Assembly (NCBI GenBank): GCA_001800135.1
Contig: MGUU01000025.1
Coordinates: forward strand, 1-64,000
DNA length: 64,000 nt
Direction of reading: 5' to 3'
Source: Elusimicrobia bacterium RIFCSPLOWO2_02_FULL_39_32
GTDB lineage: Bacteria; Elusimicrobiota; Elusimicrobia; 2-02-FULL-39-32
Position numbers and translations under genes: made by a program. The stretch's first letter is position 1. Each line of letters begins with the position of its first letter. Of the stretch, positions 1 to 64,000 are shown one piece after another. Below the pieces are notes generated by a model, which made no database searches, was not told where the DNA came from, and saw only the letters and a program-made list of their open reading frames with translations.

Positions 1-74
1 AAAAGTACCAAAAAAAGAAAATTACTACTACGACTGTCCTGTTTTAATGCTCCCATATCCTCTTTTAAAGACTA

Positions 75-108
75 CAGAACACACAGAACAGAACACACAC
101 AGAACACC
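75..108. repeat. short ACAGAACAC-type tandem repeat
   Basis: The stretch repeats the unit CAGAACACA with small variations about four times. It lies in the non-coding leader before the first gene. No function is visible; it may be slippage-prone filler at the edge of the accessory island. Confidence 0.5.
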
Positions 109-145
109 ATTCCCAGCCGTAATCCCTCGGCAAATTTAGAGACTA

Positions 146-184
146 TTGACACTTTATTTTATCATGATATAATTAAGTATACTT
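146..184 (+). promoter_or_regulatory. consensus promoter with two short palindromes
   Basis: TTGACA (146-151) and TATAAT (168-173) are separated by 16 nt, a near-perfect housekeeping promoter. The palindromes TATCATGATA (160-169) and AAGTATACTT (175-184) cover the -10 and the expected start site, so a dimeric repressor could bind here. The expected transcript start, near 180, is only about 5 nt before the ATG at 185, which would give a leaderless or nearly leaderless mRNA. Confidence 0.6.
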
Positions 185-1336
185 ATGAAAACCTATTCCC
201 GCATACAGAAATTTAATCGGTTAGGAAGAGAAAGCTGTTTTTTATGGGGTCCGCGCCAAAGTGGTAAAAGCACCTTATTAAAGGAATTATTCCCAAGCGC
301 AATTTATTATGATCTTCTTCTATCTAATGAGTATGCTCGCCTTAATAGAAACCCATCCTTTTTACGCGAAGAGTTACTTGCTTCTAATGAATTTAAAGGA
401 CCCATTGTTATAGATGAAGTCCAAAAAGTTCCAGCCCTCTTAGATGAAATCCATTGGCTCATTGTAAATCATAAAAAACAGTTTATTTTAAGCGGTTCGA
501 GCGCAAGAAAATTAAAGAGGAGTGGCGCCAACTTATTGGGGGGTCGGGCCCTCAGGTACGAACTATATCCACTGACTTCTCATGAAATTCCAGATTTTAA
601 TCTGCTACGGGCTCTCAATCATGGTCTCCTTCCACGCCATTACTTATCTTCACATCCTCAAGATCTTATTGCTGCCTATATAGGTGATTATCTGAAAGAA
701 GAGGTTGCTCAGGAAGCGCTTACGCGCAATATCCCTTCCTTTAGTCGTTTCCTGGAAGCCGCAGCGTTTAGCAATGGAGAAATGGTGAACTATAAAAATG
801 TGGCTAGCGAATGTGGAGTTAGCGCTGTCACGGTAAAGGAATATTTCCAAATTCTTCAAGATACGCTCATTGGCGCTTTGCTAACACCCTATCAGAAGAG
901 ACCAAAACGGAGAGTTATTCTGGCACCTAAGTTTTATTACTTTGATGTTGGGATTGCTAATTTTTTATTAAAGAGAGGACCTATTGTAAACCGCAGTGAG
1001 AGCTTTGGGAGGGCATTCGAACATTTTATATTTCAAGAATTGCGCGCGCATAGCCATTATTCGGGATTAAATTACCCGATCACAACGTGGAGAACGGCAT
1101 CTCAATTAGAAGTTGATTTTATTTTAGGGGACCATGAAGTAGCTTTAGAAGTAAAAGGAGTTTCTCAAGCCGAGAGCCATCATTTGAAAGGATTGAAGGC
1201 ATTTCAAGAGGAATATACAACCAAACATGCTATTGCAGTTACCCTAGATCCACGCCCGCGGGCGATTGGAAAAACATCTGTTTTACCATGGGAACTATTC
1301 TTGAAAAAGCTCTGGAACAACGAAATCATTCATTAG
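185..1336 (+). CDS. AAA ATPase with DUF4143 (AAA_14 family)
   Basis: This 383-residue protein has a Walker A motif GPRQSGKST near residue 22 and a Walker B-like stretch IVIDEVQK near residue 74, followed by a sensor-like FILSGSSARKL. The C-terminal half matches the DUF4143 layout: a winged-helix-like middle and a nuclease-like end with EVDFILG and ALEVKG. AAA_14/DUF4143 proteins are very common in archaea and bacteria, are often strain-variable, and have no settled function. The gene is monocistronic, reads away from the neighbouring nucleotidyltransferase/XRE pair, and has its own strong promoter. It belongs to the accessory island at the window start. Confidence 0.85.
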   Translation: MKTYSRIQKFNRLGRESCFLWGPRQSGKSTLLKELFPSAIYYDLLLSNEYARLNRNPSFLREELLASNEFKGPIVIDEVQKVPALLDEIHWLIVNHKKQFILSGSSARKLKRSGANLLGGRALRYELYPLTSHEIPDFNLLRALNHGLLPRHYLSSHPQDLIAAYIGDYLKEEVAQEALTRNIPSFSRFLEAAAFSNGEMVNYKNVASECGVSAVTVKEYFQILQDTLIGALLTPYQKRPKRRVILAPKFYYFDVGIANFLLKRGPIVNRSESFGRAFEHFIFQELRAHSHYSGLNYPITTWRTASQLEVDFILGDHEVALEVKGVSQAESHHLKGLKAFQEEYTTKHAIAVTLDPRPRAIGKTSVLPWELFLKKLWNNEIIH

Positions 1337-1390
1337 CAGATTCCTAAACCGTCTCCATAAAAATATACTGGGCTACCAAGTTTTAAGAAA

Positions 1391-1993
1391 CTACAAAATA
1401 CCAGCTTCTTTATAAAAAAGTTGGACTGTTTTATCAAAATTGAATTGTTGCCCCCAAATGGATTTTCCCCATACTCGCAAAAACTCTTCTGCTTGTCTTT
1501 TAAACTGAAATAGATGGGAAGATGGTGGACTGCTTTTTAAGGCACGGCCCCAAATGGTTACAAGTTTGTCTTGCGAAATTTTCTGCTTCTTAAAAACAGA
1601 AATCATATCTTGAATGTCTGGATCAAGAAACCTCGATATTTTTCCTAAAGACCAATAGGCTGGCTCAAGAATTCTAACCTCCAAAAGATTAAAACCACGG
1701 TACAGGGTGGTATGTTTTTTATAATCTAAGAGAGAAACCATCCCCCAGCGACTAATATCTTGAGCATATTGCGCGGGGACTCCAGTTAACTGCTCTGTTT
1801 TATGAATGGCCTCTTCTAACTTTTCCCAGTCATCCTTATTCCCTAAGAACTCAAGTGCAAAATCTATATCCCGACTTAGCCGAACCGAACCTAAGAGGGA
1901 TCCGGCTGCGGCCCCGGTAAGAATTACTTTACACTTTCCCGGAACAAATCGAGATAAAATTTGAAAAAAACGCTCTATCTGTCTTTTTTCCAT
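1391..1993 (-). CDS. nucleotidyltransferase-fold protein, putative toxin of an XRE-linked pair
   Basis: The 200-residue protein begins with a helix and then a glycine/serine-rich turn followed by RDIDFALEF, the hG-x-DxD pattern of nucleotidyltransferase-fold proteins (the AbiEii / MNT group). Its start lies inside the end of the upstream XRE gene (19-nt overlap), so the two are translationally coupled. Nucleotidyltransferase proteins beside small DNA-binding partners are typical of type IV or related toxin-antitoxin pairs and abortive-infection modules. Toxin activity is inferred from this arrangement. An alternative is a stand-alone nucleotidyltransferase of unknown target. Confidence 0.65.
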   Translation of the reverse strand: MEKRQIERFFQILSRFVPGKCKVILTGAAAGSLLGSVRLSRDIDFALEFLGNKDDWEKLEEAIHKTEQLTGVPAQYAQDISRWGMVSLLDYKKHTTLYRGFNLLEVRILEPAYWSLGKISRFLDPDIQDMISVFKKQKISQDKLVTIWGRALKSSPPSSHLFQFKRQAEEFLRVWGKSIWGQQFNFDKTVQLFYKEAGIL

Positions 1994-2475
1994 TTTAAAG
2001 CCTTTTTCTCTATAACTCGTTCAATTAAACTATTTAAGACTGCAGAGGGAAGATAGGAAAGCGAAATCCACGATCTAGAAAATTTTTGCTTCCTTTTTTT
2101 ACCCTTTCTCAGCCCCTGGCCATAAACCTCTAAACGTGAGCTTAAAATTTCCTTAAGCTGTTCTACAATTTTTTGCTCTTGCGCGCTTGAAAGATGTTTA
2201 TTAGAAGCTGCGGCATCGGCTATCCGTTCTAGGGTGGCGCGAGTCATGGAGGGAATTGTTTCTACCTCCATAGGGCCTATTCCATCCACTAGAACCCCGG
2301 GTTTTAAATCCAGACTCTGCGCTAATGCCCGGACAGTTCTTAAGGAAACCTCTTTTTTCCCTCTTTCTATATCTGAAAGGTTAGATCTAGGAATGCCAGC
2401 TTTAATGGCCAAAGCGCTTTGAGCCAATCCCCTATGCAACCGCCACAAAAGAACCGTTTGATTGAATGGTATCAT
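1975..2475 (-). CDS. XRE-family helix-turn-helix regulator, putative antitoxin
   Basis: Residues 8-60 form a Cro/CI-type helix-turn-helix (ALAIKAGIPRSNLSDIERGK is the recognition region). The remaining 100 residues are helical, and the end is lysine/arginine rich. It is the first gene of a two-gene operon; its 3' end overlaps the nucleotidyltransferase gene by 19 nt. A perfect 11-bp-arm inverted repeat lies just upstream, which fits autorepression. An antitoxin role is inferred from the pairing; the DNA-binding domain is clear. Confidence 0.8.
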   Translation of the reverse strand: MIPFNQTVLLWRLHRGLAQSALAIKAGIPRSNLSDIERGKKEVSLRTVRALAQSLDLKPGVLVDGIGPMEVETIPSMTRATLERIADAAASNKHLSSAQEQKIVEQLKEILSSRLEVYGQGLRKGKKRKQKFSRSWISLSYLPSAVLNSLIERVIEKKALKWKKDR

Positions 2476-2480
2476 TTATA

Positions 2481-2506
2481 ATAATGTAGTATTTTTACTA
2501 CATTAT
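2481..2506. promoter_or_regulatory. perfect 11-bp inverted repeat, probable operator of the XRE gene
   Basis: The arms ATAATGTAGTA (2481-2491) and TACTACATTAT (2496-2506) are exact reverse complements separated by TTTT. The site lies 5 nt before the start codon of the XRE gene and also covers the last codons and stop of the truncated cas4 reading frame. Its symmetry and position fit an XRE dimer operator that autoregulates the pair. It is too short of a GC stem to be a good terminator. Confidence 0.65.
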
Positions 2507-2878
2507 GTCAAATGTGAAATTGCACAATTTTAGTGAACCCACGCGCCCGTGCGGGGCGCGAATGATCTTGGGTTCGCCGTGTTTATACTCTACAGGAAAC
2601 GGGTACCACCTGCCATCTTCTTTTTTATGAAACTCAAACACGTCCGCTTTTCCATTTAATCCAAGCGTTTGTGAACGCAACGGCAACCCCCGCTCGATTC
2701 GCATACCGGCGCGAGTTCCAAACTCCTCTTCATGCGCATGCTCGTGCATAATCCTGCCTTCAGCCGTGAACACATTTTCTTCCCACGCCTGTTCGACATG
2801 GATGAGCGCACATTGCCGCTCACAGAATAAAAAATGTTGCAGCGCCGAAAGGGGAATATAGTCATCGTCCATATACAT
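2498..2878 (-). pseudogene. cas4: truncated Cas4 (CRISPR-associated RecB-like exonuclease) remnant
   Basis: The first ~103 residues match the N-terminal half of type I Cas4: the first iron-sulfur cysteine in FLFCERQC, then VEQAW and GRIMHEHAHE, and the RecB-nuclease residues in GKADVFEF and PVEYKHG. Full Cas4 has about 200 residues. Here homology stops right after PVEYKHGEPK, and the three C-terminal cluster cysteines are missing. The last 20-odd codons are read through a CRISPR-repeat-like hairpin (2533-2563) and then unrelated DNA. Without the C-terminal cluster it is probably inactive. The start overlaps the stop of the Bro-N gene as TAATG. No cas1, cas2 or effector genes lie in the window. 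Confidence 0.85.
2533..2563 (-). CRISPR. single CRISPR-repeat-like hairpin (type I-C-like), orphan
   Basis: On the minus strand a perfect 7-bp stem, CGCGCCC (2554-2560) and GGGCGCG (2542-2548), encloses CGCAC and is followed by GTGGGTTCAC. This layout, a GC stem preceded by ATT/GTC and followed by GTGG-TT-A, is the usual form of type I-C repeats, which end in GTGGATTGAAAC. There is only one copy and no spacer-repeat periodicity, so this is a relic and not a working array. It is fused in frame to the broken cas4. Repeat identity is from recalled family consensus. Confidence 0.55.
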
Positions 2879-3735
2879 TAAATTTCATCAATATTCTTAA
2901 CGATCTTATCGCTCAATTTTATCTGCGATTCTTTTTCTTTTAAATAATTATGATGAGAAACAATCGGCCTTTTAAGTCGTTTTTCCAGAGCTTTACGGGC
3001 ATTGCCGGCAATGCCGCCGCCGGCTTGAGCATCGGACTTAAGCTTTTTTGTGCCTTGTGAATTTTCGTTACGGTGAATCTCCGTAGTCGCGCGCTCACCC
3101 AACATGGTAAAAATCAACTCAAAGTCGTCCATATGATCGCGCAAGTTTTCTCGCTTCAACCCTTTGAGTTCCTTGTACTCGCTGGGCGTAACGCCAAAGG
3201 CGGCTTTGGATATCTGAGCAGTTAAAATTTCATAATCTTTATCTTCTTTCGCGCCGCGCTTTTTCCATTCATCGGTTAATTCTTCCCGGATGGCAATACC
3301 GCGCATGCGCTTTTCAATCCAATCATCACTATAACCTTTAAATTTGTAAATCAGGCGAGTCCTTTTCGTCGCAAGTTCAGGATTTTCTATTTCCTGCACT
3401 CGCTCGTATCCCACTTTCGCCAGCCAACGCTTAAATGGTTCCGCTTTGGGAGAGGGAATTGATTGGATGATGCGAAATATGCCTTCCGTATTGGCGCAAT
3501 CAGTTTCATATTTTTTACCGTCGGATGCTTCTAATTTTAGTCCGTGACAAAATGTCACGACCTCACCCCCCTCCTCTTTTAACCGCTGCTTCAGCTTTCT
3601 CCAATACGCGCCGGCATCAACGCTTCCGGTAAGAGCCTCCGTAATATCTACTACCGAAAACCACCACTCGTTTTGATATAATGCCCTTCTGATTTTATTT
3701 CCTTTAAAAATAGCAATTTTAGTTTCTGTTTGCAT
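2878..3735 (-). CDS. Bro-N / DinD-like antirepressor-type DNA-binding protein
   Basis: The 285-residue protein begins with the BRO N-terminal pattern (KIAIFKGNKIRRALYQNEWWFSVVDI), followed by TEGIFRIIQSIPSPKAEPFKRWLAKVG, typical of phage antirepressors and DinD-like proteins. The C-terminal part carries the TPSEYKELKGLKRENLRDHM segment found in long chromosomal Bro-N proteins. Its local base composition is richer in G+C than the surrounding genes, which suggests horizontal transfer. Its stop overlaps the start of the truncated cas4 (TAATG), so it was co-translated with a CRISPR locus or became joined to it by recombination. A phage-derived or SOS-linked regulator is likely; its target is unknown. 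Confidence 0.75.
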   Translation of the reverse strand: MQTETKIAIFKGNKIRRALYQNEWWFSVVDITEALTGSVDAGAYWRKLKQRLKEEGGEVVTFCHGLKLEASDGKKYETDCANTEGIFRIIQSIPSPKAEPFKRWLAKVGYERVQEIENPELATKRTRLIYKFKGYSDDWIEKRMRGIAIREELTDEWKKRGAKEDKDYEILTAQISKAAFGVTPSEYKELKGLKRENLRDHMDDFELIFTMLGERATTEIHRNENSQGTKKLKSDAQAGGGIAGNARKALEKRLKRPIVSHHNYLKEKESQIKLSDKIVKNIDEI

Positions 3736-3801
3736 TAAGATTGCTCCCTTTTCATAACTCTCTTGCTTCCTCTACATTTTCTAGTCGGGTTAAATGCGAC
3801 A

Positions 3802-5646
3802 TTACCAGGTTTTAAGGAATTGTAAAATGCCTGTCTTAATCGCTTCAGCTAACAAGGTTTGGAATCTAACATCTAATAGCAAGGCTTCTTCTTCAGGTAA
3901 AATAAGGTAACCAGATTCCACTAGAATCCCGGGCATGCGGGTTGCCCTTAAAACAGCAAGATTTCCATAATAAAAACCATCGTCTGGCAAGGGAACCATT
4001 TTTTGAAAAGCGGCGTGAACTGACTTTGCAAACTCAAAACTCTGAGGCTGAAAATAAAATAAGCTAAAACCCCTACGCTCAAAGGGATTTGAGCCATCCG
4101 CTAAAGCATTGGCATGCAAAGAGATCAATAAATCCGCATCTTTGCGATAAGCGCTGGTAACGCGTTCTGTAAGCGAGGGAGATTCTTCTAACCCCCTGGT
4201 TAAAAAAACATTAGCTCCTTCTTTTTCTAAAATTTGCTTTAGAACCTGAGCCATTTTAATTGTGAACTCTCCTTCAACAATGCCTTGAGGCCCAATCGCT
4301 CCATCCGCAACTTTTAAAGAATGGCCTGGATCTAAAACAATATTCATCTCTTTTAAAGGGAATTTTTTATTAATGGGCGGAGCAAAGAAAATTTTTAAGA
4401 TCAGTTTATTGCCTTCATAGTTAAGATCATACCCCCAAACTTTTTCTTTAAGCGGACATTCGATTTTTAAAGTTTCCTCCTGGGTTTGGCTCCATCTTAC
4501 CTGTTCTAATTTCAAGAAAGCCTTTGCTTCATATCGGATGCGGTCTAAATTGGAAATGGTGTAAAAAAATTCTAAAGAAAAATTTTTTAAGTCTCTGGAA
4601 AGACTCACTTTATATGGAACTTTTTCATTTAAAAAAAATTCTAAAGAAACAAATCCCTCCCCATCTTTTACTTTTACGGAATCTAATACAAAGGGGGAAT
4701 TCGCTGGAGCCGTGTTTTTAAGCAAATCCTCATGGGTCCAATAAGCGCTGGTTGGGCTTAACTCTGCCTTAATTTCTTTGCCAATCGCTTTTGTAGTTTT
4801 TAATTTCACCCCTTTTGGCAAAAAAAGTTCATATCCCATTAAGTCCCCTTTACGACTAGCCCCTGTGCGTAAAATCGCTTCCTCACTACTCACCTCCATC
4901 CAACTAAAAGTCCCTTTTTCTAAAACAGTAACTTTCCCCGGAGCTTCTACTTTTTTTATTTTTCCTTTCTTATCTTCTAACCGGTATTCAACTTTAAATT
5001 CATCTAGTTTTGAATCTTGTGGTAAGGAGATCAGCGCTTCATAAAATCCTGGAACTGAATGGGCTGTTTCCTCCATTTTTTTCCAAGAATCATCCTTGCT
5101 TTTTTTCTTGCCTAAAGGCTTTAAACGAAATTCCACTTTAGCTCCCGGGGATCCTTGCAACCGCAAACGTAAAGGCTCCTCTCTATAAAGTTTTAAATTC
5201 ACTTGCGGTTCAATAGATTCTGTTGAAACAGTTAGTGGAGAGGCAGGTAAAACCATGATTGGAGAAGAGACAAAAACAGCGCGTTCTACCTCTGCTTGAT
5301 GGTCTCCTTTTTTCGCAACCCCTCTAATTTTAAATTCTCCGGGAAAAAAAGGAATCACCGCGCAATAAGAGCCTGTGGGATAAACATTCACAGTAGAGCC
5401 ATTAATTAAAACCGTGCTAGTTTCAGGTTTAACAGAACCAAAAACAAAAGATTTTTTTACATTCGCTATTTTTGATCCTTGGCGCGGATAAACAATGGTA
5501 AATTGTGGGGAGGAATTCCCACTAGTAGAAGAAGTGGAAGAAAGTGTTTCGCTGGAATTTTTTTCTGAAACGAATAAAGGGGTGGCAAAAAGAGTGGAGG
5601 AAAAAAAGAAAAAAATAGGAAAAAACAATTTCTTAGACACGAACAA
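3802..5646 (-). CDS. N-acetylmuramoyl-L-alanine amidase, exported (Amidase_3)
   Basis: An N-terminal signal peptide (SKKLFFPIFFFFSSTLFA) precedes beta-rich domains over ~400 residues and a C-terminal Amidase_3 catalytic domain. The zinc ligands are visible as VLDPGH, the glutamate in VEGEFTIK, ISLHANA and the catalytic glutamate region LVESGYL. The enzyme cleaves the bond between muramic acid and the stem peptide of peptidoglycan in the periplasm. It is long for the family (614 residues) because of the N-terminal targeting region, which includes one AMIN-like stretch. It is the last gene of mnmA-tyrS-amidase, its start lying inside tyrS by 14 nt. Confidence 0.9.
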   Translation of the reverse strand: MFVSKKLFFPIFFFFSSTLFATPLFVSEKNSSETLSSTSSTSGNSSPQFTIVYPRQGSKIANVKKSFVFGSVKPETSTVLINGSTVNVYPTGSYCAVIPFFPGEFKIRGVAKKGDHQAEVERAVFVSSPIMVLPASPLTVSTESIEPQVNLKLYREEPLRLRLQGSPGAKVEFRLKPLGKKKSKDDSWKKMEETAHSVPGFYEALISLPQDSKLDEFKVEYRLEDKKGKIKKVEAPGKVTVLEKGTFSWMEVSSEEAILRTGASRKGDLMGYELFLPKGVKLKTTKAIGKEIKAELSPTSAYWTHEDLLKNTAPANSPFVLDSVKVKDGEGFVSLEFFLNEKVPYKVSLSRDLKNFSLEFFYTISNLDRIRYEAKAFLKLEQVRWSQTQEETLKIECPLKEKVWGYDLNYEGNKLILKIFFAPPINKKFPLKEMNIVLDPGHSLKVADGAIGPQGIVEGEFTIKMAQVLKQILEKEGANVFLTRGLEESPSLTERVTSAYRKDADLLISLHANALADGSNPFERRGFSLFYFQPQSFEFAKSVHAAFQKMVPLPDDGFYYGNLAVLRATRMPGILVESGYLILPEEEALLLDVRFQTLLAEAIKTGILQFLKTW

Positions 5647-6817
5647 TTTTTTTAAATTTTCTTTTGCCTACTTGTAATATAAATGGCTTTGCGATTTCTA
5701 TCTCTTTATCCTCTAAAACTTGGGTATTATCTATCCGAACTCCTCCGTTTTCAATTAACCTTTTAGATTCTTTTTTAGAGGGAGAAAGCCCGGATTCAAA
5801 AAGAAGATGGGAAATCAAAATGTTAGATTTTGTGACTCCAAATTCCTCAAAACTTTCTGGCAGAGTTCGATTGGAAAATAGTTTTTCAAATTCTTCCCTT
5901 GCAGCCTCTGCTTTGCCTGGATGATAAAGATTAGTAATCTCAACGCTTAAATTTAATTTCGCTTGTTTAGGATGCAATTTTTTTACTTCTGCCAAATCTT
6001 TCGCGGTTAAAAGTTCATAATACTGCCACATCAGCTCATCTGATATGGACATGATTTTCCCAAACATCTCATTCGCTGGATCATTTAATGCAATCGCATT
6101 CCCGTAAGACTTAGACATTTTTTTTATGCCGTCCGTGCCAATCAGCAAAGGAAGAGTCATTACAATTTGCGGCTCCTGATTAAAATTCCTTTGCAATTCC
6201 CTGCCCATTAAAAGATTAAAAAGCTGGTCTGTGCCGCCAAGTTCCACATCCGCGCGAACCGCAACAGAATCATATCCTTGAAATAAGGGATACATCATCT
6301 CTAGAAAAGTGATGGGGCTGCCTATTTTTAACCTTTGATTAAAATCCTCGCGCTGCAAAAGCTGCTGCACGGTATAGCCTTGAAATAAGATTGAAAACGC
6401 AGATCCTTCATCCAAAAGTTTGCTCATGTCAAAAATAGGAGCAAGCCATGTGGAATTTTTGTGAACCTCGGTCAAGTTTGGATCAAGAATTTTGAAAACT
6501 TGATCCAAATAGGTTTGGGTGTTAGCCTCAACCTGTTCCCTAGAAATTTTAGGACGGGTCTCATTTCTGCCAGAAGGGTCTCCAATCAAAGCGGTAAAAT
6601 CTCCAATAATAAAGATGACCTTATGTCCAAATTTCTGAAAAATTCTTAATTTGTTCAGAACCACAGTATGCCCTAAATGCAAATCCGGAGAAGTGGGATC
6701 TACTCCCAGCTTAATCCTTAATTTTTTTTCAGAGGAGAGTTTTTGAACTAACTCTTTTTCTGTTTTAACCTCTTTCACACCTCTTAAAAAAAGCTGAATC
6801 TCTTCTTTTAAACTCAA
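5633..6817 (-). CDS. tyrS: tyrosyl-tRNA synthetase
   Basis: The 394-residue class I synthetase has the HIGH-type motif DLHLGHTVVL near residue 44 and KMSKS in IKKMSKSYGN near residue 230. It ends with an S4 RNA-binding domain (SKKESKRLIENGGVRIDN). It charges tRNA-Tyr with tyrosine in the cytoplasm. Length and C-terminal S4 domain fit the TyrRS type with the longer CP1 region. The gene starts 4 nt inside mnmA (ATGA-type overlap), so it is translated from the same mRNA as the tRNA-modifying MnmA. Confidence 0.95.
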   Translation of the reverse strand: MSLKEEIQLFLRGVKEVKTEKELVQKLSSEKKLRIKLGVDPTSPDLHLGHTVVLNKLRIFQKFGHKVIFIIGDFTALIGDPSGRNETRPKISREQVEANTQTYLDQVFKILDPNLTEVHKNSTWLAPIFDMSKLLDEGSAFSILFQGYTVQQLLQREDFNQRLKIGSPITFLEMMYPLFQGYDSVAVRADVELGGTDQLFNLLMGRELQRNFNQEPQIVMTLPLLIGTDGIKKMSKSYGNAIALNDPANEMFGKIMSISDELMWQYYELLTAKDLAEVKKLHPKQAKLNLSVEITNLYHPGKAEAAREEFEKLFSNRTLPESFEEFGVTKSNILISHLLFESGLSPSKKESKRLIENGGVRIDNTQVLEDKEIEIAKPFILQVGKRKFKKIVRV

Positions 6818-7896
6818 GCGATAATTCCTCCGCCAAGCACAGTCTCGTCGTCATAAAAAACAGCGGATTGACCTGGGGTTATGGAGCTCACATCCTCATC
6901 AAAAACAATTTTTGCTTCCTGAGCGGAAAGAAGATTAATTGTGGCTAAAGCTCCCTTATGACGGTACCTCACTTTAACAAGAGCGCGCACGGATTCATTT
7001 GGAATTTGATCCGAACACCAGTTCATAGAATGAATCGCGCATTCATTTTTAAGGTTTTCGGATTCCTTACCTACAATCAAGGTGTTGGTTTTAGAATCTT
7101 TATCAATCACATAAAGTCTTTCTCCGGTAGCCACACCTAACTTTTCTCTTTGTCCAATGGTATAAAAAGGAAGACCAAGATGCTCTCCTAAAATTTTCCC
7201 ATCTTGAGTTTGGATCGCGCCTTTTTTAAGGGACTGGCTGGTTTGCTCTTTAATAAATTCCCTATAATCTCTGCCTTCTAAAAAACAGATGTCTTGGCTT
7301 TCTTTTTTTTCCGCATTCACTAAATTATATTTCCGCGCAATCTCTCTAACCTCTTCTTTTTGATAATCCCCTAAAGGAAAAAGTACCCGCGATAACTGAG
7401 CTTGATTCAGCATATAAAGAAAATAAGATTGGTCTTTAAACTGATCTTTTGCTTTAGTTAAATAAAAATGATTTTCTCTTATAATCCGCGCATAATGGCC
7501 AGTGGCTAAATATTCTGCTCCTAAAGCTCCCGCATATTTTAGAAGCGGATCAAATTTAATAAAACTGTTGCAGCTTACGCAGGGATTTGGAGTTCTTCCA
7601 TTTAAATAGGAATCCACAAACTGATCCACAACCTTTTCTTTAAAACGCTCTTCCATGTTATAAGTATAATGCGGCACTCCTAATTGACGGCACACGATTT
7701 TTGCTTCTCCAATATCCTGAGGAGAGCAACAGCTCCCAACTTTTTCCCCCTCCACCCAATGTCTAGGAGTCCAAAGTTTTAAAGTGATGCCAATCACTTC
7801 ATAGCCTTGAGAATGTAAAAGCGCGCAAGCTGTGGAAGAATCCACTCCTCCAGACATTGCCACAACCACTCTTATTTTTTTTGTCTCAGGTTCCAT
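6814..7896 (-). CDS. mnmA: tRNA-specific 2-thiouridylase MnmA
   Basis: The PP-loop SGGVDSS near residue 15 binds ATP. The catalytic cysteines lie in TPNPCVSCN and DICFLEG. MnmA thiolates U34 of tRNA-Lys, tRNA-Glu and tRNA-Gln, using sulfur relayed from a cysteine desulfurase; such a gene lies 4 kb upstream on the same strand (11911-13137). Two of the substrate tRNA types also appear in this window (tRNA-Lys UUU and a tRNA-Gln, though the latter has CUG). Length (360) is normal. It is the first gene of mnmA-tyrS-amidase. Confidence 0.95.
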   Translation of the reverse strand: MEPETKKIRVVVAMSGGVDSSTACALLHSQGYEVIGITLKLWTPRHWVEGEKVGSCCSPQDIGEAKIVCRQLGVPHYTYNMEERFKEKVVDQFVDSYLNGRTPNPCVSCNSFIKFDPLLKYAGALGAEYLATGHYARIIRENHFYLTKAKDQFKDQSYFLYMLNQAQLSRVLFPLGDYQKEEVREIARKYNLVNAEKKESQDICFLEGRDYREFIKEQTSQSLKKGAIQTQDGKILGEHLGLPFYTIGQREKLGVATGERLYVIDKDSKTNTLIVGKESENLKNECAIHSMNWCSDQIPNESVRALVKVRYRHKGALATINLLSAQEAKIVFDEDVSSITPGQSAVFYDDETVLGGGIIA

Positions 7897-7958
7897 AAAA
7901 TTTAAGAAACATTTAATGCATTAAGATCATCCATTCAGCGCTCATACAAATTTCAGGT

Positions 7959-9083
7959 TTAATTCGCACTAGATTTAGATTTTAAAGCTCCTCTCGTATA
8001 TCTGCAATTTGGACTCCAAAGCAGCCACTCATGGATGCCCAAATCTTCACAAGCTTTAATTTGAGCTTTAACCTCTTCCTCTCCATAACGAACTCCTAAA
8101 GAAAAATCCTGCAAATAGGGGCGCAAACGCGCGCTGCTTTTTTCTAAACGCTTTTTTGCGTCTGATATAGTTCTATGCACCACTCTATAAGGCTGACTAT
8201 TAGGATTCGCAATGCCATATTCACCTTTTGCGTAATGAGAAGGATAAATCATGGGAGAAATTACATCCACCCACTCTGTCATCTGCAATATCTTTTGTCC
8301 AATCCCCATATCATGTTCCACAGAAGGGGTTAAACCAAAAATATCAATGGAAAGTTCAGCGCCCATTGGCTTTAAACGTCTAGCTGCTTCCTGTAAAAAA
8401 GCATTTAGATTTTTGGCTGCAGAGGTGGAGTCGTGCTTGGCATAAGAGTAGCGGCAAAGACGGATATTGCCATCCGAAGGATAGCGTATATAATCAAATT
8501 GTATCTCCTCAAAACCTAACTCGACCGCGCGGCTAGCGATTGTTAAATTATAATCCCAAACTTGCTTGTTATAAGGATCCAACCAAGCTCTATTTTGACG
8601 GTCGGTCCAAAGAGTCCCATCTGGTTTTTTTACAGCTAGCTCAGCCATTTTTCTTGCCATCCCATCATCCTTAAAAACCACAATCCGAGCGATCGTATAA
8701 ACCCCGTCTTTTTTCAATTGCTCTAAATATTCTTTAATGTCCGGAATCGCATTCACAAACAATTTATTTTTCTCCGCCAAATAAACTCCGGGAATATAAA
8801 CCTCTCCTTGAAACTCTTTAATGGCAATCACAATGGAGTTCAATTCAGTCTCTTTTAATAAAGCTCCAATTCGTTTTCTAGCTTTTTTTGAGCCAGCCAC
8901 CCAAGAAGTGAGATGGATGCCTTTCACATTTTTTATCTTTTGAACTGGTTCTACAATTTCCGGAGCTTCAAGGATTTCTTTTTCAAGCACAATCTGTTTA
9001 GTAGCCTGGCTGCTCTTTGAAACATACAGTAGAAAAGCAGAGCTAAAAAATAGCATTAAAAATATGAAACCAATTTTTTTCAT
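7959..9083 (-). CDS. putative glycoside hydrolase, DUF4015 family, exported
   Basis: A signal peptide / anchor (IGFIFLMLFFSSAFLLYVS) is followed by a TIM-barrel-like domain with KGIHLTSWVAGS, GVYTIARIVVFKDD, LGFEEIQFDYIRYPSDG and WVDVISPMIYPSHY. These are hallmarks of the DUF4015 (PF13200) putative glycosidase family. The substrate is unknown. Location between cell-wall and translation genes suggests an envelope polysaccharide role, which is inference. The gap to the UPF0182 gene upstream is 74 nt, so cotranscription is possible. Confidence 0.85.
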   Translation of the reverse strand: MKKIGFIFLMLFFSSAFLLYVSKSSQATKQIVLEKEILEAPEIVEPVQKIKNVKGIHLTSWVAGSKKARKRIGALLKETELNSIVIAIKEFQGEVYIPGVYLAEKNKLFVNAIPDIKEYLEQLKKDGVYTIARIVVFKDDGMARKMAELAVKKPDGTLWTDRQNRAWLDPYNKQVWDYNLTIASRAVELGFEEIQFDYIRYPSDGNIRLCRYSYAKHDSTSAAKNLNAFLQEAARRLKPMGAELSIDIFGLTPSVEHDMGIGQKILQMTEWVDVISPMIYPSHYAKGEYGIANPNSQPYRVVHRTISDAKKRLEKSSARLRPYLQDFSLGVRYGEEEVKAQIKACEDLGIHEWLLWSPNCRYTRGALKSKSSAN

Positions 9084-9157
9084 GAGTTTATTTTTCTCTA
9101 CTTAAGTTTATGCTAAAAAAAGCGCTTTCGTAACAGAAATGACTTTCTAAGCATAAA

Positions 9158-11890
9158 CTATTTAGAAAGTTCTTTTAGAAGTTGCTGAACTATTTTTATT
9201 TTTTCCCCGTATCCTGCCCAATCTCCTCTTTTTAATGCTTCTTGGGCTAACTCAAAATTTTCCCTTGTCTTTCTAATTAAAACTTTATCTTCCAATTTTT
9301 CTTGTATGGGAGAAAGTGATTTTTCCTCTTTGGAAACCGCGCTCACTCTTCCTCCAAAAATTTTCATCAGGGCTAATTCAAAATTCTCCTCCATGGCAAT
9401 AGAATTTTCATAAGCCACAATAATTCTCTTTAGTTCCGGCAATCCTCCGCCGCTCGCTTCCAAATAAAGCGGCTGCACATAAAAAAGAGATTTTTCTACA
9501 GGGATCACCAAGAGACTCCCGCGCAATACCCGGCTCCCCCCCTGGTCCCAAAGGGTGAGTTGTTTAGAAATTTCCGCGTCCTGATCTATCCTAGATTCAA
9601 TCTGTTGCGGGCCATAAACAAGTTTTTGCTTAGGAAAATTATATACTAAAAGTTTTCCATAATTAGGTTCATCGCAGCGCGCAGCCATCCATGCGATCAT
9701 ATTTTCTTTTTTAGACGGCGTAAATGGAACCATCAGAATAAATTCTTCTTTCCCTCCAATCCCTGTAAGTTTCATGATGGTGTAGTAAGGCTCCATTGGT
9801 TCAGAACGGCCTCCTTGAGTGCGCACAGGAATTTTCCAAAGATCTTCTTTATTATAAAAAACTTGAGGATCCGTCATGTGATAGGTAGAGTACATTCTTG
9901 CCTGAATATTCATTAAAGCTTGAGGATACCTAATATGGCTTCTTAAATCTTTAGGCATGCTTTCCATGGGTTTAAAAACATCTGGAAAAATTTTTGCGTA
10001 AGTTTGAATCAAAGGCTCTTTTGCATCCGCAATATAAGCGGCAATGGTTCCATTATATGCGTCTATGGTTACCTTAAGAGAATTTCTAATGTAGTTAATG
10101 CCTCCCACTTTTTCTGAATAAGGATAGTGGTCTGTCACTGTATAGCCATCCATGATCCAAAAAAGTTTGCCTTCTTCATTCACCACAATATAAGGATCCT
10201 GATCAAAACGCAAAAAAGGAAAAGCTTTATTCAGCCTTTCTTTAATGGAACGATAATAAAGAAACCTGCTCTCTTTGGTAATATCTCCGGAAAATAAAAT
10301 TTTAAGTTCTCCAAACCTAGCTGCAAAAAGAAGCCTTCTCCAAAAACTTTTTACAGCCACTCCTCCTGTGCCAGCATAAGTGGTATAGACATTTTGATCC
10401 CCGGCAGGATAATCAAATTCTTTTGCATTTGTTTTTACAATGGAATAATTGGCCCGAGATTCCCCAAAATAGATTTCTGGGCGGGTGATTTTTAAGGCGA
10501 TGGTGGAGCTGGGAGGAATATCTTTAATAAAAAATTCAGGCAGCCCTTCCGGAGAAATACGGTTCACCGGCCCTACGCAAACCCCATAACCATGAGTGTA
10601 AGTTAAATGCTCATTGATCCAGATTCTGGAGGGCAAGCTCTCAGGCACAAGCTCACGCACAGAAAGCATCACTTGCCGATATTCTCCGCCAATATTGTAA
10701 CGGTCATTATCCGCGTCTAAAAAATCATAATAAGTGCGAATTTCCTGAAGCTGTCCATAAGAAGTGAGCAAAGGACGGTGGTCCCAAAGACGAATATTAT
10801 TAATGGTTAGATCATTCTTTTTTAAAATTTCAAGGGTTAAATTCGCCTCCGGATCAAATTCCAATTCCTGAATCTGATTTAAACCATAAGCATTTCTAGT
10901 GTTCTCAATGGCCAGCTGAATGAATGGGGTTTCCTTTACAATTTCATTTGGAGAAACTTCAAACTTTTGTATGGTGCTTGCATAGATTTTAACCAAAAAC
11001 GTTCCACCCACTAAAAAAATAAGAGAAGAGAGTATCATCCTACTTTTATGAAACCAAGGGGAAATCCATAAAAGAAGAGCTGAAATAAAAGCCACAATTC
11101 TTAAAAGTTTTAATCCCGGCAAATAAGCATTGAGGTCAGCATATCCAGCTCCAGGGGCAAGCCCGCGCTGCAATGAAAGTAGATCATATATCTTTAGTTG
11201 AAAACTAAAAGCGAAAAGAAGCACAAGGAACCCAGCCAAAATCGCGCAATGGGTTTTTGAATCTTCCGCGACTTGCATTCTATTTCCAGACATATAAATT
11301 CTGCTGCTTAAAAAATATATTCCTATGCTGATTAAAAGAGAGGAAAGAATAATCACAAAGAAAAAACGATAGAGAAATTTATAAAAAGGCAAATTAAATA
11401 TGTAAAATCCAATATCCTGGTTAAAAAGAGGATCTTTTTGAAAAAAAGGAACTCCATTAAAGAACTTTAAAACCTCTTCCCATGAATTGGATGCCCAGTT
11501 CCCAAGAAAAAATGAGATGAGCAAAGTGAGGAGCAAGAGGAAGGGAAGCAAAACCTGCTTTATTTCTGAAAGAATAGGCAATGGAAAAGGAGAAATCACC
11601 GAAGCATCCGGCCCAATAATCACAAAAGGTTTGCGGCAGATTCTCCGCGCTAAAGAGAGATTAAAATAAATGAAGCTTGCGGAAATGAAAAATCCAAGAA
11701 TCCATAAGCTAACCTGAGCGATCAAAGTTTTCTTAAAAATTGAGCTAAAACCAATTTCCACAAACCAATAATAGTCTGTAACTAAGTGCAAAATTTTTCC
11801 GCCAAAACTAACCAAAAGAAAAATTAAAACATAAAAAAAGATGTTCCATTTTTTTATGCGTGGAATGTTTGGATTAAAATCATAAGCCAT
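9158..11890 (-). CDS. UPF0182 family large membrane protein
   Basis: This 910-residue protein has about seven transmembrane helices in its first ~320 residues. A long extracytoplasmic domain follows, with the family stretches VSPNEIVKETPFIQLAIENTR, LWDHRPLL, YTHGYGVC and FGELKILFSGDI. UPF0182 (COG1615) proteins are widespread and uncharacterised; the length is normal. The gene starts 20 nt after the cysteine desulfurase stop, so it is probably on the same transcript. Confidence 0.9.
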   Translation of the reverse strand: MAYDFNPNIPRIKKWNIFFYVLIFLLVSFGGKILHLVTDYYWFVEIGFSSIFKKTLIAQVSLWILGFFISASFIYFNLSLARRICRKPFVIIGPDASVISPFPLPILSEIKQVLLPFLLLLTLLISFFLGNWASNSWEEVLKFFNGVPFFQKDPLFNQDIGFYIFNLPFYKFLYRFFFVIILSSLLISIGIYFLSSRIYMSGNRMQVAEDSKTHCAILAGFLVLLFAFSFQLKIYDLLSLQRGLAPGAGYADLNAYLPGLKLLRIVAFISALLLWISPWFHKSRMILSSLIFLVGGTFLVKIYASTIQKFEVSPNEIVKETPFIQLAIENTRNAYGLNQIQELEFDPEANLTLEILKKNDLTINNIRLWDHRPLLTSYGQLQEIRTYYDFLDADNDRYNIGGEYRQVMLSVRELVPESLPSRIWINEHLTYTHGYGVCVGPVNRISPEGLPEFFIKDIPPSSTIALKITRPEIYFGESRANYSIVKTNAKEFDYPAGDQNVYTTYAGTGGVAVKSFWRRLLFAARFGELKILFSGDITKESRFLYYRSIKERLNKAFPFLRFDQDPYIVVNEEGKLFWIMDGYTVTDHYPYSEKVGGINYIRNSLKVTIDAYNGTIAAYIADAKEPLIQTYAKIFPDVFKPMESMPKDLRSHIRYPQALMNIQARMYSTYHMTDPQVFYNKEDLWKIPVRTQGGRSEPMEPYYTIMKLTGIGGKEEFILMVPFTPSKKENMIAWMAARCDEPNYGKLLVYNFPKQKLVYGPQQIESRIDQDAEISKQLTLWDQGGSRVLRGSLLVIPVEKSLFYVQPLYLEASGGGLPELKRIIVAYENSIAMEENFELALMKIFGGRVSAVSKEEKSLSPIQEKLEDKVLIRKTRENFELAQEALKRGDWAGYGEKIKIVQQLLKELSK

Positions 11891-11910
11891 TTTATTGTCC
11901 TTTTAAAAAA

Positions 11911-13137
11911 TTATTTTTTAAGAGAAAGAGGAGGAGTTACTGTTGTAGGCAATCCAGCCATTTTGTCTGACCAGAGAGGTGAAAGGGAACGCAGTTTAGA
12001 TATGACTCTTGGAATTATTTCTAATGCTTTATCCACCTCATCCAACGTGTTAAATTGACCTAAAGAAAATCTAACCGTGCCTTGAGCCACATTCGCAGGA
12101 AGACCAATGGCTCTTAAGACATGAGAGGCTTTGGTAGAGCCAGAAGCGCAAGCAGAGCCTGTTGAGACCGCAATTCCTTCAATATCTAACATCACCACAC
12201 ACCCCTCTCCTTCCACGAATTCAAAACTAAAATTAGAAGTGCCTGGAATTCTATGTCTAGGATCTCCATTGCGCCGAATATAGGGTACTTTTTCTAAAAT
12301 CCCTTTTTCTAAACGATCTCTTAAAAAGGCTACTTTCTTAGCCTCTTGCCCTAAATTTTTTTGAGCTAGCTCGGCTGCAACTCCCAATCCCACAATGGCT
12401 GGAACATTTTCTGTGCCTGCCCTGCGGTTTCTTTCATGATGCCCATGAAAAAGAGGATGAAACCTGGTCCCTCGCCGAATAAAAAGCGCTCCCACGCCTT
12501 TAGGCCCATAAAGTTTATGCGCGGATAAAGAAAGTAAATCCACGTTCAACTCATTTACTGTAATTGGAAGTTTCCCCACAGTTTGAATCGCGTCTGTATG
12601 AAAAGGAATTTCCCTTTCTTTGCAAATTTTACCTATTTCAGCAATGGGCTGGATCGTTCCTATTTCATTATTCGCATGCATTACGCTCACTAAAATAGTT
12701 TCAGAACGGATCGCTTTTTTCACAGAGTCTGGATCTAAGATTCCGCTAGAACTTACAGGCAAAAAAGTCACGTCCCATCCTTGCTTTTGTAAATATTCAC
12801 AGCAAAAAAGCACAGTATCATGTTCAATCGCTGTCGTAATAATATGATTTCCTTTTTTACGTTCCTTAGCGGAAAATGCGATTCCTTTAATTGCGGTTGT
12901 GTCGGACTCAGAGCCGCAGGAAGTGAAAATAATTTCTTCCAGGCTCGATCCTATCAGTTGCGCCACTTGCGCTCTTGCTTCTTCCACTGCTTTGCGAGTG
13001 GCTTGTCCTAAAGTGTGGACACTGGAAGGATTTCCATAAAGTTCCGTGCCTGCGCTTAAGTAGGGAAGCATGGCATCTGCTACCTTTGGATCCAAAGGAG
13101 TCGTGGCATTGTTGTCAAAATAAATTTTCTTTTTCAT
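11911..13137 (-). CDS. iscS: cysteine desulfurase (IscS/NifS type)
   Basis: The protein begins YFDNNATTPLDP, the NifS/IscS start. SAHKLYGPKGVGALF carries the PLP lysine, and SACASGS carries the catalytic cysteine that takes sulfur from cysteine. Length (408) fits group I enzymes. The mobile catalytic loop is of the IscS type, fitting sulfur donation to iron-sulfur clusters and to MnmA, encoded downstream. The start codon abuts the hisS stop (1-nt contact), so hisS and this gene are coupled. No iscU scaffold gene is adjacent. Confidence 0.92.
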   Translation of the reverse strand: MKKKIYFDNNATTPLDPKVADAMLPYLSAGTELYGNPSSVHTLGQATRKAVEEARAQVAQLIGSSLEEIIFTSCGSESDTTAIKGIAFSAKERKKGNHIITTAIEHDTVLFCCEYLQKQGWDVTFLPVSSSGILDPDSVKKAIRSETILVSVMHANNEIGTIQPIAEIGKICKEREIPFHTDAIQTVGKLPITVNELNVDLLSLSAHKLYGPKGVGALFIRRGTRFHPLFHGHHERNRRAGTENVPAIVGLGVAAELAQKNLGQEAKKVAFLRDRLEKGILEKVPYIRRNGDPRHRIPGTSNFSFEFVEGEGCVVMLDIEGIAVSTGSACASGSTKASHVLRAIGLPANVAQGTVRFSLGQFNTLDEVDKALEIIPRVISKLRSLSPLWSDKMAGLPTTVTPPLSLKK

Positions 13138-14408
13138 TATTGAATTTTAGCTAGCTCTTGTAAAAGCATTGAACTGGGGATCAAGGTTTGAGATTTTTGC
13201 TCCAAATCTTTTAAAGTGACTTGATCATTTTTTATTTCATCTTCTCCGATGATTAAACAAAATCTTGCCCCAAGTCCATCCGCAAAACGCATTTGTGATT
13301 TTAAACTTTGATGGTTCAAAAGAGAGTTTGTTTTAAAACCTTTAGATCTTAAAAAATTTAAGGTCTGAAAAGATTTTGCAAAAGTTTCTTTTCCTAAAGC
13401 GATCAAAAAAACACCTTCTCTTTTTTTAGTTTCAGATTGACTAGCTTTTGTTTGTTCCAACAAATTTAAAACCCGTTCCACTCCCATGGCAAAACCAACT
13501 GCTGGCACTAAAGCTCCCCCCAGCTGCTGGGTAAGAGTATCGTACCTGCCGCCGGCAGCTAAAGCATCTTGAGAACCATCTTTTCCTGGACTATAAATCT
13601 CAAACACAGTGCGGTTGTAATAATCTAATCCACGCACAAGGTGTGGAACTATCTTATATTCTAAACTAATCATTTTTAAAAAAGCTTCAAGCTCCAAATG
13701 GTGGTCCTTACAGGCAAGACAAAGAGTGTCTAAAGAGCTGGGAGCAGCTTCCAGTTTGTCCCTGTCTATTTTACAATCCAAAGCTCTTAAAGGGTTTCTG
13801 TCCATTCGTTTAATGCAGTCTGAACAAAGCTGATCTTTAAACTTCATTAAAAAATCTAAAAGAACTCTCTGGTAATTAGGACGGCATTCAGAGCAGCCGA
13901 TGCTATTTAATTGTACCTGAACATTTTGAATTCCAATGGTTTCCAATAATTTACAAGCAAGTTCTATGGTTTCCGCATCCGCTGAAGGCGCGTTATTGCC
14001 AAAATATTCTGAGCCGATCTGGTTAAATTCTCTTAGTCTTCCAGCTTGAGGTCTTTCTGCCCGGTACATGGATCCCATATAAAAAAATTTTGCAATAACA
14101 GATTTCTTGTCCAAATCATTCTCTATATAAGAACGCACAATTCCAGCAGTCCCTTCCGGCCTTAAAACCAATAAACGCTCTCCCCTATCTTTAAGAACAA
14201 ACATCTCTTTTTCCACAATGTCTGTGGTCTGGCCCAAAGCGCGTTCAAATAAAACTAAAGATTCTAAGTGCGGAGTGCGTATTTCCTGATACGCATAAAG
14301 AAAAAAAAGATCCCTGGCAAAAGATTCCATGCGCACTAGCTGTTCCATGCGATCTCCTGCAATATCATGCATCCCTCGCACTGCTTGAATCGAACTTAAA
14401 TCATTCAT
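13137..14408 (-). CDS. hisS: histidyl-tRNA synthetase
   Basis: A class II synthetase of 423 residues. Motif 2 is YRAERPQAGRLREFNQIG. The histidine-specific loops appear as LVRGLDYYNRTVFEIYS and AAGGRYDTL, and motif 3 as GFAMGVERV. A C-terminal anticodon-binding domain follows. It charges tRNA-His. Its start overlaps the end of the Crp/Fnr gene by 8 nt, so a regulator, a synthetase and a desulfurase are in one operon. Confidence 0.95.
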   Translation of the reverse strand: MNDLSSIQAVRGMHDIAGDRMEQLVRMESFARDLFFLYAYQEIRTPHLESLVLFERALGQTTDIVEKEMFVLKDRGERLLVLRPEGTAGIVRSYIENDLDKKSVIAKFFYMGSMYRAERPQAGRLREFNQIGSEYFGNNAPSADAETIELACKLLETIGIQNVQVQLNSIGCSECRPNYQRVLLDFLMKFKDQLCSDCIKRMDRNPLRALDCKIDRDKLEAAPSSLDTLCLACKDHHLELEAFLKMISLEYKIVPHLVRGLDYYNRTVFEIYSPGKDGSQDALAAGGRYDTLTQQLGGALVPAVGFAMGVERVLNLLEQTKASQSETKKREGVFLIALGKETFAKSFQTLNFLRSKGFKTNSLLNHQSLKSQMRFADGLGARFCLIIGEDEIKNDQVTLKDLEQKSQTLIPSSMLLQELAKIQ

Positions 14409-15099
14409 AAATGCAGCTTTTTAATTTGTCCTTGTTTAAAATCATAATTTTTCCTGAAGCAGGCTCCATGCTAATCCAATTCATTCTCTTAAAACGGGAT
14501 AAGACTCTGCTCACCATCTCACGAGCGGTCCCAATTAAATCCGCTAACTCTGTTTGGCTAATTTGCGCATCAATTAAAACCCCGTTGGAACAGGGTTTTC
14601 CATAGCGCGCTTCCAAATCAAAAAGGGTCAGGATGGTTCGTCCCACCACATTTTGAAAAGAGAGTTTTTCTATTTCCCGGTCCGCTTGTCTTAAACGGCT
14701 GCAAAGAGTTCGTAAAACTTTTAAACTTAAAAAATTGTCTTCTTGTAAAAACTTCTGAAAATCTTTTCTTTCCAAAATCAAAAGTTCAGAGGCTAAAATA
14801 GCCTTTGCGCTGGCAGAGCGGATGGGCTCTCCCAAAAGCGCCATCTCTCCAAAAAAGTCTCCTGGGTCTAGAAGCGCAAAAGTTTTAGAATGAGCGCCAA
14901 TAGAGGTATAAATTTTCACCCTGCCATTCACCAGCACATACAGGCACTCGCCGGAAGAATCCTTAGAAAAAATTTCCTCTCCTTTTTTAAAACTATTGAA
15001 CTGCGCGAACTGCGAAATTTTATTTAAAGTTTTAAAGGAAATTCCTTTAAGCAGGGATACTTTTCTTAAAAGAGAATATTTATTTTTTTGGAGATTCAT
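14401..15099 (-). CDS. Crp/Fnr-family transcription regulator
   Basis: A cyclic-nucleotide-binding (cupin) domain (GEEIFSKDSSGECLYVLVNGRVK, then GDFFGEMALLGEPIRSASA) is followed by a Crp-type winged helix (SQTELADLIGTAREMVSRVLSRF). The phosphate-cassette-like segment FGEMALLGEPIRSASA resembles cAMP/cGMP-binding members. There are no Fnr-type cysteines at the N-terminus. I place the start at the ATG at 15099 (232 residues). A longer TTG start at 15153 would fall on a -35 element, and TATAAT (15124-15129) lies between the two. It heads the operon with hisS and the desulfurase. Confidence 0.85.
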   Translation of the reverse strand: MNLQKNKYSLLRKVSLLKGISFKTLNKISQFAQFNSFKKGEEIFSKDSSGECLYVLVNGRVKIYTSIGAHSKTFALLDPGDFFGEMALLGEPIRSASAKAILASELLILERKDFQKFLQEDNFLSLKVLRTLCSRLRQADREIEKLSFQNVVGRTILTLFDLEARYGKPCSNGVLIDAQISQTELADLIGTAREMVSRVLSRFKRMNWISMEPASGKIMILNKDKLKSCIYE

Positions 15100-15123
15100 T
15101 TGATCTTCTAAAAAACTGTTGTC

Positions 15124-15175
15124 ATTATACAAGTTTAAAGCTCTGTTTGACAAACTTAAGGAAAAGAGGTATTTT
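15124..15175. promoter_or_regulatory. overlapping divergent promoters with shared -35 palindrome
   Basis: Plus strand: TTGACA (15147-15152), 17 nt, TATTTT (15170-15175), driving the patatin gene at 15187. Minus strand: TTGTCA (15148-15153), 18 nt, TATAAT (15124-15129), driving the Crp/Fnr gene. Both -35 boxes sit in the palindrome GTTTGACAAAC (15145-15155). The two promoters must therefore compete for RNA polymerase, or be switched together by a regulator, plausibly the Crp/Fnr product itself. Confidence 0.6.
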
Positions 15176-15186
15176 TAAAATTTCGG

Positions 15187-17199
15187 ATGGAAAAATCCCT
15201 GGAATTTCTTGAGGATTGGTGCAGTTTTTTAAGGCAAGTCTCTATTTTTTCCGATCTGGAAGGGGACTCCTTAAAAAAAGTAGCTGCCAAATTAAAACAG
15301 GTTACACTGCCTAAAGGAACCCTCCTCTATAAAGAAGGGGACCCGGGAGACGCTCTCTACATCATTCAATCCGGCAGGGTCAGGATCCTTGGCCAGGAGG
15401 AGAATGGAAAAGAAAAAATCCTGAACTTTCTTGGGCGAGGAGATACCTTTGGCGAAACCGCTCTTTTAACCGGAGCCTCTCGTTCAGTAACGGTAAAACT
15501 AGATTCCAACGCGCATTTCCTAGTCCTTTACAAAAAAGATTTTGAAACTTTTTTAAAAAATAATCCCACTGCCTCGTTTTATCTTTCCCAACTTTTAAGC
15601 CGCAGGCTCTTAGCTGTTTCCCATCCTTTTATTCGGCATTCTCACGCGCCTGAAGTTTTGGGTTTTTTTTCAGACTTAAACAAAGAGGATGAGATTGTCT
15701 TTATAGTAAACCTATGCCTAGCCTTAACTGAACAAACCAAAAGAAAAATTCTATTGGTTGAGGTCGGCCCTCTGGCAGAAGAACTGATCCGATCTATAGG
15801 CTTAAATCCTCAAAATCTGGCTCTTCCCAGAACTTTAGAAAAATTGCAAGAGCCTAAAAATTTAGAGAAAATGATTTTAGTTCATCCTTCTGGTTTAGAA
15901 ATTTTGCAATTAAACGAAACTTTTCTTACGGAATCTTTTTTTCATTTTGTCCCGGAATTTTTAGAAACCCTGCGGCAAATGTATAACACCGTGATTGTGA
16001 ATATTCATGGCAAAGCTACAACATTAAGTTTAGTGCCTGAACTTAAAACTGAACTTGCCCGGGCGTTTTTGGAAGAAAGCGATTCCGTGTATTACGTCTC
16101 AGGGGGTGAACCCACAAACATTAAATTGCTCTACTCCTTGAGCGATGAAAAACAACAAACCTTTAAAAAAATTGTGTTGGGAGAGAAATATTCTTCCTTG
16201 TTTTTTCCGATACATTTTGTTGTTCCTTGGGAAGAAAAGACAACCTTAAATTTTAAAAAAGGCAACCGCCCCTATTTAACTGACCCGGAATTCGATGAAA
16301 CCCAGAAAGTTTTAAACCGAATCGCCAGATCCATTGGAAAAATTCAGGTTGGATTCGCCATGGGTTCTGGAGCCGCCTATGGATACTCCTTGATAGGCAT
16401 CTTAAAAGTATTTGAAAGAGAAAATATCCCGATTGATTTTGTCTCCGGCACATCCATGGGAGCTTTGCTTGGCTCTTTTTTCGCGTCTGGAAAAAGCCCG
16501 GAAGAAATTGAACAAATCGCCCATACCATTACAAAAATATGGATTAGGAGAAACGTATTAAGCGATCTCAATCTCCCTGGTTTCCATGGCGGCATGATGG
16601 TGGGTCATACCATAACTAAATTTTTAAAAAGCGTGCTTGGACAAAAAGAATTTAAAGATTTAAAAATTCCATTTTCCTGCACCGCCACCAATATCATGAC
16701 CGGAGATGGCGTGGTCTTTAGGGAAGGCAAGGTTTGGCAAGCGGTTCGGGCTAGTCTTTCCCTGCCGCTCATTTTTTGTCCCTATAAAATAGGAGATCAT
16801 TTTTATGTGGACGGCGGGTTAGTCAACCCTGTTCCCAGCTCTACGGTTGCCTCTATGGGCGCGGACATTCTGATTTCTGTTAATTTAACAGGGAAAGCTT
16901 CAGAAAAAAAAGTTTCTTTACGCAGATTAGGCATGTTCCCTTCTACCACCCCGGGAATATTTAATATTTTTTCTAAAATGCTTTATACCATGGAATATCA
17001 AATTGCTTCAGGCAAGCCAGACCTCTCCCATATTGTGATCCGGCCGAATTTAAAAAATTTTTCCTGGATTGACTTTCACAAAGCCAAACAGATCATCCCA
17101 TTGGGCGAAGAAGCCGCAGAAGAAGCTCTAACAAAAATCAAGTCTCGTCTGCCATTTTTTTCTGACACCTGCAGGGTTAACTTACAAATTCCCCACTAA
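15187..17199 (+). CDS. cNMP-binding patatin-like phospholipase (NTE/RssA family)
   Basis: Domain order: a cyclic-nucleotide-binding domain (about residues 15-135, [20 protein letters not shown]), a central region of ~240 residues, and a patatin lipase (about 390-620). The patatin part has the oxyanion glycine stretch GSGAAYG, the nucleophile motif GTSMG and the DGG of the Ser-Asp dyad in [10 protein letters not shown]. Family members hydrolyse phospholipids or lysophospholipids. The central region looks like a MinD/ParA-type fold without its Walker A loop. It is transcribed divergently from a Crp/Fnr gene that carries the same kind of cNMP domain. No ribosome site is visible, and the mRNA is probably leaderless. 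Confidence 0.88.
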
Positions 17200-17214
17200 C
17201 TTTCTAAAAAAACC

Positions 17215-20049
17215 ATGCCGCAAGATTTTATCTTTATTAAAGGGGCCAGAGAACATAACCTTAAAAACATTTCCTTAAAAATACCTCGCAACAAGCTGGT
17301 GGTGATCACGGGCCTTTCCGGTTCAGGAAAATCTTCCCTTGCTTTTGATACGCTTTACGCAGAAGGTCAAAGGCGTTATGTGGAATCCCTGTCTGCTTAT
17401 GCCAGACAATTCTTAGAGATGATGGATAAACCGGACGTAGATCTAATTGAAGGGCTTTCTCCTGCCATTGCGATTGAACAAAGAAATCCATCCCACAATC
17501 CTCGATCTACGGTAGGGACGGTAACAGAAATTTATGATTACTTAAGACTCTTATTTGCAAGGGTTGGCACCCCTTATTGCCCCCAATGCAAAAAACTGAT
17601 CCAACCCCAATCTGCAAGCCAAATCATCTCTGTTATCATGGAACTAAAAGCTGGAACTAAAATTGAAATTTTAAGTCCATTGATCAGAGGCAGGATTGGC
17701 ACCTATGGAGAACTTTTCCAAAAATTAAAGAGATCCGGCTATTCTCGAGCGCGTGTGAACGGCAAAAATGTTCTGTTGGAAGAAAAAATCCCTTTAGATC
17801 GTTATAAAAAACATACCATTGAGTTAGTGGTGGATCGGGTTGAGATTCAGCCTGAAATCAGAGAACGAATAGCAGACTCCATTGAAACCGCGCTAAAAGA
17901 AGGAAATGGAGTAGTGGAAATAATAGAACAAGGGAAAAAAGAACCGCTTCTTTTTAGCGAGCGCTATGCTTGCACGGAATGCGGGATTTCCTTGCCTGAA
18001 ATTGAACCAAGAATGTTTTCTTTTAATTCTCCCTATGGGGCCTGCCCTGAATGCGACGGCATTGGATCAAAAGTGGAAGTAGATCCAGATTTAGTTGTGC
18101 CGGAAAAAGATAAAAGCATCTTGGAGGGAGCGATCATTGCATGGAATAGCCCAGTCACCACCAGAACCCATCGCTGGAAACAAGGATGGAGAGAATATTA
18201 CGATGACATTTTAAAACAAGTATGCGACCAATATAGGATCGGCATGGGGAGCCCTTGGAAAAACCTTTCAGAAAACCATAAAAAAATATTGCTCTATGGA
18301 GGGGCTAACACTCAGATAAAGTCATTGTGGGGTCGAGAGGAAAAAGAATTTGAAGGGGTGATCGGCAATCTGGAACGCAGATATACGGAATCTGAATCTG
18401 AATTTGTAAAAGAAGAAATCATGAACCTTTACATGCGCAGGCGCACTTGCCCAAAGTGCAAAGGCGCGAGACTAAAAAACGAGTCTCTTTCTGTTAAAAT
18501 CGGTCAGAAAAACATTCAAGAGATTAGCCAGCTTTCTGTAAAAAAAGCAAAAATTTTTTTTGATTGCTTAAAACTTGGGAACATTCAAGAAAAAATCGCT
18601 AAAACGATTTTAAAAGAAATTGTAGCTAGACTCGAATTTTTAGAAAATGTAGGACTTGATTATCTAACCTTAAGCAGAGAAAGCCAAACCCTTGCGGGAG
18701 GGGAAGCGCAAAGAATCCATTTAGCCACTCAAATTGGCTCCGGGCTTATGGGGGTGCTCTATGTTTTAGACGAGCCCTCCATTGGACTTCACCAACGGGA
18801 CAATAAACGCTTATTGGATACTTTAATCCGTTTAAAAAATTTAGGAAATACATTAGTGGTTGTGGAACATGATGAAGAGACTATTAGATCCGCTGATTGG
18901 ATTATAGATCTTGGCCCAGGAGCCGGGGAATTTGGAGGAGAGGTGATTGCTCAAGGAACATTGCCTGAAATTCTAAAAGAAAAAAAATCTTTGACAGCCA
19001 GTTATTTAAACGGGAACCTAAAAATACCTTTAAGAAAAGCTCGCGAGCAAAACAAAAAAGCGATAAAGATTTTTGGAGCCTCTCAATTTAATTTAAAAAA
19101 TATTGATTTAGAAATTCCTTTGGGAGTTTTTGTCTGCGTTACAGGAGTTTCCGGTTCAGGCAAATCCACGTTAGTGCATGAAATTATCTATAAATCTCTT
19201 GCTTTAAAATTACATCACTCAAAAGATCTTCCGGGAAAAGCGCGCAAGATTGAAGGTTTTGAACATTTAGATAAAGTGATTGTGGTTGACCAATCCCCAA
19301 TCGGAAGAACGCCTCGCTCAAACCCCGCAACTTATACTGGAGCCTGGGCACCAATCCGAGAAGTTTTTGCGCAGCTGCAAGAATCGCGCAGGAAAGGGTA
19401 TAAACCGGGACGTTTCTCCTTTAATGTAAAAGGAGGACGCTGCGAAAACTGTCAAGGGGACGGCACTCTTAAAATCTCCATGCAATTTTTGCCGGATATC
19501 TATGTAAAATGCGAGGTCTGTGAAGGCAAAAGATTTAATCAAGAAACCTTGCAGATTAAATTCAAAGGAAAAAATATTGCGGAAGTTTTAAATTTACCTG
19601 TAGAAGAAGCTTTAATTTTCTTTCAGGCCATTCCGCAAATAGCGCGCACCTTGCAAACTTTACAAGAGGTGGGTTTGGGTTATATTAAACTAGGCCAAAG
19701 CGCCACCACTCTTTCCGGAGGAGAAGCGCAAAGAGTAAAGCTAGCCACAGAACTTAGCAAACGAGCCACAGGGAAAACCTTGTATCTTTTAGATGAACCT
19801 ACCACAGGTCTTCACTTTGCGGATGTGGAAAAACTATTGAATGTGCTGCACAAATTAGTGGAGATTGGAAATAGCGTGTTAGTGATAGAACATAATTTAG
19901 AAGTGATTAAAACCGCTGATTGGATTGTGGATATGGGACCTGAAGGCGGGGACTTAGGCGGCAGTGTGGTGGCAGAAGGGTCTCCAAAAAGTATCTGTGA
20001 AAACCCTCTTTCTTATACAGGACAGTTCTTAAAAAAGTTACTGAATTAA
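17215..20049 (+). CDS. uvrA: excinuclease ABC subunit A
   Basis: A tandem ABC ATPase of 944 residues. Walker A motifs are GLSGSGKSS and GVSGSGKST, signatures LAGGEAQR and LSGGEAQR. Zinc-finger cysteines appear in CPQC, CTECG/CPECDG, CPKCKG and [14 protein letters not shown]. UvrA finds bulky DNA lesions with UvrB in nucleotide excision repair. Length is normal, and all expected motifs are present. It follows the patatin gene after 15 nt and is likely cotranscribed with it. Confidence 0.97.
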
Positions 20050-20116
20050 TCCATATTGATTTAAAAAAATATTATCAAGCGCTAAAAACCGCTCTTAGTT
20101 TTTAAAGATTAGAAAG

Positions 20117-20145
20117 TTGAAATGGATAAAAGATTATAGTATGCT
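20117..20145 (+). promoter_or_regulatory. candidate promoter of the tol-pal operon
   Basis: TTGAAA (20117-20122) and TATGCT (20140-20145) are 17 nt apart, 31 nt upstream of the pal start. An exceptionally good ribosome site, AGGAGGT, precedes the pal ATG. The -10 match is only moderate. Confidence 0.35.
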
Positions 20146-20175
20146 TTTAACAACGATTTTACAGGAGGTAAACTG

Positions 20176-20739
20176 ATGGAAAGATTTTTACAGTCAAAGT
20201 GGATTTCAGCGCTCTTCATTTCTCTCTTATCTTTATCCCTTACAGCCTGTCCTAAAAAACAAACAGTTAAAAAAATTCCAGAACCAGCACAAAAAATCCA
20301 GGAAGTTGTAGAAACAGAGGAACTGGACGTGCACGGCAAAGATTTTGAAACTTCAAAAAATTTGGATGCGATTTATTTTGATTATGACTCTTCCGACCTT
20401 TCAGAACAGGCGCGTCAAAGCCTTTCTTCTAACGCGGAATATATAAAGAAACTGAAAAATACAGAGATCCTGATTGAGGGTCATTGTGATGAACGAGGAA
20501 CCATTGCATACAATTTAGCTTTAGCCCAAAAAAGAGCGCAATCTGTAAGAAGATATTACCTTTCTTTAGGCCTGGACCCTAAGAAGGTTGGAACACTCTC
20601 CTATGGAAAAGAAAAACCTATTTGTCTGGAATCATCTGAAGAGTGTTGGCTAAAAAATCGCAGAGCAGAAAGCAAACTTCTTGCTCCTAAAGTAGCGAAT
20701 GGTTCTAAAGATCCAGAAAAAAACCAAACTGAAAGATAG
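20176..20739 (+). CDS. pal: peptidoglycan-associated lipoprotein Pal
   Basis: A lipoprotein signal (SLLSLSLTAC, cysteine as +1) is followed by an OmpA-like domain with IYFDYDSSDLS, IEGHCDERGTIAYNLALAQKRA and the closing NRRAE. The domain binds meso-diaminopimelate of peptidoglycan and ties the outer membrane to the wall. It is the first gene of the Tol-Pal operon. The TAG stop at 20737-20739 directly precedes the in-frame lipoprotein signal of the next gene. Confidence 0.95.
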   Translation: MERFLQSKWISALFISLLSLSLTACPKKQTVKKIPEPAQKIQEVVETEELDVHGKDFETSKNLDAIYFDYDSSDLSEQARQSLSSNAEYIKKLKNTEILIEGHCDERGTIAYNLALAQKRAQSVRRYYLSLGLDPKKVGTLSYGKEKPICLESSEECWLKNRRAESKLLAPKVANGSKDPEKNQTER

Positions 20740-20751
20740 GTCCTTAAACTT

Positions 20752-21501
20752 ATTCATCTAAAATCTAATTTTTTATTTTATCTAATCCTGCTGCAAGCCT
20801 TTGCCTTAACAGGATGTGTCGCCACTACCATGGACATTGACCGCTTGCAGGAGACCTTAAACTCCATGCAAAAAGGGCAAGCGGATCTGCTTGTAAAAAT
20901 AGAAGAGTTTGACCAAACGCTCACTGCCCTGAGGGAAGAACTTTCCTCCAGCCAAAGGAAAATGTTGGTAGTTTCTCAAAAACTAGATGACACACAAATG
21001 GGGTTAAGGAATAAAATGGAAGGGATCGGCCAACTGCTTTCTGCTGCAACTAACCAAACTTCGCTTCCTTTACCCAGCGATGAATATAAAATCGCTTACA
21101 GAGATTACCTTGCGGGAAAAATCGATTTAAGTTTAGAAGGATTTAAAAATTTTTTGGAGCGCTATCCGGATCATGACCTAAGCGATCAAGCTCAATTTTT
21201 TCTTGCGGACTGTTACTTAACTAAAAAGAAATTTAAGGAAGCTCGGGTTGAGTTTGACAAAGTCCTTTCCACCTCTTTAGAATTACGCGCCCAAGCCTTG
21301 CTAAAAAGATCTTATGCTTTAGCTGGGTCAGGTGATATCATCAATCAGAAAGCCACACTGCAAGCCTTAATTAAAGAATTTCCTAAATCAGAAGAAGCTA
21401 AAACAGGTCAACAGATTCTAACAAAACTCTCTTCTCAAGAATCCATCGCTGCTCAACCTAAAAGAAAATCAAACAGCTCTAAAAAGAAAGCAAGAGAATG
21501 A
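20752..21501 (+). CDS. cpoB: Tol-Pal system lipoprotein CpoB/YbgF, probable non-ATG start
   Basis: The first ATG (20830) follows an obvious lipoprotein signal read in the same frame: HLKSNFLFYLILLQAFALTGC, with the lipobox cysteine at codon 20815. No ATG, GTG or TTG lies between the pal stop (20737-20739) and that signal. The best start is ATT at 20752, with AGG 11 nt upstream; ATT use is rare and known from infC. The mature protein has an N-terminal coiled coil (trimerisation) and tetratricopeptide-like repeats (DYLAGKIDLSLEGFKNFLERYPDHDLSDQAQFFLADCYL), as in CpoB, which coordinates peptidoglycan synthesis with outer-membrane constriction. The stop overlaps tolB by 4 nt. Confidence 0.75.
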   Translation: MHLKSNFLFYLILLQAFALTGCVATTMDIDRLQETLNSMQKGQADLLVKIEEFDQTLTALREELSSSQRKMLVVSQKLDDTQMGLRNKMEGIGQLLSAATNQTSLPLPSDEYKIAYRDYLAGKIDLSLEGFKNFLERYPDHDLSDQAQFFLADCYLTKKKFKEARVEFDKVLSTSLELRAQALLKRSYALAGSGDIINQKATLQALIKEFPKSEEAKTGQQILTKLSSQESIAAQPKRKSNSSKKKARE

Positions 21502-22766
21502 AGGCTGGGTACTTAGCGTTTTTTCTTCTTGCCTGTCAGTCTAGTGGTCTGTTTGGAACAGAACTCTATCTGCAAATCCAACGGGGCGAAAAATTAATAA
21601 TAGCGCTTCCGGATTTCCGCGCAAAAAACAATTCTGAAAGAGAGATGGAAGCTGCGGAAGAGCTTAAAAATGTTACTCGCTCAGATCTCTTATTTAGCCG
21701 GGTCTTTAATTTAATTGAAGAAGGACCCATGCCTGCTGAAGGAAAAATAGATTTTGAATCCTGGAGCAAAAATGGCGCTGATATCCTGATTACAGCGAAT
21801 GTTCTAAATAAAGAAGCTGACAAGATTCAAATGATCGCTTCGGTTTATGAAATTGAAACGCAAAAATCTATTTTTCAAAAAATGTACAGTTCCAATGCGG
21901 AAAATACCAACCGAATGGCGCATGAATTTGTAGCGGATTTACTTTACCGCTTTACCGGCCAAAAAGGACTCTCCACTACCAAATTATCTTTTTCTAATAA
22001 TAGTACAGGCGTAAAAGAGGTTTATCTTGTAGATTTTGATGGGACCAATTTAAAACGCATTACTACAGACAACAGCCTTGCCATACTTCCGCGCTGGTCT
22101 CCGGAAGGAAAAGAAATTATTTATACCAGTTACAAAAGGCATAATCCGGATCTTTATATCTATTCTTTAGAAAATGGCACAAACCAGGTTTTTTCTTCAC
22201 GCAAAGGTTTGAATAGTTCCGCATCTTTTTCTCCGGACGGAAAAGTTTTAGTTGCTACTCTTTCCCATGAAGGGTATCCTAATCTTTATCTCTTAGACCG
22301 TAAAGGAGAAATTCTGCAGAGGCTCACTCATGGAAAATTTGCAGATACCTCCGCATCTTTTTCTCCAGACGGTAAAAGAATTATTTTTGTTTCTGACCGT
22401 CCGGGTTGGCCTCAAATTTATGTGATAGATACAGATGGTTCTAACCTAAAAAGATTGTCCGACTCAGGATATTGTGATTCCCCAATCTGGTCTCCGCAAG
22501 GGGATAAAATCGCTTATTCTCGCGGAACCAATAAAGGAATCCATGAGATTGTTATTCACGACCTTATCTCCGGAGAAATTGCGCAGATCACAAACAATCA
22601 AGGCAGCAATGAGAACCCATCTTTTTCTCCGGATGGGCAGTACCTTGCATTCTCTTCAAACAGAAATCAAAAACGAGAAATCTATATTTCTAGTTTAGAC
22701 GGTTCCATGCAAAAAAAATTGTTGGAGATGGCGGGAGATTCTTTTACTCCCTCTTGGGGACCATAA
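21498..22766 (+). CDS. tolB: Tol-Pal system beta-propeller protein TolB
   Basis: A signal peptide precedes the N-terminal TolB domain (residues ~25-140) and a WD40-like six-bladed propeller with repeated PRWSPEGKEI, ASFSPDGKVL, ASFSPDGKRI, PIWSPQGDKI and PSFSPDGQYL blades. TolB sits in the periplasm and binds Pal and TolA. The gene starts inside the cpoB stop (ATGA) and ends directly before tolQ (0-nt gap), so translation is tightly coupled. Confidence 0.95.
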   Translation: MKAGYLAFFLLACQSSGLFGTELYLQIQRGEKLIIALPDFRAKNNSEREMEAAEELKNVTRSDLLFSRVFNLIEEGPMPAEGKIDFESWSKNGADILITANVLNKEADKIQMIASVYEIETQKSIFQKMYSSNAENTNRMAHEFVADLLYRFTGQKGLSTTKLSFSNNSTGVKEVYLVDFDGTNLKRITTDNSLAILPRWSPEGKEIIYTSYKRHNPDLYIYSLENGTNQVFSSRKGLNSSASFSPDGKVLVATLSHEGYPNLYLLDRKGEILQRLTHGKFADTSASFSPDGKRIIFVSDRPGWPQIYVIDTDGSNLKRLSDSGYCDSPIWSPQGDKIAYSRGTNKGIHEIVIHDLISGEIAQITNNQGSNENPSFSPDGQYLAFSSNRNQKREIYISSLDGSMQKKLLEMAGDSFTPSWGP

Positions 22767-23441
22767 ATGATAAACCAAACTTTTTCTTTTAAAGAGATGT
22801 TCCTACTTGGCTGGCCGATTTTAAGCGTTCTCGTAGGCTGCTCCATTATTTCTTTGGCTATTATTTTAGAACGATGGATTCATTTTAAAAAAAGAAAAGT
22901 GAACGTAAAAGATTTTTTCTCTAAAATTGAATCAGTCCTTGCAAGCAGCAAAGAGCTGCGGGAAAAAACCTCTATTTTAGGCGAACCCATGGCAACCATT
23001 ACCCGTTCCGCCTTAATGGTTGCCGGCAACAGAAAAACAAATATAGCTTTGGTTGCGGATCGCGCAGTCAGAGTAGAAGTTGGGGAATTAGAGCGTTTTG
23101 TTCCTTTTTTAGGAACCATTGCAGCAGCTTCCCCGTTTATTGGTCTCCTAGGAACTGTGATTGGAATTATTCGAGCCTTTCGTTCCCTGGCCATGAGCGG
23201 TGGAGCAGGACCGCAAGTAGTTGCCGGAGGAATTTCAGAAGCTCTTATCGCCACTGCTTTAGGTCTTATGGTAGCGATTCCTTCTCTTGTAGCTTATAAC
23301 TTTTTTTCCACAAAAATCCGCAGAACCACTGAGAATATGGAAATTTGCGTGGATGGCTTAATACAACTTTTAAGCCATACGACTCTAAATAATAAGATAC
23401 CCACTCGTTTAAAAGAAAAAGATCTATCTTTAAACGCATAA
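22767..23441 (+). CDS. tolQ: TolQ/ExbB-type proton channel subunit
   Basis: The 224-residue protein has three transmembrane helices (residues ~12-32, ~115-140, ~155-180) with the MotA/TolQ/ExbB signature PFIGLLGTVIGIIRAF and ATALGLMVAIPSLVAYNFF. With TolR it forms the proton-driven motor that energises TolA. Its position in the tol cluster supports TolQ over ExbB. Confidence 0.92.
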   Translation: MINQTFSFKEMFLLGWPILSVLVGCSIISLAIILERWIHFKKRKVNVKDFFSKIESVLASSKELREKTSILGEPMATITRSALMVAGNRKTNIALVADRAVRVEVGELERFVPFLGTIAAASPFIGLLGTVIGIIRAFRSLAMSGGAGPQVVAGGISEALIATALGLMVAIPSLVAYNFFSTKIRRTTENMEICVDGLIQLLSHTTLNNKIPTRLKEKDLSLNA

Positions 23442-23442
23442 A

Positions 23443-23871
23443 ATGCAAACAAAACTTGGAATAAGCAGAGAAAAATTTCCCCTGATGGCAGAGATTAACA
23501 TGATTCCATTGATTGATGTTTCTTTAGTCTTGCTTATTATCTTTATGGTGGTAACTCCTTTTTTAGTGAACTCTCAGATTAAAATTAATTTGCCAAAAAC
23601 CGTTACAGGAATAGCTCTGGAGAGTGAACCCACTAAAATTCAAATAAGCGCTAGAAAAAATTTCTACATTGATGGTGAAATTGCGCATAAAGAAGATTTC
23701 GGCAAACTCCTGCGGGCAAAACTCTCACAAGAAACCAACCCTTCAGTATTAATTGAAGCGGATGCTTCAGTACCTTTTGAAACCATTATTCTTGCCATGG
23801 ACCAAGCAAAACTGGCTGGAGCTAATAAATTAGGTGTGGCTGTTAATAAGGAAATAGAAAGCCAAGATTAA
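23443..23871 (+). CDS. tolR: TolR/ExbD-type motor subunit
   Basis: The 142-residue protein has one N-terminal helix with the proton-carrying aspartate in INMIPLIDVSLVLLIIFMVVTPF, then a periplasmic ExbD/TolR domain ending LIEADASVPFETIILAMDQAKLAG. It works with TolQ. It starts 1 nt after the tolQ stop. Confidence 0.92.
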   Translation: MQTKLGISREKFPLMAEINMIPLIDVSLVLLIIFMVVTPFLVNSQIKINLPKTVTGIALESEPTKIQISARKNFYIDGEIAHKEDFGKLLRAKLSQETNPSVLIEADASVPFETIILAMDQAKLAGANKLGVAVNKEIESQD

Positions 23872-23878
23872 CTTTAAA

Positions 23879-24619
23879 GTGCTGGAACCTTTAGAAACCT
23901 CTCAAAAAAATCCTCTTAAACCTTATTTAACTTATTCTTCAGCTTTACACTTTTTTGTGGTAAGCTGGATTTTAATTGCGAACTTTTCCAAACAAGCTGA
24001 AAAAAATTATTTTAGCGTGGATTTTATTGGCAGCGGAAGCTCCTCTTTAAAAACACAAGCTCCAATTAAAAGAGAAGAAGCTAAAACCCAAGCTGATCTC
24101 TCTAAACGCATTGACCCTAAAGAAGATTTGCTAATTAAACCAAAAGAAGAGGAAAAAAAAGAAAAAGAGATTGTGAATGAAATCCCATCCCTTCCTCCAC
24201 CTCCCATTCCGCAAGCAAAATCTCTTAAACAAGAGAAATTAAGTGATGCGGGGATCATACCCACAGCTCCTTCTGGTTCAGGAGTGGGACTTGGTTTTGG
24301 CCCAGACAATAGCGCTTTAGGAAGCGGTGAAGGAGGAAATTTTCCCTACAGCTGGTATGTGTTTGCAATTAAAAAAAGTCTGGACATTCATTGGAATATT
24401 ACGAGCGGCTTTAACCGAAGAATTTATAGCCAAGTTGTTTTTACCATTACTCGAGATGGGAGTTTGACTGACGTTGAATTAGAAGAAAGTTCCAAGAATT
24501 CAATTTTTGATCAGGCTGCTGTGAGAGCAGTGAAAGAAAGCGATCCATTTCCTCCCCTGCCTGAAGACTTTCAAGAACCAAATTTAAGAGTCCACGTTCG
24601 CTTTACAGTTAAAAGATAA
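23879..24619 (+). CDS. tolA: TolA/TonB-like periplasm-spanning protein
   Basis: The start is GTG at 23879. One transmembrane helix (LHFFVVSWILIANF) is followed by a charged, proline-rich spacer (KPKEEEKKEKEI, PSLPPPPIP) and a C-terminal TonB/TolA domain (YSQVVFTITRDGSLTDVELEESS, DQAAVRAVKESDPFPPLPEDF). It transmits motor energy from TolQR to the outer membrane. The position at the end of the Tol operon favours TolA, although the C-terminal domain looks like the TonB_C/energy-transducer type. Confidence 0.85.
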   Translation: MLEPLETSQKNPLKPYLTYSSALHFFVVSWILIANFSKQAEKNYFSVDFIGSGSSSLKTQAPIKREEAKTQADLSKRIDPKEDLLIKPKEEEKKEKEIVNEIPSLPPPPIPQAKSLKQEKLSDAGIIPTAPSGSGVGLGFGPDNSALGSGEGGNFPYSWYVFAIKKSLDIHWNITSGFNRRIYSQVVFTITRDGSLTDVELEESSKNSIFDQAAVRAVKESDPFPPLPEDFQEPNLRVHVRFTVKR

Positions 24620-24706
24620 ATCCAAAATTAACCTGAATTCTTCAAACATTGCACACTACAGACTTTAAACCCGACTTTTGCATTAGGAAATGAGAACCGA
24701 GATTAG

Positions 24707-25501
24707 CTATGCCTTAAAATCATTGGGATCGCTGGCTCTAAATTTCCAAGCAAGCCATTCTGTAAATTTTGGAAAAAAGAAATGGAGGAAATAAAGAAAA
24801 TGAGTTGCTCTTGGAACAAAAACTTCGCTCTTTTTTTTCTCAATCGCAACAAGAATTTTTTCCGCAACCTTTTCAGCTGAGATAGGCAAAACATTTTTGC
24901 CTTTTTTCTTTGCCCCTTCAATAATCTCTTCTGTCATTGGGGTATAGACAGTTCCCGGATAAATCGCGGAAACAAAAATTCCATACTGTTTTATCTCTTG
25001 CCTTAAAGCTTGGGAATAACCAACCAGCGCAAACTTACTTGCCGCGTAATACCCTAAACTAGGAAATCCCAATTTCCCGGCAATAGAGGCTACATTCGCT
25101 ATGGCGCCGCTTCCCTGTTTTTTCATAATGGGTAAAATAGCATTCACGCACCCTACAGCCCCAAAATAGTTAACTTCCATTACCTCTCTTAATTCTTCTT
25201 CTGAACATTGCTCAATTGGTTTATAAATCAGGATACCTGCATTGTTGATAAGAATATCAATTCTGCCAAAAACTTTTAAAGTCTCTTTTACCAGATTTTC
25301 CAAAGAATCTTTTTTAGTGACATCTGTTTCTATAGGAAGAGAGCCATTCAATTCTTTAGCTATTTTCTCAAGCAATCCCTTCCTACGCGCGGCTAAAACG
25401 CATTTGGCTCCATTTTGATAAAGAAGTCTGGCTGTGGCGAGCCCTATGCCGCTAGAAGCGCCTGTTATGATTACAACTTTATTCTTAAAAAAATTACTCA
25501 T
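24707..25501 (-). CDS. short-chain dehydrogenase/reductase
   Basis: A classical SDR of 264 residues. It has TGASSGIGLATA (NAD(P) binding), NNAG (residues ~86-89), the catalytic serine in NVASIAGK, and the YAASK pair. Arginines in AARRKG after the second strand favour NADPH. The C-terminal extension is hydrophobic (FLYFLHFFFPKFTEWLAWKF), as in DltE/SDR members of lipid-related pathways; the substrate cannot be told. Single gene, convergent with tolA. Confidence 0.85.
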   Translation of the reverse strand: MSNFFKNKVVIITGASSGIGLATARLLYQNGAKCVLAARRKGLLEKIAKELNGSLPIETDVTKKDSLENLVKETLKVFGRIDILINNAGILIYKPIEQCSEEELREVMEVNYFGAVGCVNAILPIMKKQGSGAIANVASIAGKLGFPSLGYYAASKFALVGYSQALRQEIKQYGIFVSAIYPGTVYTPMTEEIIEGAKKKGKNVLPISAEKVAEKILVAIEKKKSEVFVPRATHFLYFLHFFFPKFTEWLAWKFRASDPNDFKA

Positions 25502-25591
25502 ATTATGAGCCTATTATAAAATTTATTTTACTCTTTAAAAACCATTTTACTCATCTGACTAAAACAATTTTTTTTCAAACAGGACTCTTTT

Positions 25592-26224
25592 TTAAACTAA
25601 AGAAGATGGACAAATATTATTGAGAGGACATTGGCTGCAAAGAGGGCGGATCGCTTTGCATAAAGCCCTTCCATGGGTAATTAAAGCATGAGAAAACCAA
25701 ATCCAATTTTCTTGAGGGATTATTTTCATTAAGTCTTCTTCTATTTTTACAGGATCCTGCTTCTTAGTAAGCCCAAGCCTTTTTGAAATTCTTTTTACAT
25801 GCGTGTCCACCACAATCCCAGAGGCAATATTAAAAGCTGTTCCCATCACCACATTTGCGGTTTTTCTAGCCACACCCGGGAGGCTGGTCAATAGCTCCAT
25901 GGTTTTAGGAACCTGACCATGAAAATCCTGCTCGATTTTTTTACAACTCTCCTGTATCCATTTTGCTTTTTGCCTAAAAAAACCTGTTGATCTAATCTCT
26001 TTTTCCAAAATTGTCCTATCTAAATTAGAAAAATCTTTAATGGATTTATATTTTTTAAAAAGAGTTTTAGTGACTTGATTTACTCTCTTGTCTGTGCATT
26101 GAGCTGAAAGAATGGTAGAAATAAGGAGTTGTAAAGGATTGGAATAATTAAGAGCGCAATCTGCTTCCGGATAATTGCTTTTTAAAATCTTTAAAATTTC
26201 TTTTATTTTTTTAGATAAGACCAT
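25592..26224 (-). CDS. nth: endonuclease III
   Basis: A helix-hairpin-helix glycosylase of 210 residues. LLTSLPGVARKTANVV carries the catalytic lysine, and VDTHVKRI the catalytic aspartate. The 4Fe-4S ligands are spaced C-x6-C-x2-C-x5-C in the stretch from CKAIRPLC to NICP. It removes oxidised pyrimidines from DNA and cuts at abasic sites. It starts 10 nt after tRNA-Lys on the same strand, so the two probably share a transcript. Confidence 0.95.
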   Translation of the reverse strand: MVLSKKIKEILKILKSNYPEADCALNYSNPLQLLISTILSAQCTDKRVNQVTKTLFKKYKSIKDFSNLDRTILEKEIRSTGFFRQKAKWIQESCKKIEQDFHGQVPKTMELLTSLPGVARKTANVVMGTAFNIASGIVVDTHVKRISKRLGLTKKQDPVKIEEDLMKIIPQENWIWFSHALITHGRALCKAIRPLCSQCPLNNICPSSLV

Positions 26225-26234
26225 GGAACTAAAA

Positions 26235-26307
26235 TGAGCCCGGAGGGATTCGAACCCTCGACAACTCGATTAAAAGTCGAGTGCTCTACCAACTGAGCTA
26301 CGGGCTC
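26235..26307 (-). tRNA. tRNA-Lys (UUU)
   Basis: A 73-nt cloverleaf on the minus strand. The acceptor GAGCCCG pairs with CGGGCTC, the D arm is GCTCAGTTGGTAGAGC, the anticodon stem-loop is CTCGA CTTTTAA TCGAG, and the T loop is GGTTCGAATCC. The anticodon TTT reads Lys. CCA is not encoded. Its wobble base is a substrate of MnmA (6814-7896). Confidence 0.95.
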
Positions 26308-26383
26308 ATTGTAATAATGACGTTCTATTATCTCAAATTTTATCTAGGTTGGGTAGGGGTCTGTTTTTTTAAGAAAGTTTTCT

Positions 26384-26674
26384 TTACTCGCTTTCTTGCA
26401 TATAATCAATCACAATAGTTATTATTTTTTTTATTGTTTCATTACAATTCTTAAAACTAATTTTTTCTAGAACCTCATTTCCATATTTTCTTATAAGGTC
26501 GCTGATAAGAGCATGGATGAATGATTGGGTTGCCGACTCGATCTTTTTAAAGTCCAAAATGACAACCTTTCCCTTATCTAAAGCTGGAACTATTGTCTCC
26601 ATTCTTATTTTTCTAGCCAAATCCTTATTTTCGGCAAAGGATCCCACTGTTTTAAATAGCTGAACATGAATCAT
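26384..26674 (-). CDS. STAS-like DUF4325 protein
   Basis: A 96-residue single-domain protein. VVILDFKKIESATQSFIHALISDLIRKYG is the DUF4325 core, an anti-sigma-factor-antagonist-like fold with TQSF where STAS proteins carry the phosphorylated serine or threonine. Its start overlaps the end of the upstream HATPase gene by 4 nt. Pairing of a DUF4325 protein with a HATPase is recurrent and resembles partner-switching modules of anti-sigma kinase plus antagonist. No sigma factor gene is adjacent. Confidence 0.75.
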   Translation of the reverse strand: MIHVQLFKTVGSFAENKDLARKIRMETIVPALDKGKVVILDFKKIESATQSFIHALISDLIRKYGNEVLEKISFKNCNETIKKIITIVIDYMQESE

Positions 26675-27636
26675 ATAAATTTTGCTTTCCTATACCTTGC
26701 TTTTTTTCTTTCTCTGATCGCTTTAGCATAGGATTCTCTAATCGAATCCAAAAGAATCGAAAATTCCTTAGTTGTATTTAAAGAGATATCAATTCCAACC
26801 AGAGTCCCTTGCCAAAAAGGGAAATTCCCTGCTTTAGAATGGCGATCTTCAAATGGATCGGCATGCAATGAAATACGCTCTGAGGCAGTGGATTTTTTTA
26901 AAAGCTTATACATTCCTTTCCCGGTATAGATAACAAAAAAATCACGATTGACTTGAGCAATAGCTTTTATAAAAAAAAGCCCGGCTCCGGCATTTAGTTC
27001 AGTTCCTCCCTCCATTCTTGTGGTTCCAGTAACGCCCGGCATGAGCGCCAAACGTATTGCTTCTAGGTCACTTTTTGCGTTATAAGATTCATTAATGGTT
27101 TTCTGAATGCCAACCCCAGTATCTGCAATTCCAATTCTTATCGTATTACTCTTTTTGTAGTATTGAGCCGACAGAATAGCCCCATGCGGGGAGAGTGAAT
27201 GTTCCAGCACATTTCTTGCCAACTCGGCTATGATATATCGGATGGATTCGGCATGTTTTGGTTCAACATGAAGTAGGGGGATCATATCCTTAATAAAATT
27301 GGTTAAAGTTTGCGAATCCTTTATTTGAGTTAAAGGGATAAAACGCCCGGCAGGTTCATGCTCTCTAATTTCTATGCCAGATTCGAACCTTAAGAAATTA
27401 AATAATTTCATTCGATGCAGGTAATGTTTTGAAGTTGCCTCAAATTTCTGAAGTGTAATTCTGGAAGGTTTTACTGTAAGTCCAAGAGCCGCAATCATAG
27501 ATAAAACCATTGGATGAATAGAAATCCATTTTTTGTTAGAGGTCATTTCCAATCTATCAGGGTTGGATGGATTAAATTCTCTTAAAAAGGGATCAATATT
27601 TCCTAGAAACGCGCTATTGGGTAAATGGACCTTCAT
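26671..27636 (-). CDS. GHKL (HATPase) ATP-binding protein, possible partner-switching kinase
   Basis: In the 321-residue protein the Bergerat ATP fold lies at about residues 145-260, with the N box IIAELARNVLEHS, the G1-like IGIADTGVGIQKT and the G2-like GAGLFFIKAIAQ. There is no histidine-kinase dimerisation domain and no transmembrane segment. The N-terminal ~130 residues are of unknown fold. It is coupled to a STAS-like protein. By analogy with anti-sigma kinases it may phosphorylate that partner; this is inference. Confidence 0.75.
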   Translation of the reverse strand: MKVHLPNSAFLGNIDPFLREFNPSNPDRLEMTSNKKWISIHPMVLSMIAALGLTVKPSRITLQKFEATSKHYLHRMKLFNFLRFESGIEIREHEPAGRFIPLTQIKDSQTLTNFIKDMIPLLHVEPKHAESIRYIIAELARNVLEHSLSPHGAILSAQYYKKSNTIRIGIADTGVGIQKTINESYNAKSDLEAIRLALMPGVTGTTRMEGGTELNAGAGLFFIKAIAQVNRDFFVIYTGKGMYKLLKKSTASERISLHADPFEDRHSKAGNFPFWQGTLVGIDISLNTTKEFSILLDSIRESYAKAIRERKKARYRKAKFI

Positions 27637-27670
27637 GGAGATTGATTATACCGGGAAATAGGGTTATTGT

Positions 27671-27699
27671 CAATATTACCGGGATTCCCGGTAATATTG
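27671..27699. promoter_or_regulatory. 29-nt perfect palindrome upstream of the HATPase/STAS-like pair
   Basis: The arms CAATATTACCGGGA (27671-27684) and TCCCGGTAATATTG (27686-27699) are exact reverse complements around one T. A further half site, TACCGGGA, lies nearer the gene at about 27649-27656. The palindrome begins 34 nt before the HATPase start, where a promoter would be, and is also 112 nt before the divergent CBS/DUF21 gene. It has no U-run, so an operator is more likely than a terminator. Confidence 0.6.
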
Positions 27700-27810
27700 A
27701 ACTCGGGCATGGTACGCCCAGTTTATCAGCGGGTCCTAAAGAATTCCCTATCGCTCTAAAATGGAAAAATTTTCCGCCGCTTGTATTTAAATATATGGTA
27801 AAATTATAAA

Positions 27811-28860
27811 ATGTTGTTTGAAGCCATTGGCGTAGAAGTAGTATTAATACTCATCTTAATTTTACTGAATGGCTTCTTTGCTGGTTCAGAAATTGCCGTA
27901 GTCTCTTCCCGCAGAAGCACCCTCCATCGAATGGCAAAAGATGGAAAACAGGCTGCCTCCATTATTTCCAAATGGTTAAAGGAACCAGAAGATTTTCTAG
28001 CCACAGTTCAAATTGGCGTCACAGTGGTTGGAGTGTTGGCAGCAACCCTTGGCGGAGTTACCGCTATTCAGTTTTTAAAACCCGAACTTGAAAAACTAGG
28101 GATGTTTGGTCTTTGGGCAGAACCCATTGCCATCATGCTGATTGCAATGACCATTACCTATTTATCCTTAGTATTTGGAGAGCTGGTGCCTAAATCACTC
28201 GCTTTAACCCACAGGGAAGGGATGGCATTATTCATAGCTCGCCCTATTTTATTATTATCCAAAATAGCTAGACCGTTTGTTCATATTCTTACCAGCTCTA
28301 CCCGCTTTATCTTGCGATTTTTAAGACAAAAAGAAATTCCAAAAGAAATGTTTGTATCTGAAGAAGAGATCCGCTTCCTGATCAGCGAGGGAGGGAGTCA
28401 GGGCATCTTTGACCAAACAGAACAACAGATGATTCCTAAAGTATTTGATTTTGCGGAAGTGAAAGTTAAAGATTTAATGATCCCTAAAGAAAAAATTTCT
28501 GGCATCAACATCACAATCAATACGGATCATTTAATGGATGCTGTAGCTGGAGAAGCTTTTACCAGACTGCCGGTTTATCGAGAAAATTTGGATCATATTG
28601 TAGGGGTCCTGCACATGAAAGATTTAATCTATGCCTTTACTCTAGGAAAAATCATTGTTTTACAAGACTTGGTCCGACCCGCTCTATTTGTGTCTGAATC
28701 CACCTTAGCTAAAGATCTGCTTAAACTCTTTCAAAAACGTCATCTGCACATGGCAATAGTGCAAGATGATCGTGGGCAAACAAAAGGGATTGTTACCTTA
28801 GAAGATATTATTGAAAGAATCGTGGGAGATATTCAAGACGAACACGATAGCGCCCCGTAA
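27811..28860 (+). CDS. CNNM/CorC-type membrane protein (DUF21 + CBS pair)
   Basis: The N-terminal DUF21 domain has about four transmembrane segments (residues 1-165; LLNGFFAGSEIAVVSSRRSTL, LSLVFGELVPKSLAL). A cytoplasmic CBS pair follows (FTRLPVYRENLDHIVGVLHMKDL and IVQDDRGQTKGIVTLEDIIERIVGDIQDEHD). Family members are linked to magnesium/cobalt efflux. It is somewhat short (349 residues) and lacks the C-terminal CorC_HlyC transporter-associated domain. An extended -10, TGGTAAAAT (27796-27804), lies 6 nt before the ATG, so the mRNA may be leaderless. Confidence 0.88.
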   Translation: MLFEAIGVEVVLILILILLNGFFAGSEIAVVSSRRSTLHRMAKDGKQAASIISKWLKEPEDFLATVQIGVTVVGVLAATLGGVTAIQFLKPELEKLGMFGLWAEPIAIMLIAMTITYLSLVFGELVPKSLALTHREGMALFIARPILLLSKIARPFVHILTSSTRFILRFLRQKEIPKEMFVSEEEIRFLISEGGSQGIFDQTEQQMIPKVFDFAEVKVKDLMIPKEKISGINITINTDHLMDAVAGEAFTRLPVYRENLDHIVGVLHMKDLIYAFTLGKIIVLQDLVRPALFVSESTLAKDLLKLFQKRHLHMAIVQDDRGQTKGIVTLEDIIERIVGDIQDEHDSAP

Positions 28861-28890
28861 TTGGATTAACATAACTTTTTATAAAAATAT

Positions 28891-28921
28891 TTGTATTTTT
28901 TATTAAAATATATGCTATAAT
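28891..28921 (+). promoter_or_regulatory. promoter of the cspA leader (extended -10)
   Basis: TATAAT (28916-28921) is preceded directly by TGC, an extended -10 that tolerates a weak or distant -35; TTGTAT (28891-28896) is 19 nt away. Transcription from about 28928 gives a ~147-nt leader before the cspA ATG. Confidence 0.55.
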
Positions 28922-28927
28922 AAAAAC

Positions 28928-29007
28928 GTAAGATTGAAGTAACAAGAGTTGTAGTTGTTTTAAGACTTTAGTTTCGTGTTTCTCAATCCGAGAAACGCGA
29001 TTTTTTG
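28928..29007 (+). ncRNA. cspA 5' leader RNA with terminator-like hairpin
   Basis: The leader has a small hairpin, AACAA...TTGTT (about 28940-28958). A strong 10-bp stem follows: CGTGTTTCTC (28975-28984) and GAGAAACGCG (28990-28999) around AATCC, then ATTTTTTG. This is the form of an intrinsic terminator, yet it lies inside the leader, 68 nt before cspA. It may release a ~75-nt RNA or act as an attenuator for the cold-shock gene. Confidence 0.5.
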
Positions 29008-29074
29008 TTTTTAGGCCTATATCTATTCACTTCAAAATTAAAACTTACGAATAAAAAATAAAGAGGTATGTAAC

Positions 29075-29281
29075 ATGATGAAAGGAACAGTAAAGTGGTT
29101 TAACGATCAGAAAGGGTATGGATTCATTACACCAGAAGACGGATCAAAGGATGTATTCGTACATCACTCCGGAATCATTGGGGATGGGTTCAAAAGCTTA
29201 TCTGAAAACCAGCAAGTAGAATTTGAGACCGTGGATTCAAATAAAGGTCCCAAAGCTTCTAACGTTAAGCCCTTAAGGTAA
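29075..29281 (+). CDS. cspA: cold shock protein (CspA family)
   Basis: The 68-residue protein is a single cold-shock domain: [15 protein letters not shown] (RNP1 KGYGFI), then [10 protein letters not shown] (RNP2 VFVHH) and [17 protein letters not shown]. It binds single-stranded RNA or DNA and melts RNA structure in the cytoplasm. The ribosome site is AGAGG before ATGATG. It is monocistronic, framed by a leader hairpin and by a strong 3' terminator. Confidence 0.96.
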
Positions 29282-29301
29282 TGAACTAAAAAACCTTAAA
29301 T

Positions 29302-29339
29302 AAACCCCATGCATTTGAATTGCATGGGGTTTTTATTTT
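29302..29339 (+). terminator. rho-independent terminator of cspA
   Basis: An 11-bp stem, AACCCCATGCA (29303-29313) with TGCATGGGGTT (29321-29331), encloses TTTGAAT and runs into TTTTATTTTA. It lies 21 nt after the cspA stop and separates it from the desaturase gene. Confidence 0.9.
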
Positions 29340-29365
29340 ATAAAATAGTATAGTAAAGGGACTTT

Positions 29366-30394
29366 ATGAACCAGACACAGCAACTTCACAAGCAAGCAAA
29401 CCAGTTTGAAATTGTTCAAAGCATGGATAGCTTTGTTCAAGACCGTGTCCATGATTTACTGAAACCAATCCATACAAACTGGCAGCCCAGCTCCTTCCTG
29501 CCTGATTTAGCAGAAGAAAACTGGAAAGAAAAAATACAGAACTTTCTTGATTTGGCTAAAGGTCTGTCGGATGAGCTTTTAACTGCCCTGGTTGGGAATA
29601 TGATTACAGAAGAGGCCCTGCCCAGTTATCAAACCTGGTTAAATAATCTAGCAGGAGTAAAGGATTATAGCGGCGCGGACAGCCATGGATGGGCTCAATG
29701 GATTCGAGGTTGGTCAGCTGAAGAAAACAGGCACGGAGATTTACTGAACAAATATCTTTACCTTTGCGGCCGAGTGGACATGCATGCTGTGGAAACAACC
29801 ATTCAGTACTTAATAAGGAATGGATTTGATCCTCAAACAGAAAATGATCCCTATTTAGGATTTGTCTATACCTCTTTCCAAGAAAGAGCCACAAAAATTT
29901 CTCACAGAAACGTGGCGAGTCTGGCAGCTAAAGCAGGGGATGAAAATCTGCACGCCATTTGCGGTTTAATTGCCGGCGATGAAGCAAGACATGAAAAAGC
30001 ATACACTTTATTTATGAAAAAAATTTTTGAGATAGATCCCAATGGAGCAGTGATTGCCTTTGCCAAACTCATGAAAAAAAGAGTAGCCATGCCGGCAAAA
30101 CTAATGAGTGACAACAAAAATAAAAACTTATTCAACCAGTACTCTCTGATCGCGCAAAGTATCGGGGTCTATACCATTACTGATTATGCCTCCATTATTC
30201 AACATTTAATTGAAAGCTGGAATGTAAAACATCTTAAAGGTTTGTCAGTTGCTGCTATAGAATCTCAAGACTATCTCTTGAGTCTGCCGGATAGATACTA
30301 TAAACTGGCTGAGCGAACCAAGCCCCAAAAAGAAAAAATAGAGTTAAGCTGGATTCTTAAACATAAGCATTCCCGCATTTATTCCACTCAATAA
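29366..30394 (+). CDS. acyl-[acyl-carrier-protein] desaturase (soluble di-iron)
   Basis: A 342-residue protein of the ferritin-like stearoyl-ACP desaturase family. Di-iron ligands are visible: E82 in TEEALPSY, EENRH (119-123), E173 in FQERATKISH and DEARHE (205-210). The enzyme uses O2 and electrons, usually from ferredoxin, to put a double bond in an acyl chain bound to ACP. Such enzymes need oxygen, which is notable beside the anaerobe-like genes in this window. The lipid acyltransferase follows after 18 nt, probably in one operon for membrane lipid make-up. Confidence 0.9.
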   Translation: MNQTQQLHKQANQFEIVQSMDSFVQDRVHDLLKPIHTNWQPSSFLPDLAEENWKEKIQNFLDLAKGLSDELLTALVGNMITEEALPSYQTWLNNLAGVKDYSGADSHGWAQWIRGWSAEENRHGDLLNKYLYLCGRVDMHAVETTIQYLIRNGFDPQTENDPYLGFVYTSFQERATKISHRNVASLAAKAGDENLHAICGLIAGDEARHEKAYTLFMKKIFEIDPNGAVIAFAKLMKKRVAMPAKLMSDNKNKNLFNQYSLIAQSIGVYTITDYASIIQHLIESWNVKHLKGLSVAAIESQDYLLSLPDRYYKLAERTKPQKEKIELSWILKHKHSRIYSTQ

Positions 30395-30412
30395 AAAAGT
30401 TCGGGTTAAGCC

Positions 30413-31303
30413 ATGAAGGACATTGCCTTCACCCTCAAAATTAAATATTGCATAGAAGTTAGTTTTGTATGGGCGCTGGTTAAAACTCTTTCTTTTTTCC
30501 CTCGTAAAATCTCTTTAATTTTAGGAAAAAATTTGGGCAGAATCCTTTATCTGATTTTGCCTTCTAGATTTGAGATCGCCAAACAAAACCTAATCGCCTC
30601 GTTTCCTGGAATTCCAGAAAAAAAAGTTAAAACAATCATTAAACAATGTTGGGAAAATTTAGGTGAAGGCGCTGCAGATTTTGTGAAGATGGCTGAAATT
30701 TCAAAAGAAGATTTCTATTCTTTTGTTGAAGCTCAAGGGCTGACTCACTTAAAAAATTCATACTCTCAAGGCAAAGGCGCTCTCATCCTCACTGCTCACT
30801 ATGGGGCATGGGAATGGGGAGCTAAATTTTGGCCTTTTTCCGGATTTAAAACCGCAGTGATCGCTAGAAGAGTAAAGAATCCTTATGTAAATGATCTGGT
30901 TACTAAGATTAGAAGCGCGGATGGAGTAAAAGTGATTCTCTCAAGAAATGGGGTGCGCGAGGGGATCCGCTGGTTAAAAGAAGGAAATCTGCTTGCAATT
31001 TTAATTGACCATCGGGTTAAAGAAGGGGGTCTTCAAATTCCTTTTTTTGGCCGTCTGGCATCCACAACTTCCCTGCCAGCGATCTTAAGCTTACGCTATG
31101 CGATTCCAGTACACCTTGTCCGCAGCTGGAAAGAAAAATCTAAAATAAAAATCCATATCAGTCCTGCAATGGATTTTTCTGATTTAAGCCAAAGCGAAGC
31201 GGATATTTTTGAAGCAACCTGTCGAATGAATAAAGTGGTTGAAGATTGGATTAGAGAACAACCTCAAAGATGGCTCTGGATCCACAACCGATGGAAAACT
31301 TAA
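30413..31303 (+). CDS. lipid A biosynthesis acyltransferase-like (LpxL/HtrB family)
   Basis: The 296-residue protein has one N-terminal membrane helix and the acyltransferase core: AHYGAWEWG is the HX4E catalytic motif, followed by AVIARRVKNPYVN and ILIDHRVKEGGLQIPFFGRLA. It ends RWLWIHNRWKT, as LpxL does (typically WxHRRWK). It adds a secondary acyl chain to a lipid A-like precursor at the inner membrane. With the preceding desaturase it may supply unsaturated acyl chains to the outer membrane; that link is inferred from adjacency. Confidence 0.88.
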   Translation: MKDIAFTLKIKYCIEVSFVWALVKTLSFFPRKISLILGKNLGRILYLILPSRFEIAKQNLIASFPGIPEKKVKTIIKQCWENLGEGAADFVKMAEISKEDFYSFVEAQGLTHLKNSYSQGKGALILTAHYGAWEWGAKFWPFSGFKTAVIARRVKNPYVNDLVTKIRSADGVKVILSRNGVREGIRWLKEGNLLAILIDHRVKEGGLQIPFFGRLASTTSLPAILSLRYAIPVHLVRSWKEKSKIKIHISPAMDFSDLSQSEADIFEATCRMNKVVEDWIREQPQRWLWIHNRWKT

Positions 31304-31361
31304 AAAAATAGTCCTTAACAAAAGGTAAGAATGTAAAATTCGGGTTTAATTTTCTATTATT

Positions 31362-31703
31362 TTACCAACGCTTTGAAAACCCGCCTCTGCCTCCTCCGCC
31401 GCCGCCTCTTCCACCCCTGCCTCCTCCTCCAAAACCCCTTCCTGGTCCTCTTTCTTCCATAGGCCGAGCCTCATTCACAATGATTTTTCTGGTTCCTAGA
31501 GATGTTCCGTGAAGTTGCTGAATTGCAGTTTGCGCTTCTTCATCGGTTCCCATTTCTACAAAGCCAAACCCTTTAGATTGTCCTGTAAATTTATCTGTGA
31601 TCAATTTGGCGCTAACCACTTGCCCATGAGCAGAAAAAATTTTGTGGATTTGATCCTCTGTAGTGTCAAACGGCAGACTGCCAACATAAAGTTTTTTTCC
31701 CAT
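31362..31703 (-). CDS. RRM-type RNA-binding protein with glycine-rich tail
   Basis: Residues 3-80 form one RNA recognition motif: RNP2 is KLYVGSLPF, and RNP1 is KGFGFVEM. The last ~25 residues are a Gly/Arg-rich tail. This is the small bacterial Rbp type, found in cyanobacteria and many environmental phyla, and often cold-induced. The leader (about 31796-31704) carries a folded segment and a terminator-like hairpin, as for cspA. Confidence 0.95.
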   Translation of the reverse strand: MGKKLYVGSLPFDTTEDQIHKIFSAHGQVVSAKLITDKFTGQSKGFGFVEMGTDEEAQTAIQQLHGTSLGTRKIIVNEARPMEERGPGRGFGGGGRGGRGGGGGGRGGFSKRW

Positions 31704-31720
31704 ATTTAAACTCCTAGATA

Positions 31721-31753
31721 AAAAACCGCGGAAAAAAAGTTTTCGCGGTTTTT
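31721..31753 (-). terminator. terminator-like hairpin in the RRM gene leader (possible attenuator)
   Basis: On the minus strand AAAAACCGCG (31753-31744) pairs with CGCGGTTTTT (31730-31721) in a 10-bp stem, with the U-run just before the ribosome site AGGAG and the ATG at 31703. A preceding stem AAAGTC/GACTTT with inner TCCTT/AAGGA occupies about 31767-31796. Its location between promoter and start codon fits attenuation or release of a short RNA. Confidence 0.6.
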
Positions 31754-31802
31754 CTTTTATTTAGAAAAAGTCTTATCCTTCTTTTCAAGGACTGACTTTA
31801 TG

Positions 31803-31831
31803 ATACTAACATACTGCCAATCCCATGTCAA
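31803..31831 (-). promoter_or_regulatory. promoter of the RRM gene
   Basis: Minus-strand TTGACA (31831-31826), 17-nt spacer, TAGTAT (31808-31803). The predicted start, near 31796, gives a ~93-nt leader that holds the hairpins described for this gene. Confidence 0.65.
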
Positions 31832-31886
31832 TTAAAACATTTTCTTTTGCCAATTAGAATTAGGGCTAACTTTTAGATAGAATAAA

Positions 31887-33206
31887 TTGAAAATGAAAAA
31901 TAAATTTATTTCCAGTTTTATATTCCTCTATCTTTTCTGCGCTGTTTTAGAAGCGCGAGTCGAAGTTCCCATCAGCGATCAAATGATCCTTCAAATCCTG
32001 TACAAAAATACATGGAGCTATATAGATTATTTTGTAAATGATCTTACAGGCTTTCCTTATGATTCCCATGAAAAAAAACCAAGCACCTCCCTAACCAATA
32101 TTGGTTTTTACATGGCTTCTTGCGCCATTGCCTCTCAAACAGGATTAATTCCAAAGGAAGATGCAAATCTAAAATTAAAGAAGTGTTTGCACAGTTTAAA
32201 ACTAATGGAAAAATGGAGAAATTTTCCAGTGACATGGGTCAATGCCTACAATTTAAAAACAACTGAACAGCAATTTTCCACAATAGACCATTTAGGAAAT
32301 CTCTCAGCGAGTTTGATCCTGGTTAAAAATATCTATCCTGAATTAGCCCCTGCAGTGGATGAGATTTTATCCCCAATGAATTGGTCTATTCTTTATGAAG
32401 AAAAAAATCATTTTTATAGAGGCGGCTACCGATTAGATAAAATGGATTTTGATATTAAACAACCCTGGGGAGACTGGTATTATAGTTTTTTAGGAGCAGA
32501 TACAAGATTGGGCAGTTTTATAGGGATAGCGAAAGGAGAAATTCCATACATCCAATGGCAATCTTTAAATAGAAATATTGAAACAAAATATGGACAAAAT
32601 TATTTTGTTCCCGGATGGCAGGGTGGAGGGCTTTTTATGCAATTTGTTTCTGGACTCTTTCTAGATGAAAGAACGACGGTTCTTGGAAAATCTGCTGCGA
32701 ATTTTGCTTATGCTCAAATCCTCCATGCAAGAAAAATTCAGGCAAAAGTATGGGGATGGTCAGCAAGCCAGGCTCCCACGGGTGAATATTTAGGTTGGGG
32801 AGCGATCAAAGATGAGATCGTAACCCCGCACGCATCTTTGCTCGCTATTAATTATTATCCCAATAAAGTCATGGGTAATGTAAAGGAGCTAGATAAACTA
32901 GGCGCTTCTTCACCTTATATGGAAATGGGGAAAAAACTTAATTTTGGCTTTAGAGACTCGCTGAATTGGAAAATTGGGTTTGTCTCTTCAGGTTATTTAG
33001 CTTTAGACCAGACCATGATATTTTTATCTTTAGCAAATTATCTTTATGATGGCATGGTATGGAAGAATTTTAAAAAAGACCCCATGGTCCAAAAAGGATT
33101 AGAATCCATTGAAGATTACTCCAGGATTGACTCTCAAGTTTTACAGGTTTACCAAAAGCGCGATCAAGAAGAGCCAAACGAACACAGCATCATTTCGCTA
33201 GAATAA
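31887..33206 (+). CDS. secreted glycoamylase-like (alpha/alpha-toroid) protein
   Basis: A signal peptide (FISSFIFLYLFCAVLEA) precedes a helical toroid domain. Visible family segments are NTWSYIDYFVNDLTGFPYDS, STSLTNIGFYMASCAIA, FSTIDHLGNLSASLILV, PGWQGGGLFMQFVSGLFLDER, WGWSASQ, PTGEYLGWGAIKDEIVTPHAS and KIGFVSSGYLALDQTMI. These match the Pfam Glycoamylase domain (PF10091) that also covers GH144-type beta-1,2-glucanases and cyclic glucan synthase tails. The substrate is not certain. It is likely periplasmic or exported. Confidence 0.8.
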   Translation: MKMKNKFISSFIFLYLFCAVLEARVEVPISDQMILQILYKNTWSYIDYFVNDLTGFPYDSHEKKPSTSLTNIGFYMASCAIASQTGLIPKEDANLKLKKCLHSLKLMEKWRNFPVTWVNAYNLKTTEQQFSTIDHLGNLSASLILVKNIYPELAPAVDEILSPMNWSILYEEKNHFYRGGYRLDKMDFDIKQPWGDWYYSFLGADTRLGSFIGIAKGEIPYIQWQSLNRNIETKYGQNYFVPGWQGGGLFMQFVSGLFLDERTTVLGKSAANFAYAQILHARKIQAKVWGWSASQAPTGEYLGWGAIKDEIVTPHASLLAINYYPNKVMGNVKELDKLGASSPYMEMGKKLNFGFRDSLNWKIGFVSSGYLALDQTMIFLSLANYLYDGMVWKNFKKDPMVQKGLESIEDYSRIDSQVLQVYQKRDQEEPNEHSIISLE

Positions 33207-33254
33207 CTCTCTAAAATAAAAAATTGACTGATTTTTGAGAAGATGGTACTCTTT

Positions 33255-33260
33255 TATAAT
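33255..33260 (+). promoter_or_regulatory. -10 box immediately before the ArsR-type gene
   Basis: TATAAT ends 5 nt before the ATG at 33266, so the transcript would begin at or inside the start codon. No ribosome site precedes the ATG, which supports a leaderless mRNA. A clear -35 at normal spacing is not seen. Confidence 0.4.
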
Positions 33261-33265
33261 CATTC

Positions 33266-33619
33266 ATGACACACCATAAAAACAAATTCCCTGCTGGTGA
33301 ACTCATTTTCAAGATCAAGGCTGATTTCTTAAAGTCTCTGGCTCACCCTTCCCGTCTTAGAATCCTTGAATATCTGAAAAAAGGGGAATCTTCAGTTGGA
33401 CAAATGGTGAATGACCTCAATATAGAACAATCTGGCTTATCTAAACATTTAGCAGTGCTGCGCCAGGCAGGAATTTTAATTTCTCGTCAAGAAAAAGTAA
33501 CTGTTTATTATTCCGTGAAAGATATGGATATATTTAACGTTTTACGACCCATTGCGGAAATTTTAAGAAAAAATCTTAAGGAAAGCGAAAATATTTTGGT
33601 CAAACTTGGAAAAACATAA
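33266..33619 (+). CDS. ArsR-family winged-helix regulator
   Basis: The 117-residue protein has the ArsR core: FLKSLAHPSRLRILEYLKKGESSVGQM, then IEQSGLSKHLAVLRQAGILISRQEKVTVYYSV. No paired metal-binding cysteines are present, so it is not a classic arsenic or zinc sensor and may respond to a redox or other signal. It sits 88 nt upstream of the Ehr operon on the same strand, with an AT-rich repeated ATATATGA region between, so it probably regulates that operon. Confidence 0.85.
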   Translation: MTHHKNKFPAGELIFKIKADFLKSLAHPSRLRILEYLKKGESSVGQMVNDLNIEQSGLSKHLAVLRQAGILISRQEKVTVYYSVKDMDIFNVLRPIAEILRKNLKESENILVKLGKT

Positions 33620-33634
33620 GGAATATTTTTTTAG

Positions 33635-33682
33635 ATAATATATGAATATATGAGAATAATATATAATAGTAATATATTAAAA
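33635..33682. promoter_or_regulatory. AT-rich repeat region, possible ArsR operator before the Ehr operon
   Basis: The region holds direct and mirrored ATATAT blocks (AATATATGAATATATGAG, then AATATATAATAGTAATATATT). ArsR-family operators are often AT-rich imperfect inverted repeats of this kind. No single perfect palindrome is present. Confidence 0.3.
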
Positions 33683-33707
33683 AATTCTTTATACCCAAAT
33701 AAAATCA

Positions 33708-35735
33708 ATGAGAACAAACCCGTTAACGATTTGCATTTTTCTTTTTATTGCTGGAGCTCTCTCCAGCTTAATTTTTAAAAAACGACCGTCTCTAGCAAGA
33801 ATTTCATCCCTTTCTTTTGCCGCTTTAAGCAGCGGGATTCTTTTTTTTAATTCTATTCTATTTTTAAAAAATGAAAACTCCATGGAGATCGTTCTGCCCA
33901 GTCTAGGTTTGCTTTCAGGGTTTCATTTCTATTTCACGCCGCTTTCCTCCCCTTTTATAGCCATTATTTCCGGATTAAGTTTATTGGCCAGTATCTATGC
34001 CATAACTTACGCTAAAGAGTATGATGAAAACGCTGCTGGTCTGGGATTTTTCTTTAATCTCTTTATTCTAGGAATGAGTTTGGTGCCTATAGCTCAAAAT
34101 GTTTTCACTTTTCTTTTTTGCTGGGAAGGGATGACTCTGGCCTCATTTTTCTTGGTTATTTTAGAACATAAAATAAAAGAGTCCAGAAAAGCTGCCTATA
34201 TTTATCTTGTCATGTCTCATTTAGGCGCTGCTTTTATATTCCTTATATTTTTTCTCCTATATCAAACAACAGGATCATGGGAATTCCAACATTTTAGAAT
34301 TGCTGCTTTCCAACTGCCCAATCATTTAAAAAATATCCTCTTTATTTTAGTTCTCCTAGGATTTGGCACTAAAGCGGGTCTAGTTCCACTGCATCTTTGG
34401 CTTCCTTACGCGCACCCTGCCGCTCCAAGCCATGTCTCTTCCCTCATGTCCGGAGTGATGATCAAAACCGCAATCTATGGGTTTCTGCTTATTCTATTCT
34501 CTTTCTTAAAAGGAGGGCCATGGTGGTGGGGAGCAATCATTTTAATGATCGCTTCAATCTCTAGTCTAGTTGGAATACTTCATGCTTTAATGGAAAATAA
34601 TCTTAAACGGCTGCTTGCCTATAGCAGCGTTGAAAATATTGGAATTATTTTAATGGGTGTGGGAGCTAGCCTGCTTTTCCATTCTTTTTCTCAAGATCAT
34701 CTTGCAGCTCTTGCCCTTACAGCTGGACTTTACCACACTTTAAATCATGCGTTATTCAAAGGACTTTTATTTTTATCTAGCGGCTCTGTGATTAAAGCAG
34801 CTCATACTAAAAACATGGAGGAAATGGGCGGCATTATTAAAAAAATGCCAATCACAGCTTTTTGTTTTCTGATCGGCTCAATGGCTGTATCTGCTCTGCC
34901 TCCTTTAAATGGTTTTGTCAGTGAATGGCTTACTTTCCAAGTTTTGCTTTCAGGATTTAATCTAAACTTTACCAGCGCTAGAATTGTTTGTTTAATTGCC
35001 ACAGCTGCTTTAGCTTTAACTGGAGCTCTTGCGGTTGCCTGTTTTGTTAAAGCTTTTGGCATAACATTTCTAGCTCAGCCAAGAAGTGAAAAAATCAAAC
35101 AATGCCGCGATCCCTCTATTTTAGAAATAGCTCCTATGGTATGTCTTTCTTTGGGCTGCCTAATCTTTGGAATTTTTCCAAATCATCTGCGCTGGTACTT
35201 AAAACCTACCATTGAATTTTTGCTGCCCAATGAAAATCCTCTTTTATCCAGCAATATAAACTTGTTTAATTCTTTGTCTGGAAATTACGGTTCTATTTTT
35301 CCAATGGGAATTTTAGCCAGCCTTATGATCGGAATTCTTCTGGCAATGTTCCTCTCTTCTATTTTGAATAAATCAAACAAAGTCAGAAAAGCGCCCACAT
35401 GGGGATGCGGCTTAGATCATCTTGATCCCAGAATGGAATACACCTCAACTGCTTTCTCCAAACCTTTTAGAATACTTTTTGCTTTCTTCTACAGACCCAT
35501 GCGTGAGGTTCGCCAAGAAACCACCCTTTCTCCTTATTTTTTAAATTCCATTCATTACTCTAATGAAATTACTCACATTATAAAAGAAACTCTCTATCAC
35601 CCGCCTTTAAAGGTAATGCTCAAAGTTTCACGCACCCTGCGCCGCATACAATCAGGAAGCCTAAACCTTTATCTTGGATATCTTCTGGCAACCGTCATCT
35701 TCCTGATCACGCTTTTTCTATGGAGAGAAACTTAG
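33708..35735 (+). CDS. hyfB: Ehr complex, HyfB-like antiporter subunit
   Basis: The 675-residue membrane protein is of the NuoL/MrpA/HyfB family, with about 16 helices. Segments FCWEGMTLASFFLVILEH (the glutamate of TM5), GFGTKAGLVPLHLWLPYAHPAAPSHVSSLMSGVMIKTAIYG (TM7-8 lysine and loop) and NLKRLLAYSSVENIGIIL are typical. The C-terminal HyfB extension (APTWGCGLDHLDPRMEYTSTAFSKPFR) is present, which separates HyfB from NuoL. The role is proton or sodium translocation. It is the first gene of the six-gene operon and overlaps the next gene by 16 nt. Confidence 0.88.
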   Translation: MRTNPLTICIFLFIAGALSSLIFKKRPSLARISSLSFAALSSGILFFNSILFLKNENSMEIVLPSLGLLSGFHFYFTPLSSPFIAIISGLSLLASIYAITYAKEYDENAAGLGFFFNLFILGMSLVPIAQNVFTFLFCWEGMTLASFFLVILEHKIKESRKAAYIYLVMSHLGAAFIFLIFFLLYQTTGSWEFQHFRIAAFQLPNHLKNILFILVLLGFGTKAGLVPLHLWLPYAHPAAPSHVSSLMSGVMIKTAIYGFLLILFSFLKGGPWWWGAIILMIASISSLVGILHALMENNLKRLLAYSSVENIGIILMGVGASLLFHSFSQDHLAALALTAGLYHTLNHALFKGLLFLSSGSVIKAAHTKNMEEMGGIIKKMPITAFCFLIGSMAVSALPPLNGFVSEWLTFQVLLSGFNLNFTSARIVCLIATAALALTGALAVACFVKAFGITFLAQPRSEKIKQCRDPSILEIAPMVCLSLGCLIFGIFPNHLRWYLKPTIEFLLPNENPLLSSNINLFNSLSGNYGSIFPMGILASLMIGILLAMFLSSILNKSNKVRKAPTWGCGLDHLDPRMEYTSTAFSKPFRILFAFFYRPMREVRQETTLSPYFLNSIHYSNEITHIIKETLYHPPLKVMLKVSRTLRRIQSGSLNLYLGYLLATVIFLITLFLWRET

Positions 35736-36691
35736 TGAATAAAATTAATTTTATGATCGCTCTATTTCAAGCAGCGATATTGTTAATTTTGGCGCCTCTA
35801 GCCATCGGCTTAATAAAAAAAACTAAAGCGCTCTTACAAAATCGTCAGGGAGCAACCATTTTTCAACCTTATTGGGATTTGTTAAAAAATTTCCGTAAAG
35901 AAGAAGTAATCTCTGAAACAACCTCCTGGATATTTCGGGCTGTGCCTTTAATCTGTTTTAGTTCTATTCTGATCTCCTGTTTATTAGTCCCAACCATTAG
36001 CATCAATCATTCACTCAAGTTTACAGGCGATCTAATTGCCCTGGTCTATCTTTTAGCTTTGCCAAGATTCTTTATGGCTTTGGCAGGACTTGACGCGGGC
36101 AGCGCTTTTGGCGGAATGGGCTCCAGCCGTGAAGTGATGATTAGCTCTACCGCTGAGCCTGCTTTAATTTTAGTTCTATTCACTATGGCTGTTACAGCGG
36201 GAACTACCCAAGCAGAAGAGATTATTCGAACGATACTTCAAAAAGGATGGATGACTTATTGGCCTGGAACTGTCCTTGCATTTGTGTCTCTTTTTCTAAT
36301 TACCCTAGCAGAATGCGGCAGACTTCCTGTAGATAACCCCGCCACACATCTTGAGCTTACCATGATTCATGAAGCGATGATTTTAGAATATTCCGGCAAA
36401 TCACTAGCTTTGATCGAGTGGGCATCTATGACAAAGCTACTATTGTTTTTCACGCTCTTGGCCAATATCTTTTTTCCATGGGGAATTGCCCAAGAGACTA
36501 GCTTAATCTCGCTTGGGAATTCTATGATTTTTTTTATTCTTAAAATAGGATTGTTCTGTCTGCTTCTAGCTTTTATAGAAACTTCAACCGCTAAATTAAG
36601 ATTATTTAGAGTTCCAGACTTTTTAGGAACAGCATTTGTTTTAGCGCTTCTAGCTCTTTTATCTCAGAGCATTTTAAAATTAGGGCTATGA
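35720..36691 (+). CDS. hyfC: Ehr complex, HyfC/NuoH-like membrane anchor
   Basis: The 323-residue protein has about eight helices. It carries the NuoH/HyfC segments ALLQNRQGATIFQPYWDLLKNFRKE (the loop next to the N2 cluster), GLDAGSAFGGMGSSREVMISSTAEP and LAECGRLPVDNPATHLELTMIHEAMILEYSG. This subunit forms the interface between the hydrophilic module and the membrane arm. It is coupled to the hyfB and hyfE homologues by overlaps. Confidence 0.92.
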   Translation: MERNLVNKINFMIALFQAAILLILAPLAIGLIKKTKALLQNRQGATIFQPYWDLLKNFRKEEVISETTSWIFRAVPLICFSSILISCLLVPTISINHSLKFTGDLIALVYLLALPRFFMALAGLDAGSAFGGMGSSREVMISSTAEPALILVLFTMAVTAGTTQAEEIIRTILQKGWMTYWPGTVLAFVSLFLITLAECGRLPVDNPATHLELTMIHEAMILEYSGKSLALIEWASMTKLLLFFTLLANIFFPWGIAQETSLISLGNSMIFFILKIGLFCLLLAFIETSTAKLRLFRVPDFLGTAFVLALLALLSQSILKLGL

Positions 36692-37350
36692 ACACTCATT
36701 CTTTTTATTTAACCCAGGCAATTACATTTTTTTCCGCTCTTTCTTTAGTCAGCGCTTTTGGCATGTTGTCCCTGAGAACTTTGCGCCTGTGCATTCGCAC
36801 ATATGCCGCTCAATCCCTTTGTCTAGGTTTCACAGCTTTCTTATTAGGCTTGAGCCTTAGACACTACCATGTAGCGATAATCGCAATGGTTGTAATGATT
36901 GTGAAAGGACTTTTAATACCATGGTTCCTAGATAAAGTAATGGAGGAAGTCCGTATTAAAAGAGAGCTGGATCCTTTTGTAAGTTATCCTATCTCCATGT
37001 TTATTGGCGTGGGACTAGCTCTTGTCTCCTACTCCCTAGTTGACCGGGTCATAATGAATGACCCCTTTGCAGCTAAAGGATTTTCTCTGGCATTAACTCT
37101 GATTCTTTTGGGACTATGGCTGATGGTGAGTAGAAAAAAAGCAATGATTCAAGTGCTTGGGCTTTTAGTCGTAGAAAACGGGCTTTTTGTGGCAGCGCTT
37201 TCTACCTCTTTTAGCATGCCCATGATCGTTGAATTAGGATTAGTGTTTGATTTATTAATCGCAGTGGTTATTATGGGAATGCTTATTTTCCGGATTCAAA
37301 ATACTTTTTCTTCAATCAATACAGAACATTTAAACCGTTTAAAAGGATAG
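36688..37350 (+). CDS. hyfE: Ehr complex, HyfE-like small membrane subunit
   Basis: The 220-residue protein has about seven helices and the HyfE stretch GLSLRHYHVAIIAMVVMIVKGLLIPWFLDKV. It ends with GLVFDLLIAVVIMGMLIFRIQ, comparable to NuoK (family HyfE). It starts inside the hyfC stop (4-nt overlap). Together with HyfB, HyfC and HyfF it makes the membrane arm. Confidence 0.88.
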   Translation: MNTHSFYLTQAITFFSALSLVSAFGMLSLRTLRLCIRTYAAQSLCLGFTAFLLGLSLRHYHVAIIAMVVMIVKGLLIPWFLDKVMEEVRIKRELDPFVSYPISMFIGVGLALVSYSLVDRVIMNDPFAAKGFSLALTLILLGLWLMVSRKKAMIQVLGLLVVENGLFVAALSTSFSMPMIVELGLVFDLLIAVVIMGMLIFRIQNTFSSINTEHLNRLKG

Positions 37351-37353
37351 AAT

Positions 37354-38829
37354 ATGAAAGTCTGGTTTATTTTAATTTCACCTTTTTTAACTGCTCTTTT
37401 ATGCGCCTTAGGCAGAAGCCCGAACTTTATTCAACGAGTAAGTGTGGTTGGATCCTGGATTACTTGCTTTTTATCTGGTTTTGTCTGCCTCCATTTTTTA
37501 ACCCATGCTCCAACAACATTGAAGAGTTCCGCTCTTTTTATAGATGCTGTAGGATCATACCTGGCCATGATTATATCTGTAATCTCTCTTTTAGTTTCTA
37601 TCTTATCAAAAGATTTTATGAATCATGAACAAAAATTAGAAAACTTAAAAGTAAACTCATACAGAACTTATTATGCTCTTTTTCATGTTTTTGTTTCCAC
37701 CATGCTTTTAGTCTCTATTGCAAATAATTTGGGGATTCTCTGGATTATGGTAGAGGCAACCACTCTTTCTACCGCATTTTTAGTTGGCTTTCATCGCCAT
37801 CGCCATTCCATAGAAGCGGCTTGGAAGTATGTGATTTTGTGTTCCATTGGCATTGCCTTTGCCTTATTTGGAACTATTCTATTTTATTATTCAGCGGTTA
37901 AAAGTGGATTGGGATATAGCCTTGAATGGACTACTTTTATTGAAATAGCTCCTCAACTCGATCCCCGTATTGTAAAACTTGGCTTTATATTTATTATTTT
38001 AGGTTATGGAACAAAAGCGGGTTTAGCCCCGCTACACACTTGGCTGCCGGATGCTCATAGCCAGGCTCCCAGCCCTATTAGCGCCATGCTCTCAGGAGTG
38101 CTTTTAACCAGCGCGTTTTATGCTCTTACAAGATTCTATGCCATTACCGTGCGATGCGTTGGAACAGAAATTCCGGGAACCATTTTACTTTTATTTGGGT
38201 GCGCTTCGCTGGGAATTGCAGCTCCTTTTATTATTGCTGCGCGAGATTATAAACGCATGCTCGCCTACTCCAGCATAGAACATATGGGACTTTTAACCTT
38301 TGGACTTGGAATAGGAACTCCTTTTGCAATTTATGGAATGTTCTTGCACATTTTGTCTCATGCTTTTGGAAAATCTCTTGCTTTTTTAAGCGCAGGCCGT
38401 ATTTTACAAACCTATGGGACAAGAAAAATCAAAAAGATTACAGGAACTATTACAACCATGCCTGAAACAGGGATCTCTTTTTTTATTTCAATACTGGCGC
38501 TGGCTGGTTTACCCCCTTTCAGCATTTTTACAAGTGAACTTATGATTCTTTCTGCAGGATTTGCTTCCGGAAAAAATTGGTTTAGTTTTTTAGCTCTCAT
38601 ATTCCTTGGCTTGATTTTTGCCGGCCTTTTAAATCATCTGGTTCATATCTCTTTTGGGTCAAATCTTCAACCTAAAAATGATTCGCATCCCTTGTCACAT
38701 TTTTCATGGAACGCTTGCGCTGCTTTTATCATTGTCATCTTGGTAGTTTTAGGATGCTGGATGCCAAATTCTTTAAATGCTTGGCTTTGGCAAATGGCGC
38801 AAATCATACAGGGAAGTTCACATGTCTGA
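37354..38829 (+). CDS. hyfF: Ehr complex, HyfF-like antiporter subunit
   Basis: A NuoM/N-type antiporter-like protein of 491 residues with about 14 helices. IMVEATTLSTAFLVGFHRHRHSIEAAWKYVILC holds the TM5 glutamate. GYGTKAGLAPLHTWLPDAHSQAPSPISAMLSGVLL and DYKRMLAYSSIEHMGLL are the TM7-TM10 markers. The HyfF-specific pattern is HILSHAFGKSLAFLSAGRILQTYGT. It overlaps the large-subunit gene by 8 nt. Confidence 0.92.
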   Translation: MKVWFILISPFLTALLCALGRSPNFIQRVSVVGSWITCFLSGFVCLHFLTHAPTTLKSSALFIDAVGSYLAMIISVISLLVSILSKDFMNHEQKLENLKVNSYRTYYALFHVFVSTMLLVSIANNLGILWIMVEATTLSTAFLVGFHRHRHSIEAAWKYVILCSIGIAFALFGTILFYYSAVKSGLGYSLEWTTFIEIAPQLDPRIVKLGFIFIILGYGTKAGLAPLHTWLPDAHSQAPSPISAMLSGVLLTSAFYALTRFYAITVRCVGTEIPGTILLLFGCASLGIAAPFIIAARDYKRMLAYSSIEHMGLLTFGLGIGTPFAIYGMFLHILSHAFGKSLAFLSAGRILQTYGTRKIKKITGTITTMPETGISFFISILALAGLPPFSIFTSELMILSAGFASGKNWFSFLALIFLGLIFAGLLNHLVHISFGSNLQPKNDSHPLSHFSWNACAAFIIVILVVLGCWMPNSLNAWLWQMAQIIQGSSHV

Positions 38830-40408
38830 TTCTAAAAAATATTTTATTGACAGGATCTGCTCACTGCTAAAACTTCCAGCTAACTCTCTTTCCGGAAATG
38901 AGAATGAGATTTCTGCTCTTTTTCCTCTGGATGAAATCCCCTTTATTATAAAGCGGCTTTTAGAAATGGAAGGAGCAAGATTAGTCTTCATTGGGGCAAC
39001 AGATGACCGCAAAAACAGTAAGAGTTTTGGCCTTCAATACCTCTTTTCTATTGACAAAGAAAGTCTCCTTATCCTGCTGCGGTCAAAGGTTCCAGATCAT
39101 ACCCCTAAATTCCCCTCCATCGCTGTTCCAGTAACTGCTGCAGCTGCTTTTGAACAAGAAATTTCAGAGTTCTTTGGCATGATACCTCAAGGCCATCCAA
39201 ACCTTAAAAACCTCCTTCTGCATGAAGATTGGCCTTCTGAAACATTTCCTCTACGAAAAGATTTTGATCCAAACCAAAAAATAAAAAGAGTTGAAAAAAA
39301 GCCTTCTAACTTTTTGCAAGTGACAGGGGAAGGAGTCTTTGAAATTCCTGTGGGTCCTGTGCATGCGGGAATTATTGAGCCAGGCCATTTTCGGTTTAGC
39401 GTGGCTGGAGAGCCTGTGATCCATTTAGAGATTCAACTTGGGTTTGCGCACAAAGGAATTGAAAAATTGGCAGAAGGAAAAACTGTTTTGGAAGCAGTAT
39501 GCCTAGCGGAAAGAATCTCAGGAGATGCTTCTTTTGCGCACAGCCTGGCATTTTGTCAAGCTGTGGAAAAAATAGCAAAAGTCACAATCCCAAAAAAAGC
39601 TCAAGTCCTGCGAGTCATTTTCAGTGAAATGGAACGCTTATATAACCATCTGGGAGATATCGCTGGGATTGCAACGGATGTTGGTTTTTCTTTTGGCGCA
39701 GCGCAAATGTTAAGGCTGCGTGAACTTATTTTACAAAAAAATGATTGTTTTACAGGACATCGTCTTCTTCGCGGAATCGTCATTCCCGGAGGGGTTGCAT
39801 GCGACCTAACAGCTGAAATGAAAAATGAACTTCGCTCTTTCCTTAATTTACTGCTGAATCAATATAATCCAGTTGAACATCTTTATTTTGAAACAGACTC
39901 TCTTATGGACAGAATTGAAGGAACCGGAGTAGTCCTTGAAAAAGTTGTGAGAGATCTTGCGGGAGTTGGGCCTGTGGCCAGAGCTTCAAACGTAAAAATA
40001 GATTTAAGACAAGACTTCCCTTATGCGGATTATCCAAATTTAAAATTTGAGGCAGCCTTTAGAAAAGAAGGGGATGTAGCGGCAAGGATGTTTGTAAAAA
40101 TGGCTGAATTTAAAGAGGCGATCTCTATTATTTTTCAGGCTCTAGATCATTTGACTGATGAACCTTTATCTGTCAATATTCAGTCTCTTCCGGAAGGTTC
40201 AGCTCTTGGCTGGGCAGAATCAGCCCGTGGAGAAATATTTCATTGGTTAAGGATTGACCGGGATGGAAAAATTGATCGTTTAAAAATTAAGTCCCCCTCA
40301 TTCTCAAACTGGCGGATTTTACCTTGGGCAGTGCAAGGAAATATTGTTCCGGATTTTCCATTAATCAATAAAAGTTTTAATTTATCTTATTCAGGGAATG
40401 ACCGTTAA
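38822..40408 (+). CDS. hyfG: Ehr complex, HyfG-like large subunit lacking NiFe-binding cysteines
   Basis: Start taken at ATG 38822 (528 residues); the upstream ATG at 38777 lies deep in hyfF. Residues 1-150 are NuoC-like (FEQEISEFFGMIPQGHPNLKNLLLHEDWP). Residues 170-528 are NuoD/NiFe large-subunit-like (GPVHAGIIEPGHFRFSVAGE, QLGFAHKGIEKL). The two CxxC motifs that hold nickel and iron are gone: near residue 228 the sequence is AERISGDASFAH in place of ERxCGxCxxxH, and the C-terminus is NLSYSGNDR in place of DPCxxCTxR. The protein therefore cannot carry a NiFe centre. This loss defines the energy-converting-hydrogenase-related (Ehr) group, whose substrate is unknown. Confidence 0.9.
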   Translation: MSDSKKYFIDRICSLLKLPANSLSGNENEISALFPLDEIPFIIKRLLEMEGARLVFIGATDDRKNSKSFGLQYLFSIDKESLLILLRSKVPDHTPKFPSIAVPVTAAAAFEQEISEFFGMIPQGHPNLKNLLLHEDWPSETFPLRKDFDPNQKIKRVEKKPSNFLQVTGEGVFEIPVGPVHAGIIEPGHFRFSVAGEPVIHLEIQLGFAHKGIEKLAEGKTVLEAVCLAERISGDASFAHSLAFCQAVEKIAKVTIPKKAQVLRVIFSEMERLYNHLGDIAGIATDVGFSFGAAQMLRLRELILQKNDCFTGHRLLRGIVIPGGVACDLTAEMKNELRSFLNLLLNQYNPVEHLYFETDSLMDRIEGTGVVLEKVVRDLAGVGPVARASNVKIDLRQDFPYADYPNLKFEAAFRKEGDVAARMFVKMAEFKEAISIIFQALDHLTDEPLSVNIQSLPEGSALGWAESARGEIFHWLRIDRDGKIDRLKIKSPSFSNWRILPWAVQGNIVPDFPLINKSFNLSYSGNDR

Positions 40409-40933
40409 ATGTTTGACATCATAAAAATAAATTTAAAAACAGGGTGCGCCACTATTCCAATCCAAGCTAAAAGTAAAAAGGAGTTTAGCGTTGTTGGTAA
40501 CGAATTAAAAAATAAGATTAAACAACTTTTCGGTGGGAGATCTCTTCATGTCCGCCAAATTGACGCTGGCTCTTGCAATGGCTGCGAGTTAGAGATCAGC
40601 GCCTTATCCAACCCTATCTATGACATTGAGCGATTTGGAATTCATTTTGTTGCCTCGCCCAGACACGCGGATGTTTTGTTGGTGACTGGCCCAATCACAA
40701 GACAAATGGAACCAGCTTTAATAAAAACATACGAAGCAACTCCTGAACCCCGCATTGTCATTGCCACTGGAGATTGCGCTATCAACTGTGGTGTCTATGT
40801 TAATAGCTATGCGGTAAGCGGCCCTTTAAATACCATTATCCCTGTGGATGTCAATATCCCAGGATGCCCCCCAAACCCTACAGCTATTTTACAAGCTCTC
40901 TTATCCATCCTAGACCGTCTGCCAAAAAAATAA
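40409..40933 (+). CDS. hyfI: Ehr complex, HyfI/NuoB-like small subunit
   Basis: The 174-residue protein carries the ligands of one 4Fe-4S (N2-type) cluster: C56 and C59 in GSCNGCELE, C121 in TGDCAINC, and C151 in PGCPPNP. It lies directly after the large-subunit gene. No gene for the two-cluster ferredoxin subunit (HyfH/NuoI) or for HyfA is present in the operon, so the route of electrons into this cluster is not evident. Confidence 0.92.
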   Translation: MFDIIKINLKTGCATIPIQAKSKKEFSVVGNELKNKIKQLFGGRSLHVRQIDAGSCNGCELEISALSNPIYDIERFGIHFVASPRHADVLLVTGPITRQMEPALIKTYEATPEPRIVIATGDCAINCGVYVNSYAVSGPLNTIIPVDVNIPGCPPNPTAILQALLSILDRLPKK

Positions 40934-40957
40934 AGACCAAAAAGTTTGACCAATTTT

Positions 40958-41755
40958 TTACTGCCGGCTCAAGATTTGAATTAAAGGAGCAATTAAGATT
41001 CTATACCATCCAAATGGAATGAGGGTGTGGGACGAAATTAACTTCAAGAAAAATTTTAAAGAGATCCATGCAGAAATAAATGAGACTATAAAACCAACTG
41101 CAAAGATAAGAAGAAGCTCTGAAGAAAATAAAGAATAACTTTTATATAGATCATAAAATGTGGCGGCAAACATAACAGGCACAGCGGCAAGAAAAGAATA
41201 TTCCACTGCTGTTTTTCTTTCCACTTGCAGCAACATGGCGCCTAAAATCGTGCAAGCAGATCTAGACATCCCAGGCCATAGAGATAAACACTGAAAAAAT
41301 CCAATTAAAATTGCGTCTCTATAAGTTAAAGCGTCCAGTCCTAATTTTTTGGATTGAGGCAAATACCGTTCCACTGCCAAAATAGCTATCCCGCCTAACC
41401 CCAAACCAATGCTCACAGTTTGGGGATTAAAAAGATATTTTTTAATTGCGCCATGAGCCGCAGCTCCTAAAATTAAAGCAGGAATGGTTGTAAGCATTAA
41501 AAGAACCATGCCTTTTCTTCCTGAAAAACCCTCCTTTTTCTCAAATTGAAACAAACCAAAAAATATTTTTCTATAAATAAATAAAACCGCGCAAATGGCT
41601 CCTAACTGAATAAAAACTTCAAAAGTATCAGCAAGCGATCCTTTAAAATCCAAAAGATTGCCCACCACAATTAAATGGCCTGTGGAAGAAACCGGAATAA
41701 ATTCCGTTAATCCCTCCACTATTCCTAAAATGACCGCGTCTAAAAAATTTTTCAT
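40958..41755 (-). CDS. uppP: undecaprenyl-diphosphatase
   Basis: The 265-residue protein has eight predicted helices and the BacA/UppP motifs GIVEGLTEFIPVSSTGHLIV (residues ~12-32) and LWPGMSRSACTILGAML. It recycles undecaprenyl diphosphate for peptidoglycan and other envelope polymers and can give bacitracin resistance. It is convergent with the Ehr operon (24-nt gap) and is followed upstream by the glutamine synthetase terminator. Confidence 0.95.
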   Translation of the reverse strand: MKNFLDAVILGIVEGLTEFIPVSSTGHLIVVGNLLDFKGSLADTFEVFIQLGAICAVLFIYRKIFFGLFQFEKKEGFSGRKGMVLLMLTTIPALILGAAAHGAIKKYLFNPQTVSIGLGLGGIAILAVERYLPQSKKLGLDALTYRDAILIGFFQCLSLWPGMSRSACTILGAMLLQVERKTAVEYSFLAAVPVMFAATFYDLYKSYSLFSSELLLIFAVGFIVSFISAWISLKFFLKLISSHTLIPFGWYRILIAPLIQILSRQ

Positions 41756-41840
41756 AAAGTTACCCGGAACTATTCACTTGGCTCTAAAGAACTCCCTCAA
41801 CTCCCCTGGGGGACAGGCAAGATAAAAAAGAGCGCCATAA

Positions 41841-41880
41841 AAAAGGGCAGCTCCTCTTTTCTTAAAGGAACTGCCCTTTT
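41841..41880 (-). terminator. rho-independent terminator of the glutamine synthetase gene
   Basis: The stem AAAAGGGCAG (41841-41850) pairs with CTGCCCTTTT (41871-41880), extended inside by TCCT/AGGA after one mismatch. It lies 25 nt after the stop at 41906. A-rich and T-rich flanks make it usable on either strand. Confidence 0.85.
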
Positions 41881-41905
41881 TATAACTGAAGAATAAAGTC
41901 TAATT

Positions 41906-44065
41906 CTAGAAGTTAAACAACATGTCCGCGTATGTGGGCACTGGCCACAAATCTTTTGGAAGCAGTTGTTCCAACGCGTCAATATCTTGCCGCAATTCCG
42001 CCTGAGCTGTAAACACGGTATCTCGATAAGCTGCTGCTTTTTTCTCCATGTTCCCAATATTAGAAGCCTTATCTGTATTAGCTTCTAAAACCGCAAGCTT
42101 TTTACTCGCAGAGCTAAGCAGCGCAGAAATTTTTTCCAAAAGATTAGCTTGCACTGAACTGTCTGCGCCAGCAGATTTTAGCTTATTAATGGTATCAGCT
42201 AACTCGTTAGTATAAGCGATCACTTGAGGAATATACTGAGTTTTCGACATTTGGATCGCTGCTCTAGCCTCGATATTAATATGTTTGGCATATTGTTCAA
42301 GATAAATTTCATAACGGGAATGCAGCTCTTTTCTTGAAAGCACATTATATTTTTCAAAAAGCTCTATTGCGTTCTTATTTGCCATAGCTGCATATGCTTC
42401 TGCTGAAGAACGAATATTGGGCAATCCGCGTTTAGTTGCTTCTTTAAGCCATGATTCCGCATAATTATTGCCATTAAAAACCACACGGCTATGTTTCTGC
42501 CAGGTTCCTTTCACAATAGCGGCAACTTCCTTATTCACATCTTTTGCTTTTTCCAGACGGGTTGCAATTTCATCTAAAGATTCAGCCACAATGGTGTTCA
42601 AAACTGTGTTAGGACCAGCAATGGAAGCGGAAGAAGGAACCATGCGGAATTCAAATTTATTGCCGGTAAAAGCAAAAGGAGAGGTGCGGTTACGATCCGT
42701 ATTATCTAAAGGCAGCGAGGGCAAAGAATCTACGCCAATATTTAAAAACTGTTGGCCTTTAGCACGGGTGGCTTTACCTTTTGCCATGTTATCTAACAAC
42801 TGAGTCAAGAACGTGCCAAGGAAAACAGAGATAATAGCCGGCGGAGCTTCATTAGCGCCTAAACGCAAATCATTGCCTGGATTTGCAGCGCCTGCGCGTA
42901 GCTTATCCGCATGTGTATCTACAGCCATTAAAACTGCGGAAAGAAATGTTAAAAAGATTTCATTTTCATGCGGTGTGTGTCCTGGCTCAAGTAAATTAAT
43001 GCCGTCGTCCGTAGCAAGTGACCAGTTATTATGTTTGCCAGATCCATTTACCCCTGCAAACGGCTTTTCAAAAAGCAGACAGACTAGACCATTTCTCAAT
43101 GCGACTTTCTGCATGGTTTCCATTACCAGTTGGTTGTGGTCCGCAGCGATATTGGTAGTAGAAAATATAGGAGCCATTTCATATTGAGCTGGAGCCACTT
43201 CATTGTGTTTAGTTTTAGAAGAGATACCTATTTTCCAAAGCTCAATATCCAGCTCCTTCATAAACTTAGAAATTCTATCTTTAATAGCTCCAAAATATTG
43301 ATCTTCTAATTCTTGTCCTTTTGGGGATGGAGCGCCAAAAAGAGTGCGCCCAGTAACAATCAGATCAATCCTTTGATCAAAAAAAGTTTTATCAATTAAA
43401 AAATATTCCTGTTCAGGACCAACCGTGGAGGTAACTCTTTTTGAAGTTTTATTTCCCAAAGCTGCCAGAACCCGCAAAGCCTGCTTAGAGACAGCTTCCA
43501 TGGAACGCAGCAATGGGGTTTTTTTATCTAAAGCCTCCCCATTATAGGAACAAAATGCTGTGGGGATACATAAAGTAACATCGCCTGCCGCATCTTCTTT
43601 AAGGAAAGCAGGAGAGGTGCAGTCCCATGCCGTATAACCGCGAGCTTCAAAAGTAGTACGTAATCCGCCTGAAGGAAAAGAGGATGCATCCGGTTCACCT
43701 TGAATAAGCTGTTTTCCAGAAAATTCAGCAATGGCAGAGCCATCCGGTTGAGGAGAAAGAAAAGAATCATGTTTCTCAGCAGTCTTTCCAGTTAAAGGCT
43801 GAAACCAATGGGTATAATGACTAGCCCCTTTAGAAATAGCCCAATCCTTCATCGCTTCCGCAACCACATTGGCTACTTCCAGAGTTAGTTTAGCCTCCCC
43901 TGCCTGTACTTTTTTAAGTTCCGCATGAATTTGTTTGGGCAACATTTTTTTCATGACACTATCATTAAAGACATTGCTGCCGAATAAATTAGCTATGCTC
44001 ATTTTTTTCCCCGCCTTCTGATTAATATCCGCAATTAATTTTTCAACATTCTGTTTTGTACTCAT
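41906..44065 (-). CDS. glnN: glutamine synthetase type III
   Basis: The 719 residues fit GSIII (GlnN), much longer than GSI. Markers are [63 protein letters not shown] and [21 protein letters not shown]. It makes glutamine from glutamate, ammonia and ATP. Its 160-nt upstream region shows a clear ribosome site (GTGAGGAG) and a small AAAGC/GCTTT hairpin but no certain nitrogen-control site. It is monocistronic, with its own terminator. Confidence 0.96.
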
Positions 44066-44225
44066 ATTCTCCTCACTTTTAATGTCATATAGTTACATAT
44101 TTTTGACGCTGACATTCTGGTTAAAGCTGTCGGCTTTCTTTACTGCCAATGAACATATTATTTTAGAATTTCTTAAGATAATAATGCAATAGCCTATAAC
44201 AAAACTTCTTAAAAATCATTCATCT

Positions 44226-45563
44226 TTAACCCAAAACAAAACTAATCATAAATAGAATTGAGCTTGCATACATAAAGAACGAGACCTCTTTTGCCTTGTT
44301 CTGAAAAATTTTAATCAGCGTAAAGGAAATGAAGCCAAAACCAATGCCATGAGAAATGGAAAAAGTAAGCGGCATGCCTACCAAAGTTACAAAAGCTGGA
44401 AAACCCTCTTCAAGCTCGCTCCATCGAATATCTGCAATTAACTGCATCATCAGAAAACCAACCAAGATCAAGGCAGGCGCAGTCACTGGATTTAAGTACC
44501 CCATCTCAGTTGGCACGCCGCCTCCAATCATCTGAACAAGAGGGGTAAAAAATGGGGCTATAAAAAAACAGATAGCCACCACAATGCTGGATAGACCTGT
44601 GCGCGCTCCTTCTGCAATGCCGCTGGCTGATTCTATATAAGCTGTAACAGAACTTGCAGAAAAAAGACCGCCTAAGACCGCTCCAAAAGAATCTACTAGG
44701 AGCACGCGTTGGAGCCTTGGAACTTTCCCTTCTTGAGTTAGAAATCCCCCTTGTTCAGCCAGAGCAATGGTAGTCCCCATGGTGTCAAAAAAATCCATCA
44801 TAAAAAAGGAAAAAATTATAGGAGCTAAACTCCAAGTTAAAGCTGAACGAATATCACACTGAAAAAAGGTGGATGGAAATGAGGGCAAAGAAATAAAGTG
44901 AGAAGGTTTATTCAATAATTGAAAAATAAAAGCTGTTCCAGCTGTTACAATCATTCCAAAAAGCAAAGCGCCGCGAACTTTTTTTAAAAGAAGCGCCACG
45001 GAAATCAGTAAACCTAACACTGAGAGCCAAACTGCTGGTTCCTTAAAATTTCCTATGGTTACAAAAGTTGCAGAATGAGAAACCACAAAACCAGCGTCTT
45101 TAAGGCCAATAAAAGCAATAAACAGTCCAATGCCGCTGCCAATGGCTCGTTTAAGTGAAAAAGGAATTGCATCCATCACCTTTTCGCGTATATTTGTCAA
45201 AACTAACCCGGTTACAAGCAAACCTTCTACAACAATCACGCCCATTGCTGTTTGCCATGGCACATTCATTCCCAGCACAATATTATAAGTTAGAGCTGCG
45301 TTTAATCCCATTCCAGAAGCCAAAGCAATCGGATAATTCGTCCACAGACCCATCAGTAATGTTATAAGTCCAGCGGACCATGCAGTGGCTGTGACAGTTG
45401 CTTCAAAAGGAATGCCGGCTTTTGACAAAAGCGCTGGGTTCACAAAAATAATGTAGGACATGGTCATAAAAGTTGTTAGACCGCCAACAATTTCTGTGCG
45501 CAGGTTAGTATGATTTTGAGATAATGCAAAAAAACGCTCGCAGGAAGATTTTAAAGAAAACAT
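44226..45563 (-). CDS. NCS2-family purine permease (AzgA/GhxP-like)
   Basis: The 445-residue membrane protein has about 13 helices. Family segments are EIVGGLTTFMTMSYIIFVNPALLSKAGIPFEATVTAT, GMGLNAALTYN, DFFDTMGTTIALAEQGG and SSVTAYIESASGIAEGARTGLSSIVVA. These fit the adenine/guanine/hypoxanthine branch of NCS2. It imports purine bases with protons. No purine riboswitch is visible in the 78 nt upstream. It is divergent from the receiver-domain gene. Confidence 0.92.
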   Translation of the reverse strand: MFSLKSSCERFFALSQNHTNLRTEIVGGLTTFMTMSYIIFVNPALLSKAGIPFEATVTATAWSAGLITLLMGLWTNYPIALASGMGLNAALTYNIVLGMNVPWQTAMGVIVVEGLLVTGLVLTNIREKVMDAIPFSLKRAIGSGIGLFIAFIGLKDAGFVVSHSATFVTIGNFKEPAVWLSVLGLLISVALLLKKVRGALLFGMIVTAGTAFIFQLLNKPSHFISLPSFPSTFFQCDIRSALTWSLAPIIFSFFMMDFFDTMGTTIALAEQGGFLTQEGKVPRLQRVLLVDSFGAVLGGLFSASSVTAYIESASGIAEGARTGLSSIVVAICFFIAPFFTPLVQMIGGGVPTEMGYLNPVTAPALILVGFLMMQLIADIRWSELEEGFPAFVTLVGMPLTFSISHGIGFGFISFTLIKIFQNKAKEVSFFMYASSILFMISFVLG

Positions 45564-45641
45564 AAAACTAATAGATCAATTTTTTTCTAATCATTTTAAA
45601 AAAGTACAATATATCTTATATTATAATCTTATATAATTTAA

Positions 45642-46007
45642 ATGGAAAAACAGAAAAAAATCATTTTAGTTGAAACGAATCTTTTCTTCTCGCTAAAAAT
45701 TACAGCCCCCTTAAAACAGCTGGGTTATACTGTAGAGATTAATTACAGTTTTGAAGAAATAAAAAATAAAACTGGAATATGCGCTATCATCATTGATCTC
45801 TGCGCAAAAGATTTGAATCCGATAGAAATCATCAAAAAACTTAAAAACTCAGCTGAAACAGAATTAATTCCAATCATTGGATTTTGCGGCCACAGTAAAC
45901 AGACCCTAATGGAAAGCGCCCGTCTTTCAGGATGCAGCATTGTGACAACCAATGCTAAAATCACCTCTTGTATTGCGGAAGTACTAGCCGCAATAGAACT
46001 AAAATGA
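45642..46007 (+). CDS. degenerate response-regulator receiver domain protein
   Basis: The 121 residues have the size and alternation of a stand-alone receiver. IIIDLCAKDLNPIEIIKKLK keeps the phospho-acceptor aspartate position, but the N-terminal acidic pair is reduced to VET and the conserved lysine region reads VTTNAKIT in place of xxKP. Phosphorylation is therefore doubtful; a structural or pseudo-receiver role is possible. It is followed with a 4-nt overlap by a small cysteine protein and then hemW. A TATAAT box (45622-45627) lies 14 nt upstream. Confidence 0.7.
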   Translation: MEKQKKIILVETNLFFSLKITAPLKQLGYTVEINYSFEEIKNKTGICAIIIDLCAKDLNPIEIIKKLKNSAETELIPIIGFCGHSKQTLMESARLSGCSIVTTNAKITSCIAEVLAAIELK

Positions 46008-46180
46008 TTGAAAAAATCTTTAAAAATGGGTTGTGCGGTTTCTGCGAAAACACAAAGCTAATCAAAAATGAAAGAGGGAGTGTTTTTATATTGTGTTCCC
46101 TCTCAAAAACAAATTCCCGATTCCGAAAATATCCTCCTCAACCTGTATCTAAATGCGATGGATTTAATCGCAAAACCTGA
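46004..46180 (+). CDS. 58-residue four-cysteine (zinc-ribbon-like) miniprotein
   Basis: The ATG overlaps the receiver-gene stop (ATGA). The 58 residues have C11 and C14 (LCGFC), C31 (FILCSLS) and C51 (VSKCDGF), with the SRFRKYPPQPV block between. The pattern resembles small conserved hypothetical proteins of environmental phyla with CxxC, C and C spacing, which may bind zinc. Its 3' end overlaps the true start of hemW by 23 nt, so the three genes are translationally coupled. Function unknown. Confidence 0.65.
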   Translation: MIEKIFKNGLCGFCENTKLIKNERGSVFILCSLSKTNSRFRKYPPQPVSKCDGFNRKT

Positions 46181-47291
46181 CCCCTCAGGGTTATATATCC
46201 ATATCCCTTTTTGCCAAGTAAAGTGCAGGTACTGCGCTTTTGCTGTTTTTCCAGGTCTTCTTAAACAAATCGCCCGATACCTTGAGGCTCTAAATAAAGA
46301 AATGCTTTTCTATCAGAATCGCGCCATTGACACCATTTATTTTGGCGGTGGCACCCCCTCAATTTTATCTCCAGAAAATTGGAATGGGATTATGAAAAAT
46401 ATTAAATCCCGCTTTATCCTTCAAGACAACATGGAAATTACCATTGAGTGCAATCCGGAAAACATCAGCTCTGAATTAGTTCAATCTTACTGTGAAGAAG
46501 GAGTGACCCGACTCAGCTTAGGATTACAAACTTCTGATGAAGCTCTTCTTAAAAAAATTGGCAGAACTCATTCTTGGATCAATTTTTTAAAAGCCTATTC
46601 CCTGTGCCGAAACTCAAAGTTAAGTAATTTAAATGTGGATCTGATCTTTGGGTTACCCGGTCAAACCATGGAAAATTGGAAACAGACTCTTAAAAAAGTG
46701 TTGGATTTGCGCCCAGAACATCTTTCCATGTACCCTCTAGATATTGAAAATAAATCCGCTTTTTATTTTGACGGTGTGCAGGCGGATCAAGAGCTGCAAG
46801 CAGATATGTATGAATGGACTTCGGAACAAACCGCTCTTGCGGGGTATGAACATTATGAAATATTCAGTTATTCATTGCCAGACTATCAATGCCGTCACAA
46901 TCTCAAATATTGGAAAAATGATCCCTGTATTGGCATTGGAGTTTCTGCGGCCGGCTATGATGGAACTCAACGCACTCAAAACACAGACCGGTTTTGGAAT
47001 TACATTGAAACTTTAGAATCTGGTAAATCGCCCATCATAAATGTTGAAAGTCTTGGATCCACAGATCGGTTACGGGAAAAAATGATGCTGGGTTTAAGAA
47101 TGAAGGAAGGGCTCTTTTTTACAGAAGAAATGAATTCTAAGTTTGGCCCTGTTCTAAAAAAACTTATTACAGAAGGAATTCTTCAAATTGCGCGGGATAA
47201 TAAAGAAACCCAGCGCATTGTATCGTCCCAAAAAGGCTGGCTATTATCCAACACTATTTACAGGGAACTTCTTATAGGAAACGAGCTTTGA
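46158..47291 (+). CDS. hemW: HemW-like radical SAM protein (heme chaperone)
   Basis: Start taken at ATG 46158. An earlier ATG at 46068 would add 30 residues that overlay the upstream miniprotein and have no family likeness. The radical SAM cluster motif CQVKCRYCAF is CxxxCxxC, followed by IYFGGGTPSIL and ITIECNPENIS. The C-terminal HemN_C-type domain lies near the end. HemW proteins bind heme for insertion and are often misnamed coproporphyrinogen oxidase; the CxxxCxxC without the extra cysteine fits HemW. It overlaps the maf gene by 4 nt. Confidence 0.9.
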   Translation: MDLIAKPDPSGLYIHIPFCQVKCRYCAFAVFPGLLKQIARYLEALNKEMLFYQNRAIDTIYFGGGTPSILSPENWNGIMKNIKSRFILQDNMEITIECNPENISSELVQSYCEEGVTRLSLGLQTSDEALLKKIGRTHSWINFLKAYSLCRNSKLSNLNVDLIFGLPGQTMENWKQTLKKVLDLRPEHLSMYPLDIENKSAFYFDGVQADQELQADMYEWTSEQTALAGYEHYEIFSYSLPDYQCRHNLKYWKNDPCIGIGVSAAGYDGTQRTQNTDRFWNYIETLESGKSPIINVESLGSTDRLREKMMLGLRMKEGLFFTEEMNSKFGPVLKKLITEGILQIARDNKETQRIVSSQKGWLLSNTIYRELLIGNEL

Positions 47292-47881
47292 TATTAATTT
47301 TAGCTTCTGCCTCCCCTCAAAGAAGGAAACTTCTGAGTAAAGCCGGTTTCCGTTTCTCAATTTATCCTGCCCGCGTTCAAGAAACAGATGCAGACACCAT
47401 CCATTATAAACAGGCGCAAAAACTTGTGCAAAACCTGGCAGTTAAAAAAGCCATGGCAATAGCGAAAAAATTTAAAAACAAAAATTGCGTAATTCTTGGG
47501 GCGGACACCTTAGTGATTTGTAACAAAAAAATATTGGGAAAACCAAAAAATACCGCTCATGCGCGCTGCATGCTGGAGAGCTTATCCAATCGCTGGCAAA
47601 CTGTAATGACCGGTCTTTGCCTAATAAAAAATCCGGAATCAAAAATGAAAACCGCTTGCGCTAAAACAAAAATTCTTTTTCATCAAATGGATTCAAAAAC
47701 TATTTCCCGCCACGCTCAAAAAAATTTGGATAAATCCGGTTCTTATGCGATTCAAAAAATGAATGATCGGCTAATAAAACATATAAAAGGGGATCTGGAT
47801 AATGTGATTGGGCTTCCCATCCGCGTCTTCAAGCAGGTTCTAAAAAAAATGAAAATTAACCCTAATAACTTCAAAAAATAA
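47288..47881 (+). CDS. maf: Maf-like nucleotide pyrophosphatase
   Basis: Starts with TTG inside the hemW stop. ILASASPQRRKLLSKAGF is the Maf entry motif, followed by KAMAIAKKF, ILGADTLVICNKKILGKP and the closing GSYAIQ...DNVIGLPI (SYxI/QG-like region). Maf proteins hydrolyse non-canonical or canonical nucleoside triphosphates and affect division. Length (197) is normal. Confidence 0.92.
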   Translation: MILILASASPQRRKLLSKAGFRFSIYPARVQETDADTIHYKQAQKLVQNLAVKKAMAIAKKFKNKNCVILGADTLVICNKKILGKPKNTAHARCMLESLSNRWQTVMTGLCLIKNPESKMKTACAKTKILFHQMDSKTISRHAQKNLDKSGSYAIQKMNDRLIKHIKGDLDNVIGLPIRVFKQVLKKMKINPNNFKK

Positions 47882-47913
47882 ATCGTAGAACTGTTTGTTG
47901 TATCTTAAGATAG

Positions 47914-49092
47914 TTAAACTACCTGGCCTGCGGTAAATCCCGAAGCCCATGCCCATTGAAAATTGTATCCTCCCAAATGACCTGTAACATCCATCACTTC
48001 TCCCACAAAATATAGCGCCGGTACTTTTTTGCATTCCATTGTTTGGGATGAAAATTCTTTTGTATCCACTCCTCCTCTGGTCACTTCTGCCTTCTCATAC
48101 CCTTCTGTTCCATTGGGATTCACCTGCCAGCGGTGCAGGTGGTCGGAAATTTCTTTTAGATCTTTGCCGGTGCAATGGCTAAACGGTTTGGCAGGAACGT
48201 TTTGTTTGCACCAGTTCTGAACAAAACGGCGCGGCAGGTGTTTAGACAGCGCCCTAACAAGATCAATCCCGCGACTGCGCGCTTCCACACATTCGTCCAT
48301 CACATCTTTCCCGGGCAAAAGATCAATAAAGATGGGGTGCCCATTTTGCCAATAGGTGGAAATTTGCAGGATGGCTGGGCCGCTCAATCCTTTGTGCGTA
48401 AAAAGTATATTTTCCTGAAATTCCTGATTGCCGCAGCGGACAATTGCATCTAAAGAAACACCGGCTAATTCATTATAAATTTTAGAATCTTGGGCGTTCC
48501 ATGTAAATGGGACCAAAGCCGGCCTCATGGGAACTACGCTAAGACCAAAATGTTTTGCTATTTCGTATCCGAATGGGGTTGCTCCCATTTTAGGAATTGA
48601 TAGTCCTCCAGTTGCGATCACAAGAGACTGTGATTTTAAAACGCCATAATCTGTGTGAATCTTAAAATGATTATTTCTCTCAATTTTGGAGACACTGCAG
48701 TTCACTCGAATTTCCACTTTAGCAACTTTGCATTCTTCCTCGAGCAAATGGATAATTTTATCGGAATTTTGATCGCAGAATAGTTGCCCCAGCTTTTTTT
48801 CATGATAAGCGATGCCGTGTTTTTCAACCAGAGAGATAAAATCTTGCGGGGTAAAGCGCGCCAATGCGGACTTGCAAAAGTGGGGGTTCTCTGATATAAA
48901 ATTGCGCGGGGAGGCATCCCGATTTGTGAAGTTACACCTGCCTCCCCCTGAAATAAGAATTTTCTTGCCAATTTTTTCTGACCTTTCCAAAACTAGAGTT
49001 GAACGGCCCCTCTTGCCCGCTTCAATAGCGCACATTAAACCGGCCGCTCCGCCGCCAATCACGATCACATCTTTATCTAAAATCATTGCCAT
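47914..49092 (-). CDS. HI0933-family FAD-dependent oxidoreductase (YhiN-like)
   Basis: The 392-residue flavoprotein begins with the dinucleotide fold VIVIGGGAAGLMCAIEAGKRG, continues with KKILISGGGRCNFTN and GQLFCDQNSDKII, and ends VTRGGVDTKEFSSQTMECKKVPALYFVGEVMDVTGHLGGYNFQWAWASG, the HI0933 signature. The substrate is unknown; some members are annotated aminoacetone oxidase. It is convergent with maf, with a gap of 32 nt. Confidence 0.9.
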   Translation of the reverse strand: MAMILDKDVIVIGGGAAGLMCAIEAGKRGRSTLVLERSEKIGKKILISGGGRCNFTNRDASPRNFISENPHFCKSALARFTPQDFISLVEKHGIAYHEKKLGQLFCDQNSDKIIHLLEEECKVAKVEIRVNCSVSKIERNNHFKIHTDYGVLKSQSLVIATGGLSIPKMGATPFGYEIAKHFGLSVVPMRPALVPFTWNAQDSKIYNELAGVSLDAIVRCGNQEFQENILFTHKGLSGPAILQISTYWQNGHPIFIDLLPGKDVMDECVEARSRGIDLVRALSKHLPRRFVQNWCKQNVPAKPFSHCTGKDLKEISDHLHRWQVNPNGTEGYEKAEVTRGGVDTKEFSSQTMECKKVPALYFVGEVMDVTGHLGGYNFQWAWASGFTAGQVV

Positions 49093-49159
49093 ATAAATTC
49101 TACTTTATATGCTATATTATTTCATGTAACATTATGTTATTTAAAATAGGAGAAACCTA

Positions 49160-49783
49160 ATGAAAATTAAAAATTTAGCGTTGCTATTGGCAGGGACATT
49201 GTACTTCAACGTTTTCTCCAGTTCTCAAATCATGGCAGCAAGCAAAAATAATAGGATACTTGTAGCTGTGATACCGTTTACCTACAAAGCTGAAAATCCA
49301 AAGTATGCAGGCATAGAAGAAGGATTAGCGCAAGCTGTGTCATCAGAATTAGTCAAAAAAAAAGTTTTTAGAATTATTGAAAGAGAGCGGGTTGACACTC
49401 TGCTTAAAGAAATAAAGTACCAGCAAATGGGCATAGTCAATCCTGAAACCGCGCTTCAATTAGGAAAACATTTAGGCGCTCAAGCCTATCTTTTGGGTTC
49501 AGTAGTTTCGGTTTCCGTTAGGGATGAATGGCGCAGCGTAAAGTTTGCTGAAAAAACAGTGCGTTTTGTGGAAGTTGAAGCAGAGGTAAAAATCGTGGAT
49601 ATTCAAACTGGCGAGGTGTTAGGCTCTGGCAGAGCTATTGGAAAGTCGAAAACTGCTGAAAAACATGCGTTTGGCGGAAAAATCGGCGATTTAGCAACCA
49701 TTCAATCCATGACCCAAAAAGCTGTACAAAATCTTTCAGAAAAACTTTCCAAGGATTTGGTGAAAACCTATAAAAGCGAATAA
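49160..49783 (+). CDS. CsgG/HfaB-like exported protein
   Basis: A signal peptide (NLALLLAGTLYFNVFSSSQIMA) precedes a CsgG-type domain: LVAVIPFTYKAENPKYAGIEEGLAQAVSSELVKKKVFRIIERERVDTLLKEIKYQQMGIV and LGAQAYLLGSVVSVS, then a membrane-spanning-like AEVKIVDIQTGEVLGSGRA strand set. No lipobox cysteine is seen, unlike CsgG itself. It may act as an outer-membrane secretion pore or periplasmic sensor. A TAACAT-T-ATGTTA palindrome (49127-49139) lies in its leader. It leads the cluster with a beta-barrel and a caspase lipoprotein. Confidence 0.82.
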   Translation: MKIKNLALLLAGTLYFNVFSSSQIMAASKNNRILVAVIPFTYKAENPKYAGIEEGLAQAVSSELVKKKVFRIIERERVDTLLKEIKYQQMGIVNPETALQLGKHLGAQAYLLGSVVSVSVRDEWRSVKFAEKTVRFVEVEAEVKIVDIQTGEVLGSGRAIGKSKTAEKHAFGGKIGDLATIQSMTQKAVQNLSEKLSKDLVKTYKSE

Positions 49784-49826
49784 AATAATTCTAGAAACCT
49801 TTAAATAAATAGAGGGGGTGCTTCAG

Positions 49827-50615
49827 ATGAGAATTCAAAGAATAAGATGGATATTTATAGCAATCATAATGACCAGTCTTGGGTTTGCGCAATGGATTCA
49901 AGCGGAGGATCGCCGCACCGATGTTCCAAATGGGTTTTTTAACATGGTGGTAGGTTTTACTTCTGTCAGCAATACGAATGTAACAATAAGCGGCAATAAA
50001 GCTAGTTGGGTGGGTTTAAGCGGAAATGATTTTTCCGTTGATCTTAAGGAAATGAAACAGCAAAACAATATTTGGGGAGGTTTTGCTTTGGGCTACTGGT
50101 TTAAACAAGCCCCTTTGTCTTTTGGCATTTCAGGCGCAATGGATTTTTATCCGGCGATTATTAGCGAGCAGACAAAACAAAACGTATCCTATGTTGTAGA
50201 AGGCAAACCTGGAACTTTCACTTCATTTACAAAGTACCGCACCCGAGTCACTCAAATTGTTCCTGCATTCAATATCATTGTGGGACTACCCCTTAAATTT
50301 GTTCGCGTTTATGCTGGAGGAGGTCCTGGAATATTCTATTCCCTTTACTCCTTTACAGTTAAAAATAGCGCGGGCAAAGAACTTGGGCAAGTAACTGCAA
50401 TGGATACAAAGATTGGTCTTAACGCATTTGCTGGAGCAGAATTTTTTATTACCAGACGCGTTTCTGCCTTTGTGGAAGGAAAATATTCTCAAGTGAATGA
50501 TTTAACATTTCAGCCGGATAAAAGCGATCCTTTGGTTGCCGGCAGAATTGTCCGCGATGAATATGACAGCATTAAAACACAAAGAGCAGGGGTAGGGATT
50601 TCCATACATTTTTAA
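49827..50615 (+). CDS. outer-membrane beta-barrel protein
   Basis: Start taken at ATG 49827 because AGAGGGGG lies 8 nt upstream; a GTG at 49818 falls on that site. A signal peptide (WIFIAIIMTSLGFAQWIQA) is followed by alternating strands of an OmpW/OmpA-like eight-strand barrel: WGGFALGYWFKQAPLSFGISGAMDFYP, VYAGGGPGIFYSLY, LNAFAGAEFFITRRVSAFVEGKYSQV and a terminal phenylalanine (GISIHF). No specific ligand can be named. It sits between the CsgG-like and caspase genes. Confidence 0.8.
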   Translation: MRIQRIRWIFIAIIMTSLGFAQWIQAEDRRTDVPNGFFNMVVGFTSVSNTNVTISGNKASWVGLSGNDFSVDLKEMKQQNNIWGGFALGYWFKQAPLSFGISGAMDFYPAIISEQTKQNVSYVVEGKPGTFTSFTKYRTRVTQIVPAFNIIVGLPLKFVRVYAGGGPGIFYSLYSFTVKNSAGKELGQVTAMDTKIGLNAFAGAEFFITRRVSAFVEGKYSQVNDLTFQPDKSDPLVAGRIVRDEYDSIKTQRAGVGISIHF

Positions 50616-50669
50616 ACCGAACATCGCGCTTATAAAAATGAAAGTTTCGAGTTAAAGGGAGGACTGCTT

Positions 50670-52019
50670 TTGTCTAATTTTAATTTAGGAATTATTCTCC
50701 TTTTTTTAACCGGTTGCGCGCCTGCCGGTTTTGTGGAGACAACTGCAAATGTCATTGATGAAATGACCGCTTTTCGTTACGCTAGAAAACTGAACACGCG
50801 TGAGGCATGGGAAGACTTCATCCGCAGGTATCCAGAGAGTAGAAAAGCTAAACAAGCCCAACAGTGGGTGAGAATGATGCCCGACCAAACTTCTTCTTCA
50901 ACCTACCTTCAGGAAGAAATCCGCAAAGCTGAGCAAGAAAGAATTGAGAAAGAGAGAGCAGCGCAAGAACTAAAAAACAAAGAGGAAGAGACAAAACTTT
51001 TAGAGGAGCAAACAAAAGCTGAAAGAGATGTAAATCAGATGGAGATAGAGACGATGCAACAATCGGCTGAACTGAAGAATTCTATTTTGCTGGCTGAACT
51101 AAAAAAGCGTGAAGAAGAATTAAATCGAAGGGAAGAAGAACTTAAGAAAAAAGAGGCAGAGCTTGCGCAAGGGATTGTCTCTGATCATCTTAAATTGTCT
51201 GAAGATATTGATGTGGTTCCAAGAGGGGGTCTGCCTCAACATGAAGAAAATTTTGCGATTGTGATTGGAATTGAAAAATACCGAGACATTCAAACCCCTG
51301 CAGATCATGCAGAAAAAGATGCGCGCACCATGCTGCTTTATTTAAGGGATTTCTTGGGTTTTCCTGAGCAAAATATTAAATTTTTAGGGAATGACCGGGC
51401 CACGCGCTCAGATTTTTCCAAAGAAATTGAACTTTGGCTGCCTTTAGTCGCAACAAACGAATCTAAAATTTTTCTTTATTTTTCAGGTCACGGCTCTCCT
51501 GATCCAAAAAGCGAAGAGGCATATTTACTTCCTTACGATGGAGATCCAAGAGCTCTTGAGATTACCGCTTACCCTTTAAAACGGCTTTATGAAAAAATGA
51601 ATGAGCTGCCAGCTAAAGAAATAGTGATTGCGTTGGATAGCTGCTTTTCTGGCGCTGGCGGAAGATCTGTTCTGGCTCAAGGAGCAAGGCCCCTTATAAC
51701 AAAAATTGAAACTGGAGGAGTATCGCCGGCAGGGAATCTAGTAGTGTTTACTGCGGCATCAGGCTCAGAAATTACTGGAAGCCATGAAGATCAGAAACAC
51801 GGACTTTTTACTTATTTCTTTTTAAAAGGGCTAAGAGGAGATGCTGACACTGACCATGACGATTGGGTTTCAATTCAAGAAGAGTATGCTTATCTTAAAA
51901 AAAATGTTGCTGTATCAGCGCGGCGCAATCTTAGAGATCAAAACCCCCAATTATTTCCGGATATCGCATCCCTTGGCGAAAAAGCAATGCAAATAAAATT
52001 GTCTAAACCGCAAAAATAG
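50670..52019 (+). CDS. caspase-like (peptidase C14) lipoprotein with coiled coil
   Basis: Starts with TTG at 50670 after GGGAGG. A lipoprotein signal with LFLTGC (C16) is followed by a Glu/Lys-rich coiled coil (residues ~80-170) and a caspase domain (~190-430). The catalytic dyad is H274 in FSGHGS and C325 in LDSCFSGAGGR. The S1-pocket region and later TAASGSEITGSHEDQKHGLFTYFFLKGLRG are of the C14 type. Active-site residues are intact. The target is unknown. Lipidation puts the caspase in the envelope, not the cytosol, which is unusual for bacterial caspase homologues. Confidence 0.9.
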   Translation: MSNFNLGIILLFLTGCAPAGFVETTANVIDEMTAFRYARKLNTREAWEDFIRRYPESRKAKQAQQWVRMMPDQTSSSTYLQEEIRKAEQERIEKERAAQELKNKEEETKLLEEQTKAERDVNQMEIETMQQSAELKNSILLAELKKREEELNRREEELKKKEAELAQGIVSDHLKLSEDIDVVPRGGLPQHEENFAIVIGIEKYRDIQTPADHAEKDARTMLLYLRDFLGFPEQNIKFLGNDRATRSDFSKEIELWLPLVATNESKIFLYFSGHGSPDPKSEEAYLLPYDGDPRALEITAYPLKRLYEKMNELPAKEIVIALDSCFSGAGGRSVLAQGARPLITKIETGGVSPAGNLVVFTAASGSEITGSHEDQKHGLFTYFFLKGLRGDADTDHDDWVSIQEEYAYLKKNVAVSARRNLRDQNPQLFPDIASLGEKAMQIKLSKPQK

Positions 52020-52086
52020 ATGTCGGGATCTTTCCCTTGATTTTGTGAACAACAGAATAAGTCCAATGGTTTAATTTTTTTATTGA

Positions 52087-52674
52087 CTAGGGGGTCCTCA
52101 TTTTTTTAAGCAGGCGTGAGATTTTCTCAAAAATGCCGGGTTCAAACTCATTTAGAAGTTCTCGGTCCATTCTTTTTAAACGGACAAAAGCGTCTTGTTC
52201 AGCTTTCTTGTACTTTCTGCGAAACTGGTCTTCAAAATCTGACAAAATTCCAAGCATCACTTCACAGTACTGTTGGAGTAGTTCCATATTGCTCTTAGGC
52301 GGGATGGATCGCCCCAAGGCTCGGTAATCATCTTTTAAAGATTTTATAATATCTAAAAGTTTCTCTTTTGTTTGGGAATCATCCAAAGTTTTATCTAGCG
52401 TTTTTAAGTCAGATTTAATTTTAGATCTGATGGAATGAAAATCCAAACCTTCTCGGATATCCGTTCTTGCAGCAAGAGGGGATATCCGAGATTTTGGCGC
52501 GCACGCGGTAATGCTGATTACAAGAAGGAGCAGGAAGAGCACGGTTGAATTTGGAATGCGCATTCCCTTCGGCATAGAATTTTTACTGCGCGATCTCCCT
52601 TTTGATTTCTTTGCTGAGATTATGCCTGTGATCGTTCTTACTTCCGGAAGCAGTTTATCTCTGTGCGGCTTCAT
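52087..52674 (-). CDS. small lipoprotein of unknown function
   Basis: The longest frame has 195 residues, but the lipoprotein signal (MRIPNSTVLFLLLLVISITAC) begins within it, so the true start is likely the ATG at 52575 or 52563. No convincing ribosome site decides between them. The mature part is helical (SKIKSDLKTLDKTLDDSQTKEKLLDIIKSLKDDYRALG, ending EFEPGIFEKISRLLKKM). No family is recognised. It is convergent with the caspase gene. Confidence 0.6.
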   Translation of the reverse strand: MKPHRDKLLPEVRTITGIISAKKSKGRSRSKNSMPKGMRIPNSTVLFLLLLVISITACAPKSRISPLAARTDIREGLDFHSIRSKIKSDLKTLDKTLDDSQTKEKLLDIIKSLKDDYRALGRSIPPKSNMELLQQYCEVMLGILSDFEDQFRRKYKKAEQDAFVRLKRMDRELLNEFEPGIFEKISRLLKKMRTP

Positions 52675-52675
52675 G

Positions 52676-52860
52676 CTATTCTTGGTAATAGTCGCAATCC
52701 ATAGCTAAACAAACCTCCGCCTTTTTCAATTCCTTTCCCAAATAGGCCGCATGATCAAACCTTTTGAACCATCCCAGACCATGTTGATCGCTGTAATCAA
52801 AGACAGCAGTATAAATATCTTGGCTCCTGCGCCCGCGAAATTCTTTTAGAGTCGAAAGTC
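52676..52860 (-). pseudogene. open remnant without a start, similar to DUF4346-type proteins
   Basis: One minus-strand frame stays open for ~60 codons and reads LKEFRGRRSQDIY, then HGLGWFKRFDHAAYLGKELKKAEV. The HAAYLGKELKKAE block resembles the DUF4346 / MtrA-like family (HxAYLGREL.KAE). There is no start codon or ribosome site in the right place, and an in-frame stop closes it upstream. It is probably the tail of a decayed gene between the lipoprotein and hemerythrin genes. Confidence 0.35.
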
Positions 52861-52864
52861 TAGG

Positions 52865-53290
52865 TTAGTTTAACTTCTGAAACGTTACTTTAATTTCTTC
52901 CAAGGACAAAGTTTGATCTATCCAAGGATATAAAACGTTTTCTTCTTTTACGTTATGGGAAGATAGGATGCCAAAAAGTTGAGATTCCAGAGATTCCGTC
53001 TCAAAATTTCTTTTTAAGATCTGATCATAAATACTGCTCAGCAATTTTTTGATTTGAATATGCTCCATTCTCATAACGGCTGTCGGCCCGCCTTGCATAC
53101 CGGTCCTTTCTTCAAAGATTGGGAATAGAATCTCTTCCTCCCAAACAATATGCCTTTCCAGCCCGGACTTAAAATCAAAGAATGACTTTTTGACATTCTC
53201 AGGCTCTGTAATTTTCTTGCTTTGGAACTCCTTGAAAAGGCCGTCTAATCTGTCATGGTCTTTGCTCATAAAATCAGCGATTCCGTTCAT
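52865..53290 (-). CDS. hemerythrin-like HHE-domain protein
   Basis: Start taken at ATG 53290 (MNGIADFMSKDHDRLD), since GGAGGAG lies 9 nt upstream; the longer frame to 53341 would overlap the MarR gene. Di-iron ligands are seen in KDHDRLD, GLERHIVWEEEILFP, RMEHIQIKKLL and SSHNVKEENVLYPW. The protein binds O2 or nitric oxide, or supports iron-sulfur repair. It is cotranscribed with a MarR regulator that carries a cysteine tail, which suggests a redox or NO-responsive unit. Confidence 0.85.
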   Translation of the reverse strand: MNGIADFMSKDHDRLDGLFKEFQSKKITEPENVKKSFFDFKSGLERHIVWEEEILFPIFEERTGMQGGPTAVMRMEHIQIKKLLSSIYDQILKRNFETESLESQLFGILSSHNVKEENVLYPWIDQTLSLEEIKVTFQKLN

Positions 53291-53312
53291 AATCGTTTTC
53301 TCCTCCATCTCT

Positions 53313-53924
53313 TTAGCTATTTCCCAATATCTTTTCAGCAAATAAAGGGCAATCCGTTTTCAGATTATTTTCTCTAAGAGGCTTGTCCATAAATGAACAG
53401 TGATGCGGGGCATCCGATCCTGGATGCACATTAGCACGAAAGTGGCTGCAACGAATGCACATGCGCGCAACTTCGATCATGCCGAAACTTTTGAGTTGAT
53501 CAATTATCTGAAGAAGTGCTCTTAACAGGTTTGATTTCTGATCTAAACTCATGGAAGACATGCTCTCAGATATGATTTGGATCCAGTGGGATGCCGCTCC
53601 AGATTTTTGTACTCCTTTAGGAGTTAATTGCAAAACTACCGCCCTTCTATCTTGCGGGAAAAGACGCTTATTTACTAACTTTTTTCGAACTAATACGCTG
53701 ACCGCATCGCTCAGTGTGGCATGGGTCAACCTCAAATGATGTGACAATGAATTGATGGAAATGCCTTGGGGGTAGGTGTGCAGGGTGGAAAGGATTTGTA
53801 TCTGGAGCGCTGTAAGATTCAGTTCCGTAGCCTGCTGTTGCAATAAACTGCGATAAAGAGTCTGAAGCCGTTCGAACCCGACTGCGATCTGAGCCTCCAA
53901 AGAAAAAGGATAAGTGATTTTCAT
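53313..53924 (-). CDS. MarR-family regulator with a C-terminal cysteine-rich domain
   Basis: Residues ~30-140 form a MarR winged helix (QIQILSTLHTYPQGISINSLSHHLRLTHATLSDAVSVLVRKKLVNKR, then PQDRRAVVLQLTPKG). The last ~50 residues carry MCIRCSHFRANVH, HHCSFM and TDCPLFAE, giving four cysteines able to bind an iron-sulfur cluster or zinc. The start codon overlaps a 27-nt perfect palindrome, which implies autoregulation. The tail and the hemerythrin partner suggest sensing of redox state, oxygen or NO; this is inference. Confidence 0.85.
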   Translation of the reverse strand: MKITYPFSLEAQIAVGFERLQTLYRSLLQQQATELNLTALQIQILSTLHTYPQGISINSLSHHLRLTHATLSDAVSVLVRKKLVNKRLFPQDRRAVVLQLTPKGVQKSGAASHWIQIISESMSSMSLDQKSNLLRALLQIIDQLKSFGMIEVARMCIRCSHFRANVHPGSDAPHHCSFMDKPLRENNLKTDCPLFAEKILGNS

Positions 53925-53949
53925 AATATATAGGACTCCTATATATTAT
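53923..53949. promoter_or_regulatory. 27-nt perfect palindrome at the MarR start, probable operator
   Basis: The arms ATAATATATAGGA (53923-53935) and TCCTATATATTAT (53937-53949) are exact reverse complements around a C. The palindrome contains the ribosome site (AGGAG on the minus strand) and the first two bases of the ATG. A bound dimer would block both transcription and translation start. Its size suits a MarR dimer. Confidence 0.75.
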
Positions 53950-54006
53950 AGAAGGCATTTGATTGCTTGTCAAGCTGTCCGTGATGCCATAAAATTTCAT
54001 GGTTTG

Positions 54007-54117
54007 CTATTTCTTCTTATGCCGAAAACAGTAGTCGCTGCCTGATACTGCGGGAACAATGCACTTCTTGCCTTTGGTGTTGATGGCTTTGCAGAGTTTT
54101 TTGGATTTCTTGTTCAC
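54007..54117 (-). CDS. 36-residue zinc-finger micro-ORF (DUF5763-like)
   Basis: From GTG at 54117 the frame reads NKKSKKLCKAI, NTKGKKCIVPAV, GSDYCFRHKKK and stops. The spacing C-x10-C-x10-C-x2-H with the GSDYC.xH end matches the small zinc-binding motif of DUF5763-like proteins. It begins 6 nt after the tRNA-Gln CCA on the same strand. No ribosome site is visible, so it may be a remnant of a longer gene or may depend on processing after tRNA cleavage. Confidence 0.45.
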   Translation of the reverse strand: MNKKSKKLCKAINTKGKKCIVPAVSGSDYCFRHKKK

Positions 54118-54122
54118 AAAGA

Positions 54123-54196
54123 TGGCTGCCGGGCTAGGACTCGAACCTAGAATAGACGATTCAGAGTCGTCTGTATTACCATTATACTACCCGGCA
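54123..54196 (-). tRNA. tRNA-Gln (CUG), CCA encoded
   Basis: Minus strand. The acceptor TGCCGGG pairs with CCCGGCA; the discriminator G is followed by an encoded CCA. The anticodon stem-loop is GACGA CTCTGAA TCGTC with anticodon CTG; the T loop is GGTTCGAGTCC. The U1-A72 first pair is usual for tRNA-Gln. The 3' end of the LAGLIDADG-like ORF overlaps its first 15 nt. Confidence 0.93.
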
Positions 54197-54751
54197 ATTA
54201 AAATCTCTAAAATTGATTTCGCGTATGAATTTTTTAGCTTCTGCTTTTCTAGCTAATCGTACATAATCGCTATGTTTTTGCGGGTTGTAACCTAAGGTGA
54301 TAAGTCCTTCATAAACATCTTGCAGAAGATTTTTACATCTATTTGTGAAATCTAATACAAATGTATAGTTATGTGGTTGCTCATAGCAGCTGCCATCTGT
54401 TTCAAAAAGATCCCTTAAACAAAATTTTAAAAACGAGTTATTTTGTTTTATCCAATCAGGAATTCCCAAGTTATTTTTTATTTTATTTCCGATAGGAAAA
54501 CCGATTGCCTTAGCCACACCTTTTCTATAAAATAAGACACGAATACAATTTTTACCTTTTTGCTTTTCAATCTTTGGGATTATTTCAAAAACCTTATTAA
54601 TTAAAGAAGATACATAATTAATTTGATCCGGAGAACGAGAATCTAAAGATATTAAAAATCTTTCTGTTCGAGATACATTAGTTAAACACCCATCTCCCAA
54701 AAAAATTCCTACGAGCTCTGCAAGTTCTGAATTATATCGTAAAGGAAGCAC
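54182..54751 (-). CDS. LAGLIDADG-like homing-endonuclease-type protein, freestanding
   Basis: The 189-residue protein has two degenerate LAGLIDADG helices: LAELVGIFLGDGCLT near residue 10 and FCLRDLFETDGSCY near residue 108, with the DG acids in place. The C-terminus RLARKAEAKKFIREINF resembles the tail of such tRNA-linked proteins. It lies between gltX and tRNA-Gln on the same strand, and its last codons overlap the tRNA. No intron or intein host is visible. Current nuclease activity is unknown. Confidence 0.75.
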   Translation of the reverse strand: MLPLRYNSELAELVGIFLGDGCLTNVSRTERFLISLDSRSPDQINYVSSLINKVFEIIPKIEKQKGKNCIRVLFYRKGVAKAIGFPIGNKIKNNLGIPDWIKQNNSFLKFCLRDLFETDGSCYEQPHNYTFVLDFTNRCKNLLQDVYEGLITLGYNPQKHSDYVRLARKAEAKKFIREINFRDFNCRVV

Positions 54752-54790
54752 AAAAACTGTAAAAAGCAGAAAACTTTCTAGCCATGCTGA

Positions 54791-56314
54791 TCAATGCACC
54801 GCGAAAGTGGCGCAGGTTTTTTCAAGGCGACGCAAAACTTTTTCTTTTCCTAAGACTTCCATGTAATGAAACAAGCTCGGGCCCTGGGTGCGGCCAGAGG
54901 TTGCAACCCGCAGCGGGTGAAACACAGCTCCGGTTTTAATATTTTTTTCCGTTGCCAGATCCCGGCAAAGTTTTTCAATGGAAGCTGCGGTAAATTCAGG
55001 GAGCGCTGCGATCTTATCTTTTATCCCTAAAAGAAGCCCAATGGCGCCCGGCACTTTCAAAACTTTTTCCACGGCTTTTACATCGTATTCAAAATCATCC
55101 ATCACTAAAAAATCAATTAATTTTGGCACATCTGAAAGCAGTTTTATTTTTTCCTGCTCAAGCCTAACGCATGCTTTAACAAACTCAAATTCTTCTTTAG
55201 AAAAGTTTTCATCTTTTATGAGGCCTGCTTCTTTTATAAATGGAAGAGCTTTTTTTGTAAGATCATCCACATTTGATTTACGAATATATTCACCATTCAT
55301 CCAAAGGAGTTTTTGCGGGTCGAAAATCGCAGCGCTTTTTCCACAGCGTTCCAGCGCAAACTTTTGAATGAGATCTTCTTTTTCAAATAATTGTTGGCTG
55401 TCTTCAGTGGACCAGCCAAGAAGCGAAAGATAATTTATAACTGCTTCCGGCAAATATCCCTGATTTTTGTACTCTTCCACTGAAGTGGCTCCATGCCGTT
55501 TAGAAAGCCGCGACCCGTCAGGACCCAAAATCATGGAAAGATGAGCGAATTTTAAATTCTTAACAAAATCGCTCCAACCTAAGCCATGAAAAATTAAAAT
55601 CTGTCTGGGAGTGTTAGATAAGTGATCATCCCCGCGAACCACATGAGTCACTTTCATCAAATAGTCGTCTATCACTACAGCAAACTGATAAGTAGGAATC
55701 CCAGATGCTTTTAAAAGCACAAAATCATCTAAAAGCGCGTTCTCAAAAGTAACATGGCCGCGCACAATATCTTCAAATTCCGTGATGCCTTGAGAAGGTG
55801 TTTTAAACCGTACTACTGGTTTTTTCCCAGATTTTTCAAACTCATCTTTTTTTTCTTGAGATAGGGTTCGGCATCTGCCATCATATTTTGGAGGCCGTTT
55901 TGCCAGCATCGCGCGAGTTCGCATGGCCTCGAGTTCTTCAGGCGCGCAATAACAATGGTAAGCATTCCCACTCTCCATTAATTGATCCGCATATTTTTTA
56001 TAGAGATCTAGCCGTGACATTTGGAAGTAAGGTCCAACATCGCCCTTTGCCCTTGCTGTACTTTGAACTTTATTAGTAGGGTCTTTAAAAAAATCCGGAC
56101 CTTCATCCCAATCTAATCCCAACCATTCCATTCCACGCAAAATCGCATTCACGGATTCTTCCGTAGAACGCACTTCATCCGTATCTTCAATGCGAAGAAT
56201 AAATGTGCCTTTCATTTTGCGCGCAAAAAGCCAATTAAAAAGAGCGGTCCTTGCCCCGCCAATATGCAAAAAGCCAGTCGGGGATGGCGCGAATCGAACT
56301 CGAATGTTATCCAT
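54791..56314 (-). CDS. gltX: glutamyl-tRNA synthetase
   Basis: Start taken at ATG 56314 (MDNIRVRFAPSPTG, 507 residues); the frame is open for 61 more codons upstream, but those have no family likeness. HIGH-type motif is FLHIGGARTA, and KMSKS-type is SRLSKRHG. Zinc-site cysteines appear in CYCAPEELEAMR and CRT. It charges tRNA-Glu. If the organism lacks a glutaminyl-tRNA synthetase it would also charge the neighbouring tRNA-Gln for later amidation; that cannot be judged here. Confidence 0.95.
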   Translation of the reverse strand: MDNIRVRFAPSPTGFLHIGGARTALFNWLFARKMKGTFILRIEDTDEVRSTEESVNAILRGMEWLGLDWDEGPDFFKDPTNKVQSTARAKGDVGPYFQMSRLDLYKKYADQLMESGNAYHCYCAPEELEAMRTRAMLAKRPPKYDGRCRTLSQEKKDEFEKSGKKPVVRFKTPSQGITEFEDIVRGHVTFENALLDDFVLLKASGIPTYQFAVVIDDYLMKVTHVVRGDDHLSNTPRQILIFHGLGWSDFVKNLKFAHLSMILGPDGSRLSKRHGATSVEEYKNQGYLPEAVINYLSLLGWSTEDSQQLFEKEDLIQKFALERCGKSAAIFDPQKLLWMNGEYIRKSNVDDLTKKALPFIKEAGLIKDENFSKEEFEFVKACVRLEQEKIKLLSDVPKLIDFLVMDDFEYDVKAVEKVLKVPGAIGLLLGIKDKIAALPEFTAASIEKLCRDLATEKNIKTGAVFHPLRVATSGRTQGPSLFHYMEVLGKEKVLRRLEKTCATFAVH

Positions 56315-56364
56315 AAATTTTATTTTACAAAATGGCGCTGTTAAGCTGCAAGGGCAACTAAAAT

Positions 56365-56393
56365 TTGGTTTTAAAAAAAAACTTTGATAGAAT
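56365..56393 (+). promoter_or_regulatory. promoter of parA-parB
   Basis: TTGGTT (56365-56370) and TAGAAT (56388-56393) are 17 nt apart. The -10 ends 8 nt before the parA ATG at 56402, so the transcript would begin within a base or two of the start codon, giving a leaderless mRNA; no ribosome site is seen. Confidence 0.5.
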
Positions 56394-56401
56394 GCTTTTT
56401 T

Positions 56402-57232
56402 ATGGCAAAAGTCATTGCTGTGGCAAACCAAAAAGGCGGTGTTGGAAAAACCACTACAGCTGTCAATCTTGCAGCTGGGGTTGCTCATTACGGACATGAA
56501 ACTCTGCTCATAGATTTAGATCCGCAAGCGAATGCCACTTCTGGTCTTGGCGTGGATAAAAACGCTGCCAATGGAAGCATCTACAATGCTCTTATGGGTG
56601 AGAAAACAATACAAGATGTGGTGCGCCCAGGGATCATTGAATGGTTAGATATTATTCCTTCCAATATTGATCTTATTGGCGCGGAACTAGAGCTGATCCA
56701 ACAAGATGGCAGAGAACATAAATTAAAAACTCTGCTGGCTGAGCTAGATCCAATCTATCAATATATTTTTCTTGATTGTCCCCCTTCTTTAGGACTCATG
56801 ACTTTAAACGCGCTTTGCGCTGCAAACTCTGTGCTGATCCCTCTGCAATGTGAATATTATGCCTTGGAAGGGATTTCCCAACTCATGGATACCATCAACC
56901 GCGTAAAACAATATTTAAACCCTGCGCTAGAGATAGAGGGCGTGATTTTAACCATGTACGATGCAAGAGTAAAACTTTCAAAAGATGTGGTCGCTGAAGT
57001 TCAAAGAGTTTTTAATGAAAAAGCTTATAAAACTCTAGTCCCCAGAAATGTGCGTTTAGCGGAATCTCCCAGTTTTGGCAAGCCTGTTATTCTTCATGAC
57101 CCTTCTTCTAAAGGAGCGCAATCCTATTTCCAAATTTCCAAAGAATTTCTAGAAAAAAACGGAATCAATGTAGAAGATCTTTCCATTAAAAAATCAGCTC
57201 AAGAAGTTGAAAAAGATTTAGTGGTCCAATAG
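56402..57232 (+). CDS. parA: chromosome partitioning ATPase ParA (Soj)
   Basis: Start taken at ATG 56402 (MAKVIAVANQKGGVGKTTTAVNL), since the six residues before it are not family-like. The deviant Walker A is KGGVGKTT, the A' motif is LIDLDPQAN, and Walker B is IFLDCPPSLG. It has no N-terminal helix-turn-helix, so it is the small chromosomal type. It moves origin regions with ParB. The parB gene follows after 15 nt. Confidence 0.95.
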   Translation: MAKVIAVANQKGGVGKTTTAVNLAAGVAHYGHETLLIDLDPQANATSGLGVDKNAANGSIYNALMGEKTIQDVVRPGIIEWLDIIPSNIDLIGAELELIQQDGREHKLKTLLAELDPIYQYIFLDCPPSLGLMTLNALCAANSVLIPLQCEYYALEGISQLMDTINRVKQYLNPALEIEGVILTMYDARVKLSKDVVAEVQRVFNEKAYKTLVPRNVRLAESPSFGKPVILHDPSSKGAQSYFQISKEFLEKNGINVEDLSIKKSAQEVEKDLVVQ

Positions 57233-57247
57233 ACCGGGAGTATTAAT

Positions 57248-58153
57248 ATGCAAACAAGAGGATTAGGCAGAGGGCTGGAATCATTAATTCCTAAACCAAT
57301 CAAACAGGAACAAATCCAAATCCATGAGATACAGGATGACCACAACTCTAAAATTGTTCCCATTTCAAAAATTAAACCCAGCCGCTATCAACCCAGAACC
57401 CACTTTAACCCAGACAGCTTAAAAGAACTTGCCCAATCTATAGAAGAGCAAGGATTAATTCAGCCTTTAGTGGTTGCGTGCACCCCTTTATCGTTAAATA
57501 ATGGGGATCAGGAATATGAACTAATTGCGGGTGAAAGGCGTTGGAGAGCTGCCAAAATAGCAGGCTTGAGAGAAGTTCCTATTGTCATCAAAAACGTTTC
57601 TGATAAAGAACAATTTCAGATCGCTTTAGTTGAAAACCTGCAGCGAGAAGATTTAAACCCAATTGAAGAAGCCTTTGCTTTTAAAAGGTTACTGGATGAA
57701 TTTAATCTTACTCAGGAAGAACTGGCTAAAACCATTGGCAAAGGACGCGTGGTCATTGCCAACACCTTACGATTGTTGCAACTGCCTCAATCCCTGCAGG
57801 ATGCAGTAGCCTCTGGCAGCATATCTGCCGGCCATGCCAGAACTCTAGTTTCAGTCAGCGATGAATCTGTGCAAAAAGAACTTTCTCAAAGAATTTTAGA
57901 TGAACATTTAACGGTGCGGGACGTAGAAAAGATTGTATCGGACTGGAAAGAAGCATACGCAACAGGCAAACTAAAAGGTACTAAAAGAAAAGATCCAGAA
58001 ATCCGTCATATAGAAGATAGGCTGCAGCAAACACTAGGAACAAAAGTGCAAATATTGTCCACTGGCAAAGGGACTTCCATTAAAGGTTCTTTAAGAATTT
58101 GGTTTTTCTCCTTAGAAGATATGGAAAGGATCGTTGCTCTCTTAAATAAATAA
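57248..58153 (+). CDS. parB: chromosome partitioning protein ParB (Spo0J)
   Basis: The N-terminus carries GLGRGLESLIP, the ParA-stimulating region. PSRYQPRTHFNPDSLKELAQSIEEQGLIQPLVV and ELIAGERRWRAAKIAGL form the CTPase domain, with the GERRxR motif. The middle helix-turn-helix is TQEELAKTIGKGRVVIANTLRLL. It binds parS sites near the origin. The gene pair suggests that the origin may lie not far away, though no dnaA boxes or parS were recognised in the window. Confidence 0.95.
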   Translation: MQTRGLGRGLESLIPKPIKQEQIQIHEIQDDHNSKIVPISKIKPSRYQPRTHFNPDSLKELAQSIEEQGLIQPLVVACTPLSLNNGDQEYELIAGERRWRAAKIAGLREVPIVIKNVSDKEQFQIALVENLQREDLNPIEEAFAFKRLLDEFNLTQEELAKTIGKGRVVIANTLRLLQLPQSLQDAVASGSISAGHARTLVSVSDESVQKELSQRILDEHLTVRDVEKIVSDWKEAYATGKLKGTKRKDPEIRHIEDRLQQTLGTKVQILSTGKGTSIKGSLRIWFFSLEDMERIVALLNK

Positions 58154-58164
58154 TATTTTTTAAC

Positions 58165-59175
58165 ATGAGCCGAACTCTTAGGCTCTTTTTTCTTCTAACT
58201 TTTTTTCTCATTTATTCTAAACTTCTTTCCGCGCAAGAAAAAGAAAAGATTTTTTTTCTTTCAGAACTTCCTAATCCTAATGATTTTGTTTTGTTTGCAA
58301 ATAGCGGGTGGGATGGCAACTGGTATGTGGGCGGCAATACCTGCTGGATCCAAGAAATCTTTGTCCCTCAAGAAATTAATTTTAAACGCGCTTTCCTAGG
58401 CGCAAAATTAGGCAGAGCAAAAACAGGCGGGGCTAAAGGCAAACAACCTTGGGAAAAAGAGATCATTCCAGGTGAAATCTTCATGGCAATTTCTTCCACA
58501 TTTTCTTGGAATAAAAAGGAATCCTATTCCTTAATAAATTCTAAAGAACTTCCAATAGAGCCAGACAGTGAAAACGCTTTAGAGGGGGTTGGGGAATCCC
58601 GCTGGTTCTGGGTAGAAATAAAACAAGAACAGATCCAAAAAGGAGGCAAAAACTATATTGCGCTTTGGTCTCCTACTAAAGAATTTAATTCCGCAAAAAA
58701 TTCTCCTATTCTTGCCGCAGGTTGGGGGAACAAAGAGATTAATTCCTGGCTGGTAACTAATACTCAAGGCTCCCCACCGCAAAATCTTAAAACAGGGGTT
58801 GCCTCCCCTATCACCATTTTTGAGCCTGCAATCGCTTTAAAATTAGTCCAGGATGTGAGCCAACAACTTGCGCCAAAAATAGAAATTATTAAAATAGAGG
58901 ATCAAAAATCTCTAGCCAAAGAAAAATTAAAAAAAATCGTTCACGCTTTAATTGAGGGCAATTCTATAGAAAGGGCCTGGCTTGAAATTTCTACAGATAA
59001 CAAAACTTGGGTGATGCATGGAAAATTTCTTTGGAACGCTCCCTATATTTTTAGTTTAAATATGAGCCGTATCCCCATTGGCAAAGAGGGCAAAACCTGG
59101 GTTCGGAGTTGCGCTGCGGATATTTTTGAAAACATCGGAACCAGCCAAAGCTTTAATCTTTTTTCAAAGGAGTAA
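58165..59175 (+). CDS. exported protein of unknown function
   Basis: A signal peptide (LFFLLTFFLIYSKLLSA) is followed by a beta-rich, tryptophan-rich body (SGWDGNWYVGGNTCWIQEIFVP, SRWFWVEIKQEQIQKGGKNYIALWSPTKEFNSAKNSPILAAGWGNKEINSWL). A C-terminal Ig-like segment (RAWLEISTDNKTWVMHGKFLWNAPYIFSLNMS) closes it. No family is recognised. It sits 11 nt after parB and 5 nt before the M48 protease, so one operon links partitioning genes with envelope genes. Confidence 0.7.
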   Translation: MSRTLRLFFLLTFFLIYSKLLSAQEKEKIFFLSELPNPNDFVLFANSGWDGNWYVGGNTCWIQEIFVPQEINFKRAFLGAKLGRAKTGGAKGKQPWEKEIIPGEIFMAISSTFSWNKKESYSLINSKELPIEPDSENALEGVGESRWFWVEIKQEQIQKGGKNYIALWSPTKEFNSAKNSPILAAGWGNKEINSWLVTNTQGSPPQNLKTGVASPITIFEPAIALKLVQDVSQQLAPKIEIIKIEDQKSLAKEKLKKIVHALIEGNSIERAWLEISTDNKTWVMHGKFLWNAPYIFSLNMSRIPIGKEGKTWVRSCAADIFENIGTSQSFNLFSKE

Positions 59176-59180
59176 ACAAA

Positions 59181-60278
59181 ATGAAAAATTACAAAATCAA
59201 TAAAATTATTTTAACCGTATGTTTCACGCTCTCTTATTCTCTTGGGCTCGCCGCTAACCCCCAAGATTGGGTTAAACAGCTTGGAAAAAAATCAAAAAAA
59301 GTTTCTCCAAAACAAACTACAGTCGCTGCTATTAGAGGCGTGGAGGAAATAAGCGATGTGGATCAAAACGCGCGCAATTTTGAAGCTTTAGCTCAAATAG
59401 AAAAAAGAAAAATTCCAGAACAAACTCTCAATCAATTTATAACGGAAGGTAATCTAAAAATAACTGTAAAAGAGCCTGAAGCTCAAACAAAAATCGCGCC
59501 ACCCCTATCGGAAACAATTCCCAACCCTGTGACCCAAGCGCCAGTATCAAAAGAATTAAAAGAAGCAGCTCGTCCACTCAGTTTAGAAGAAGAAATCGCT
59601 CTAGGGAGGGAGGTGGCAGCCAATGTCATTGCCCAATTTGGTCTTTATGAAAATGAATCTCTAGCGCAATATGTAAATTTGGTTGGAATGACTATTGTAA
59701 AAAACTCTTCGCGGAAAGAACTTGAATATCATTTTGCTATTTTAAATAGCCCTGTGTTAAATGCTTTTGCTGCCCCGGGCGGCTACATTTTTATTACCAA
59801 AGGTCTGCTCTCTTTATTAAAAGATGAATCCCAACTAGCCGCGATTTTAGGCCATGAGGTTGCGCATGTGACTCAAAAACATGTGATTAAAGAAATTCAA
59901 AAATCAAAAATGGTGGAGGCTGTGATCCCGTCCCATATAAAAGCAGCGGCAAACCAAGCAACCTGGATGAAACAAATTTCAGGACTGGCTATTCAAACCC
60001 TTTGGAAAGGTTTGTCCAGAGAGGATGAGTTAGAGTCTGACCGGTTCGGTTTAGAATTTGCGGCAAAAGCCGGCTATGACCCTCAATCTTTTTCACAAGT
60101 CCTTCAAATGCTTAAAGATCGCTCTCTTCAATCTGGAAAATCCAAAGAATTAAGATTCCTTTTAAGCACCCACCCTCATCCAGAAGACCGCCTGCGGCTT
60201 GTGGAAGAAAAATTAAAATCCTACCCACAGGGAGGAGAAAAACTAGATAAAAGATTTAATGAGCAAACAAAACTCTAA
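59181..60278 (+). CDS. exported M48-family metalloprotease (BepA/LoiP type)
   Basis: A signal peptide (IILTVCFTLSYSLGLAA) is followed by a low-complexity spacer and the M48 domain: LAAILGHEVAHVTQKH carries HExxH, and REDELESDRFGLEFAAKAGYDP carries the third zinc ligand glutamate. The family processes outer-membrane proteins in the periplasm. The C-terminal FLLSTHPHPEDRL is typical. It overlaps the next gene by 20 nt. Confidence 0.92.
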   Translation: MKNYKINKIILTVCFTLSYSLGLAANPQDWVKQLGKKSKKVSPKQTTVAAIRGVEEISDVDQNARNFEALAQIEKRKIPEQTLNQFITEGNLKITVKEPEAQTKIAPPLSETIPNPVTQAPVSKELKEAARPLSLEEEIALGREVAANVIAQFGLYENESLAQYVNLVGMTIVKNSSRKELEYHFAILNSPVLNAFAAPGGYIFITKGLLSLLKDESQLAAILGHEVAHVTQKHVIKEIQKSKMVEAVIPSHIKAAANQATWMKQISGLAIQTLWKGLSREDELESDRFGLEFAAKAGYDPQSFSQVLQMLKDRSLQSGKSKELRFLLSTHPHPEDRLRLVEEKLKSYPQGGEKLDKRFNEQTKL

Positions 60279-62379
60279 CCTAAAGGATTTTCAAAGAATT
60301 GTTGGGGAAAATAATGTTCTTTATAAAGAGATCGCGCTTAGACTTTATTCCTACGACGCTGCCTTAGATCGAGCTTGTCCTACCGCTGTACTTTTTCCGG
60401 AAAATAAAGAACAGATTTCAGCGCTTGTAAAAATCTGTTATAAAAATAAAATTCCTTTTGTTGCCAGAGGAGCTGGCACCAATCTTTGCGGCGGAACCAT
60501 TCCTCTTCAGCAAGCGGTTGTGATTGCGCCCACCCGCATGAATAAAATTATCTCCATAGATCCAGAAAAAAAATGCGCTGTGGTTGAACCCGGGTTACCT
60601 AATCTTTTTTTAAAAAAAGCTTTAGAACCCTATGGGCTCTATTACGCGCCTGACCCTGCCAGCCAAAAAGCCTGCACCATTGGCGGGAACATTGGAACTA
60701 ATGCCGGCGGGCCTCACTGTTTAAAATATGGGGTCACCTCTCACCATGTGCGTGGACTAGAAATAGTATTGCCGAATGGCGAGATCACTGAACTCAATAT
60801 CCTTCAAAAAGGTTATGATCTGGTTGGTCTCATGGTTGGCTCTGAAGGCACTTTAGGCATTGTAACCCAAGCCACCTTAAATCTGCTTACCCTTCCTGCA
60901 AAAGTAGAGACCATGCTGGTTTCTTTTCCCTCTTTAGAAGCAGCCATCCAAACTGTTACAGATATTATCTCTAGCGGAATTATTCCTGCAACTCTGGAAG
61001 CCATGGATAAAATAACCGTGCAAGCTGTAGAAGCTTTTATTCACGCGGGCTATCCCACAGATGCGGAAGCGGTTTTATTGATAGAAGTAGATGGCGAAGA
61101 AGAAATCCTTGAGGATGTAAAAAAAATAAGAGAACTCTGTAAAAAAAATCTCTGCCAAGAGTTTCGCTTGGCGCAAAATAAATTAGAAAGAGAAAAACTG
61201 TGGGAAGGAAGAAGGGGTTCCTATCCAGCCATGGCCCGGCTTAGTCCCAATGTATTGGTGGAAGATGGAGCTGTGCCCAGAAACAAGCTCCCTGAAGCCC
61301 ATCACAGAATAAGAAAAATTGCGGAAGAAAATAATTTAAATGTTTCTCTTATCTTTCATGCTGGGGACGGGAATCTCCATCCGCAAATTCTTTTTGATGA
61401 ACGCAATTTAGAAGAAACTAAAAAAGTAAAAAAAGCAGGAAGTGACATGCTTAAAGTTTGCATAGATTTAGGCGGAACCATCTCTGGGGAACATGGGATC
61501 GGCATGGATAAAAAAGAGGCGATGCGCTGGCTATTTACGCAAGAAACTTTGGAGCTTTTTCGCAGGATAAAACAGGCGTTTGACCCGGACAACCTCTGCA
61601 ACCCAGACAAACTGATCCCGACCAAAGATGCGAAAGAAGTTCTTTTCAGAGAACAAAAAAATCAAAAAAAAAGTTCGGAAAATGACCTTTTCATGCCTTC
61701 CAAAAAAGAGACGAACCCAATTACTCAAACTTCTCCAACTTCCATAGTCCCAAAAGATGAAGAAGAGGCTTGCTCGTTTCTAAAAAACATTTGGCTAGAT
61801 CAAAAAAAGGTTTTAATCCAAGGGCTAGGGAATTCTCTAAAAAAGCACAGCCTAACCCCGGATGTTCTTTTTTGCACAAAAAATCTAAATAAAATTCTAG
61901 AACATGATGTAGAGAATTTTACCGTCACGGTAGAAGCCGGCATAAAAGTAGAAGACTTGCAAAAGTTCCTCTGTGAAAAAAGACAAAAAATATTATTTTC
62001 CTCTCTTGAAAAAAGTATAGGCGGAACACTAGCTCTTAACTTAGATCAAACTCCGCTTTTGCGAGATCAAATTTTAGGCATAAAACTCGCGCTTGCTGAC
62101 GGCCATGTGGTTCAATTTGGGGCAAAAGTAATGAAAAATGTGGCTGGATATGACGCGGGCAAATTGCTGCTTGGCTCAAGAGGCAGCTTAGGGGTGATCC
62201 TTTCAGTGATCCTAAAAACTTTCCCTCTAAACTATCCGATCCAAGCTCAACCCAATGCTCAAAAGCGCGAAAGTGTAGAAAATAACATTCCTGAAAACAT
62301 GTTAGAAATCCATAAAAAAATTAAAAATAGTTTTGATCCAAAAGGAATCTTTTATGAGCTCCCCCTACTTAGATCCTAA
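60259..62379 (+). CDS. glcD: fused GlcD-GlcE-type FAD-linked oxidase
   Basis: Residues 1-455 are GlcD-like: an FAD-binding domain with PFVARGAGTNLCGG, GGNIGTNAGGPHCLKYG and GSEGTLGIVTQATLNL, then an oxidase C domain with FHAGDGNLHPQILFDER and GTISGEHGIGMDKK, closing FDPDNLCNPDKLIP. A linker (~455-490) leads to a second FAD-binding-like domain resembling GlcE (LIQGLGNSLKKHSLTPDVL, AGYDAGKLLLGSRGSLGVILSVILKTFPL), and it ends FDPKGIFYELPLL. Glycolate or D-lactate-type hydroxy acids are usual substrates; the exact one is unknown. The glcF-like gene follows, overlapping by 26 nt. Confidence 0.9.
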   Translation: MSKQNSNLKDFQRIVGENNVLYKEIALRLYSYDAALDRACPTAVLFPENKEQISALVKICYKNKIPFVARGAGTNLCGGTIPLQQAVVIAPTRMNKIISIDPEKKCAVVEPGLPNLFLKKALEPYGLYYAPDPASQKACTIGGNIGTNAGGPHCLKYGVTSHHVRGLEIVLPNGEITELNILQKGYDLVGLMVGSEGTLGIVTQATLNLLTLPAKVETMLVSFPSLEAAIQTVTDIISSGIIPATLEAMDKITVQAVEAFIHAGYPTDAEAVLLIEVDGEEEILEDVKKIRELCKKNLCQEFRLAQNKLEREKLWEGRRGSYPAMARLSPNVLVEDGAVPRNKLPEAHHRIRKIAEENNLNVSLIFHAGDGNLHPQILFDERNLEETKKVKKAGSDMLKVCIDLGGTISGEHGIGMDKKEAMRWLFTQETLELFRRIKQAFDPDNLCNPDKLIPTKDAKEVLFREQKNQKKSSENDLFMPSKKETNPITQTSPTSIVPKDEEEACSFLKNIWLDQKKVLIQGLGNSLKKHSLTPDVLFCTKNLNKILEHDVENFTVTVEAGIKVEDLQKFLCEKRQKILFSSLEKSIGGTLALNLDQTPLLRDQILGIKLALADGHVVQFGAKVMKNVAGYDAGKLLLGSRGSLGVILSVILKTFPLNYPIQAQPNAQKRESVENNIPENMLEIHKKIKNSFDPKGIFYELPLLRS

Positions 62380-63652
62380 ATTTAAAGAGCTGGAAAAAGA
62401 GTATAATGCGGTCGTACAATGTAATCGCTGCGGATTTTGTGAAACCGTATGCCCTACCTATATGGTCAGCGGAAAAGAAACTCTTTCCCCAAGGGGTAGG
62501 AATCAAGCTTTCCGCGAACTTCTAGAAGGCAAAATTAAAAATCCAGAAAATGCTTCGGAGATTTTTTCTACCTGTCTTACCTGCCACGCCTGCACCAATG
62601 TTTGCTTCTCGGAAGTTCCTGTGGCAAAATTAATGTCTTCTGCAAGAGCCTGCGCCCAAGAAAAAAATAATTTTTACCCTTTGCAACAATTTCTCCTATC
62701 CCTTTTTCTTTCACAAAGAAAACTGTTCTCTTTAATATGTTGGTTTCTTTTTTTATGTAAAAGATTAGGAATTTCAAAAATCTTAAAGCAATTAAAACTC
62801 CTAAGATTTATTCCGGAACTAGAGGCAGGGGAAGATATTATCTTAAAAACTCCTCTAATCTTTGGAGGAAAAAAAAATGTCTTAAAACAAAGAAAACAAG
62901 AACCTTCTCTTTCAAAAAAAATGAAAAACGCTTACTTTTCTGGATGCGGCATTCATTACCTCTACCCAAAAGTTTCCACCGCATGTTTAAAAGTATTGAA
63001 TTTAAGCAATCTCGGGATTGAGTCGCCAAACCATTCTTGCTGCGGATTAATAGCAGCCAGCGCAGGGAACTTAAAGATTGCTAAAGAGCTAGCTAAAAAA
63101 AATATTAAAGAATTTTCCAGACTAAACCCAAATCAAATAATTGTAGATGATGATTCCTGCTGCGGGTTTATGAAAAGCTATGGGGAACTCTTAAACCAAG
63201 ATCCACAAGCCGTTCAATTTTCCAATAAAATAAAAAATATTTCCGAATTCATTTTGGAAAACGAAGCCATACCTCAAATAGGACAAACTAAAACCATGGG
63301 TAAGGTTACTTACCATGATCCCTGCCAAATGGGGAACGCTCACAAAAGTACCGATGCCCCTAGAAAAATCTTACAGAACTTGAAAGGATTAGCGTTTGTG
63401 GAAATGGATGAATCTAACTGGTGCTGCGGAGGCGCGGGCAGTTACTGCCTTAAACACCCCTCTCTCGCGGAAGATATTCTAGAAAGAAAACTTCTTAATA
63501 TTGAGAAAACAGGAGCTGAGATTGTGATCACTCAGGCTTCTTCTTGTCTTCTGCATTTAGAATATGGGATTAGAAAAAAAGGGTGGCAGAACAAACTAAA
63601 AATAATGCATCTTGCGGAACTATTGAGCGACTCTATTCTCCAAAGACTCTAG
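62354..63652 (+). CDS. glcF: GlcF-type iron-sulfur subunit
   Basis: Start taken at ATG 62354 (MSSPYLDP), with AAAGGA 8 nt upstream; an earlier ATG at 62333 has no ribosome site. Two 4Fe-4S motifs are CNRCGFCETVCP and CLTCHACTNVCF. Two cysteine-rich CCG domains follow (SCCGLIAASAG, NWCCGGAGSYC). The protein passes electrons from the FAD subunit to the quinone pool or another acceptor. It overlaps the convergent SurA-like gene by 33 nt at the 3' end. Confidence 0.92.
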   Translation: MSSPYLDPKFKELEKEYNAVVQCNRCGFCETVCPTYMVSGKETLSPRGRNQAFRELLEGKIKNPENASEIFSTCLTCHACTNVCFSEVPVAKLMSSARACAQEKNNFYPLQQFLLSLFLSQRKLFSLICWFLFLCKRLGISKILKQLKLLRFIPELEAGEDIILKTPLIFGGKKNVLKQRKQEPSLSKKMKNAYFSGCGIHYLYPKVSTACLKVLNLSNLGIESPNHSCCGLIAASAGNLKIAKELAKKNIKEFSRLNPNQIIVDDDSCCGFMKSYGELLNQDPQAVQFSNKIKNISEFILENEAIPQIGQTKTMGKVTYHDPCQMGNAHKSTDAPRKILQNLKGLAFVEMDESNWCCGGAGSYCLKHPSLAEDILERKLLNIEKTGAEIVITQASSCLLHLEYGIRKKGWQNKLKIMHLAELLSDSILQRL

Positions 63653-64000
63653 ATGCATTTTTAATTTAGCATTACTTCCCAACTGCTGATACCAACGGTT
63701 TAAAATATGAGCGCTCTTTTCTTGACGGATTTTCTCTCTAAGAGCCTCTGGGTTTTTCTTAAAATCTTCCAATGTTTTATCTCTATCTTTTTCAGGAAGG
63801 GTCTGGCTTAGGTAAGTAAACTCCTGCTCTAGTTCTCTATCCGTAACTTTTATGCCCTGCAAAATAAATGCCCGCAAACGGCCAATGGCAATTTGTCTTC
63901 TTTGAGATTCCTCAAATTCTTTAGGGGTTGTCTTAAAGCCATAGTTTAAAGCCTCTGCGTATGTTTTAGGATCAAACTTTCCATCTCTTTGAAAAGAAGG
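63620..64000 (-). CDS. SurA/PpiD-like periplasmic chaperone domain protein, 5' end outside the window
   Basis: The frame is open to the last base of the window. The visible 126 residues (DGKFDPKTYAEALNYGFKTTPKEFEES, QIAIGRLRAF, VTDRELEQEF, EALREKIRQEKSAHILNRWYQQLGSNAKL) match the SurA_N / PpiD N-terminal chaperone region. The stop follows without a parvulin domain, so this may be a chaperone-only member. The 3' end overlaps glcF from the opposite strand. Confidence 0.75.
   Translation of the reverse strand, partial: PSFQRDGKFDPKTYAEALNYGFKTTPKEFEESQRRQIAIGRLRAFILQGIKVTDRELEQEFTYLSQTLPEKDRDKTLEDFKKNPEALREKIRQEKSAHILNRWYQQLGSNAKLKMHLESLENRVAQ

Follow-up and report, generated by a model that had tools for sequence, protein, structure and literature searches.

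Discussion of caspase-type proteases in bacteria has mostly treated them as enzymes of the cytosol with a link to cell death or defence. Outer-membrane lipoproteins bound to a barrel are represented by RcsF, a sensor held by OmpA, and pairs of a lipoprotein and a barrel can expose the lipoprotein at the cell surface. A metacaspase survey published in 2012 found none in the Elusimicrobia genomes then available and described 46 domain-only sequences in which a single N-terminal helix might represent a signal peptide (Asplund-Samuelsson et al. 2012, PMC3501461). A literature search whose coverage left out most subscription journals found no paper that describes a C14 protease with a lipid anchor in bacteria. 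The locus analysed here, from the genome of Elusimicrobia bacterium RIFCSPLOWO2_02_FULL_39_32 (2.52 Mb, 97% complete), encodes a predicted protease of this kind next to a predicted outer-membrane barrel.

The window, a stretch of 64,000 nucleotides, carries the cluster as three ORFs on one strand separated by 43 and 54 bp (Table 1), and an earlier sequence-only reading had given this layout and its positions correctly. Promoter and terminator scans of the cluster remained at background level, and no terminator between the three genes exceeded it. The segment 3' of the caspase gene (52041-52873) is variable: in the sister species G001, the only genome of the same genus searched, an unrelated ORF (L030:5728-6117) takes the place of its lipoprotein-like ORF (52087-52674). 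A free-standing LAGLIDADG endonuclease ORF (54182-54751, minus strand) beside gltX is likewise missing from that position in G001.

Table 1. Features of the three-gene locus, in window coordinates
Feature	Position	Strand	Basis
Gene 1, CsgG/LpoB-like periplasmic protein, signal peptide, no lipobox	49160..49783	+	PF03783, PF13036; solitary orthologs
Gene 2, predicted 8-stranded outer-membrane beta-barrel, signal peptide, C-terminal Phe	49827..50615	+	AlphaFold2, Foldseek
Gene 3, predicted lipid-anchored C14 caspase-type protease, 449 aa	50670..52019	+	PF00656, NF047832 (sub-cut-off), AlphaFold2, Foldseek
Lipobox Cys16 codon, LTGC-APAGFVET box	50715..50717	+	Invariant in 10 barrel-linked lipoproteins and 30 relatives
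N-terminal three-helix TPR/BamD-like region, residues 25-69	50742..50876	+	Model, tblastn
92-residue helix, residues 77-168	50898..51173	+	AlphaFold2
Caspase-type catalytic domain, residues 190-449	51237..52016	+	PF00656, alignment, AlphaFold2, Foldseek
Predicted catalytic His274 codon, SGHG	51489..51491	+	Invariant in alignments A1 and A4
Predicted catalytic Cys325 codon, DSCFSG	51642..51644	+	Alignments
EF-hand-like loop DTDHDDWVSIQE, residues 393-404	51846..51881	+	Alignment A5

The product of gene 3 matches PF00656 with an E-value of 1.4e-12 (48 bits, cut-off 21.4), while the best NCBIfam match of its catalytic domain, the EACC1-associated caspase NF047832 (3.3e-23), scores 82.3 bits and thus falls below the curated cut-off of 140 for membership. 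The AlphaFold2 model (pLDDT 87, pTM 0.62) consists of three short helices, a 92-residue helix and a caspase domain, and its Foldseek matches include MALT1 (3.6e-11), Geobacter GSU0716 (4.9e-11) and metacaspases. The His274/Cys325 dyad lies at exactly the residues where it had been read; in a 30-row alignment the His is invariant and the Cys nearly so, and among 166 relatives almost every one retains both. The caspase fold and the intact dyad are seen in sequence or prediction, protease activity being putative. Two candidate S1 residues, Asp217 and Asp323 (two before Cys325), are invariant in the 30 rows of alignment A4. They would correspond to Asp95 and Asp211 of TbMCA2, which are acidic S1-pocket residues (PMC6426788), Asp217 by profile alignment and Asp323 by its distance from the Cys. 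The EF-hand-like loop is of the DxDxDGWVSVDE type in orthologs (alignment A5) and may bind Ca2+.

A lipobox within the signal peptide, together with an LspA in the genome (3.4e-38), predicts that the protein is lipidated, although translation starts at TTG and the signal n-region carries neither Lys nor Arg. Cys16 is invariant across the 30 relatives of alignment A4, rows which were chosen for a lipobox-like start. The ten barrel-linked lipoproteins that were aligned, some with a caspase domain and some lacking it, were not chosen by lipobox, and Cys16, Ala17 and Gly20 show no exception among them. The claim of an envelope-anchored caspase-type protease with a lipoprotein signal is well supported. 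Behind the anchor, the modelled helices 25-41, 44-53 and 58-69 form a TPR/BamD-like region that is common, by tblastn, to barrel-linked lipoproteins without a caspase; a YfiO match of a relative is weak and below threshold. What had been called a long coiled coil stands as a long helical segment, modelled as one 92-residue helix (block pLDDT mostly 86-94) of about 14 nm if straight.

Lipoprotein signals are the rule in this branch of the C14 family, for which the earlier statement that bacterial homologues are usually cytosolic is not supported. With a home-made heuristic rule, not SignalP, a lipobox was detected in 109 of 165 sampled caspase relatives and a possible Sec signal in 36 more, while the same lipobox rule fires on 4% of other long ORFs (16 of 418). 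The exported branch is abundant in environmental Elusimicrobiota and also occurs in Nitrospirota and Deltaproteobacteria-type genomes. Tandem lipo-caspases at loci L094 and L095 include one copy without the catalytic Cys (MDAGFSG, MDSSFSG), possibly a pseudo-enzyme beside an active one. The window genome itself has a second lipo-caspase, with ankyrin repeats, outside the window (L032:5879-7318; G000:C25, about 81.9-83.3 kb), which overlaps the end of a CsgG+DUF4384 gene near a PQQ/BamB-like gene and is kept in G001.

The main rival to the reading preferred below takes the lipo-caspase as a conflict or death effector, acting in phage defence, as an interbacterial toxin or in envelope suicide, from a fast-turning family with variable N-terminal sensors. 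Such a family would agree with the 4-16 caspase copies per genome found in one Elusimicrobiota family, with patchy presence, with gene decay in G001 (see below) and with diverse N-termini, which are ankyrin (Pfam), Sel1/TPR-like, PDZ-like (Sel1 and PDZ judged by eye) or unrecognisable. In a PADLOC scan of the three genes, the caspase model also matches gene 3; however, the match is limited to the shared catalytic domain, the barrel and the CsgG-like gene remain without a match, and membership of the cluster in a defence system was rejected on that basis. No known defence partner was matched beside the window locus, and the signal peptides would take the protease out of the cytoplasm, to a compartment in which phage replication is not sensed. 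An effector role is considered unlikely.

The barrel identity of gene 2, already proposed from its sequence, agrees with an AlphaFold2 model of eight long beta-strands (mean pLDDT 82, pTM 0.73), with Foldseek matches to the outer-membrane barrels OmpT, OmpA, OmpW and OprG, with a signal peptide and with a C-terminal IHF; nothing in Pfam matches above cut-off. A signal peptide, a closed even-stranded barrel and a C-terminal aromatic residue are what is expected of an outer-membrane beta-barrel, as which the protein is predicted. The genome encodes three Omp85 proteins. The preferred start is the ATG at 49827, 9 nt after GAGGGGG, a site that the GTG at 49818 overlaps. A barrel of this kind could also thread or flip its partner outward, pairs of the RcsF/OmpA type being able to expose lipoproteins at the surface, so that the lipo-caspase would be a surface-exposed nutritional or matrix-processing protease, and OmpT-family surface proteases are among the top structural matches of the barrel. 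The OmpT likeness is, however, confined to the shape of the barrel (TM-score 0.45, 12% identity), an eight-stranded barrel leaves no room for a folded domain, and the pair has no conserved secretion partner, all of which make surface exposure quite improbable.

Among 341 Elusimicrobiota genomes, 13 have the barrel family, and in four of these the barrel comes with a lipo-caspase. The four are the window genome, Elusimicrobia bacterium GWA2_66_18 (G040, MGTX01000031.1) of the same class, and G206 and G215, which are probably RBG_16_66_12 (L125) and REEB337 (L127), as the barrel and caspase match values are equal. In all four the two genes share a strand and are separated by a few to 54 bp, and no CsgG gene was found beside the pair in G040, G206 or G215. 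In the caspase-domain tree the four copies form one clade (100% SH-aLRT) with the truncated LacPavin copy (L126), whose neighbours cannot be judged because the caspase begins at a contig end. One clade of the exported caspase branch is thus tied to a specific outer-membrane barrel.

In five further genomes (G052, G046, G229, G210 and G225) the gene after the barrel encodes a lipoprotein that has the same anchor box but a TPR-like part in place of the caspase. The shared start consists of the lipobox Cys, Ala, G-x-V-E-T or a variant, and a repeat-like segment W..(F/Y)(I/L)..YP; in a second copy, in G229, only the anchor box is found, and the barrel stands without a lipoprotein in G044, G048 and G054. 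As the barrel adjoins a lipoprotein with this anchor even where the caspase is missing, it is with the N-terminus of the lipoprotein that the barrel belongs. Three of the caspase-bearing genomes have a receiver-domain gene upstream, and so does G210, where it is 81% identical to that of one caspase-bearing genome; the same locus therefore seems to hold either output module, as if C-terminal modules had been exchanged at it. This arrangement is the strongest sign that barrel and lipoprotein N-terminus act jointly, with the caspase added to them as a module. The conserved unit is thus the barrel and lipoprotein pair, without the CsgG-like gene, in a few other Elusimicrobiota; a barrel partner is well supported for the caspase, which looks like a module swapped onto a barrel/lipoprotein scaffold.

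Gene 1 was rightly described as a CsgG-type protein with a signal peptide (PF03783, 1e-14; PF13036, 1.9e-8), of Sec type and with no Cys in the signal region, where three distant orthologs do carry one. The description of it as secretion-pore-like finds no support at the sequence level. The likeness to the CsgG curli secretion channel lies in the CsgG/LpoB-type soluble domain detected by profile, whereas the match to the channel structure (PDB 4uv3) is weak (E=0.05). The stretch RDEWRSVKFAEKTVRFVEVEAEV of gene 1, highly charged and rich in Lys, Arg and Glu, aligns with GGVGARYFGIGADTQYQL, which we take to be the first transmembrane hairpin of CsgG. The hydrophobic transmembrane beta-hairpins of CsgG are absent from gene 1 in this alignment, and at the level of sequence a CsgG secretion pore was rejected for gene 1.

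Orthologs of gene 1 in four further genomes (38-59% alignment identity) are solitary, away from any barrel or caspase. In G001, gene 1 is 96% identical, and a deletion of 2.0 kb has taken the barrel and caspase residues 1 to about 368 (82% of the caspase). A frameshifted caspase remnant of 265 bp (92% identity) persists there; the difference is therefore a deletion in G001, and an insertion in the window genome was rejected. Gene 1 remains under purifying selection in G001 after this loss (dN/dS 0.12, similar to neighbour genes), and the function of the pair is dispensable, at least in G001. The three genes had been proposed as a unit whose refutation would be neighbours not conserved in close relatives. 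Judged by gene surroundings in 60 relatives and across 341 genomes of this phylum, conservation of the trio was rejected, and the CsgG-like gene drops out of the unit.

At the level of the family, a looser link between CsgG and lipo-caspases exists in Elusimicrobiota, though not for the window trio. CsgG-like domains lie beside or are fused to lipo-caspases in 9 pairs against 0.8 expected (7 against 0.8 without G001), counted by hand under a Poisson model in genomes chosen for their caspases; the nine include the decayed G001 remnant. CsgG genes had at first seemed to adjoin 38 of 96 lipo-caspases, but most proved to be matches to the DUF4384 region once the domains were split. Outside Elusimicrobiota, an ORF with this region lies near a lipo-caspase in 21 of 46 loci (L130, L134, L160, L188 and others). 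A true three-component envelope machine, in which the CsgG-like protein works with the barrel and the caspase, is highly doubtful, since the single strand, the short gaps without a terminator above background and the excess of pairs, to which the second caspase locus of the window genome belongs, are set against other pairs lacking an adjoining CsgG, solitary close orthologs and the selection that persists on gene 1 alone.

The reading preferred here, which is given about an even chance of being correct, is a two-gene operon in which a processing protease, tethered to the outer membrane and docked to the barrel, works in the periplasm and responds to outer-membrane state, with no need for the CsgG-like neighbour. 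The lipoprotein would be sorted to the outer membrane, where its lipid and N-terminal three-helix region may dock it to the barrel, as guilt by association suggests, and the helix of about 14 nm, directed inward, would carry the protease domain into the periplasm. By analogy with TbMCA2, Asp217 and Asp323 would set cleavage after Arg or Lys, not Asp, as in orthocaspases and metacaspases. Activation may be gated by the barrel, by Ca2+ at the EF-hand-like loop or by a disordered loop after Cys325. Envelope-stress processing, probably gated by stress or a signal, is the role chosen here. The G001 deletion, the TTG start, the lack of a basic n-region and the three barrel genomes without a lipoprotein count against this reading.

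More tentatively, the barrel and lipoprotein anchor may form a scaffold for exchangeable periplasmic output modules, one of them an apoptosis-type protease, which would make this a caspase system for signalling or processing outside the cytoplasm. If the predictions hold, a caspase-type protease would act at the outer membrane, where what it cleaves and what triggers it must be unlike the substrates and triggers of known orthocaspases. The pair is a small testable system, for which the barrel-lipoprotein pairs without a caspase provide a natural control.

Among known systems, the barrel resembles the OmpA/OmpX/OmpW-type barrels in being small and eight-stranded and differs in having no sequence family match. 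As in RcsF-OmpA, a small barrel is paired with a predicted outer-membrane lipoprotein, whose output domain is, in contrast, a putative protease, no Rcs pathway being implied. Gene 3 is closest in NCBIfam to the EACC1-associated caspases (NF047832), from which it differs by its sub-cut-off score and its predicted export. The 2012 survey had no metacaspase from Elusimicrobia, whereas up to 16 per genome were found here in environmental Elusimicrobiota. With the bacterial C14 orthocaspases and metacaspases (PF00656; PMC3501461), gene 3 shares the predicted fold, the His/Cys dyad and the varied extra domains, with candidate acidic positions for a basic P1 residue, and it is set apart by its predicted lipid anchor, its barrel partner and its long tether helix.
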